This document shows positions 1 to 30,228 of a DNA stretch of 30,228 nt, in pieces. This stretch comes from a virus. Below the pieces are notes generated by a model. It made no database searches. It was not told the DNA's origin and worked only from the letters and a program-made list of their open reading frames with translations. Numbering within the stretch: position 1 is the stretch's first letter; every line of letters begins with the position of its first letter. Location of the stretch: IMG/VR virus record IMGVR_UViG_3300030102_002108, positions 23,482-53,709 of that record; one strand, given 5' to 3'. The translations under genes were made by a program, and so were the position numbers.

Positions 1-2
1 AA

Positions 3-3000
3 AAGGGTATTGACTTGACTAAAGAGGTCGTGTCTGCCTCCAGCAGAAAGGCAAGAATCAAGGCTGCTCGGGACGGGGTGAAGAAAGTCTTTGCTTCAGA
101 GAAGGGTCAGGCTGTCAAGTCTTGGTTTGGCGAGGGTGCTGAAGAAGGAATCATCACCTCACTAGACCAGCTCAACAGAATCAGCGCCGAGGTTACATCC
201 GGCAGGATGAGCAGGCAGGAGGCGATTGATGAGTACTGGAACCCATATCAGATTGCAGACTCTTTCTACGCAGGTTTCCTTGGGGGCGGTGTGGGTGCAT
301 CTCCTTTCATTGCGGCTAAGGGTGTTAGTGCCTTGGGCTCTAAGTTCACACTCTTTGACAGACTCGAGCTCAAGGACAGAAAGGTGTTCTTGCTTGAGCA
401 GCTTGAGCGGGATGACCTTAGCGCAGAAGAAAAAAAGGGGGTCCGTGCTGAGCTTACAAAGATTCACGAAGACGCAAACAGGCTCGTTAGAAAGGACGTG
501 GACTTCTATTCTCAGATGGAGAATGAAGACATGACGGAGATTATCCGCTTGAATCAAGAAATCTCTAACAAAAGAAAAAGAGCACGAGCGCTTTCAAGAG
601 CACAGGGTGCAACAAATCAGAATCAACTTCAGGCACTGGCCAATGATGTGCGCAGCTTGATGGCGCAAAAGCTAGAGATTGAAAACAAGTACGAGTCGGC
701 TAACGCTGGATTCGACATGGACGTGGAGGCTCAGACGCGCAACAACCAAGAGGTAGAAAGACTCGTGGAGGACATCATGAATGTGGACCAAGAGTGGGAC
801 AGCGTAACAGAGGGGCAGGGCAACACGGGGGCAGGTAAGATTGTTTTGACTGACAACAACACAGACACGATTCTATCTCGCCTTTTGGCCAAGGGAATCA
901 AGGGTACTAGGTTTGCTACAGCAGAACAAATTCGTGACGGCATCGTCGGGGCATTCAACATGGCCAAGGCAATCAAGGCAGACAACCCTGACGCTGAGGT
1001 CATCTTGGTCAACAGCAAAGAAGCGTTTAAGCGCGAGGTGGCAAAGGCCGGGAAGGTATCGCCAAGCAAAATACAGCTTTCTCGAGGTATGCACATATCT
1101 AAGGACGGCGGTACTGTAGTGCTGTACGCTCCTGCTCTCAAGACAAATACAGGATACCACGAAGGATTCCACCAAGCGGTATACCGTCAGATGCTCAAGG
1201 ATGGTGTGAACCGTGGTGAAGCTATGATTCGCTTGGCTTCTGCTCTGCGCAGAGGCATGACCAAAGCGCAGCTTGCCAAGTACGGCAACTTCGTAAACCA
1301 ATACGGCAATGTCTCTGAGGCGCTCAAGGCTGAGGAGTTTTTGGCTGAGGTGTTTAGCGACATGGCCGATGGAGAAATCGACATCCAGTTCCACAAGGGA
1401 ATCGTAAGCGGTTTTGCACGTTTTGTGAAGCAAGCGCTTAGCGCAAAGGGGGTCAAGATGACCAACACACCCGTGCTCCAAGACGTAGCGAACGGTCTTC
1501 GTGACGCAGCAGAGTACTTCTCAGAGGGCGAAGGAGGCGCTCAGGGGGCCCTTGCTGCCGTTTTAGACGCCTCAGGTAGGCTCAGACCCGGATTGGGTAG
1601 AGAAGGTCTCTTAAACAGGCTAGAATTGCGTCGTCACAGAAACGCTCAGACCAGAGCTCAGGCGCATCAGCAGTCAGATGACCTTGATTCTACCGTAAAA
1701 GCACAAGATAGACTCAACGAGCCTAGTGTTTTGGGTGACTGGACCAAGGATGCACTGACGTTTGATGCCAACGGCAACGTCAAGCTGACTCATGTGGGGC
1801 CACAGAACTTGGAAGGAGGATTCATTGACCCGCGTAGGTTTGGCCAGCAGCCATACACCACCGACCAGCGTGGTGACAAGGTTGCAATGTTCTACGTCAA
1901 GCCTGAGGACCAAGAGAGCATGGTGAGAGGCCGGGCCTACGAGGCTACGGTACCGCCGCAAATGCTGTACGACTTGTTCAAGGACCCACTCAACCTGTAC
2001 GACACAGCACTCAAGGCGTTTAGGGATGCAGGTAACGTCGTTGCATTCGACGGAAACAAGCAGGCAGAGTGGATTGGGTACGAGGCTCGCAAGCAGGGCT
2101 TCGATGGCATGGTCACCAAGTGGCGCAACACTGCGCGTGTGGACATGTGGGTTCCTGTACGTCCCGATGAGAACGGCGGGTACTCACCTGCTGGTACCAA
2201 GATGACAGAGGCCGACATCTCCCCTGCCAAGAACAACCAATACGCTGTGGCTGCTATCGCAAAGAACATGCGGGAGGCAATCGCGGCGCACAAGGAGAAA
2301 GGCACGGGGGTAGACGGTCAGACAACACCACTGAAAGAGGAGACCATCCAGCGCATGATGGATGAGGGCACTACCTTCTACGTCGGCAACAACAGACTCA
2401 GCTCGGGCGTCGTGTCCTACGTGGACAAGGACGGCTACATGGGTGGACTCACCAAGCATCCAGACGTACCACTTCGTGGGGTGCAGGCTGAGATGCTGCG
2501 TAAGCGTATCGAGGATGGGGGTAACCACCTCGAGTGCTTCGACACCTACCTTGTAAAGAACAACATTGCTGCAGGATTTGTCCCTGTGGCTAGAATCCCA
2601 TTCGATGTAGATAGGGCTCCCGAAGGATGGGACGCACCTAACTCAACCCTGCGTGACAAACCAGACCTAGTCTTCATGGCGTACGACCCTGCGGCTGCGC
2701 TTGACGCAAAGCCCGGGGACGGCGTCAGGGCCAAGTCCTACGACGAGGGTCTTGCCATGGCTCGCTCTAGAGGAGAGGGTGCTGTGGATACTTCAGACGT
2801 TCTCAAGCGCCAAGCTACTGAGTTTGACGAAGGTGATGCGAAGGCAATCAAAGAGAACGATGGCGAGGCTATCGGTAGCTTCTACGAGCTTCTAGCTTCT
2901 AAGGCCAAGAGCTCTCAGGGTGCGGTGTACAGGTACAGAGGATTCTTTGAGGGCATGTCTCAGGGCAGGATGATTTTTGTCGACGAGCAGGTCCCAAAGA

Positions 3001-6000
3001 ATGCAGAGGGGTATGCGGATAGGTTTATCGAATTTGTATTCAGACCGCTAGACAGCGGCAGAATCCTTGACGAGCAGCTTGCTGGCAGACAGCCGGGCGA
3101 GGATGCAAGGCCAATCCCGCAGAAAATGAAGGAGGGTCGTGTGATTAAGCTTGACGAGTGGTTTGTCACTAAGCCAATCGACGCCGAAGGTAAGATTATT
3201 AAGGGGGCAGAGAACAGAGGTAGCGGACTTGGAACTCGCTTCCTGAATATGGCACTAGAGGTGGCTGATGAGCTTGACATTGACATCGAGCTCATGGCGT
3301 ACCCAACTAAAAACTATCAGGGCACAGAGCGTCAGAACGACGCTGCAGCCAAGAAGCTGACAAAGTACTACCAGAAGTTTGGCTTTGTACCGACATCAGA
3401 GTACAGCCGCACAATGATTCGTGTGGCTCAGCAGAACCTTGACCAGCTCAATGCTGAAGAGACACAGGCAACTCAGGACTTGGGCGATGCAACCAAGGCG
3501 CAGGCTATCGAGGCCACTATTCAGTTCGACACAGACACGGGTCGCAAATGGACGGTGCGCAGAAAGTTTACGGACGAGAAGCACGTCAAGAACTTCATCA
3601 ACTACATCGAGAAGAAGAAGGGTTACACGTTCGACGAGAGATGGAATCACGACACGCCGCCTGATGTCGACCCACCTGAGGTTAGCGGAGTCACCAAGGC
3701 ACAGCAACTTGCCATTGACGCCATCAACTCAGAGACACCGGGTGAGCTGACGCAGAGCATTCAAGTGGCTCGCGCACTCAACAAGTTTGCAGGTGAGCCT
3801 GTGAAGAGTGAGGGCGAGATGATGACGCGCTTCCTCAACAACGTGTATGAGGAGGCCGGGTTCTACCTGAACCAAAAGGATGCACGTACTGGCGGTATCA
3901 CGTGGTACACCGAGGACATTCAGGAAGCCAAGCAGAAGATGGGGATTATCTTCCCTGCCCTGCAAGGAGAGGCCATGGGCAGTATCGGCTCAGCATTGCT
4001 TGCTGTACTATCTCCGGGTAACAGCCCTATCGGCAACATGACTACGCTGGCTGCCGTACTGCGCAACACACCAATCGACCAGCAGCGCTCAGGCAACTTC
4101 TCCCGCGACTGGGGAGGGGACAAGATGAGCTTTATTGACAAGAAAGGCAGGTCAGTGGCGTCGGGCAGAGTTGTTAAGGAAACCAAAACACACTTCATCG
4201 TTCAGGGTGTAGATGCCTTGGGCCGAGAGAGTAAGTACAGAAACGGACAAAACTTCCGCGTCAAGATTGCCAAGAAGGACCTGAAGGCTGGATACCCTAA
4301 GCCCACTGGATACACCACTAGGGGTAGAACTGTGGCCAAGCAGCTTGACAAGCTTCAGTCTTTGTTTGAGAGATTCAAGACACCTGAGGCTGTGGTTAAG
4401 TTCCTTACGACAGACCAGCCAATCGAGGTGCTCAGAGAGTTCAACAAGTCCGTGCCTGACACCAAAGGCAAGGTCAACAAGAACCCTGCACCCGGGCGAC
4501 GCAAGGGAGCGTACATCTTCGGAGAGAAGGTAGGCAGCTTCTTCCTCAACATGGAGGGGCTGGGCGAGTCGCTGACATCTGACCTGTGGTTCAACAGAAC
4601 TTGGAACAGATACGCAGGCACCATGATTGACACGGTGAGCGGTAAGGAGACTATCGTCGAGGTTCCTCGTAGCGAATCAGAGCGCAGACTTCAGAGCGAA
4701 GCTGTGACTCAGGCAGCCAATGAGCTTGGACTGACTACTGCAGAACTGCAGGCAACCATGTGGTACTTCGAGCAAGAGCTGTGGAGAAGCATGGGTGTGA
4801 ACACACGGAGTGAAAACTATGCGATGGCGATTGACAATGTCGCCTCGAGAATGGACCTAGACAATGATACAAGACAAAGACTTGCGGCAGCTGGAGTCAA
4901 CCTTGACGCGGCTGAAGCAAAACGGGAAACTGCCGTCAGTAGAGCAGATTCTAAAGGCATTGAGAAATACCGCGCCCCGCAAGAGCCCGGCACAGAGATA
5001 AAGGCACAGCCGATAACCTCAGTCACCGACCCAGATGGCTCGAGGTTTACGGACTTCAAGGGTGTGTGGGGGGCTCTCGCTAACGCAGGAATCCTCATGC
5101 ACGGCACCCCAGCTAACTTTGCCAAGTTTGACAATGACATCGCGTTTGGGCCCAACGTCCCCGGACTCTATGGCAACGGCACGTACCTGACTAGGAATGT
5201 AGACAAGGCCGCCGCGTATGGCAAGAACGTCATCTTCATTGACGGTCAGGGCCTGAACCTAGCCAACATGTACAGCTTTAGGCAGGGTGCTAGAGTCACC
5301 ACTGCACTGAACAAGCTGAACCAGCTGGGGCCACAGAGCTATGAGGTACACAAGAAGATTGCCATGGATGCCCGCAGAGGTATGGCTCAGAGACCCAACT
5401 CCCCACTAGGATTTAGGTCTGAGGTTGGCAAGAACCCTGAGATACTCGTAGAGAGAGTTATCGCCGAGACGGTCAAGCAGATGCAGGATACAAACAATCA
5501 GCTTGGCTCCGGCAGAACAACTATCGAGACCCTGCGTAACGTCATGTACGGGGACAACGGCAAGCCGGGTGTTGCTGTCAAGGCGATGATTGACTTCCAA
5601 AGAGAAGTTAACAGATTGAGATACGAGGGTATGGACCCCGCTGAGGCGCAGCTCAAGGCGCTGGGTGATGGGCTAGGAAGCAGGGATGCCATTGACGATG
5701 CCATGGCGATTGCCAGATACACGTTTGCAGAAATCGTACGTCAGGCAGGATTTGATGGCTACTACTTCTCCGCTGAGATGGACAGGGGGTATCAGGGTAT
5801 CGAGCGCAGAGCCAAGGAGGGTAAGCTTGAGACAAGAGAGCAGCAGGAGATGAAGCTCGAGGCGCTGGAGATTGCAGGCACCGACGGAGGTTTCGCACAA
5901 GAAGCCATCATCGTCAACACCGACAGACTCAACGACCTCATCATCCCAGCAGAGAATGTAATCGCTGCTGCAGTCAGTAGAATTACTGCAGAGGAAAGCA

Positions 6001-9000
6001 CGATTGACCAAGGTGGGCAGATGGGCAACAACGGCATCATCAACGAAGGTATGCGTGATTCTCAGAATCTGCTCAAGGCACAGCCATTGCAGGGATTCCT
6101 CGACGACTACGACGCTGACATGAACACACTGCGTGGCGAGAGACCACCAGCCCGTATCGACAGAGAGGCAGAGATGGGTAAGGTGCAGCGTGCTATGCTC
6201 GGCATCATGGAGTTTGTGTACGACAAGTTCTACAGAGCCATCCGCTACCAGCGCGACATCGAGAAGGCTATCGGTGGCAGGGTGATGCAGGAGCAAGACT
6301 ACGCCATGGCGCTGTCACTGCTTGACGGTAAGGCATCGCGTAGGTTGCAGAGTGTAGACATGTTCATGGAGGACTTGGCTGCAGTCATGAATAAGTTCGG
6401 CATCTCGCACAAGGAGCTAAGCGACTTCCTGTATGCTATGCACGCAGAGAACCGTAACGCTGTACTGCGTGAGCGCTTCGGTAACAAGAAGCTTTCTATC
6501 ATGGAGTCGATTGCCAAGCAGGCAGCGCTCATCAACGACGAGCAAACCTCTGACACGGCCAAGCGTAAAGCGTCTAAGAAACTTGCTGACCTGCAAGAAG
6601 AGCTGGCTGACGTAGAGGCTAGACTGGAGAACGACAACTTCTCAGGTAAGACCGACGAACAGGCACGCAGAGAGATTGAAGAACTCGACAGCGAAGGCAT
6701 GCGTCAGGCATACGACATGGTGATGGAGTTCCAAGCAGAGACTCGCAAGCTGATTGTAGAGTATGGCTTGGAAACACAGGCCACTGTTGATAAGCTTGAG
6801 GCGTTGTACCCAAGCTATGTCCCGCTTAGCGGATTTGCCATTGACGAGGACGGAGGCGCCGAGGCACGTGAAGCAGGCTACCTGCACATGCACCAAGCAA
6901 GGGTGTTCCGTGGAATCAGAAGAGCAGAGGGTCGTACCAGCTTGGCTGACAGCCCGCTCGACTACATCTTCGAGAGACGGTACCAAACAGTCATGGCTGG
7001 CGAGAAGAACCTTGCCAACTCCAGACTGCTCAACCTCTTGGCTGACAACCCGGACAAGGACCTGTACAAAATCTACGGACCGAAAGATGCTACTCCAGTG
7101 CTGAGAGGCAAGCGCCGTGGCATGACCCGCGATGAGATGCGCAACAACGACAGGTTCGTTGAGGTTGTCATCAATGGTGAGTCGTTCTTCATGGAGTTCG
7201 CTAACTCTGCTGTGGCTCGTGCAGTCAATAAGCACAACATCCTCAAGTCACCCGAGGGCGTACCCGGCATGATATTCAATGCCATTCGTGGCCTTGGTAG
7301 ATTCCTGTCAAGCACCTTTACAAGTTACTCCCCTGACTTTATTGTAGCCAACTTCACACGTGACTTGCAGTTTGGTTTGGGGTCACTACTTGCTGAGCAG
7401 GAGATTGAGGGCGGTCAAGCGTTCGGTGAGAACCTTGTCAAGTCTACAATGAAAAAGCACCTGCCATCTCTTGCGTTCCTGTACAAGAACCTGCAGGGCG
7501 TTGAGGACACAAGCCACCCGATGTACAAGGCGTGGCAGGAGTTCCAAGATTCAGGAGCTATCACTGACTGGCCATACGCCAAGAACAGAGACAAGCTGCG
7601 CTCAGACCTCGAGACCCTGACTAGAATGCAGCAGGGTGGTGCTGGGGTTAGCGCTGTCAAGGGGCTCAAGGCAATCGCTGACTACGTGAACAACACCAAC
7701 ATGGCGGTTGAGAACGCAATCAGATTCGCTGTGTTTCAGTCGGCTAGAGAGGCAGGCATGAATGCGGAGAAGGCAGCTTACTTGGCTAAGGAGCTCACCA
7801 TCAACTTCAACAGAAGTGGTAGTGGTGGTTCTGTGATTAACGCTTTGTACCTGTTCTTCAACGCAGGCGTTCAGGGTACAGCTAAGTTTGCACGCACACT
7901 GCTGCAGCTCAAAAAGGTTCCTAACGGACGTGGTGGATACTACAGAACACTCAACAGCTCACAGAAGATTGCCATGGGCATGACGCTGTTTGCTGCCGCT
8001 CAGGCTGCGCTGAACCAAGCCATCTCTGATGAGGACGAGGACGGCAGAACTTTCTACGAGAAGATTCCTGACTACGTCAAGGAGCGCAACATGATTGTGA
8101 TGATTGGCGGCAAGGACTACATCAAGGTTCCTTTGCCCTACGGATACAACATCTTCCACAACATGGGCACCATGTCGTACGAAGCAGCCACTGGCATCAG
8201 GACTGCTGGTGATGCTGGCATGTTTATGATTGGCGGCCTAGTGAACTCGTTTATCCCAATCTCGTTTGGTGAGTCAAGCACGCTGTTTAACAAGAGCTTC
8301 AAAGCGTTTACGCCAACCTTCATGAGACCATTCACAGAGATTGCAATTAACGAAAGCTACTTCGGAACTCAAGTGTACAAGGACAATGCACCGGGTCAGA
8401 ACCTGCCTATGTCTTCACTGGGCTCGCGCTCACCTGAGTGGCTGCGCGATGTCACCATGTTCTTGAACGACGTCTCCGGCGGCAACGAATATGAGAAGGG
8501 ATACCTTGACATGTCTCCAGACAAAATCTGGCATGCCTTCGAGTACTACGGTGGTGGTGGATACAGATTCCTCAAGAATACCTACAAGTCTATCGAGACT
8601 CCGGTGCAGCACTTGCAAGGATACTCTGACGACAAGGACGAGGTTGCGGGTAAGGTGCTCTCTACGATGCCGATTGTGCGTGTGGGGTACGGGACGTACA
8701 ACTCTCGTGTAGACATGGCTGACTACTACAAGTTCAGAACCACTGTTAAGCAGGCGGTCGAGGCTAGGGAAAACCTGAACCTCGATGAACCAAGAACGCG
8801 AGCAGCTGCTGCGCTTGAGGCTGAAGGTAGAAAGGTTGACAAGGCCTTGCAAGCAATGCGTAAAGACATCAGGGCCATCAAGGACAAAGACATTGACCCA
8901 GCTCTCGAGGCTAGGGAGATTGATAAACTAGAACAGGAGATGCTCAGACTTGTGCTCTCATTCAACAAACAATACCTAGAACAATATGAAGGAAGAAAGA

Positions 9001-9011
9001 AAAAAGATTAA
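3..9011 (+). CDS. Giant polyvalent virion protein, 5' truncated
   Basis: The frame is open from the left edge to TAA at 9009-9011, so the gene starts outside the window; TTG at 15 is only the first possible in-frame start (residues below count from it). Visible parts in order: a Gly-rich hydrophobic stretch near 84-103; a charged helical region 110-250; an HExxH metallopeptidase motif HEGFH at 382-386 with a downstream EEFLAEVF glutamate cluster (440-445); an ADP-ribosyltransferase-like domain near 590-720 (LTH, H593); a GNAT acetyltransferase-like domain near 1000-1140 with the acetyl-CoA loop NRGSGLG at 1067-1073; a second, clearer ART/PARP-like domain near 1695-1985 (HGTP at 1696, LYGNGTYL at 1718-1725); a C-terminal region from about 2428 resembling the LPD38 polyvalent-associated domain (SYSPDFIVANFTRD). 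Known family role: proteins of this type are packaged in virions and thought to be ejected into the host to modify or protect. The separate activities are inferred from motifs only. Arginine is mostly AGA/AGG. Confidence 0.9.
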   Translation, partial: KGIDLTKEVVSASSRKARIKAARDGVKKVFASEKGQAVKSWFGEGAEEGIITSLDQLNRISAEVTSGRMSRQEAIDEYWNPYQIADSFYAGFLGGGVGASPFIAAKGVSALGSKFTLFDRLELKDRKVFLLEQLERDDLSAEEKKGVRAELTKIHEDANRLVRKDVDFYSQMENEDMTEIIRLNQEISNKRKRARALSRAQGATNQNQLQALANDVRSLMAQKLEIENKYESANAGFDMDVEAQTRNNQEVERLVEDIMNVDQEWDSVTEGQGNTGAGKIVLTDNNTDTILSRLLAKGIKGTRFATAEQIRDGIVGAFNMAKAIKADNPDAEVILVNSKEAFKREVAKAGKVSPSKIQLSRGMHISKDGGTVVLYAPALKTNTGYHEGFHQAVYRQMLKDGVNRGEAMIRLASALRRGMTKAQLAKYGNFVNQYGNVSEALKAEEFLAEVFSDMADGEIDIQFHKGIVSGFARFVKQALSAKGVKMTNTPVLQDVANGLRDAAEYFSEGEGGAQGALAAVLDASGRLRPGLGREGLLNRLELRRHRNAQTRAQAHQQSDDLDSTVKAQDRLNEPSVLGDWTKDALTFDANGNVKLTHVGPQNLEGGFIDPRRFGQQPYTTDQRGDKVAMFYVKPEDQESMVRGRAYEATVPPQMLYDLFKDPLNLYDTALKAFRDAGNVVAFDGNKQAEWIGYEARKQGFDGMVTKWRNTARVDMWVPVRPDENGGYSPAGTKMTEADISPAKNNQYAVAAIAKNMREAIAAHKEKGTGVDGQTTPLKEETIQRMMDEGTTFYVGNNRLSSGVVSYVDKDGYMGGLTKHPDVPLRGVQAEMLRKRIEDGGNHLECFDTYLVKNNIAAGFVPVARIPFDVDRAPEGWDAPNSTLRDKPDLVFMAYDPAAALDAKPGDGVRAKSYDEGLAMARSRGEGAVDTSDVLKRQATEFDEGDAKAIKENDGEAIGSFYELLASKAKSSQGAVYRYRGFFEGMSQGRMIFVDEQVPKNAEGYADRFIEFVFRPLDSGRILDEQLAGRQPGEDARPIPQKMKEGRVIKLDEWFVTKPIDAEGKIIKGAENRGSGLGTRFLNMALEVADELDIDIELMAYPTKNYQGTERQNDAAAKKLTKYYQKFGFVPTSEYSRTMIRVAQQNLDQLNAEETQATQDLGDATKAQAIEATIQFDTDTGRKWTVRRKFTDEKHVKNFINYIEKKKGYTFDERWNHDTPPDVDPPEVSGVTKAQQLAIDAINSETPGELTQSIQVARALNKFAGEPVKSEGEMMTRFLNNVYEEAGFYLNQKDARTGGITWYTEDIQEAKQKMGIIFPALQGEAMGSIGSALLAVLSPGNSPIGNMTTLAAVLRNTPIDQQRSGNFSRDWGGDKMSFIDKKGRSVASGRVVKETKTHFIVQGVDALGRESKYRNGQNFRVKIAKKDLKAGYPKPTGYTTRGRTVAKQLDKLQSLFERFKTPEAVVKFLTTDQPIEVLREFNKSVPDTKGKVNKNPAPGRRKGAYIFGEKVGSFFLNMEGLGESLTSDLWFNRTWNRYAGTMIDTVSGKETIVEVPRSESERRLQSEAVTQAANELGLTTAELQATMWYFEQELWRSMGVNTRSENYAMAIDNVASRMDLDNDTRQRLAAAGVNLDAAEAKRETAVSRADSKGIEKYRAPQEPGTEIKAQPITSVTDPDGSRFTDFKGVWGALANAGILMHGTPANFAKFDNDIAFGPNVPGLYGNGTYLTRNVDKAAAYGKNVIFIDGQGLNLANMYSFRQGARVTTALNKLNQLGPQSYEVHKKIAMDARRGMAQRPNSPLGFRSEVGKNPEILVERVIAETVKQMQDTNNQLGSGRTTIETLRNVMYGDNGKPGVAVKAMIDFQREVNRLRYEGMDPAEAQLKALGDGLGSRDAIDDAMAIARYTFAEIVRQAGFDGYYFSAEMDRGYQGIERRAKEGKLETREQQEMKLEALEIAGTDGGFAQEAIIVNTDRLNDLIIPAENVIAAAVSRITAEESTIDQGGQMGNNGIINEGMRDSQNLLKAQPLQGFLDDYDADMNTLRGERPPARIDREAEMGKVQRAMLGIMEFVYDKFYRAIRYQRDIEKAIGGRVMQEQDYAMALSLLDGKASRRLQSVDMFMEDLAAVMNKFGISHKELSDFLYAMHAENRNAVLRERFGNKKLSIMESIAKQAALINDEQTSDTAKRKASKKLADLQEELADVEARLENDNFSGKTDEQARREIEELDSEGMRQAYDMVMEFQAETRKLIVEYGLETQATVDKLEALYPSYVPLSGFAIDEDGGAEAREAGYLHMHQARVFRGIRRAEGRTSLADSPLDYIFERRYQTVMAGEKNLANSRLLNLLADNPDKDLYKIYGPKDATPVLRGKRRGMTRDEMRNNDRFVEVVINGESFFMEFANSAVARAVNKHNILKSPEGVPGMIFNAIRGLGRFLSSTFTSYSPDFIVANFTRDLQFGLGSLLAEQEIEGGQAFGENLVKSTMKKHLPSLAFLYKNLQGVEDTSHPMYKAWQEFQDSGAITDWPYAKNRDKLRSDLETLTRMQQGGAGVSAVKGLKAIADYVNNTNMAVENAIRFAVFQSAREAGMNAEKAAYLAKELTINFNRSGSGGSVINALYLFFNAGVQGTAKFARTLLQLKKVPNGRGGYYRTLNSSQKIAMGMTLFAAAQAALNQAISDEDEDGRTFYEKIPDYVKERNMIVMIGGKDYIKVPLPYGYNIFHNMGTMSYEAATGIRTAGDAGMFMIGGLVNSFIPISFGESSTLFNKSFKAFTPTFMRPFTEIAINESYFGTQVYKDNAPGQNLPMSSLGSRSPEWLRDVTMFLNDVSGGNEYEKGYLDMSPDKIWHAFEYYGGGGYRFLKNTYKSIETPVQHLQGYSDDKDEVAGKVLSTMPIVRVGYGTYNSRVDMADYYKFRTTVKQAVEARENLNLDEPRTRAAAALEAEGRKVDKALQAMRKDIRAIKDKDIDPALEAREIDKLEQEMLRLVLSFNKQYLEQYEGRKKKD

Positions 9012-9426
9012 GGACACCAAGCTTGGGTCGTGGCTGAAGAAGGCCGCGCCCGGAGTCCTCGACAAAGTTGCTGACTTGCTCCCCGACCAAGGGGGGTTGG
9101 GCATCGTAAAGAACCTGCTTGACAACGAGCCAAGTGTTGACCCAGTAGAGGCCAAGGCAATGCTCGATGCAGAGGTGCAGTTCCAGAACAACGTCAGCGA
9201 AAGATGGAAGGCTGACATGGGTAGCGACGTCAAGCTCGCAAAGCTCATCAGGCCAGTGACATTGATTGCTCTCATGTCGATGTTCATGGTAACCATGGTG
9301 CTCGATTCACTTGACAATCTGCCATTTAACGTAAAAGATTCCTATGTATCTTTGCTGGAAATCCTTATGCTCACAGCATTTGGTGCGTACTTCGCAGGTA
9401 GAACCATTGAGAAATCCAAAAGATGA
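8986..9426 (+). CDS. Holin, 3-TM gene-transfer-agent type
   Basis: A 146-aa protein with a charged N-terminal half (KADMGSDVKLAKLIRP), then a hydrophobic helix near residues 88-108 and a second one near 115-138 ending in YFAGRTIEKSK. This matches the arrangement of the GTA_holin_3TM family, where a polar segment precedes RP and the last helix ends in a Y-F-G-R-x-x-E-K-like signature. Expected role: it forms inner-membrane lesions that time lysis. It starts at ATG 8986, inside the 3' end of the polyvalent gene (26-bp overlap), and its stop overlaps the next start as ATGA, so translation is probably coupled along the cassette. There is no strong Shine-Dalgarno. An inner-membrane structural role is the alternative. 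Confidence 0.75.
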   Translation: MKEERKKIKDTKLGSWLKKAAPGVLDKVADLLPDQGGLGIVKNLLDNEPSVDPVEAKAMLDAEVQFQNNVSERWKADMGSDVKLAKLIRPVTLIALMSMFMVTMVLDSLDNLPFNVKDSYVSLLEILMLTAFGAYFAGRTIEKSKR

Positions 9427-9557
9427 ACGAAGAAGACTTCGGCAGCTGCAGCTTCCTTGACCAAGACAAGCTCAAGAAGCAGGAAAAGAAGATTGAATCA
9501 GGTGAGATTACCTGCAACATCGAAAACCCAGAGGACTGTGAATCTTGCAGTGGGTAA
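9423..9557 (+). CDS. Cysteine-containing microprotein (44 aa)
   Basis: A short acidic ORF starting at an ATGA overlap with the holin stop and ending at TAA 9555-9557. It begins MNEEDFGSCSF, is rich in Lys/Glu in the middle, and has four cysteines (C9, C31, C39, C42), the last two as CESC near the C-terminus. There is no signal peptide or TM segment, so it is probably cytoplasmic; the Cys pattern could bind a metal but does not match a family I recognise. Support for reality is the exact 4-bp coupling on its left and the overlap with a secreted-protein gene on its right. Length and lack of homology keep confidence moderate. Confidence 0.6.
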   Translation: MNEEDFGSCSFLDQDKLKKQEKKIESGEITCNIENPEDCESCSG

Positions 9558-10584
9558 GTCGCTAAAGCTTTTCTTAGCATGCGTATTGTTAAGCGTGGCA
9601 ACTGTCGCTCAAGGACAGCTGCTGCGCTTTTCTACGCTGTATGGTAGCCTCACAGCCAACGCCCCACTCGTAGAGAACTCTGTGTACAGGGTCAACGGAG
9701 TAGCAGGCTCTGGATACCTTGAGGAGATTACCGAAGTCAACAAGGCTAACTACGTCTTCAGTGTTGGCCTGCGCAAGCTGGCAAGGTTTGACTATCAGGT
9801 CAAGCAGGGCCAGTTCTACACAGGTCAGGAGAACGAGATTAGCGACAACGCCACGGTGTCAAACGCTCCCGGTTGGGAGTATCTGCTGGAGTACTCAGCT
9901 GTTCGGAACAGGAACGACGTGTTCACTCAGCAGGAGTACAGGTTGCGCTACTCAGGCAACTGGTTTACGGTTCGTGGTAGCTACATTCAGAACGGACTGG
10001 TCAACCTCAAGTACACTCAAGCAGAGGTCAGGCTACGCAAGAGACTTGGTGAGTTTGACTTCACCGTAGGCGCAGCTCACAGGGCACACCCGGTGTACGG
10101 CTACTCCCCCATCGAGGCGTGGTTTGACGACCCAGCCAACAAGCACTGGTGGCAGCTGGCCAACGAGTACGGCTTCTACAGTGACGACGAAGAGGTGTGG
10201 CGTCTCAACGGGGACGTCATTGCTCAGTCAGACGTAGAGTTCTACGGCTACCACTTCGGTAGGATTGTGAACGACTACAACAGAAGAGAGCTAGATGAGT
10301 TTGGTTTGCAGCAAGAGCTGTCAGCTGTGGTGGGTATGGACTACTACCACTACACGGAGCAAGCTTGGGTGCATGGCTGGTGCTCTCTGTACTCCATGCA
10401 CAGGGGCTTGAGCGACCTATCGTTTGAGTACGAAGACAACATGGATATTGAGTGGGACGCAGGTCTCATCATTGGAGCAAAGCTTAACAAACATCTTAGT
10501 ATATTTGTGGAAGCCAGACACTTACAGTACTGGCAGATTAACTCATACGCAGGCCGCGCAGGCTTCAACTACTTATTCTTCTAA
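9550..10584 (+). CDS. Phage-encoded outer-membrane beta-barrel protein
   Basis: About 344 aa. Starting at GTG 9550 gives a classical signal peptide (GKSLKLFLACVLLSVATVA then QGQ). GTG 9538 also keeps the signal peptide; longer starts only add a basic tail, so I prefer 9550 (8-bp overlap with the previous stop). The mature part is a run of alternating amphipathic, aromatic-rich strands, for example YRLRYSGNWFTVRGSY and AGLIIGAKLNKHLSIFVEAR, with acidic turns, and it ends in FNYLFF. A terminal aromatic residue is typical of barrels recognised by BamA. No enzymatic motif is evident. Location is inferred as the outer membrane of a Bacteroidota host. Because it follows the holin, roles in outer-membrane disruption at lysis or in receptor masking/superinfection exclusion are both plausible. 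Confidence 0.7.
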   Translation: MGKSLKLFLACVLLSVATVAQGQLLRFSTLYGSLTANAPLVENSVYRVNGVAGSGYLEEITEVNKANYVFSVGLRKLARFDYQVKQGQFYTGQENEISDNATVSNAPGWEYLLEYSAVRNRNDVFTQQEYRLRYSGNWFTVRGSYIQNGLVNLKYTQAEVRLRKRLGEFDFTVGAAHRAHPVYGYSPIEAWFDDPANKHWWQLANEYGFYSDDEEVWRLNGDVIAQSDVEFYGYHFGRIVNDYNRRELDEFGLQQELSAVVGMDYYHYTEQAWVHGWCSLYSMHRGLSDLSFEYEDNMDIEWDAGLIIGAKLNKHLSIFVEARHLQYWQINSYAGRAGFNYLFF

Positions 10585-10586
10585 CT

Positions 10587-10862
10587 ATGGCGAAGGTCGG
10601 AGAGAACACAGAGGTTACCCTAGACCTCAAGACACTGGGGATGGTAGCTGCCGGAATTGGCAGCATGGTTGCTATGTGGTTCTCGCTTCAAGCCGACATC
10701 GCCGAAGCCAAGGAGTTGCCAGCCCCACACGCACCTGAGATTACTCGCATGGAGTTTGACATGAAGGACCAGCTGGTTCGTCAAACAATCATGAGCACAC
10801 AGGAGGATGTCACCGAGATGAAGGAGGACATCAAGATGATTAAGGAAAAGCTGTATGAATAA
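10587..10862 (+). CDS. Small single-TM protein with coiled-coil tail
   Basis: A 91-aa protein starting at ATG two bases after the barrel gene stop. Residues about 16-38 (LGMVAAGIGSMVAMWFSL) form one hydrophobic helix, preceded by a short polar N-terminus. The C-terminal 45 residues are heptad-like and charged (TQEDVTEMKEDIKMIKEKL), predicting a coiled coil. There is no cleavable signal. The topology (TM anchor plus long helix, adjacent to holin and periplasmic genes) resembles i-spanin-like or holin-accessory proteins, but no sequence signature proves it. Its stop overlaps the next start by 8 bp. Confidence 0.75.
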   Translation: MAKVGENTEVTLDLKTLGMVAAGIGSMVAMWFSLQADIAEAKELPAPHAPEITRMEFDMKDQLVRQTIMSTQEDVTEMKEDIKMIKEKLYE

Positions 10863-11226
10863 GTTGCTTCTCCTGTTGTTGCTGCTGCCTGCCACAGCAT
10901 TCTCACAAAGCTTTCTGGAGCTGGATGAGCTTGACGCCAAGAAGTCCAAGGGGATTACGGTTGTTGAGTTCTGGGCTGAGTGGAATAAGTCCAACGAGGT
11001 AGCGTTCCTCAATGACCTCAAGGACTGCAGAGCGTACCGCATGTGCATTGACCTTCAGCCCAAGGCGGTCGGTCAGTACAGCATCAGCAGTGTGCCAACA
11101 GTTGTTGTGTTTGACAACGGGCTAGAGGTGTTGAGATTTAACCCAACAATCATGATGCAGCTTGCTGCCACCAAGGATGAAATCCAAGAAGAGATTGACG
11201 ACATTATTCTAAAAAAGTTTCAATGA
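10855..11226 (+). CDS. Exported thioredoxin-fold protein lacking the CXXC site
   Basis: A 123-aa protein with a signal peptide (MNKLLLLLLLLPATAFSQS), then a thioredoxin-like core: ITVVEFWAEWNKSNEV at about 34-49 followed later by ISSVPTVVVFDNG with the conserved cis-proline. In thioredoxins the WC(G/x)PC active site follows FWAEW; here the same place reads W43-N-K-S-N, so both catalytic cysteines are gone. Two other cysteines (C58, C64) remain, in the helix after the site and near the next strand. The fold call is strong; redox activity at the normal site is excluded by sequence. A binding or chaperone role in the periplasm is inferred. It overlaps its neighbours by 8 and 4 bp. Confidence 0.8.
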   Translation: MNKLLLLLLLLPATAFSQSFLELDELDAKKSKGITVVEFWAEWNKSNEVAFLNDLKDCRAYRMCIDLQPKAVGQYSISSVPTVVVFDNGLEVLRFNPTIMMQLAATKDEIQEEIDDIILKKFQ

Positions 11227-11750
11227 TGAAGAAGTTACTTTCTACCATCACCACGGTACTTATGCTGTCTCCTGTGTGGGCACAGCCTAACGTCACGCCT
11301 GTGTTCGTTGAGTGTACCCCCGGTGAGTACCCCAACGAGATTTCGTGGGAGATTATGACGTGCGACAGCACGGTTCTTTTAGATGGCGGCGCACCTTTCT
11401 TTGGTGCAGCCCTGATGCCAGACCCAGACAGGTTTATCATTCACATGATGGACAGCTACGGTGACGGATGGAACGGAGCCTACTTGATTGTAGACACAGT
11501 TTCGTACGGCTTCCTGTCTGACGTAGACTGGATTGATTCACTGGGCACATGGCCACAGGACCAGCCCGAGCAGTGGGTGACCGTGGGTTGCAACGACCCA
11601 GTCACCGATGTACAAGAGATTACTCAGGAGCCATTCGTTCCTACTCGCTACTACAACCTGTTTGGTCAGGAGGTGGTGTTGCGTGAGCGCGGCTACTACA
11701 TTGCCACTGACGGCATGCGTTCTCGACTGATTTACAGAAGAGAAGAATAA
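11223..11750 (+). CDS. Secreted protein with DxxGDGWNG motif and T9SS-like C-terminus
   Basis: A 175-aa protein. A signal peptide MKKLLSTITTVLMLSPVWAQ is followed by a Cys-containing domain (C31, C47, C123) with DSYGDGWNGAYL at 77-88, a motif I know from secreted proteins of marine Bacteroidota and other marine microbes. The last ~38 residues (TRYYNLFGQEVVLRERGYYI then a basic RREE end) look like a type A T9SS sorting domain: a yN-l-G-qev strand, a G-x-Y strand, a turn with DG, and a last strand with basic residues. If it works, the protein would pass the outer membrane through the host T9SS. Start ATG 11223 overlaps the thioredoxin-like stop as ATGA. The function of the mature part is unknown. 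Confidence 0.7.
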   Translation: MMKKLLSTITTVLMLSPVWAQPNVTPVFVECTPGEYPNEISWEIMTCDSTVLLDGGAPFFGAALMPDPDRFIIHMMDSYGDGWNGAYLIVDTVSYGFLSDVDWIDSLGTWPQDQPEQWVTVGCNDPVTDVQEITQEPFVPTRYYNLFGQEVVLRERGYYIATDGMRSRLIYRREE

Positions 11751-11752
11751 CT

Positions 11753-11760
11753 TATATTTG
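11753..11760 (+). promoter_or_regulatory. Bacteroidota -7 promoter element TATATTTG
   Basis: This is an exact match to TAnnTTTG, directly after the stop at 11748-11750 and only four bases before the ATG at 11765. No TTG is visible at the normal -33 distance; TTT at 11731-11733 (19-bp spacing) is the closest. Initiation would fall at or next to the start codon, so the Met-rich gene could be made from a leaderless transcript, independent of the upstream cassette. Confidence 0.5.
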
Positions 11761-11764
11761 CGGT

Positions 11765-12268
11765 ATGGAACAAGGAAAAAAGAAAGCCATGATGGCACAA
11801 GGTGGCATGATGGATAAAGAAATGCAGATGATGCCCGGTGGCGGGCACATGAAAAAGCAAATGATGGCCGAAGGCGGCATGATGGAGGAGCAGAAGATGC
11901 CCGGTGGTGGCATGATGGAGAAGCGCCGTATGATGATGGAGGAAGGCGCCATGATGGAGAAGAAGGATATGGAGAAGGGTGGTATGATGGAGTATCAAGA
12001 GGGCGGCATGATGGAGAAGAAGGCCGCTGTCATGAAGATGCTCGACGGCATGAAGGAGATGCCACCAGAAGAGGAAGTCGTCAAGATGATTATGAAGTCG
12101 GCAGGAGTCGACGAGTCAGAGGCCAAGGCCCTGATTGCTGAGTACAGACAAAGCAAGAAAGGCATGGGTGGCAAGATGGAGTACGAAGGAGGCGGAGCTA
12201 TGAAGATGATGCGTGACCCAAAGGACATGGTTGGCATGGCCATGGGTGGTGCAAAGATTATCAGCTGA
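11765..12268 (+). CDS. Methionine-rich GGMM-repeat protein
   Basis: A 167-aa protein in which about 40 residues (roughly a quarter) are methionine. The N-terminal half repeats a (G)GGMMEK-type unit: five GGMM copies and one GAMM copy between residues 14 and 86, separated by Lys/Glu-rich spacers. A non-repetitive segment follows (about 90-135, EEEVVKMIMKSAGVDESEAKALIAEY cut here as two helices), shaped like a small UBA/CUE-like two-helix unit, then another GGGAMKMM patch. It has no signal peptide or TM segment. Methionine clusters can bind soft metals such as Cu(I), or give flexible hydrophobic surfaces; neither can be decided from sequence. Similar GG-M/K low-complexity proteins occur in marine phage genomes. 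It is convergent with the next gene (8-bp stop-to-stop overlap). Confidence 0.8.
   Translation: MEQGKKKAMMAQGGMMDKEMQMMPGGGHMKKQMMAEGGMMEEQKMPGGGMMEKRRMMMEEGAMMEKKDMEKGGMMEYQEGGMMEKKAAVMKMLDGMKEMPPEEEVVKMIMKSAGVDESEAKALIAEYRQSKKGMGGKMEYEGGGAMKMMRDPKDMVGMAMGGAKIIS
11801..12020 (+). repeat. In-gene repeat encoding GGMME/GAMME units
   Basis: Six imperfect copies of a GGYATGATGGA-type word occur at irregular spacing inside the Met-rich gene. Third-base differences (ggc/ggt before atg) show that the copies have diverged and the protein motif is kept more strictly than the DNA. This favours selection on the peptide over recent slippage. Confidence 0.7.
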
Positions 12269-12461
12269 TAGACTCAAAGAAGTCTTCGTCCAAGTCTTTG
12301 ATGGGGAGGATGAACTGCTCGTAACAGTAGCGGTTCACCTCCTCTTTCTCTTCTGGGGTAGTTCCTCGCCCGATGTTGTGTGCTTGGTACGAGGCGTTAG
12401 ACCTCAACAAGCTGTCGATTTTCTGTCTCAAGCAACGACAGTTGCGATAGTGTTGTTTCAT
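12261..12461 (-). CDS. Small hypothetical protein (66 aa)
   Basis: Starts at ATG 12461 inside the 3' end of the upstream nuclease gene (65-bp overlap) and ends 8 bp into the convergent Met-rich gene. The N-terminus is basic with CRC (RNCRCLRQKIDSLL); the C-terminus is acidic (IKDLDEDFFESIS). It is predicted helical with no TM. I do not recognise the family. The long overlap lowers certainty, but the composition is protein-like and without it the - strand would have no gene between 12261 and 12396. Confidence 0.6.
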   Translation of the reverse strand: MKQHYRNCRCLRQKIDSLLRSNASYQAHNIGRGTTPEEKEEVNRYCYEQFILPIKDLDEDFFESIS

Positions 12462-12981
12462 TGCTGCTGTTTAGAAGGAACATTGGCAGGACGATAAGCT
12501 TGACAAACCCTGAATCCTTGTCGTCAACGAGCTCATGGATGGGTGGTGTCCACCCCTTGACGTTGCCGATGCCGTGCATCACGGGCTTGCGGATTGCAAA
12601 GCGGTTCTCCTTGTGCGCCTTCCAAAGATAAGCACGCAGCTTCTCCAAGTCAAACGTAAACGCGATGTGAAGTCTCTCTGGATTGCGGACGATGTAAACC
12701 AAGTACTCCGCGTTAGTCTTCATAATCCCACAAGGTTGCTGGGTTTTAACTGACTCGTACTCCAAGAACAGATTGACTGGCTCCTTCCTGCGCTCTGCCC
12801 AGTAGTACGCCTTGACATCTGTCTTGACTTCGTAGTACACGCCAGTGTTGTTGTCGAAGACATCCCAGTCACACTTGCCTGTTGAGATTGTGCAGTCACC
12901 TCCCTTTGCGTTGAGCCACGCTGCCCACAGCTGCTCACCTAGGTCACCAACCTGCATGTCTGCAAGGAAGTTCTTACTCAT
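12397..12981 (-). CDS. PD-(D/E)XK nuclease-like protein
   Basis: A 194-aa protein with an N-terminal GDLGEQLWAAWL helix (about 12-23) carrying the conserved Glu, then DWD at 38-40 and YYEVKTD at 49-55, giving D40...E51-x-K53. This is the core of a restriction-endonuclease fold, as in Holliday-junction resolvase-like and other phage nucleases. The rest (about 60-194) shows no extra domain I can name; a Ser/Thr-rich tail follows residue 170. It overlaps the upstream 70-aa gene start as ATGA and belongs to the leftward DNA-metabolism run. Possible roles are DNA end processing, junction resolution or host DNA degradation. Confidence 0.7.
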   Translation of the reverse strand: MSKNFLADMQVGDLGEQLWAAWLNAKGGDCTISTGKCDWDVFDNNTGVYYEVKTDVKAYYWAERRKEPVNLFLEYESVKTQQPCGIMKTNAEYLVYIVRNPERLHIAFTFDLEKLRAYLWKAHKENRFAIRKPVMHGIGNVKGWTPPIHELVDDKDSGFVKLIVLPMFLLNSSNETTLSQLSLLETENRQLVEV

Positions 12982-13190
12982 GAGTGGTTGTATTCAAGGC
13001 AGGCGTCCTTGATGGTTGCCACCTCAATGTTGACCTTCATGCGGAAGTCCTTGACCAGCTCCGCTACTTCCTCGGTAGAAGATATGGGCTTGCCTGCATC
13101 GTCATGCAGCGACTCGTACAGCTCGGTTGTGAGCCTCTGAATCTCCTGCGTGGAGAACGAGTACAGTTCACTTAGCTTTCTTAATTTCAT
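12978..13190 (-). CDS. Small hypothetical protein (70 aa)
   Basis: Begins at ATG 13190 within the end of the endonuclease gene (23-bp overlap) and ends with ATGA coupling to the nuclease gene downstream. The sequence is amphipathic and helical (LSFSTQEIQRL-type then STEEVAELVKDF), without Cys or TM. The two-helix shape and position between two nucleases suggest an accessory or binding subunit, but this is inference; the family is not recognised. Confidence 0.65.
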   Translation of the reverse strand: MKLRKLSELYSFSTQEIQRLTTELYESLHDDAGKPISSTEEVAELVKDFRMKVNIEVATIKDACLEYNHS

Positions 13191-13605
13191 CCTTGATGAT
13201 TTGAATGACTTTGTCTACTTGTTTGCTGTTCTTTGGCACGAACAACATGTAGTCGCCATTCCCGGTCTCAACCATCTGTCTCAAGAAAAGCTTCCACCTG
13301 AGTGGGAACCCGTGCTGGGTACGCTGGTACCCCTTGGTCTCGATGATGAACTTGTGCTCGTGAGACACAAAGTCCGGTGTGTACTCCATCTTCCTGACCA
13401 TCTTCCCTGAGTAGTCCATCATGTCAGCCCTCCTGTTGGTGGACTTGAAATAGATACCGGGGTAGATGAACCTGTCGACGAGAGTGAAACTCTCAGGTTC
13501 GTACTCGAACTTGAGCTTAGCTTCTTTCAACTTGTCATAGCAGTAAACCTCAAGACCAGACTTGAGTTTCTTGCCACCACGGTTCATGCTTTTACGCCGT
13601 GCCAT
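13168..13605 (-). CDS. Endonuclease I-like (T7 gp3-type) nuclease
   Basis: A 145-aa protein with the order expected of phage endonuclease I/DUF1064-type enzymes: a basic N-terminus, KSGLEVYCYDKL (E19), a YTPDF motif at 75-79 and FIIETKG at 86-92 (E89-x-K91). These give E...PD...E-x-K, the metal-binding core of a PD-(D/E)XK fold. Length agrees with T7 endonuclease I (149 aa). The expected substrate is branched DNA, i.e. Holliday junctions formed by the ERF/exonuclease system encoded nearby. ATG 13605 is preceded on its own strand by TAACTTTA and a four-base gap, a near-match to the Bacteroidota -7 element. Confidence 0.75.
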   Translation of the reverse strand: MARRKSMNRGGKKLKSGLEVYCYDKLKEAKLKFEYEPESFTLVDRFIYPGIYFKSTNRRADMMDYSGKMVRKMEYTPDFVSHEHKFIIETKGYQRTQHGFPLRWKLFLRQMVETGNGDYMLFVPKNSKQVDKVIQIIKDEIKKAK

Positions 13606-13630
13606 GGTGTAAAGTTAGGTCAACAACCAA

Positions 13631-15418
13631 TCAAATGCTGGTCTGTTTCCCCACAAGTAATTCACACAAAGGTCGGAACAACTTAGGTCCGGGTGACACG
13701 AAGTTGAATCCTGATTGCTCTTGACTGAACTCGAATCGTAACGGGAAATCAAGGGGAGTAGGGTGACCGCCAGTCTCTGTCATGCGAACTTTCCTCACGT
13801 GCATCTCGACAGTGCGACGGTCACTCCACTCTTGCGCTTGAATCTTGCGGTGTAATGTGATGAAGCCATCGGCTCTGTTCACAAACTTACCACCACCCTC
13901 AGTATCCTCAGCGTACGGAGCAGTGGGCAAACCGTCATCGCCCTTGCGTCGTTGCGCCTCAGTGAAGGCGTGAGCATTCACCCACATGGCAACCTGATTC
14001 TTGACGCTGAACGTCAGGAACTCACTGGCTGCCTCGTAGTGGTACTCGTGGGTACTGATACCGCGATGTGCGCTCATGTCAATGCGCAGTGCATTGTATG
14101 GGTCGATGAGCACACCGTCCAACCCTTCGTACTTCAGCACCTTCTCCGCGAACACGAGGATGTCGGAGTAGCTGTAGTTCTTGTGGTTGTCAATAAATGT
14201 AAAGTGTTTGTTGACCCAATCGTGTGCTGTTGTAAGTTCCTTGTGGTTCATGCGCTTGATGGGCATGTCCATACAGAACTGCATGACCTTCATCTTGTTC
14301 GCCCATGTCGGGTTCTCTGCGCTGTAGACCAACCACTTCCAGCCGTGCAGCATGGAGGCAGCGACCATCAGCCACAGCGTGAAGGTTGTCTTACCCACGT
14401 TGCTGTGCCCGTTAATCATGAGGAACTCACGCTTGAACCTGAAGTACTCGTCGAACTTCTCGTTGTCTGTGCCTAGGCCAAGCTCTATCTGTCCTGTCAC
14501 GTACTTCTTAATCCACTCGTAGTCGGTATCGTCGGATGCGATGAAGGACATGTCGCCGTCATTGACACGCATCTCGTGCCGTATCTTCTCAAGCTCTCTG
14601 ACAATCTCTCCGATAGGTGCAAGCTTACCCTGCTCTATCCCGTCGATGATTGTCTTGCGGGCTTGGTCAAGGTCGAGAGGATTCCGCGCTTCGATTTCAC
14701 GAACCAGCATACGAAAGGCTTCGTCCTCTTCGACCCGACCTGCAGCGATGAAGCCACCCAACAAGTATGAGGCACGCACAAGTGCTGCGTGTTTGCCCCC
14801 ATCGGGGGCGTACCGAATCATCTGAGCGGCGATTTGTAGCTTCTCATAGTCAGTACGCCCCTTTACCTCGGTAGGGTTTGGCTCTGCATGCTGCTCCGAT
14901 TTGAGTCCACCGAATCTTGTGGGCTCAGAGTTGATGCAGATGTTGTCGTCGTACGATTCAAAACACGCACGCGATTCGTTGATGCCTGAGGGGTCAGCCT
15001 CAAGGCCATGCTTTCTTTCAAAGTATTCGCAGAGAGAACGGAAGTGGTCTCGGTGTCTCTCCGGGTTGCTAATCTCTACGATTGCCTTGACCCCGTCACC
15101 GCTCGGTGAGGTCCAGCATGCAAGAACATGTTGGTCAAAGGCAAGCCTAGACTTAGCGTCTTCTACATCTGATACGTGGTCGAAGTCAAGGACGATGATG
15201 CCGCTGTGCTTTTGCAGCGAGTCATCCTTGCGCTCCTTGAACCTGCCACTCCACAGCACAACAGGCAGTTGCTTCTTCGCCTCCTTGTCGCCCTCGCGGA
15301 CCCGCTCAATCTTCTGCTTCTGTTTGCCAGATTGGATGCGTTGCAGTGCTGTTTCCACTGTGATATACAGCGGCTTCTTGTTGTAAAGGTCCTCGAATAT
15401 CGTTATCACCTGTGTCAT
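13631..15418 (-). CDS. Primase (VirE-N/BT4734-like) fused to DnaB-like helicase
   Basis: A 595-aa two-domain replication protein. The N-terminal ~250 residues match the VirE N-terminal/BT4734-like primase type common in Bacteroidota elements: HSGIIVLDFDHV (71-82), SPSGDGVKAIVEI (104-116) and NESRACFESYDD (147-158). A linker with IVRELEKI follows. The C-terminal RecA-fold has Walker A NGHSNVGKTT at 336-345, Walker B VLIDPYNA at 436-443, and an NAHAF sensor-like motif near 478. Role: RNA priming and 5'-3' unwinding at the phage fork. The start ATG 15418 lies inside the preceding gene (113-bp overlap). It is complete, with no missing catalytic motif that I can see. Confidence 0.85.
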   Translation of the reverse strand: MTQVITIFEDLYNKKPLYITVETALQRIQSGKQKQKIERVREGDKEAKKQLPVVLWSGRFKERKDDSLQKHSGIIVLDFDHVSDVEDAKSRLAFDQHVLACWTSPSGDGVKAIVEISNPERHRDHFRSLCEYFERKHGLEADPSGINESRACFESYDDNICINSEPTRFGGLKSEQHAEPNPTEVKGRTDYEKLQIAAQMIRYAPDGGKHAALVRASYLLGGFIAAGRVEEDEAFRMLVREIEARNPLDLDQARKTIIDGIEQGKLAPIGEIVRELEKIRHEMRVNDGDMSFIASDDTDYEWIKKYVTGQIELGLGTDNEKFDEYFRFKREFLMINGHSNVGKTTFTLWLMVAASMLHGWKWLVYSAENPTWANKMKVMQFCMDMPIKRMNHKELTTAHDWVNKHFTFIDNHKNYSYSDILVFAEKVLKYEGLDGVLIDPYNALRIDMSAHRGISTHEYHYEAASEFLTFSVKNQVAMWVNAHAFTEAQRRKGDDGLPTAPYAEDTEGGGKFVNRADGFITLHRKIQAQEWSDRRTVEMHVRKVRMTETGGHPTPLDFPLRFEFSQEQSGFNFVSPGPKLFRPLCELLVGKQTSI

Positions 15419-15692
15419 GTTTCATGTTAATCCGTAGTAACACCAAGTATCCCATGAGGTCTAGCAGTGTGTCCTCATCTACGTCGTCTGTCCCCCAGTT
15501 CTTGATGCGGTTCAGCTTGTCGTCGATGCGAACTAGCAGCTGCTCGTGCGAGCTTGCCTTGCTAAAGATACGCGCTGGGTCTAGTGCAGCGTTGCCATAC
15601 CTCTTGTTTTTTTCTGTGAGCAGTGCCGTGAGTTCATTGCACGCGCCTCTAACTTCGCGCACAAAGTCACGATGATTCCAATGCTTCGACAT
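15306..15692 (-). CDS. All-alpha NTP pyrophosphatase/nucleotide-modification-like protein
   Basis: A 128-aa protein with a helical core: LTEKNKRYGNAALDPARIF, then LLVRIDDKLNRIKNW and DEDTLLDLMGYLVLL. The order KN..YG, I-D-D-K-x-x-R and D-E-D-x-x-D-L-x-G-Y matches the DUF1599/MazG-dUTPase-like proteins often found in phage replication operons, where acidic residues hold Mg2+. Such enzymes hydrolyse (d)NTPs, or are linked to modified-nucleotide supply. The substrate cannot be read here. Its last 113 bp overlap the primase-helicase start, which is unusually long; the C-terminal ~35 residues look unstructured. Confidence 0.65.
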   Translation of the reverse strand: MSKHWNHRDFVREVRGACNELTALLTEKNKRYGNAALDPARIFSKASSHEQLLVRIDDKLNRIKNWGTDDVDEDTLLDLMGYLVLLRINMKHDTGDNDIRGPLQQEAAVYHSGNSTATHPIWQTEAED

Positions 15693-16092
15693 ATTGCTTG
15701 ATGTTGTTCTTGAGTCTCATACCCATTGCTGTGTTCCCTACCTCCATGTGATAGATGCAGCTTGCTGTTTCTCTCAGCATCTTGTAGAAGGAGAACTGTT
15801 CGCTGTACAAGTCAGCGTTCTTCACGTAGTAGCACACACTGCTGTGGTCTTTGCCAAGACACTTAGCAATCGAGACTATTGTGAAGTAGTGTTGCATTGC
15901 ATCTGCGAACGCGACCCGAAGGATGACGTTCATCTGCAGCCTGCTGTCCGGCAAGAAGTCATAGCCGACAGCTTCGTAGTAAGCATCGCGTGCTTGCGTC
16001 AACTCCTCGAGGCTACCCCTCTTTACCACGTAGTTGGGAACCCACCCTTTTTTTCGAGAGGATTTCCTCAATTTTGATTTCGACTTTGCCAT
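15667..16092 (-). CDS. DnaA domain IV-like HTH protein
   Basis: About 141 aa from ATG 16092 (MAKSKSKLRKSSRKK, a strongly basic start); the frame extends further upstream but that part lies inside the previous gene. The central region FTIVSIAKCLGKDHSSVCYYVK resembles the DnaA C-terminal DNA-binding helix-turn-helix, which in DnaA has the (G)KDHTTV signature. There is no AAA+ domain, so it is not an initiator ATPase. Possible roles are origin recognition, or titration of and competition with host DnaA for its boxes; both are inferred. It sits beside the primase-helicase. It overlaps the gene downstream by 26 bp and the gene upstream by 80 bp. Confidence 0.7.
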   Translation of the reverse strand: MAKSKSKLRKSSRKKGWVPNYVVKRGSLEELTQARDAYYEAVGYDFLPDSRLQMNVILRVAFADAMQHYFTIVSIAKCLGKDHSSVCYYVKNADLYSEQFSFYKMLRETASCIYHMEVGNTAMGMRLKNNIKQYVEALESS

Positions 16093-16264
16093 CGTATCTA
16101 GGTCCGTAGTAAGAGCGGTACATCCTGTCCCACGTGTGACCCTTGAGGATGTCTTCCGGTTCCTCTGCACTGGTCACAGCGTAGTCCATCTTGGTGTGCT
16201 CGGTGAGTTTCTTTTTGCCTTTGGTTACGCGAAGCTTGAGTTCGTAGTAGTAAATGTCTCTCAT
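16013..16264 (-). CDS. Hypothetical protein (83 aa)
   Basis: Starts at ATG 16264 after a 64-bp spacer and overlaps the HTH gene by 80 bp. The sequence starts MRDIYYYELKLRVTKGKKK, a likely beta-strand pair with basic residues, and ends in a Lys/Arg-rich tail. There is no known motif. A basic, strand-rich small protein in a replication block suggests nucleic-acid contact, but nothing specific supports it. Confidence 0.65.
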   Translation of the reverse strand: MRDIYYYELKLRVTKGKKKLTEHTKMDYAVTSAEEPEDILKGHTWDRMYRSYYGPRYDGKVEIKIEEILSKKRVGSQLRGKEG

Positions 16265-16328
16265 GACATGAAGCGGGGAAGACGCCTAACCCAAGCGCCT
16301 CCCCCTAATCAACATGAAACAGTTTACT

Positions 16329-16583
16329 TTAGAACGGTACGTCCGAAGACTTCGTTGACTTGCCTGACTCAGCACGTGGGTCGTAGACTGATGCCCAAGC
16401 ATTTGACTTCGAGAAGCGCTCCTTGTCTGGAGTCAACACAACGGAGACATAGACAGAGCCTTTGTCTGTTGCGTACTTCTTCATCTCTTCCAACTCGGCA
16501 AGGGTGAACTTGAGGCGAGCTGATGATTTGACCTGTGTTACATCGCCGATGAACACGCGGTCGGTGGTTGGTTTGTTATCCAT
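16329..16583 (-). CDS. Small protein with SSB-like C-terminal tip
   Basis: An 84-aa protein located just downstream of the exonuclease and ERF genes. The core (VFIGDVTQVKSSARLKFTLA, then YVSVVLTPDK) is beta/alpha with no full OB-fold signature visible. The last residues, STKSSDVPF, resemble the acidic DDxPF tip by which single-strand binding proteins recruit partners, though with one acidic residue instead of three. The context favours a ssDNA-related role. It might be a reduced SSB or an SSB-tip mimic, but I cannot show DNA binding from sequence. Confidence 0.65.
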   Translation of the reverse strand: MDNKPTTDRVFIGDVTQVKSSARLKFTLAELEEMKKYATDKGSVYVSVVLTPDKERFSKSNAWASVYDPRAESGKSTKSSDVPF

Positions 16584-16600
16584 GTGAATAGAATGTTGAA

Positions 16601-17383
16601 TTAGATTTCGTCGTAAATGTAGTCATTGACTACGGGTTTGTCAAGGAAAAGCCAATCTTTTATTTTCTCGATGCCCTGTTCAAACTTGAACTTGCCTCTC
16701 AGAATCGTCTCTTCCTTCGCCTTGTAGACAGCCACCGGGTACGGGTACGTCTTTTCCTGAGCAACCCAAAAGAAGTCATCAAGACCCGCAACCTGCGTGT
16801 AGATATACGCTTGAATGTCATAGGAGAATTTGTTTACATCGTACCTGAAGCCGGGGATGGACCTCGTGCTCTTGCTGTCTGACACATAGTACTTGCCTTG
16901 GCAATCAAAGAAGCCACGCACTGGGATGTCATCAATGAACTCGTTGAACTCGAGTTGATACTCACCCTTGAGGTACTCGTCTTTGATGCCTGAGTCAATC
17001 AGTCTCTTCACCATGAAGAAGGCGGTCTTCCACTCTGACTCATCGACAAGCTGCTTGCCTTCTTCGATAGCCTCAGTCTTGAGCTGTTGCACTGCGGCCT
17101 TGTACTCTGACGAGCTCTTGGGATTCTTGAGCGCCTTAACTCTGTCGCTCATCTTCTCCATGATTTCGTCGTGGTCTATCTTCTGATAGGTAGCCTCGGC
17201 CTTCTCTGGCTCGAACAACATCATGTCGTACATCGAGCCAAAGGTCAGGGCAGGAGACTCCTTCTTTAGCTTGCCTGCCATGTACAACTCGAAGGCACGC
17301 ATGTCAGTGAGCGCGTGCTTAATCGAGCTGTACGACAGGTAACTCTTAGCTGTCTTCTCTTGCAGCTTGAGAGAAAACTCCAT
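16601..17383 (-). CDS. Exonuclease VIII/RecE-like PD-(D/E)XK exonuclease
   Basis: A 260-aa protein with the pattern of phage exonucleases of the PDDEXK_12/RecE-like group: SYSSIKHALTD near the N-terminus, LTFGSMYDMMLFEP at 46-59, VRGFFDC at 155-161 (D160), YYVSDSKSTRS at 165-175 (D169-x-K171), and FSYDIQAYIYTQVAG at 186-200 (the QAxxY signature). It degrades one strand from double-strand ends to expose ssDNA for annealing. Its start overlaps the ERF stop by one base (TAATG), the standard two-gene recombination pair. All catalytic positions are present. Confidence 0.85.
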   Translation of the reverse strand: MEFSLKLQEKTAKSYLSYSSIKHALTDMRAFELYMAGKLKKESPALTFGSMYDMMLFEPEKAEATYQKIDHDEIMEKMSDRVKALKNPKSSSEYKAAVQQLKTEAIEEGKQLVDESEWKTAFFMVKRLIDSGIKDEYLKGEYQLEFNEFIDDIPVRGFFDCQGKYYVSDSKSTRSIPGFRYDVNKFSYDIQAYIYTQVAGLDDFFWVAQEKTYPYPVAVYKAKEETILRGKFKFEQGIEKIKDWLFLDKPVVNDYIYDEI

Positions 17384-18015
17384 TACTTCTTCTTACTCTT
17401 TGCGCCTTTAGCTGCGACGGTCTTATTGACTGTCTCGAGCAGTTCGGAGTCTTGGTCAGGAGTAAAGGTGTACTTCTCCACGGACATGGCGTAAGCTTGC
17501 TGTGGATTCTTTGAGTTCTGGATGAAGGCGATAGCCTTCTCCATAGTCTCGTCATCTACCTGTGGCTTAATCTTGCCGTCCTTGACAGGGGGTGCTGTGA
17601 TTCTCTCAGGCTTGGTGTACTTGCCATGCGTGTTGGTAGCATCGCTGTCCTTGCCATCGTCAATGCAGAACAGACCATTGAGTGCGTACTTCCTCGCATA
17701 GGACGAAGCAGCACCTGTGACTTGCGAGCCATCCATCCCCTTCTTGTTCTCTTCTTCTCGAGCAAAGCCTGAGGCGGACACCTCTGTCTCTCCGTCAGTG
17801 ACCGTCACAGTGGCGTGTACATATACACGACCGCCTGTCTCGACAATGCTGTCACTCATCACGAGAGCCAGTCCGTGTTGAGTAAGTAGAGGTTTTACAG
17901 ATTCTACAATGTCCTCGCACGAGCGGTACTTGTACTTACCAAAGGAGTTGAATTGTCCCTTGGGTGCCTTCAGGCGTGCCTGCACGTCGGATAGCTTATG
18001 AATGATTGTATTCAT
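17383..18015 (-). CDS. ERF-family single-strand annealing protein
   Basis: A 210-aa protein with a clear ERF core: FGKYKYRSCEDIVESVKPLL (25-44) and SQVTGAASSYARKYALNGL (97-115) followed by FCIDDGKDSDA. These match the P22 Erf/Pfam ERF signature, including the G-x(2-3)-S-Y-A-R-K-Y-A motif. The C-terminal ~80 residues are a Lys-rich, low-complexity tail ending KGAKSKKK. Role: anneals complementary ssDNA made by the exonuclease encoded directly downstream. ATG 18015 is preceded by an A/T-rich leader without a Shine-Dalgarno and by an inverted repeat at 18037-18050 in the same mRNA sense. Confidence 0.9.
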   Translation of the reverse strand: MNTIIHKLSDVQARLKAPKGQFNSFGKYKYRSCEDIVESVKPLLTQHGLALVMSDSIVETGGRVYVHATVTVTDGETEVSASGFAREEENKKGMDGSQVTGAASSYARKYALNGLFCIDDGKDSDATNTHGKYTKPERITAPPVKDGKIKPQVDDETMEKAIAFIQNSKNPQQAYAMSVEKYTFTPDQDSELLETVNKTVAAKGAKSKKK

Positions 18016-18036
18016 GTGATATTAAATTGTGTTGTT

Positions 18037-18050
18037 CCCGATTTATCGGG
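18037..18050. repeat. Inverted repeat CCCGAT-TT-ATCGGG
   Basis: A perfect 6-bp inverted repeat with a 2-bp spacer, 22 bp upstream of the ERF start. Flanking bases extend it imperfectly (TT...GGAA). As RNA on the - strand it would be a small hairpin in the ERF leader; as DNA it is operator-sized. Confidence 0.5.
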
Positions 18051-18103
18051 GGAAAGTTCGGAACTATTTCTGACAAAATCAAGGATTCGACAGCACGATA
18101 TGC

Positions 18104-18117
18104 GGAAAAAGTTTTCC
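18104..18117. repeat. Inverted repeat GGAAAA-AG-TTTTCC
   Basis: A second perfect 6+2+6 inverted repeat in the same ~107-bp intergenic stretch, 67 bp from the first and with the same geometry. The adjacent TTTTCCACA differs by one base from the DnaA box TTATCCACA. It could be a repressor site or part of an initiator-binding region. Confidence 0.45.
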
Positions 18118-18122
18118 ACACA

Positions 18123-18224
18123 TCAGTGCCATCGCCACCATAACATCTTGAGAATGAACGAGATGTATAGTGCTATTGCAATCCTTAGTATAAGCAGATG
18201 TCTGCGCCATCCCCGTTCTGTCAT
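18123..18224 (-). CDS. Single-TM basic microprotein (33 aa)
   Basis: ATG 18224 overlaps the stop of the upstream HTH gene as ATGA, the coupling used throughout this operon. The peptide starts MTERGWRRH, continues with a hydrophobic helix (LLILRIAIALYISFILKML) and ends WWRWH. Positive residues on both flanks and tryptophans at the interface are typical of a single-pass inner-membrane peptide. Function unknown; phage microproteins of this kind can act on host membrane complexes. Confidence 0.6.
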   Translation of the reverse strand: MTERGWRRHLLILRIAIALYISFILKMLWWRWH

Positions 18225-18538
18225 CGAACTGTCGTGCTGTTCTCGTGGATGATGCGCATAAGCTTGAAGTACAGCTCGCCGTCTACCTCATCGTGGAACA
18301 GCATGCGGGACATGACAAGCACAGCTGCGTTGCGCTCCTTGGCGTTGAGCTCTGTCGACTGCCGTGCGTTGATTCGCATTTGAGTCATCTTAGCACACAC
18401 CGATTCGGGTGAGCGACCCACAAGCTTTGCGACCTTGTTGATGGTCGGGTTGTTGAACGTGAGTGGCACGTCAGATGTGATGTGCTCGGTTGCAATGGCC
18501 ACTTCCTTCTGTGACCAGCGTCTCTTGAAATTAGACAT
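18221..18538 (-). CDS. Myb/GcrA-like HTH DNA-binding protein
   Basis: A 105-aa protein from ATG 18538. The frame extends upstream but would then overlap the preceding gene, and its extra residues are not protein-like. FKRRWSQKEVAIATEHI followed by TINKVAKLVGRSPESVCAKM has the spacing of a SANT/Myb or GcrA-type helix-turn-helix: W near the start, then I-A-x-x-x-G-R-S-x-x-S-V recognition-helix style. It is probably a transcription factor or nucleoid-type protein. The start is preceded by AATTCAAT, a word repeated before other genes of this strand. Confidence 0.6.
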   Translation of the reverse strand: MSNFKRRWSQKEVAIATEHITSDVPLTFNNPTINKVAKLVGRSPESVCAKMTQMRINARQSTELNAKERNAAVLVMSRMLFHDEVDGELYFKLMRIIHENSTTVR

Positions 18539-18554
18539 GGTTGTTGTGATTGAA

Positions 18555-19001
18555 TTAAACATAGATTTCTTCGTTGTTTGCGAGGTCCCACACACACTTC
18601 TCTCCGAGCAGACGGCACTTGTCAAGCGCGTCATCTAGCTCATCGAATCGCTGTGAGATGTCGACCTCTGTCGAGCCCTGCTTGTTGTCCCATGTTCCGA
18701 CGTACATCTTGGAGCGCAGCGTGTGCTGCTTGAGCTTCTTGATGGCACTCATCTGAATGGTCCAAGCGATAGCTAGGTTCGACGTGTACTCATTGCGTGG
18801 CACTTGTATCTGAGGCAGGTCCATCGCTCCCATGGCGGGGTCGTAGACTGACTGCACAAAGATGGTCTCGGCCAAGTCGCTACGTCCTACCATGTACCCT
18901 GTGGTCGGTACGTCTCCCGTGTATGGAGAGACTGTTGAGCCACCGTACATGAACTGCATGTAGCATGCCTTGTACATAGCATCCTTACTCTGTGATTCCA
19001 T
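18555..19001 (-). CDS. Hypothetical protein (148 aa)
   Basis: I choose ATG 19001; the only earlier start is a TTG. It overlaps the previous gene by 17 bp. The sequence has Tyr/Met/Cys-rich parts (YKACYMQFMYGG), a middle helical region (IAWTIQMSAIKKLKQH) and a C-terminal SQRFDELDDALDKCRLL helix. No TM and no motif I recognise. Composition and coupling support a real gene. Confidence 0.65.
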   Translation of the reverse strand: MESQSKDAMYKACYMQFMYGGSTVSPYTGDVPTTGYMVGRSDLAETIFVQSVYDPAMGAMDLPQIQVPRNEYTSNLAIAWTIQMSAIKKLKQHTLRSKMYVGTWDNKQGSTEVDISQRFDELDDALDKCRLLGEKCVWDLANNEEIYV

Positions 19002-19398
19002 AGAGGTTTGTTTTGTACACAAGAATCAACGGGACGACAGCATCGTCTTCGTTGTCGCACGAGTCGCTGACCCAATGCGGTGCCTTGTGTGGGTTGTACC
19101 TGTACCTCTTGTCTGTCTGCTCCATGACGAGACGTGGCACGTGGGTGCCTCTTATCTCATGGTAGTCATCGAACTCAATCCATGCACAGACAGTCTTGTT
19201 CATGCCGTCATGAATCTTCTTGGCTACCGTGCCATGGTTGCGCAGTCGACAGTTGTGCAACAGGGCGCAGAAGGTATCAGGGTCTCTGTAGAATGTGCCC
19301 AATGCAAACTTGCCCACGGGGGACATGTGCTTGAGCTGCCACTTCTTGTAGTTCCTGCCACGCCCCAAGTGGTAGCGTAGTTTGTAGTACCCACTCAT
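18985..19398 (-). CDS. Hypothetical protein (137 aa)
   Basis: Starts at ATG 19398 in ATGA overlap with the preceding stop. Basic at the N-terminus (YKLRYHLGRGRNYKKWQLKH) and more acidic later (DSCDNEDDAVV). Contains C74-like and C91-like single cysteines without a zinc pattern. Beta-rich in appearance (FALGTFYRD, VCAWIEFDDYHEI, VVPLILVYKT). Family not recognised. It is placed among other uncharacterised small early-type genes. Confidence 0.65.
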   Translation of the reverse strand: MSGYYKLRYHLGRGRNYKKWQLKHMSPVGKFALGTFYRDPDTFCALLHNCRLRNHGTVAKKIHDGMNKTVCAWIEFDDYHEIRGTHVPRLVMEQTDKRYRYNPHKAPHWVSDSCDNEDDAVVPLILVYKTNLYGITE

Positions 19399-19592
19399 AC
19401 CTCGTACGATTTGGCATTACCCACTACACCGCCATCGGGTGCGACCACGAACAGGTCTGACGTACCATCAAGAGTGTGGATGCTGTAGCCCTTGTGCTCG
19501 GTGGGCACTTGGCACAGCCACACCATGGTGGCGTACTCCTTGCCGTCGTCAGACCAACCGACAAGGAATCTGCGTTCTTCAAAATCTGCCAT
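19395..19592 (-). CDS. Hypothetical protein (65 aa)
   Basis: A small beta-rich protein (ERRFLVGWSDDGKEYATMVW then YSIHTLDGTSDLFVVAPDGG) with turn-forming DDG, LDG and PDGG. The regular strand-turn pattern suggests a compact beta-sheet domain. The start shares one base with the preceding stop (TAATG); the stop is in ATGA overlap with the next gene. No family recognised. Confidence 0.65.
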   Translation of the reverse strand: MADFEERRFLVGWSDDGKEYATMVWLCQVPTEHKGYSIHTLDGTSDLFVVAPDGGVVGNAKSYEV

Positions 19593-19885
19593 TACTTAAA
19601 TGAATTTAGGTGTTGTAGTATCTGCTCCTCGAGAGCAGCGAAGTCCATGAGGGTAGCGAGGTGGAAGTCCGTGATGTCGATGGGCTCCTCGGGTACCACG
19701 TTGGGCTCGACAACAGGGCGTGTGCTCTTGATGTACACACGGTCGACCTCCACGTACTCAGGGTTACCGGGGTCGACGTCACTGTCAGGACGGTACGGGT
19801 GGTACTCGTACGTGACGAACACAACGTACTGATTGTCAGTGTCTTCTTGTAAGATGTACTCTTCCATGTTGATAAAGTTAGTCAT
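19592..19885 (-). CDS. Acidic hypothetical protein (97 aa)
   Basis: ATG 19885 gives an ATGACTAA overlap with the upstream stop; ATG 19867 (7 codons shorter) is also possible and has TAACTTTA five bases before it, so either coupled or independent initiation could apply. The sequence is acidic and Pro-rich (EYILQEDTDNQYVVFVTYEY, later PNVVPEEPIDITDFHLATL) and ends with a helix. Family not recognised; the acidic composition is shared by many genes in this run. Confidence 0.65.
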   Translation of the reverse strand: MTNFINMEEYILQEDTDNQYVVFVTYEYHPYRPDSDVDPGNPEYVEVDRVYIKSTRPVVEPNVVPEEPIDITDFHLATLMDFAALEEQILQHLNSFK

Positions 19886-20216
19886 TAGAATCCATAACTG
19901 CAAGAGGTTCCTTGCCTTTCTTCGCTCGGTGTTCGTTGACAAGTGCAGTTGACAAGTAGCGAAGCGTGTTGATTTGCTTGTTGATTCTGCTGTTGAACTT
20001 GAACTGATTCACCGGGTCGGCCTCGTGCTTGGCGAGCTGTGCTGCCCTGCCGATGTGCAGGCAGTTGGACAGAGAGATGAAGTCTTTGTTGCCTACCTCG
20101 ATGCGGATGCGCATACCCTCTTCACCCTTGAGGTTTGGGATGCGCTTGACGAGCATGCCGCCCGCTCGGTAGTCGAACTCCTCACGGGACTTGCGTTTGA
20201 ATAGATTGAAAATCAT
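19878..20216 (-). CDS. Basic hypothetical protein (112 aa)
   Basis: Begins MIFNLFKRKSREEFDYRAGG and continues with a strand (MRIRIEVGNKDFISL) and long helices with many Lys/Arg (NSRINKQINTLRYLSTALVN, EHRAKKGKEP). One of the few basic products in the acidic run, so nucleic-acid binding is possible. ATGA overlap with the upstream stop; 8-bp overlap downstream. No motif identified. Confidence 0.6.
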   Translation of the reverse strand: MIFNLFKRKSREEFDYRAGGMLVKRIPNLKGEEGMRIRIEVGNKDFISLSNCLHIGRAAQLAKHEADPVNQFKFNSRINKQINTLRYLSTALVNEHRAKKGKEPLAVMDSND

Positions 20217-20464
20217 TGTTGGAATTTTGGTGATACGTCCATGATGTATTGGGCTACAAGTTGTTCGATGTCGCCCACGATTCCGTCCACGTCGTAGTGT
20301 GACAGGTCGTACTCCTCAATCATGAGGCGGGAGAGTTGTTGGTATCCGCTTTCGTCGAGGGTCTCGCCGTCGTGCTTGTAGCCACGGTGGTTGAAGCAGT
20401 TGCTTACGTGAAGGCGGAGGTCTGCCTCCGTCTCTTCGCTGAAGTAGTCGTATTCGTTACTCAT
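20213..20464 (-). CDS. Acidic hypothetical protein (83 aa)
   Basis: Strongly acidic (MSNEYDYFSEETEADLRLHV; later EEYDLSHYDVDGIVGDIEQL), helical, without TM. It resembles, in composition only, the small acidic DNA-mimic or inhibitor proteins of phages. ATG 20464 overlaps the upstream gene by 8 bp; its TGA overlaps the next ATG. No family recognised. Confidence 0.65.
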   Translation of the reverse strand: MSNEYDYFSEETEADLRLHVSNCFNHRGYKHDGETLDESGYQQLSRLMIEEYDLSHYDVDGIVGDIEQLVAQYIMDVSPKFQQ

Positions 20465-20648
20465 TGTCTTTTGCTTTTTCGTAGATAAATACTAGGTCGT
20501 CATACAGGTCGTAGATTGCTGTACGTGGGTCAAAGTTTGGGTCGTCTTGCTGACGTGCTTGATAGTCGTCCATGATTTCCACGAACTGCACGCCCACCGT
20601 GGTAGCGGATTGAAAGAAAACAACCTCGTTTGTTTTGTCTTTACTCAT
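20457..20648 (-). CDS. Acidic hypothetical protein (63 aa)
   Basis: A 63-aa acidic protein (TNEVVFFQSATTVGVQFVEI, then DDPNFDPRTAIYDLYDDLVF). One likely strand pair and a C-terminal helix. Overlaps both neighbours by 8 bp (ATGAGTAA- and ATGAGTAA-type junctions). The exact coupling is the main support; no function can be assigned. Confidence 0.6.
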   Translation of the reverse strand: MSKDKTNEVVFFQSATTVGVQFVEIMDDYQARQQDDPNFDPRTAIYDLYDDLVFIYEKAKDNE

Positions 20649-21012
20649 TGTCTAGTCCGTATAGTTTGTCTAACACTTGTTGAAGGTCGTACTTGATGTC
20701 CGCTACCTTGTGGCAAAGGTCCTCGATTACTTCCTTGTCCACGCTTGGCTCGGGGTCATTGAACTCTGCCGAGTCAGCGAAGCCCTCGTGGAAGTGGTCG
20801 GGAAAGTCGCACGGCTCGGAGCGATAGTCGCAGAAGGGGCACTCAATCTCCTCGTGGCTTGTACGATGGATGAACGTAGAGCCACAGCTGCCGCAGTCTA
20901 CGAGGTTGAGTCCCGCACCCTGCATCTCCTTTTGGTACCCCTCTTGGGATACTCTCTTGTTCCTGCGGGTCATGCCCTTGGGGAACTCTGTCAATGGTCC
21001 TGTCTGTTTCAT
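20641..21012 (-). CDS. Zinc-ribbon protein (123 aa)
   Basis: Two CxxC knuckles: C40-G-S-C43 and C58-P-F-C61, separated by 14 residues, followed by C68 and two His (DHFHEGF). This is the layout of a zinc ribbon. The N-terminus is basic (TRRNKRVSQEGYQKEM) and the C-terminal half acidic and helical (EVIEDLCHKVADIKYDLQQV), possibly a coiled coil for dimerisation. It could bind nucleic acid or host RNA polymerase. ATGA overlap upstream. Zinc binding is a motif-based inference. Confidence 0.7.
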   Translation of the reverse strand: MKQTGPLTEFPKGMTRRNKRVSQEGYQKEMQGAGLNLVDCGSCGSTFIHRTSHEEIECPFCDYRSEPCDFPDHFHEGFADSAEFNDPEPSVDKEVIEDLCHKVADIKYDLQQVLDKLYGLDNE

Positions 21013-21245
21013 TTGTCTGCGTTTGGTAGTTCTCCGTTATCCATCATGTATTGGATGGTGTCTTGGATGGCCTGCTGTATGCGCTCCATCACCCAATCGT
21101 TGTCTTGAAGTGAGGCGATAAGGATGCGCTCGTAGTCAGACTCGGGAAGGGAGAAGCCGATTCGCTCGCAAGCAACCTCGACATCCTCTACATTCCATTG
21201 AAGTTCAGGGCCTGTGTAGTAGCCCTCGTCATTGATTAGATTCAT
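21009..21245 (-). CDS. Acidic hypothetical protein (78 aa)
   Basis: Acidic and helical (ELQWNVEDVEVACERIGFSL, ESDYERILIASLQDNDWVME, RIQQAIQDTIQYMMDNGEL). ATG 21245 overlaps the stop of the 50-aa upstream gene as ATGA, and its own stop overlaps the zinc-ribbon start in the same way. The amphipathic helix pattern suggests a helical bundle. No family recognised. Confidence 0.65.
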   Translation of the reverse strand: MNLINDEGYYTGPELQWNVEDVEVACERIGFSLPESDYERILIASLQDNDWVMERIQQAIQDTIQYMMDNGELPNADK

Positions 21246-21394
21246 GTCTTGATGTTTTCGATTGGGATGAAGTATGCTTGATGCTCTCCGACATATTCGT
21301 ATGGGGCAAGACAGGCCTCTGATTCAAACCAATCTTCGTCCATGTACTGCTGAACCTCTGGCCACAGCACGAGCTTGTATACATCTTCGTTCAT
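21242..21394 (-). CDS. Acidic microprotein (50 aa)
   Basis: A 50-codon ORF that exactly fills the space between two genes, with a 4-bp ATGA overlap at each end. It begins MNEDVYKLVLWPEVQQYMDE and ends YFIPIENIKT, with many aromatic and acidic residues and no TM. The double coupling makes it very likely to be translated. No function can be proposed. Confidence 0.7.
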   Translation of the reverse strand: MNEDVYKLVLWPEVQQYMDEDWFESEACLAPYEYVGEHQAYFIPIENIKT

Positions 21395-21831
21395 GCCTTG
21401 GTGATTAGTTCTTCGTCAATCATCTCTTCGATGATGTGGTTGATGATGCGGTCGATGACGTCGTCGCCGTTGGCACCCCACTTGATGCTTCCGTAGTTGA
21501 TGGTGGGAAGCCAATCCTTGAACTCCCTGTACAGCTTGGGCGGTACGTGGTAGGCGAGGTAGTCCACCAAGTCCTCGTAGTACGAGTCCATCTCACGCAC
21601 GATGGTGTCCTCACCCCAATCGTCGACGTCCTCCCACTCACGCCACAGGTTGCAGAACCCGTTGTTGTAGTAGTCGTAGCCGACCCGGGAGATTGCACGC
21701 AGTGCTTCGGGTAGTCCATCCTCTGCTTCACCTGATGCGGGGATGAGTGCTTTCCATGCGGCATCGTACTCCTGTTGGTACTTGCCCTCTTGGTCCCAGT
21801 AGGAACCGCAGTCTTTGTTAATCTTAGACAT
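21391..21831 (-). CDS. Acidic hypothetical protein (146 aa)
   Basis: I choose ATG 21831 (MSKINKDCGSYWDQEGKYQQ); a longer frame would run through the upstream gene. Rich in Trp, Tyr, Asp and Glu (YDYYNNGFCNLWREWEDVDD; MDSYYEDLVDYLAYHVPP), C-terminus helical and acidic (IINHIIEEMIDEELI). A net negative, aromatic-rich surface is typical of phage inhibitors or DNA mimics, but this is composition only. AATTCAATAACT directly precedes the ATG. Confidence 0.7.
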   Translation of the reverse strand: MSKINKDCGSYWDQEGKYQQEYDAAWKALIPASGEAEDGLPEALRAISRVGYDYYNNGFCNLWREWEDVDDWGEDTIVREMDSYYEDLVDYLAYHVPPKLYREFKDWLPTINYGSIKWGANGDDVIDRIINHIIEEMIDEELITKA

Positions 21832-21833
21832 AG

Positions 21834-22034
21834 TTATTGAATTGAATTGGTTGATGTTTCGTTGTCGATGAGTTGACGGATTGCTCGGTAGCTGTAAGTC
21901 TCGTCGCGGTAAGCCCACTCGGTTACGAGTTCCTTGCCGTTGACTTCTGCGATACCTCGGGAGAGGCCGTAGCCTCCGTTCTCGATGTTGAAGGTGATGC
22001 CGTTGTGCTCACCTGTGCCATGGTATTTAGGCAT
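21834..22034 (-). CDS. Hypothetical protein (66 aa)
   Basis: A small protein with a beta-like first half (GITFNIENGGYGLSRGIAEV, GKELVTEWAYRDETYSYRAI) and a short C-terminal helix. Its stop lies 2 bp before the next start; its own start overlaps the upstream gene by 8 bp. No known motif. Confidence 0.65.
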   Translation of the reverse strand: MPKYHGTGEHNGITFNIENGGYGLSRGIAEVNGKELVTEWAYRDETYSYRAIRQLIDNETSTNSIQ

Positions 22035-22293
22035 TTTGATTGGTGTTTAAGTATTCTACTTGTGTGTCGTACGCTCCTGCGAATGCGTCAACGTCGGACT
22101 GATGCAACCTGATGTACAGCGATTGGTACACAGGCGGGTCGCCGTCGATGAGCACTTGCTTGGATTGCACGGTCACTGTGAAACCATCTTCAACAGGGTC
22201 GTCACCCGTGCTGACGATGTCGGCCTCGGTGTGTCCGAGTGCCTTGATGTACAGCAGTGCCTTCTGCACTTGCGTTAACTTTACTTGCTTCAT
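22027..22293 (-). CDS. Hypothetical protein (88 aa)
   Basis: N-terminal helix with VKLTQVQKALLYIKALGH, then a beta-rich acidic part (DGFTVTVQSKQVLIDGDPPV, SLYIRLHQSDVDAF). Complete, with ATG 22293. Located 10 bp after a TM microprotein gene. The family is not recognised. Confidence 0.65.
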   Translation of the reverse strand: MKQVKLTQVQKALLYIKALGHTEADIVSTGDDPVEDGFTVTVQSKQVLIDGDPPVYQSLYIRLHQSDVDAFAGAYDTQVEYLNTNQNA

Positions 22294-22303
22294 TCATAGT
22301 GGG

Positions 22304-22396
22304 TTAGAGGATTGTCAGTAGTGAGCCGAGGAACGCCAACCATGCAAGGAAGGCGAACCACAGCCACACATCAGGAGTCAGCCTGTTGCGTTTCAT
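22304..22396 (-). CDS. Single-TM microprotein (30 aa)
   Basis: A 30-residue ORF beginning MKRNRLTPDVW followed by a continuous hydrophobic segment (LWFAFLAWLAFLGSLLTIL). The basic N-terminus and lack of a cleavage site predict an N-in single-pass inner-membrane peptide. It starts inside the end of the 181-aa gene (26-bp overlap) and stops 10 bp before the next ATG. It resembles very small phage holin-like or membrane-regulator peptides, but no homology is claimed. Confidence 0.6.
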   Translation of the reverse strand: MKRNRLTPDVWLWFAFLAWLAFLGSLLTIL

Positions 22397-22916
22397 TGTC
22401 TGTTGATTTAGAAAGGTTGAACGTGGGTTCGGGGAGTTGTCGCGGGCCAATGCCAATGCGAGCGAGGTTGTCCATGATGTCTTCGTCCTTCATGTCGAGG
22501 AAGGAGCGGATGTCCTCCAAGTCAGAGAGGTTGATTTGACGGAAGCGCAGGTGGTCTGCCAAGTCCGACGAGTCAAGGGTGTAGTTGCCGCTGATGTCCA
22601 TGTACATCCCGCCGTCGCAGACGGTTGTGTAGATGTCAGCCTCGTAGTCACGAACCTCGTCTTGGACGTACTCTGCCTGATAGTTGGCACCATACCCTGC
22701 ACCAAGCAGGAATGCCTTGCGGAATACATCTGTGTTTGTACCGCCACCCGATTCGGCCTCGGCTTTGAGCTTGGCAATCTCATCTGCCTGCGTTTTAACA
22801 AGAGCTTCAAACTCCTTGATGACGCGTTGAACTTCCGTGTAGAACTCGGCACGTTGGTGTTGAACCTGTTCCTTGGTCTGTGCGACAACCAAGAGGTCTT
22901 TGATTGATTGTTCCAT
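22371..22916 (-). CDS. Hypothetical protein with N-terminal coiled coil (181 aa)
   Basis: ATG 22916 (MEQSIKDLLVVAQTKEQVQH). Residues about 5-60 form a heptad-rich helix (VIKEFEALVKTQADEIAKLK), then a Gly-rich hinge (ESGGGTNTD) and an acidic, Tyr-rich domain (YQAEYVQDEVRDYEADIYTT) ending in a Ser/Thr/Asp-rich tail. Probably oligomeric through the coiled coil. No enzymatic motif. The upstream ATTTCAAT word occurs 11 bases before the start. Confidence 0.7.
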   Translation of the reverse strand: MEQSIKDLLVVAQTKEQVQHQRAEFYTEVQRVIKEFEALVKTQADEIAKLKAEAESGGGTNTDVFRKAFLLGAGYGANYQAEYVQDEVRDYEADIYTTVCDGGMYMDISGNYTLDSSDLADHLRFRQINLSDLEDIRSFLDMKDEDIMDNLARIGIGPRQLPEPTFNLSKSTDNETQQADS

Positions 22917-22939
22917 GATGTATGGGATTGAAATGAAAA

Positions 22940-23167
22940 TTAGTTTAGTGGTAGAGTGTCTACCTTGATTCCGAAATTGCCGTCCGCCTCGAGCCACCCA
23001 TCGTCGATGAGTGCTTGCGCTGTGCGTCCGTAGTGTCCTTGGAGTGTCCAAGCCATGCCTGTCTTGACGAGTTCAGAGAACAGGCGAAGCGTGCCCCTGT
23101 CGTCGAGGTGTCCGCACTCGTAGTCGATGAGGCGGTTGGTTACGTCGTATGCTTTCGAGTAAGCCAT
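22940..23167 (-). CDS. Conserved small phage protein, WxLQGxYGRxA family
   Basis: A 75-aa protein containing LIDYECGHLDDRGTLRLFSE, then GMAWTLQGHYGRTAQALIDD. The Y-E-x-G-x-L...F-x-x-L...W-x-L-Q-G-x-Y-G-R-x-A...L-I pattern is one I know as widespread in unrelated phages (I believe DUF7417, from memory). Its function is not established. ATG 23167 has AATTCAAT three bases upstream and no Shine-Dalgarno. It follows the 227-bp gap, so it may be first in its own transcript. Confidence 0.8.
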   Translation of the reverse strand: MAYSKAYDVTNRLIDYECGHLDDRGTLRLFSELVKTGMAWTLQGHYGRTAQALIDDGWLEADGNFGIKVDTLPLN

Positions 23168-23210
23168 TGTATTGAATTAAGGGTTTGAAAAAAGCGAGGT
23201 TGGGTGGGGC

Positions 23211-23237
23211 CTGAACGTCTATTCGTCACCCGTTCAG
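23211..23237. repeat. Inverted repeat CTGAACG...CGTTCAG
   Basis: A perfect 7-bp inverted repeat with a 13-base loop in the gap between 23168 and 23394. There is no U-run on either side, so it does not look like an intrinsic terminator. An operator or mRNA structure is possible. Confidence 0.4.
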
Positions 23238-23274
23238 TGGCATTGCTCCCCTTGCCCATCCTCTCCCCTGATTG

Positions 23275-23355
23275 TTATTCTGCCCACAGGGTGTCGGGTG
23301 GCATGGTATACATCTCGGCTCCGTCTGCTTCCATGCGTTGCAGGGTCAGAGCCAC
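23275..23355 (-). CDS. Possible microprotein (26 aa, GTG start)
   Basis: A short frame starting GTG 23355 directly after an in-frame TAA, reading VALTLQRMEADGAEMYTMPP and ending LWAE. The composition is protein-like and it lies in a stretch otherwise without genes, 39 bp after the upstream stop. Length and start codon make this uncertain; it may be a relic. Confidence 0.3.
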   Translation of the reverse strand: MALTLQRMEADGAEMYTMPPDTLWAE

Positions 23356-23394
23356 TTGTTAAATATGCGTTTAACGTCCGCCGACTATCGTTGA

Positions 23395-23793
23395 TTATCC
23401 GTAGACTACTTCACCGAGCAGTACGCATTGGAGCCACACGTCTGCCGTGATGGCGTCGTCGTTCTCGGTGATGATGTTCATGAAGTGCCAATCGTAGTCC
23501 TTGGCCATCTTGGCTGTGCCGTCAACGACACGATGCCATGACAGCTCGCAGAACTGCTCTTGATACTCGTCGTAGAAGGCGATGGCCTTGCCTGCCTCGA
23601 TGTACGCCCACATCTTGCGTTCGATGTACGGCTCGGGGTGCGCCTCCCGAACGTCCTTGTTTAGCTTGCTCTTCCAATGCGCCTCTATCTTGTCCCACTC
23701 TTCGGAGATAATGATGAAGTCGCGGGATGCGTACATGGCGTTGCAGAAGACGTCGTGCAAACGCTCGTCGGGGATGTTGAGTTCTACCTTCAT
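23395..23793 (-). CDS. Conserved phage protein with C-terminal DAxTADVxLQ...GEVVYG
   Basis: A 132-aa protein from ATG 23793. The C-terminal segment DDAITADVWLQCVLLGEVVY G is the hallmark of a protein family common in many phages, where it occurs as D-A-x-T-A-D-x-x-x-Q-x-x-x-F-G-E-x-V-Y-G. The middle (ERKMWAYIEAGKAIAFYDEY) is helical. The function is unknown in the family. ATGA coupling with the TM microprotein gene upstream. Confidence 0.75.
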   Translation of the reverse strand: MKVELNIPDERLHDVFCNAMYASRDFIIISEEWDKIEAHWKSKLNKDVREAHPEPYIERKMWAYIEAGKAIAFYDEYQEQFCELSWHRVVDGTAKMAKDYDWHFMNIITENDDAITADVWLQCVLLGEVVYG

Positions 23794-23897
23794 GAGTTCT
23801 TGGTAATTGCGGCAACAAAGCCGATGAGAAGAGTGATTATGATTATGCCCATCCACACGAGAGTTGTGTCAGGCATTTGGGCTGTCATGGGTTCCAT
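23790..23897 (-). CDS. Single-TM microprotein (35 aa)
   Basis: Starts at ATG 23897, sharing a base with the upstream TAA, and ends in ATGA overlap with the next start. The N-terminus is polar (MEPMTAQMPDTTLV), followed by WMGIIIITLLIGFVAAI and a short basic end TKNS. The acidic N-terminus and Lys after the helix predict an N-out, C-in single-pass peptide, opposite to the 30-aa microprotein at 22304-22396. Confidence 0.65.
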   Translation of the reverse strand: MEPMTAQMPDTTLVWMGIIIITLLIGFVAAITKNS

Positions 23898-24190
23898 TAT
23901 GCTTCCTTGGATTCAAAGAGTTCAACCTTGCTCGCCTCCTCGGCATCGGCCACGTAGTCGCGCCATTGGCTTGCGAAGCGTTCGATTTGCCACGTCTCGG
24001 TGATGGACACAGCCAACGAGTCGAGGAACTTGTGGTCGCCGTCGTACGTCGTTACGTGGATGGTGATGACGGGCTTGTCAGCGTTCCAATGCTCCCAACG
24101 GAGTGAGGGCGAGTGCCCCTTCATGGTGAGCCAATTCAAAGCGTCTGCGAGAGTTTGAGCCATCTCGGGGCTGTACTTCAGATGTTCCAT
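23897..24190 (-). CDS. Hypothetical protein (97 aa)
   Basis: A compact alpha/beta protein: N-terminal helix (YSPEMAQTLADALNWLTMKG), a strand region with VITIHVTTYDGDHKFLD, and a C-terminal acidic helix (YVADAEEASKVELFESKEA). No motif recognised. ATG 24190 lies 20 bp after the first tRNA-like element, so RNA processing there would leave a short 5' end for this mRNA. Confidence 0.65.
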   Translation of the reverse strand: MEHLKYSPEMAQTLADALNWLTMKGHSPSLRWEHWNADKPVITIHVTTYDGDHKFLDSLAVSITETWQIERFASQWRDYVADAEEASKVELFESKEA

Positions 24191-24210
24191 CTTGTATGGG
24201 TTTAAGTGTT

Positions 24211-24273
24211 TGTAGTGCAGGGGGAGTCGAACCCCCGACGCATAGCGTCCTCCAAGTACACCTGTGGTCTACA
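24211..24273 (-). ncRNA. tRNA-like element 1
   Basis: On the - strand it contains GGGGG-TTCGACT-CCCCC, a perfect T-arm with the invariant TTCGA loop, preceded by a hairpin GACGC-TAT-GCGTC like a class II variable arm. The outer ends TGTAG and CTACA pair perfectly, with two further inner pairs after two mismatches. Inside, GTAGACC/GGTGTAC could form a competing stem. I cannot fit a normal anticodon arm, either in this 63-nt form or when extended to a full-length class II tRNA. It may be a degenerate tRNA, a compact tRNA mimic or a processing signal. No CCA is encoded. Confidence 0.5.
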
Positions 24274-24289
24274 TCCTAACTTAGTCCAC

Positions 24290-24739
24290 TTATGCGGTCA
24301 ACTCAGCGACCATGTCCTCGGCAATCTGCTCCTCCAAGGAGGCGAGCAACTCCGTGGCAGTCATCTGCACAGGGGCTTCGAGCAGGAACTCAACGACAGC
24401 CACAACGCGTTGGGCAAAGCGACGCTTGGCCTTGGGTGTGTGGCCGACCTTGAAGGTGGCTTGCAGACGCTCCTCGATGTCGCGGAGGTCGATGGTTGAC
24501 TTGCCGACCTTGAACTGCAAGAGGACAGGGTGCGACAGGTTGGTGAAGCGTGCGCCTGTCTGCTTCTGCAAGGACAGGTAGCGGAACAAGCGGTTGAGCA
24601 TCGTACCTACGACGAGGTCGCGGGCTTGCTTGTTGTTGTTGTCGAGGTCGTAGCTGAACTCGAAGCGGTTGGACAATGCGACTTCGTGGTTGTCGCGGGT
24701 CGTGGTGTATGCCTGAAAGGCGGTTGCAGTAAACAACAT
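24290..24739 (-). CDS. Hypothetical protein between tRNA-like elements (149 aa)
   Basis: ATG 24739 (MLFTATAFQAYTTTRDNHEV) is preferred over an upstream GTG. Mixed alpha/beta with a basic middle (LNRLFRYLSLQKQTG, HTPKAKRRFAQRVVAV) and an acidic helical C-terminus (ELLASLEEQIAEDMVAEL). This is the first protein-coding gene of the leftward run after the non-coding region, a position often used for early host-takeover genes. It lies between two elements with identical T-arms. Family not recognised. Confidence 0.65.
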   Translation of the reverse strand: MLFTATAFQAYTTTRDNHEVALSNRFEFSYDLDNNNKQARDLVVGTMLNRLFRYLSLQKQTGARFTNLSHPVLLQFKVGKSTIDLRDIEERLQATFKVGHTPKAKRRFAQRVVAVVEFLLEAPVQMTATELLASLEEQIAEDMVAELTA

Positions 24740-24774
24740 GATGTTGGGGTTTGTGTGCCGTAGCACGGGTTAGA

Positions 24775-24833
24775 ACAACGGGGGGGAGTCGAACCCCCAC
24801 CACCCTACCGAGGTGGCACGCCTGTGCCGTTGC
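24775..24833 (-). ncRNA. tRNA-like element 2 (compact cloverleaf, GGU-like loop)
   Basis: A 59-nt - strand sequence folds as: acceptor GCAACGG/CCGTTGT (7 pairs, the last G-U), a small D-like arm (CAC-AGGC-GTG), an anticodon-like arm CCACC-TCGGTAG-GGTGG (5 perfect pairs, 7-nt loop, GGT at 34-36, Thr-like), one linker base, and the T-arm GGGGG-TTCGACT-CCCCC. All stems are sound, but the D-arm is reduced, the variable loop is one base, and position 33 is C instead of the near-universal U. It is shorter than any normal bacterial tRNA. It may be a tRNA mimic or a remnant. Confidence 0.5.
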
Positions 24834-25597
24834 TGACGCCATGGCGGGTGGATAGCCCCGCAGTCCCCGGCTGGCCGGTATCATGGCGGTGTAGTCAATA
24901 GTGTTTGCGTTACTTCTTCCCCCATCCCAACTCCGATGGCCACGTAGTGTGGCGGGTTTTGTCGGCCCAAGTGGTAGGTAGTTTCAATACGTCAAAGAAC
25001 TGCGCTCTGCGGTGAGTGGTGTGTGCCCACCATGCGTTCTGCATACATGGTGCGAGGTGCGCCCCGTGGGGCGGGTCGTTTAGTCAGCGACAGGCAGTAC
25101 GTCAATAGTCCGAGGGCGGTTGCCGTTGCAACACGATGCCATTGTAGTAAGGGGGGTGCCACCGCTCCAAATTGTCAAGCAACTTTTAGACGAAGAGCAG
25201 GATTCAATCGACGAACAGCCAAATAGCTTCGACGAGAAAATCAGAATTTTAACATTTGTGTGTTTGCACAGGTCAGAAAAAAGTGGTAGACGCGCGTATC
25301 AACCTTCGTGCCAACCCCGTTTGTGGGGTCAGTTTGGGGGTGTTCAGGTCAGGCGATGGAGTTGTCCCACCTCCCTGCATGGGTGGTCAAACTTGCTATT
25401 GACAATTCACCCAATAGTGTTGACAAATACGCTGAAAGTTTCTGCAATACAAACGTGTAAACCCTACCCCCCCCATAGGATTAAACGACTTCCGGTCGAC
25501 GTGACGCGCGTGTACATATAGACATAATCCCCACCCCACACATTTCTCAGGACTTTTCCGGAGGGACATGTATGTGTTTCCTTTTTTTGGAGCGCTG
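24834..25597. other. Non-coding region with short repeats
   Basis: I see no convincing gene here in either direction. Contents: palindrome CGCCATGGCG (24837-24846), a CCGGC-TG-GCCGG hairpin (24867-24878), the 10-mer CAATAGTGTT twice (24896-24905 and 25412-25421), TTGACAA twice with 21-bp periodicity (25399-25405, 25420-25426) plus its reverse complement at 25172-25178, and a C8 run near 25467. Being the main gap at the switch of transcription direction, it is a candidate for a replication origin or control region. Confidence 0.5.
25560..25588 (+). terminator. Weak Rho-independent terminator-like hairpin
   Basis: GGAGGG-ACAT-GT-ATGT-GTTTCC with two G-U pairs and one mismatch, followed by seven T. 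No gene ends just upstream on the + strand, so it could stop antisense transcription before the tRNA-Arg gene, or be chance. Confidence 0.25.
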
Positions 25598-25671
25598 TAC
25601 TCCCGGCAGGGCTCGAACCTGCAACCTACAGCTTAGAAGGCTGTTGCTCTTTCCAGTTGAGCTACGGGAGC
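25598..25671 (-). tRNA. tRNA-Arg(UCU)
   Basis: A complete 74-nt cloverleaf on the - strand: acceptor GCTCCCG/CGGGAGT (closing G-U), D-arm AGCTCAACTGGAAAGAGC, anticodon arm ACAGC-CTTCTAA-GCTGT with anticodon TCT, variable loop AGGTT, T-arm GCAGG-TTCGAGC-CCTGC and discriminator A; CCA is not encoded. It decodes AGA (and AGG by wobble), which dominate the arginine codons at the start of the polyvalent gene. The 5' end lies about 14 bp from an exact TAnnTTTG box, so it is the first gene of the leftward transcript. Confidence 0.95.
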
Positions 25672-25684
25672 ATATCGTTTGACA

Positions 25685-25715
25685 CAAAGGTACTTACAAG
25701 TTCTCGAGTAAACAA
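25685..25715 (-). promoter_or_regulatory. Leftward Bacteroidota promoter TTG-N20-TACCTTTG
   Basis: On the - strand TTG (25713-25715) is followed after exactly 20 bases by TACCTTTG (25685-25692), matching TTG-N(17-23)-TAnnTTTG. The start point would be near 25680, just ahead of tRNA-Arg. The -33 TTG lies in the palindrome CAAGTACTTG (25713-25722), and a CTCGAG palindrome lies in the spacer, so a regulator could block it. Confidence 0.7.
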
Positions 25716-25722
25716 GTACTTG
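25713..25722. promoter_or_regulatory. Palindromic operator candidate CAAGTACTTG
   Basis: A perfect 10-bp palindrome between the two divergent promoters, containing the leftward -33 TTG and ending six bases before the rightward TTG. A related GGTACTTACAAG occurs at 25690-25700. The location fits a switch protein that controls both directions; CAAGT/ACTTG could also form a hairpin. Confidence 0.4.
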
Positions 25723-25727
25723 GAGAC

Positions 25728-25758
25728 TTGACTTTTTAATTTTTTTCCCGTAACTTTG
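25728..25758 (+). promoter_or_regulatory. Rightward Bacteroidota promoter TTG-N20-TAACTTTG
   Basis: TTG (25728-25730), exactly 20 bases of A/T-rich spacer including a T7 run, then TAACTTTG (25751-25758): a full match with the same spacing as the leftward promoter. The predicted start is near 25764. It reads into a 170-nt leader before the first rightward gene. Confidence 0.75.
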
Positions 25759-25763
25759 CTAAG

Positions 25764-25933
25764 TCGCTAGGCACTCACGACAACGCCAGTCACGCCCTTC
25801 GACCCTATGGGAGTTCGGGTCTCGGACGCTACTCAGTCTGAACAAATGCTGCGTGAAACAGAACTATCGCAGTCGTACTCGTCAAGTGCCGTATCCGGGT
25901 TAGCTGTACCCAAAGTTGTAGTATATTTACAAC
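25764..25933 (+). ncRNA. Candidate structured leader or small RNA
   Basis: There is no ORF between the rightward promoter and ATG 25934. Pairings visible by eye: long-range GGCACT (25770-25775) with AGTGCC (25885-25890), then GAC/GTC inside it; GACCC (25801-25805) with GGGTC (25817-25821); CTGCG (25849-25853) with CGCAG (25868-25872); and GGGT/ACCC (25897-25911) after the closed domain. Together they would make a multi-branched RNA of about 120 nt. A second -7-like box TATATTTA (25922-25929) lies four bases before the ATG, so the upstream RNA could be a separate transcript. No known riboswitch is recognised. Confidence 0.4.
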
Positions 25934-26104
25934 ATGAATCTACCAACACTAAACCCTGAGTTTATAGAGGTGTTGATGACAGCATCAAAAAAACAAAAGA
26001 ACAATGGCTCTGCCCGAGCGCGTCGTCGTGCTATGGAGAGAGCTTTGAACAAACACTACGGCAATGCGAGCAGTAAAGCGAGACAAGAAGACGGGGCTTC
26101 CTGA
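25934..26104 (+). CDS. Basic small protein (56 aa)
   Basis: ATG 25934 begins MNLPTLNPEFIEVLMTASKK, continues with a Lys/Arg-rich part (GSARARRRAMERALNKHYGN) and ends at TGA 26102-26104. It overlaps the next gene by 41 bp. High positive charge suggests nucleic-acid or virion-DNA contact. It is preceded by TATATTTA at a four-base distance, the same layout as before the Met-rich gene. No family recognised. Confidence 0.65.
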   Translation: MNLPTLNPEFIEVLMTASKKQKNNGSARARRRAMERALNKHYGNASSKARQEDGAS

Positions 26105-26486
26105 GAAGTATCTGTCTGGTTCAGAGAATCGGGCGGCAAGAGCCGACTCCATCAAGAAGGGCCAAGAGGCTTACAAGGAAGGGAAGCGACTCCCCGACAG
26201 CTACTTTGATGAAAGACAAGAGTTCAAGAAAGGTGGCAAGGTAAAGACAGGCAAGGGTGCCAAGGAAGGCCGAAAGCCTTTGAACGCATCTACCATTGCC
26301 TCGCTCAAGAAGAAGGCCAAGTCATCAGGCAAGTCTCTTGCTACACTCAAGAAGGTGTACCGTAGAGGTCAGGGTGCGTACCTGTCTAGTGGTTCAAGAC
26401 CGAAGACAAGTATGGCTGCTTGGGCCATGGGCAGAGTCAACAGCTTCATCAAAGGCTCGAAGAAGCACGATACAGACTTGAGATAA
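26064..26486 (+). CDS. Basic protein with YxRGxGAYxSSGSRP motif (140 aa)
   Basis: A Lys/Arg-rich protein starting MRAVKRDKKTGLPEKYLSG. The C-terminal part has STIASLKKKAKSSGKSLATL, then VYRRGQGAYLSSGSRPKTSM and WAMGRVNSFIKGSKKHDTDL. I know this R-G-x-G-A-Y...S-G-S-R-P...W-A-x-x-R-V-N-S-F signature from marine phage and large-virus proteins (DUF5872-like, from memory). The function is unknown; the positive charge suggests binding to DNA or packaging in the virion. A central GGKVKTGKG stretch links it to the Gly-Gly motif of its neighbours. Confidence 0.8.
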   Translation: MRAVKRDKKTGLPEKYLSGSENRAARADSIKKGQEAYKEGKRLPDSYFDERQEFKKGGKVKTGKGAKEGRKPLNASTIASLKKKAKSSGKSLATLKKVYRRGQGAYLSSGSRPKTSMAAWAMGRVNSFIKGSKKHDTDLR

Positions 26487-26492
26487 TTTTAT

Positions 26493-26500
26493 TAGATTTG
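26493..26500 (+). promoter_or_regulatory. -7 promoter element TAGATTTG
   Basis: An exact TAnnTTTG match, 19 bases before ATG 26520, in the 33-bp gap between two genes. The nearest TTG (26478-26480) is only 12 bases upstream, shorter than the consensus spacing, so the promoter is incomplete by eye. Confidence 0.4.
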
Positions 26501-26519
26501 TAACCTCAACAAGAACGAT

Positions 26520-26813
26520 ATGGCAAAAGCAAAAAAGAAGGCCAAGACTTACAACACTTACGCTGCTGGTGGTAAGGTGAACGCTATGACTTACGACCAA
26601 GTCAGAAAGGGTATGGCCGACGGAACTGTCAAGCTCGCCAAGAAGTCATTCGCCTATGGAGGTAAGATGTACAACCAAGGCGGTAAGCCCGACTACATCG
26701 ACATTGATGGAGACGGCAACAAGACAGAACCCATGAAGGAAGCGGCCAAGGAAGCAAAGACGCCTAAGGCTAGGAAGGGAATGTTCCTCAAGAAGAAGAC
26801 GAAGAAGAAGTAA
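26520..26813 (+). CDS. Lys/Gly-rich protein with DIDGDGN loop (97 aa)
   Basis: Very basic at both ends (MAKAKKKAKTYNTYAAGGK; MFLKKKTKKK). Middle: AYGGKMYNQGGKPDYIDIDG, followed by DGNKTEPMKEA. The D-I-D-G-D-G-N loop resembles a Ca2+-binding EF-hand/dockerin loop, and the P-D-Y-x-D-x-D-x-D-G-N-x-x-E-x-M-K pattern recurs in marine phage small proteins. The function is not established; a virion-associated role is inferred from neighbours. The stop shares a base with the next ATG (TAATG). Confidence 0.75.
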   Translation: MAKAKKKAKTYNTYAAGGKVNAMTYDQVRKGMADGTVKLAKKSFAYGGKMYNQGGKPDYIDIDGDGNKTEPMKEAAKEAKTPKARKGMFLKKKTKKK

Positions 26814-27307
26814 TGCACCTTCAAGTACTCAGGTTCTCAGATAGCGGGGACTCGACCAATGGTATTTTGGTTGAGCTGTTCCCTGATGGGCGAGAGTTCT
26901 TGTGCTACACTTTGGAGGATGAAGAGCGCAAGAGGAAGAAGTATGCGGAGACCCGAATCCCTGAGGGGACATACGACATCACGCTTCGGACCGAGGGCGG
27001 GTTTCACGCCAAGTACTCCGAGCGGTTTCCCGACATCCATGAGGGCATGCTCTGGGTGCGAGACGTACCTAACTTTGAATACATCCTCATCCACTGTGGC
27101 AACACAGACGAGCACACAGCAGGATGTCTTCTGCTTGGTGACAGCCAAGAGAACAACCAGCTCGTGGATGATGGATTCATTGGCAAATCAACACAGGCGT
27201 ACAAGAGAGTGTACCCAAAAATTCTAAAGGCACTTAACAACGGGGAGGATGTTCGCATCGAGTACATCGACCTCAATGATGTTATCATCGCAAAACTGAA
27301 CTTATGA
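26813..27307 (+). CDS. DUF5675-family protein, possible peptidoglycan-related
   Basis: A 164-aa protein with the family's order of motifs: FLCYTLEDEERKRKKYAETR, IPEGTYDITLRTEGGFH, then VPNFEYILIHCGNTDEHTAG and CLLLGDS. The IPxGtY, VPxFexILIHxGNt and T-x-G-C-l-l-G signatures make the family call firm. DUF5675 proteins are frequent in phages and mobile elements near lysis genes; the invariant His and Cys (in IHCGN and AGCLL) recall L,D-transpeptidase-like active sites, but enzymatic activity is not established to my knowledge. No signal peptide. Here it is separated from the holin by the replication block. Confidence 0.85.
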   Translation: MHLQVLRFSDSGDSTNGILVELFPDGREFLCYTLEDEERKRKKYAETRIPEGTYDITLRTEGGFHAKYSERFPDIHEGMLWVRDVPNFEYILIHCGNTDEHTAGCLLLGDSQENNQLVDDGFIGKSTQAYKRVYPKILKALNNGEDVRIEYIDLNDVIIAKLNL

Positions 27308-27804
27308 GAACTAAGAAGATGCAAGAGGGCGGCATGCCCGCAATGAACAAGATGGCTCAGCGCAAGGCGATGACCCAGAAAGCAGCTGCCACTAGCAGCG
27401 GAACCTTCCGCGACCCCGAGCACGGTTCACCATCTATGCCACTGGCCTCTGATGTAGAGCGCAAGTTTACTGGCACCACAGCAATGGGTGACCCATACAC
27501 TGCTGACGAAGCAACACTCGTCCCCGGACAGATTACAGGATACAACGTAATCGAGCAAGATGACGGAAGTGTATTCCAAGAAGCTGTGTACAGCGACCCT
27601 ACCATTGACCCGGGCGAAGAGGCCGCCGATGTCTCAGGCTCAGGTGAAGACCCCTTGCAGACTGGCGAGCAAGGCATGATGCTCCAGAAAAGAAACATGA
27701 AGGCTGAGAAGGGAGCTATGATGAAGAAGTTCAAAGAAGGCGGGTTCTCCGTAATGGACCCCGTTGACTTTGTCGCAATGTTGAGGGACAACAGAAAGAA
27801 GTAA
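27304..27804 (+). CDS. Met/Gly-motif protein (166 aa)
   Basis: The N-terminus (MRTKKMQEGGMPAMNKMAQR) and C-terminus (MKAEKGAMMKKFKEGGFSVM) carry the GGM/GAMMKK motif of the Met-rich protein at 11765-12268. The acidic middle (ITGYNVIEQDDGSVFQEAVY, then a Pro/Glu/Ser-rich linker) is different. ATGA-type overlap with the DUF5675 stop. It may be a virion or scaffold-associated protein related to the GG-motif group; no enzyme motif. Confidence 0.75.
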   Translation: MRTKKMQEGGMPAMNKMAQRKAMTQKAAATSSGTFRDPEHGSPSMPLASDVERKFTGTTAMGDPYTADEATLVPGQITGYNVIEQDDGSVFQEAVYSDPTIDPGEEAADVSGSGEDPLQTGEQGMMLQKRNMKAEKGAMMKKFKEGGFSVMDPVDFVAMLRDNRKK

Positions 27805-27807
27805 GCC

Positions 27808-30228
27808 ATGAAGCTGAAGAAGCTATCGGCGACCTTCGATGACCGGGAGCACGGCGAGAAGGCTCGCCCGCTAGGCCCTGAGGTAAAGAAGCGCGATGTC
27901 GGAGCGGCACGCGACGACTGGTCCTCGTACCTGCTGTCGAACCAAAAGGCGAACCAGCAAATGGATGATGAGGACGTACCTCCTCCCATCCCCGACCCGG
28001 GAGAGCCAGAGTTGCCCCAGCTCCCTGAGTCTTACAGAAGAACCATTGATGCTTTCCAAGCCGCGTTTACAGCACAGGGAAGCAACATGGATGTGTCTGG
28101 ACCGAACGGAATCCCCGACGGTGTGCTTGACGTGTACGACGTCTCGGGCATCATCGACTTCTTCATGCAGATTGCTGGTCAGGGCCCTAGCTACGGTTCG
28201 TTCAATAGCGTGGAGGGGGCTTTAGGCTTGTTCTGGAACAATGAGGTTGGCTTTGCTTCTTTTAGCCAAGGCTTTAACCTGTTCTACAATCCCGGCTTTG
28301 CTTCTACCTCTGGGGGCCCCGGCGAAGATGGTACTTACTTTAATGCCATCGAGGACCCGTACGGTGCAGCCACTACTACTTGGGCTGACCTCATGGCAAT
28401 GCAAGACTTCTATGAGTCAGATGATTTTGGGGGTAGCTTTCAACCTATTCCTCTCGACTGGAGTAGTGTTAACAACCTCAACGGTAGTGCCCTCGCAGGC
28501 TCTGCTCTTGACGCCATCTTCGACGCATACCAAGACCAAGTAGACCCAGACTTCTTCGACAACCTGTTGATTGCACCACAGCCAACAGCAGATGACCTCG
28601 AGGACCTCGGCGCTTGGTTCGATGCCAACATGTTGCCAATCATGAACATCTACGCGGACTTGTACATGTACAATGCTACGGGTGATGCTCTGGGTTACAG
28701 CGAAGGCAACTTCCAATCCATGATGGATTACATCGAGGAGTCAGGTGGGGACATGGGTTTCTTGTACTCCAATCCATTCCTTTCTTCAGGGGAATACAAT
28801 CCGTTCAGCGGAAACATCTTTGATGTAAACGAAGACGGCACGTTCAATGGTGCTGACATCGCAGCATGGGTTGACTTTACAGAAATGATTGCTGCCGTAA
28901 CTAATGGCACGGACATCTCTGAGACCAACAACATCTTTACTCAGGAGGACATCGACCAAATTGCTGCGTACTACGAGTACTACGGCATTGAGATGGCAGG
29001 TGGTAACAACATCTACTTTAGTGTCGATGGAGAGTGGGACAACACCGACAACCTCGGTGACATCCTTGAACCAACAAGCATTCCTCCGTACATCATCAAC
29101 ATCCTTGACCAAGAGGAGTTGGATGACTACATTGAATCGCAGTCAGAGGACGAGCAGCTTGCTCTTGTCGAGCTCAACTGGTTTGACCAAAGACCTGTTT
29201 GGGGGGAATCGTTTGGTCTTAATGAAGGTCTTCAGTCAGAAAACCCGCAGTGGTACATTGCCTTGGCCAACGCAATTCAGCCGTGGATTAACAACGGCTT
29301 CGACGTCAACTACGCGCAGCTCGGACCGAGCTGGACTCAATGGGGGCAGTCAGGAACTACACTCATTACCTATGAAGCCTTTACTCAGCAAATTTCTAGC
29401 TGGGTATCTGCGAACCTGTTTGACCCTGACGGCGACGGAACATACGACCCATCAGAGCTAGACCAGTCTGTTGTAGACTACTTGATTGAGTTCCACCCTG
29501 ATGTAAACAGCGCGGCTGATGTTACCCCTGAGCTGTTCAACCTTTGGACTATTGGAGACTCATCGACCTATGCAGCTCTCGGCCTTGATGCAGCATTTTC
29601 ACTTCAACTGACGGGTCCGTATCTTTTGAGTCAGTGCGCTGATTGGGTGAACAGTGTTGGTGGCATTCCAGACTTTGCAAACATCCTCGGCCAAGAGTCT
29701 AATGAAGCCTACAACTACGAGGCTCAAAATGCCATGGTGGCTCTCTTGCAGGCAATGTTTGGTCACCAAAACCCATCAGCGGCGACAACTACACCTGCAG
29801 GTTTCGGAAACGGCTCACCCAGTCTTGCGTACGACTTTGAAACACTCTTTACCTACCTAGGTTTTAGTCCGGATGATGCAGCTCAACTTGAGGACTATTT
29901 CCAAGACACAAACAATGGATTCCTTGCAGACCAACAAGCGTTTAGCAACTGGCTTTACCTTGGGTTCGTCGGAATCATTGGAGGAGTACTTGACCCCAAC
30001 ACAGGTACAGTAACAACCGAATCTGTAGGTGAGGGCGTCTTGTATGCTCCAGCAGGATGGCAGCCCGGAGACACTTACACTAGTTACGCCTACTACTTTG
30101 GTGACGGCCCCGACCCTTTTGACGTTCAGTTCTACAACTTTGAGTTGGACTTGGGGTCTGAAGGCTTTTTGTTCACCTACAACTCTTTCAACGACAGCAC
30201 TCCGTTCTACATCCCACCACCCCCACCG
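27808..30228 (+). CDS. Large acidic protein with EF-hand/dockerin-like loops, 3' truncated
   Basis: From ATG 27808 the frame is open for 807 codons to the right edge without a stop, so at least 807 aa. A basic N-terminus (MKLKKLSATFDDREHGEKAR) and a Pro-rich linker (PPPIPDPGEPELPQLPE, near 58-74) precede a long acidic region rich in Asn, Asp, Tyr, Phe and Trp. Calcium-loop-like segments: DVNEDGTFNGAD at 339-350 (dockerin-like), DPDGDGTYDPSE at 539-550 (a full 12-residue EF-hand loop) and a weaker DVSGPNGIPDG near 95. No signal peptide. It ends in the window with a run of prolines. Probably a virion surface or tail-fibre/adhesin-type protein stabilised by Ca2+ in seawater, but no fibre family is recognised. 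Position is 3 bp after the previous stop. Confidence 0.85.
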   Translation, partial: MKLKKLSATFDDREHGEKARPLGPEVKKRDVGAARDDWSSYLLSNQKANQQMDDEDVPPPIPDPGEPELPQLPESYRRTIDAFQAAFTAQGSNMDVSGPNGIPDGVLDVYDVSGIIDFFMQIAGQGPSYGSFNSVEGALGLFWNNEVGFASFSQGFNLFYNPGFASTSGGPGEDGTYFNAIEDPYGAATTTWADLMAMQDFYESDDFGGSFQPIPLDWSSVNNLNGSALAGSALDAIFDAYQDQVDPDFFDNLLIAPQPTADDLEDLGAWFDANMLPIMNIYADLYMYNATGDALGYSEGNFQSMMDYIEESGGDMGFLYSNPFLSSGEYNPFSGNIFDVNEDGTFNGADIAAWVDFTEMIAAVTNGTDISETNNIFTQEDIDQIAAYYEYYGIEMAGGNNIYFSVDGEWDNTDNLGDILEPTSIPPYIINILDQEELDDYIESQSEDEQLALVELNWFDQRPVWGESFGLNEGLQSENPQWYIALANAIQPWINNGFDVNYAQLGPSWTQWGQSGTTLITYEAFTQQISSWVSANLFDPDGDGTYDPSELDQSVVDYLIEFHPDVNSAADVTPELFNLWTIGDSSTYAALGLDAAFSLQLTGPYLLSQCADWVNSVGGIPDFANILGQESNEAYNYEAQNAMVALLQAMFGHQNPSAATTTPAGFGNGSPSLAYDFETLFTYLGFSPDDAAQLEDYFQDTNNGFLADQQAFSNWLYLGFVGIIGGVLDPNTGTVTTESVGEGVLYAPAGWQPGDTYTSYAYYFGDGPDPFDVQFYNFELDLGSEGFLFTYNSFNDSTPFYIPPPPP

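Follow-up and report, generated by a model that had tools for sequence, protein, structure and literature searches.

The window, by which we refer to the whole stretch of DNA analysed here, spans 30,228 nucleotides and corresponds to positions 23482-53709 of a viral record of 53.7 kb. It harbors a compact module that starts with a holin directly behind a giant open frame and ends with a small exported protein and, away from this module, a gene of the DUF5675 family. The features, with coordinates relative to the window, are:

3-9011, giant open frame of 3,002 amino acids just 5' of the holin, coding for a polyvalent protein with an LPD38 domain
8986-9426, + strand, holin of the GTA-type 3TM holin family (PHROGs phrog_3427 'holin', E 3.2e-21)
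9423-9557, + strand, 'mini', a Cys-rich ORF of 44 amino acids overlapping the end of the holin gene and the beginning of the barrel gene
9550-10584, + strand, predicted outer-membrane beta-barrel with signal peptide and GTG start (AlphaFold model, PDB fold matches and relatives)
10587-10862, + strand, TMcc, a protein with an N-terminal transmembrane (TM) segment and a C-terminal coiled coil (at least 588 relatives)
10855-11226, + strand, Sec-exported thioredoxin fold with N-x-x-N replacing CxxC (PF00085, E 2.7e-4)
11223-11750, + strand, Sec-exported protein of 175 amino acids with a DSYGDGWNG domain, whose N-terminal domain is homologous to the type IX secretion system (T9SS) cargo of relatives
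26813-27307, + strand, DUF5675 protein, a probable endolysin encoded away from the module (PF18925, E 6e-27)

From the holin to the secreted protein, stop and start codons of consecutive genes overlap or nearly abut all along. An earlier note made from the sequence alone had described six overlapping reading frames behind the holin, five of which are closely coupled, whereas the sixth, a Met-rich frame at 11765-12268, lies 14 nt beyond the secreted ORF and is present in the nearest relatives only. This frame and another one at 27304-27804 are Met/Gly-rich low-complexity sequences with tandem repeats and no family match. The giant LPD38 frame, too, is limited to the module's nearest relatives. 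The mini ORF is kept in the nearest relatives and can in others be traced by its CExC[GS] tail, and small acidic ORFs with a C-terminal C-x6-9-CE-x-C-[GS][GS] are found near the module in many phages, with 20 distinct tails (examples being 9423-9557 of the window, L009:7160-7303, L025:7253-7408 and L122:2967-3110, where L numbers denote related loci). The reading frames of the module are under strong purifying selection, with dN far below dS in NG86 comparisons to four relatives, and recur in the same order in dozens of contigs, which both argue against their occurrence by chance. A scan for promoters and terminators returned hits at chance level only.

The protein assignments of the earlier note were confirmed in part. 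Its holin matches a PHROGs family of that name, with the protein of one relative also matching PF11351 (GTA_holin_3TM), and the three proposed Sec signals can be read directly from the sequences of the barrel, the thioredoxin-fold and the secreted protein. For the barrel, a start at TTG 9457 is unsupported; as relatives start at or near the signal peptide, translation most likely begins at GTG 9550. Its AlphaFold model, which is of moderate confidence (pLDDT 68), displays about 12 long strands, and the PDB matches listed for this model are essentially all outer-membrane beta-barrels, the best being the 12-stranded EstA, Tsx, KdgM, NalP and NanC with VIA Z up to 16.3 (EstA, 208 residues at 3.8 Å rmsd). 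Together with the signal peptide and a C-terminal F, the model agrees with the predicted outer-membrane barrel, and not with the unrelated virion fold that had been named as a possible objection. OMPLA and LpxR are also among the fold matches, but inspection by eye recognised no matching catalytic set in the barrel. Its assignment as a PorP/SprF protein (PF11751) was rejected, with no Pfam match for the barrel and an hhalign comparison of 19 barrels to 6 flavobacterial PorP/SprF sequences yielding a probability of 9.6 that covers the signal peptide only. Relatives of the barrel were found in 28 viral contigs at 49-98% identity and none in the GTDB genome collection, and BFVD contains one clear viral relative, the unnamed A0A516LKJ4 (E 3.6e-21, 25% identity).

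The ORF at 10587-10862 is, as had been proposed, a TM coiled-coil protein, which by sequence contains a single N-terminal TM segment and, in its nearly invariant C-terminal half, a coil, and which is devoid of cysteines. At least 588 relatives were confirmed among viral contigs, and four contigs, all binned into MAGs, in the GTDB genome collection. TMcc, the barrel and the secreted protein lack a significant match to any Pfam, PHROGs or NCBIfam family. All three are also without significant match in 50,697 phage records, and a tblastn search of INPHARED with the three proteins and with distant barrel and TMcc versions returned nothing significant. A second TM-coil family (phrog_20984) is encoded just 5' of M15 endolysins at L025:9838-10164 and L163:3486-3908. 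The latter locus belongs to Pelagibacter phage HTVC027P, whose gp15 resembles the second TMcc of L025 and is located two genes before an M15 peptidase, but is unannotated, lacks an annotated barrel or thioredoxin neighbour and originates from a phage whose host belongs to another phylum. One relative has a DUF2279/phrog_26616 'lipoprotein' gene that separates TMcc from the thioredoxin-fold gene (L019:9295-9597).

The claim of an inactive thioredoxin is also borne out. The family profile matches PDB thioredoxins with an E-value of 1e-11, which confirms the fold, and the window protein contains WNKSN where thioredoxins carry WCGPC. CxxC is present in none of 99 distinct proteins of this family, and an alignment of 102 sequences shows Asn at both former Cys positions in all scorable sequences, with an invariant Cys further downstream and a retained Pro-Thr motif. 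A role of this invariant Cys in a disulphide bridge to the cargo was discarded, as it is kept where the cargo is absent.

The gene set is conserved over a broad range of sequence divergence. Nearly all of the 28 barrel contigs also encode TMcc and the thioredoxin-fold protein and usually a secreted protein in the same order, with changing neighbours, and the adjacency of barrel, TMcc and thioredoxin fold is kept down to about 30% barrel identity. The counts given here come from contigs that are mutually related and were picked by similarity to the cassette, and with the best 80 of the at least 588 TMcc relatives covered they are not representative of all relatives. Among these 80, TMcc and the thioredoxin fold occur together, mostly as barrel-TMcc-thioredoxin; at 47 non-redundant, fully flanked loci, the thioredoxin fold is found in all 47 and the barrel in 44, and barrel and TMcc are spaced within 20 nt in 83 of 85 cases. 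The gene order, whose absence from related phages would have weakened the earlier proposal, is thus kept in very many of them. At L004, genomes with primases of 54% identity share a TMcc of 99% identity. Of 14 records with TMcc but no barrel at the locus, which were searched at full length, 13 are free of a barrel, including records of 61.5, 53.5, 39 and 38 kb, and one encodes it elsewhere. Most barrel-free loci contain TMcc and the thioredoxin fold, sometimes a second TMcc, and then M15 and holin. Since this pair is kept with M15 and holin in barrel-free records, it looks like the core of the module, with barrel and cargo as additions. Our literature search found no paper on the barrel-TMcc-thioredoxin gene set.

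The secreted protein of the window had been described as T9SS-like. Its signal peptide and DSYGDGWNG motif are evident, but the resemblance to T9SS cargo is weak, with no match to the sorting domain (TIGR04183/PF18962) in Pfam or NCBIfam at E<=1. When compared to the sorting-domain profile, its tail and those of near relatives score as a set no better than shuffled decoys, with the window protein's own tail near the top of the decoys. There is also no significant match in PHROGs and none to a PDB fold at E<=1e-3, and this protein may remain periplasmic. It has only the N-terminal domain in common with the large secreted proteins of relatives (hhalign probability 94.7, E 5.6e-8). The commonest relatives examined encode such a Cys-rich protein of about 670-990 amino acids directly 5' of the barrel, with a 4-nt stop/start overlap at 30 of 41 cargo-barrel junctions. 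At E<=0.01, a T9SS type A sorting domain is detected in 37/39 (TIGR04183) and 35/39 (PF18962) of these large proteins. Routing via the T9SS is thus supported by curated domains in relatives, but not for the window's own protein.

As the T9SS is limited to Bacteroidota and close relatives (PMC7468147), the cargo of relatives makes Bacteroidota the likely hosts. Two of the four MAG labels of TMcc contigs agree with this assignment (Winogradskyella and Flavobacteriales), whereas the other two (Nitrosopelagicus and Maricaulis) are at odds with it, perhaps through binning errors. Genes for proteins carrying a type A sorting domain are also described for Cryophages, where the cargo consists of variable enzymes and a PA14 protein, unlike the single conserved cargo type found here, which in relatives of the module is coupled to barrel, TMcc and thioredoxin fold in a lysis region; the passage on these phages mentions no comparable operon (PMC7468147). 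The location of a T9SS cargo gene directly 5' of an outer-membrane barrel gene in relatives also recalls the SprB-SprF and PorP-SprF cargo-barrel pairs of the host T9SS, but by profile comparison the barrel of the module is unrelated to PF11751 and the cargo sorting domain is of type A instead of type B.

The surroundings of the module relate it to lysis more firmly than the earlier note could tell. At 36 of the 47 non-redundant, fully flanked loci, recognised lysis genes are found within 5.2 kb, and none was recognised nearby at the remaining 11. In the next relatives, with barrels of mostly 50-61% identity, an overlapping M15 endolysin (PF08291, phrog_894) and then a holin come behind the secreted gene, with overlaps at 21/25 junctions between secreted gene and M15 and at 32/36 between M15 and holin. 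Elsewhere, a DUF5675 gene abuts the holin (L004), a PG_binding_1/Amidase_2 lysin is located directly behind the thioredoxin fold (L159), and a phrog_33083-like endolysin-like gene and Phage_holin_4_1 are encoded within the next 2 kb (L158). The module is thus found in lysis operons whose peptidoglycan hydrolases are of four unrelated kinds, often with translational coupling, and the holins beside it are likewise unrelated, including phrog_3427 types, Phage_holin_4_1 and a 70-residue protein with two TM segments.

Among 62 related records, M15 occurs in 30, DUF5675 in 16 and both in none, an exclusion with a naive hypergeometric chance of 2e-6, the true significance of which is lower because the records are related and partly fragments. 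This pattern and the neighbourhood of DUF5675 and holin in L004 suggest that this phage probably uses the DUF5675 protein at 26813-27307 as its endolysin. The H-x-G-N and G-C residues of this protein are reminiscent of the YkuD fold, which it may share, and a weak match to the Tlde1 domain is in line with this; no solved structure of DUF5675 was found. With an M15 endolysin adjacent in relatives and DUF5675 in the window, the absence of an endolysin asserted in the earlier note is probably wrong, and the premise that the barrel takes its place does not hold. What remains of the proposed envelope-spanning, holin-tied and Bacteroidota-adapted set is supported by the kept gene order, the fold of the barrel and the abutting lysis genes.

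A search for lipoprotein spanins came back negative. A simple lipobox pattern, which detects lambda Rz1 and T7 gp18.7 but not P2 LysC, revealed no convincing outer spanin of a two-component system in the record or near barrel-less TMcc genes, no lipoprotein replacing the barrel at barrel-less loci, and no convincing lipobox protein with a C-terminal TM segment as found in unimolecular spanins. A spanin survey lists two phages of Croceibacter (Flavobacteriaceae) without spanins and remarks that an outer-membrane protein could act as outer spanin (PMC6139136). In a later survey, where outer spanins were filtered by lipobox, the only spanins reported for Bacteroidetes phages are unimolecular (PMC12596118). 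TMcc resembles the inner-membrane partner of two-component spanins such as lambda Rz-Rz1 and T7 gp18.5-18.7 in being a small lysis-operon protein with N-terminal TM segment and a presumably periplasmic coil, and both systems are expected to reach the outer membrane. The module differs by having a beta-barrel and a thioredoxin fold instead of a lipoprotein partner, with no sequence relation detected.

We thus favour, with somewhat less than even confidence, a role of the module in the outer-membrane stage of lysis in Bacteroidota hosts as a substitute for spanins, acting on the outer envelope late in infection. TMcc would be anchored in the inner membrane and extend its coil into the periplasm, the redox-dead thioredoxin would be its periplasmic binding or scaffold partner and the barrel the outer-membrane element, while the secreted protein may be an accessory located in the periplasm here and, via the host T9SS, at the cell surface in relatives with large cargo. 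Once the inner membrane and peptidoglycan have been breached by holin and endolysin, a complex of TMcc and thioredoxin fold would engage the outer membrane, via the barrel where present, and disrupt it in the manner of lipoprotein spanins. This reading is supported by the proximity of lysis genes at most loci, the gene overlaps, the varied lysin partners and the pairing of TMcc and thioredoxin fold with M15 and holin without a barrel. Further support comes from the lack of a convincing lipoprotein, the inner-spanin layout of TMcc, the published remark on outer-membrane proteins and the two Croceibacter phages without spanins. Conversely, TMcc is devoid of Cys, unlike most two-component spanin pairs, which taken together contain it (PMC6139136). 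Rupture of the outer membrane hardly explains a large T9SS cargo, barrel-less operons contain no recognised outer-membrane partner, and the 11 loci without recognised lysis gene nearby also argue against this reading. Finally, the lysis regions of many phages collect accessory genes.

The large cargo is better explained by the main rival reading, a remodelling of the cell surface, which we consider rather unlikely. Barrel and T9SS cargo would alter or mask the surface, with TMcc and thioredoxin fold aiding export or assembly, so that competing phages, or the own progeny encountering cell debris, fail to adsorb. The near-universal sorting domain on the large proteins encoded 5' of the barrel and their frequent 4-nt junctions with the barrel gene favour such superinfection exclusion. 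As T9SS requires the proton motive force, its cargo must act before the holin fires. A role in superinfection or competition was suggested for earlier phage T9SS cargo (PMC7468147). Against exclusion stand the loci where TMcc and thioredoxin fold occur with lysis genes yet without barrel or cargo, the absence of a detected sorting domain from the secreted protein of the window, and the coupling of the module to M15 and holin, which suggests that it is expressed late.

The same operon linkage would be expected if TMcc and thioredoxin fold, as sensor or antiholin in the periplasm, delayed or triggered the holin and barrel and cargo formed the outer part of this sensor. Periplasmic antiholins such as T4 RI exist and a redox-dead thioredoxin would suit a pure binding role, but a holin-specific regulator would not predict the retention of the module with unrelated holins, and we regard control of lysis timing as improbable. 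We give least credence to unrelated accessory genes (morons) travelling together, since, despite the frequency of outer-membrane barrels in phages (BFVD list) and the presence of bor in the lysis region of lambda, the order and spacing of barrel, TMcc and thioredoxin fold are kept over strong divergence, TMcc is nearly identical where primases are not, and bacterial-genome relatives are absent for the barrel and limited to four MAG contigs for TMcc. Lambda Lom and Bor, which are also phage-encoded outer-membrane proteins, with bor adjoining lysis genes, are single genes acting on the lysogen and not a coupled multi-gene set.

Little is known about how phages breach the outer membrane of Bacteroidota, and surveys that filter outer spanins by lipobox (PMC12596118) would miss a module composed of barrel, TMcc and thioredoxin fold. 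With at least 588 viral contigs, the module is abundant among uncultured virus sequences. It provides concrete candidate genes, connects T9SS cargo with a phage operon that encodes a barrel of its own, and suggests that DUF5675 is probably an endolysin of phages. More tentatively still, we propose that a lipoprotein-free system of TMcc and redox-dead thioredoxin, usually with a barrel and often with T9SS cargo, may replace spanins in many uncultured phages of Bacteroidota.

Follow-up and report, generated by a model that had tools for sequence, protein, structure and literature searches.

Divergent promoters at a predicted early/late junction of a flavobacteria-type phage, with a putative structured leader ahead of the late operon

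Introduction

Phage RNAs and RNA-based systems that offer points of reference for the locus described here include: (i) the phi29 pRNA, which is a phage packaging RNA, (ii) the ~194-nt 6S leader transcript made from the lambda late promoter pR', and (iii) the HK022 put RNA and lambda N/nut, which are phage antitermination systems. The present locus lies in a 30,228-nt stretch (the window; positions 23482-53709) of a 53.7-kb IMG/VR phage contig, at the point of contact between replication genes on the minus strand and structural genes on the plus strand. It probably forms the early/late junction of a flavobacteria-type phage, in which divergent promoters serve a tRNA on one side and a late operon on the other, the latter with a structured 5' UTR. 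The promoters are ordinary for Bacteroidota, and the leader family is the more interesting part of the locus.

Two published descriptions bear on this locus. In F. psychrophilum, the -7 box occupies -12 to -5 (PMC9723704). Among the covariation-supported candidate structured RNAs of the human microbiome, one is near Bacteroidetes phage genes (PMC8040213).

Results

The pattern TTG-N20-TAnnTTTG is matched exactly on both strands of the junction (Table 1), with the two TTG boxes separated by 12 bp (25716-25727), as a sequence-only reading of this DNA had stated. Four exact matches are observed in the window compared to 0.14 expected; the two outside the junction (885 plus and 12623 minus) are inside ORFs and are chance-like. 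A divergent exact pair did not arise in any of 1500 dinucleotide shuffles of the window or 20000 shuffles of the local 340 nt. Stronger evidence for the promoters than these shuffle tests is conservation across relatives, which comprise 80 loci gathered with the DUF5675 protein (79 in the promoter comparison, as L046 has too little upstream sequence). The 12 closest loci are L005-L016, from which L007 is left out since it begins after the site. Both promoters are kept, with the N20 spacers and the same 43-bp offset, in all 11 relatives covering the site, a set that is not fully independent because L011 matches L012 exactly in this region and L006 differs little from L009. Across the 12 aligned sequences, 17/20 columns of the leftward spacer and 15/20 of the rightward spacer are invariant. 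The locus carries two divergent Bacteroidota-type (sigma-A-like) promoters, beyond chance. The divergent layout is limited to the window group, as it is noted in 2 of 28 records, both of window-group phages, and in none of 80 terminase loci, many of which end short of the site.

Transcription is predicted by the F. psychrophilum rule (PMC9723704) to start at 25680 (leftward) and 25763 (rightward), close to the 25680 and 25764 proposed earlier. The predicted rightward start is a purine, as expected of a start, in 29/29 leader-family members with the end motif. A second promoter (TATATTTA/TAGCTTTG) before the ATG was dropped, as its start would coincide with the ATG.

Table 1. Coordinates of the features at the junction, in window positions.
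Feature	Position	Strand	Basis or remark
tRNA-Arg(TCT), first gene of the leftward unit	25597..25671	-	ARAGORN; Rfam RF00005
Leftward promoter, TTG-N20-TACCTTTG	25685..25715	-	Start predicted at 25680, 9 nt ahead of the tRNA (position by the rule of PMC9723704)
Palindrome CAAGTACTTG	25713..25722	.	Not conserved; judged chance
Rightward late-operon promoter, TTGACTTT...GTAACTTTG	25728..25758	+	Predicted start G25763
P0 5' arm, GCTAA	25758..25762	+	Last -7-box base plus four nt; predicted upstream of +1
Putative structured leader (5' UTR) of the late operon	25763..25933	+	Homologues; covariation in other subgroups
P1 5' arm, GGCACT	25770..25775	+	Predicted folds; pairs with 25885-25890
P1 3' arm, AGTGCC	25885..25890	+	Predicted folds
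Leader end motif GGGTTAGCTGTACCC	25897..25911	+	Contains the P0 3' arm TTAGC (25900-25904)
Hairpin GTTGTA-GTATATT-TACAAC right before the ATG	25915..25933	+	Sequence
56-aa basic protein, arginine-rich stretch SARARRRAMERALNK; first late-operon gene	25934..26104	+	
140-aa DUF5824 protein; second gene	26064..26486	+	Pfam PF19141, E 1.2e-9
DUF5675 protein; query that gathered the relatives	26813..27307	+	Pfam PF18925, E 6e-27

The tRNA on the leftward side has a cloverleaf that scores 70.3 bits against a gathering score of 29 (Rfam RF00005), and 13 nt separate its start at 25671 from the end of the leftward promoter box at 25685. A tRNA-Arg(TCT) is found immediately left of the leftward promoter in 11/11 covering relatives (L007 again left out). 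AGA, the codon expected to be read by this tRNA, is used more than any other Arg codon (186 of 562 in the 15 ORFs counted). The minus-strand genes farther left include those for a primase/helicase, an exonuclease and an Erf-like protein; the nearest sizeable minus-strand ORF left of the tRNA starts only at 24766, and a search for a clear promoter of this ORF found none. The tRNA-Arg genes of L020, L035 and L054 are in unrelated contexts with no such divergent pair by eye.

Several other elements are noted around the tRNA. The stretch at 24884-25560, between the tRNA and the leftward genes, spans ~700 bp with no convincing gene and is ~82-94% identical to several relatives. Adjoining the tRNA is ACATGTATGTGTTTCCTTTT (25567-25590), which recurs in relatives such as L014/L015 and, in near-identical form, across the leader, after it, in the distant L254 and L261; this element may mark the start of a gene (MYVFPF) or act as a motif in the DNA. 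At 25517-25530, ACATAATCCCC forms a TATAATCCC-like motif, which is also upstream of the leader promoter in L155, L162, L178, L191 and L203. The motif lies ahead of the late promoter by roughly 100-200 nt, in relatives after a GATTNCGTTTCGGTT-like string, and is a candidate for an origin or a regulatory site. A short ORF on the plus strand, which encodes a membrane-like peptide and often has a TAnnTTTG-type box of its own, directly precedes the late promoter in L155, L158, L172, L178, L203, L227 and L229; in the window group, this place is taken by the tRNA. In the distant L176 (614-688) and L193 (3792-3865), a tRNA-Arg(TCT) is on the plus strand amid other genes.

A Bacteroidota host is well supported. 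Among the 104 phage records matched by the terminase, those with a host genus in their name are all Bacteroidota phages (Flavobacterium 68, Cellulophaga 15, Tenacibaculum 2, Azobacteroides 2 and Maribacter 1, with 16 bearing no genus). The helicase is best matched by that of Maribacter phage Panino (33%), the only near-full-length match; three cyanobacterial phages are among the weaker matches. In a bacterial and archaeal collection, 118 stretches contain the rightward promoter pattern, and 64 of the 80 titles listed from these are Bacteroidota, a raw count by eye and not per genome. Thus, the phylum named in the sequence-only reading stands, but its further claim that no protein fixes the phylum as well as the promoter is not supported, as the terminase and helicase point to this host as much as the promoter does.

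On the rightward side, ~170 nt with no conserved reading frame separate the predicted start from the ATG at 25934; a coding leader was rejected, as the frame from ATG 25846 is interrupted by TAA in L005, L010 and L011. A first-round profile of the leader gave a weak full-length match to L155 (E 0.14), whose terminase is 76% identical to that of the window. With L155 and the promoter added, the profile matched L158/L159 (4e-26), L172 (5e-7), L191 (4e-5) and L162/L164 (2e-4), E-values that reflect both promoter and leader. Scans with the promoter pattern yielded further members. The 3' end motif is present in 27 of 39 distinct viral promoter sequences (29 with a looser motif) and in 7 of 115 cellular promoter sequences that served as a negative control; these counts retain rows in which the regular expression picked the wrong motif (L254 in both scans, L261 in the looser one). 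The 12 sequences with no motif comprise L172, L227, L229 and L237, which are group B by alignment, L242, L244 and L256, which are a variant, and L248, L249, L252, L264 and L267, which are non-members by eye. In group D, the ATG comes directly after the end motif.

The leader belongs to a family with members in further IMG/VR phages, where a related terminase lies downstream, and is beyond the Rfam families searched. Rfam 15, searched at gathering score and with E up to 5 for the window stretch 25560-25960, left the leader unmatched in the window; the matches there were the tRNA and a single sub-threshold one that covers the tRNA on the opposite strand. In ten relatives, the leader was likewise unmatched and the only matches were tRNAs elsewhere. 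Three leaders compared by blastn to named phages gave chance-level matches only (best E 0.6, confined to the promoter stretch), and the terminase-related regions of NC_055854 and MW202828 showed no such promoter and leader over the 16 and 24 kb covered. A literature search of limited extent found no description of the leader. A terminator-like site was sought on the plus strand after the leader and was not found.

The linear contig of the window's record carries its terminase, portal and capsid genes at the opposite end. The late-promoter site of relatives has the terminase downstream of it; a related terminase is 5.7-10.6 kb downstream of the leader on the same strand in 15 rows, of which L242 and L245 are the variant with no end motif. 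In L248, L265 and L273, the terminase is on the other side and other strand; L248 has no 3' motif, and L265 and L273 are duplicates. The leader is followed by the gene for the small arginine-rich protein in the window group and in group D (L178, L203, L241 and L257), and by other genes in groups B and C. The 56-aa protein of the window has no PHROG match and no Pfam match above the cut-off, and a search at E up to 1 for the arginine-rich protein gave no match in the group B and C loci examined. In L115, a gene near the end (9676-11499) has a 607-aa reading that holds an X run, where the stretch is masked or unread.

Compensatory changes above shuffled and slid controls support a structured RNA in the other subgroups. 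In group B (eight sequences, alignment A3), 93.9% of cells in the two hairpins are paired compared to 81.6% when shuffled and 24-41% in slid controls, none of 500 shuffles reaches as good a covariation score, and double changes occur in 9 of 21 pairs. Among 16 representatives, arms wholly after +1 pair with their own partner at -11.1 kcal/mol versus -8.3 kcal/mol with the arms of other members, and 0/5000 permutations are as good. P1 is fully complementary in L243, L253, L254, L261 and L271, with unlike sequences across lineages (e.g., CGTTTGCG/CGTAAACG, TAGTCAC/GTGACTA and CCCTTCA/TGAAGGG). In group D, 98 of 104 cells pair, a count based on hand-picked strands as the MAFFT alignment is out of register, and some of the reported helix positions are those of later copies.

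The window group shows little covariation. P1 pairs are nearly invariant there, and a double change is noted in 1 of 34 pairs predicted by RNAalifold. The TGTAGTATATTTACA of the pre-ATG hairpin is invariant in the 11-row alignment A1. The window fold is hardly more stable than its shuffles (z of -1.08 and -0.46), and for 18 members the mean z is -1.5, with seven below -2. Since covariation in the window subgroup is almost nil, the structure of the window leader rests on homology, by which it is predicted to share the fold.

The outermost helix, P0, has an unusual position. Its 5' arm is at -5 to -1 by the F. psychrophilum rule (PMC9723704) and covaries with bases of the end motif ~140 nt downstream (25900-25904). 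The arms are GCTAA/TTAGC in the window, GCATC/GATGC in L230, L232 and L236, and GCTTT/AAAGC in L158 and L247. Pairs 3 and 4, the two informative ones, are both kept in 24 of 27 rows compared to 11.9 when shuffled (0/20000), a figure that includes related and, thus, non-independent rows. Either transcription starts earlier than expected, or a longer transcript is made, or the repeat acts in DNA.

Discussion

In the reading considered probable here, the leftward sigma-A-like promoter would start transcription at ~25680 and produce tRNA-Arg(TCT), and the rightward sigma-A-like promoter would start at ~G25763 and drive the structural genes of the late operon. This late transcript would begin with ~170 nt that fold as a 5' UTR, the end of which lies immediately ahead of the first ATG. 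The leader may act in cis on the whole transcript, by 5'-end protection, the setting of translation or an effect on elongation. A cis action, and not a gene-specific sensor, is most likely, since the leader is kept though its sequence and, in some subgroups, the first gene vary. As it stands, this simple leader model leaves the P0 5' arm, which is predicted to be untranscribed, unexplained.

Two alternatives assign the junction to elements that act in DNA. The sequence-only reading had placed the master switch of the phage at the palindrome CAAGTACTTG, which would be an operator between the two promoters bound by a phage HTH repressor. The palindrome is indeed perfect and overlaps the leftward TTG box, but it is judged to be no more than chance (5/10 columns invariant in the 12 sequences, and 4/12 between the TTG boxes). 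All 11 relatives that retain both promoters lack CAAGTACTTG and have instead CAAACACTTT, CAAACGCTTC, CAAGCTGTTC, CAACTGCTTC, CAAGCAATTC and similar letters at the site; thus, the palindrome is not the switch. It is also off-centre to the promoter dyad, a search of the 53.7-kb record for other exact copies returned this one only, and a conserved operator between the promoters was sought in the 12 aligned sequences and not found. An operator role is, therefore, extremely unlikely. A concrete map, with a tRNA leftward and a late operon rightward, supersedes the palindrome guess. In the other alternative, which is unlikely, the outer inverted repeat (P0 and perhaps P1) acts in DNA through protein sites, replication or looping, and the RNA fold is secondary. 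Such a role would suit the location at the early/late junction and the covariation of a 5' arm at -5 to -1 with a motif ~140 bp downstream; however, helices entirely within the transcript also covary, and the complementarity ends at the G of the -7 box.

Two further proposals place the function in RNA. That the leader is a free-standing ncRNA, trans-acting or for packaging in the manner of the phi29 pRNA, with the late mRNA made by read-through or from another start, is unlikely. A strong promoter, a conserved fold and a first gene that varies between subgroups are each compatible with a free RNA, whereas the lack of a terminator-like plus-strand site after the leader, the ATG directly after the end motif in group D and the short distance to the ATG in the subgroups read all favor a leader joined to its mRNA. 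A more specific proposal, and a quite improbable one, is that the leader founds a put- or nut-like antitermination RNA family that modifies the host RNA polymerase in Bacteroidota. The P0 covariation would then reflect pairing of the end motif of the nascent RNA with the melted promoter strand, or an unusual start, and the arginine-rich protein of the window group and group D would bind RNA.

Returning to the cis-acting 5' UTR, the analysis points to a structured leader RNA outside Rfam that many uncultivated phages of the flavobacteria type carry. Should the leader control late expression, it would provide a handle on how late genes are run in Bacteroidota phages. The covarying bases before the predicted start pose a sharp, testable puzzle.

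Compared to known systems, the promoters on both strands match exactly the box and spacing of the sigma-A promoters of Bacteroidota (-33 TTG / -7 TAnnTTTG). The rightward promoter differs from this consensus in its longer conserved TTGACTTT and homopolymer-rich spacer, and group B relatives carry TTCG in place of TTTG in the -7 box. The phage-gene RNA of the human microbiome is palindromic, spans 109 bp and is near integrase and D5 domains, a comparison made by description only (PMC8040213). Unlike lambda pR'/6S, the present locus has no terminator found at the leader end and no Q-like gene identified, and it belongs to a different phylum; similarly to pR'/6S, it has a leader of similar length ahead of the late operon. 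By contrast with HK022 put and lambda N/nut, no boxA/boxB or put-like hairpins are recognised in the leader, and the arginine-rich protein was not found in the group B and C loci examined. The likeness to put and N/nut is of a structured leader that starts a long phage operon and, for N/nut, extends to the first gene of the window group and group D, which encodes a small protein with an arginine-rich stretch.
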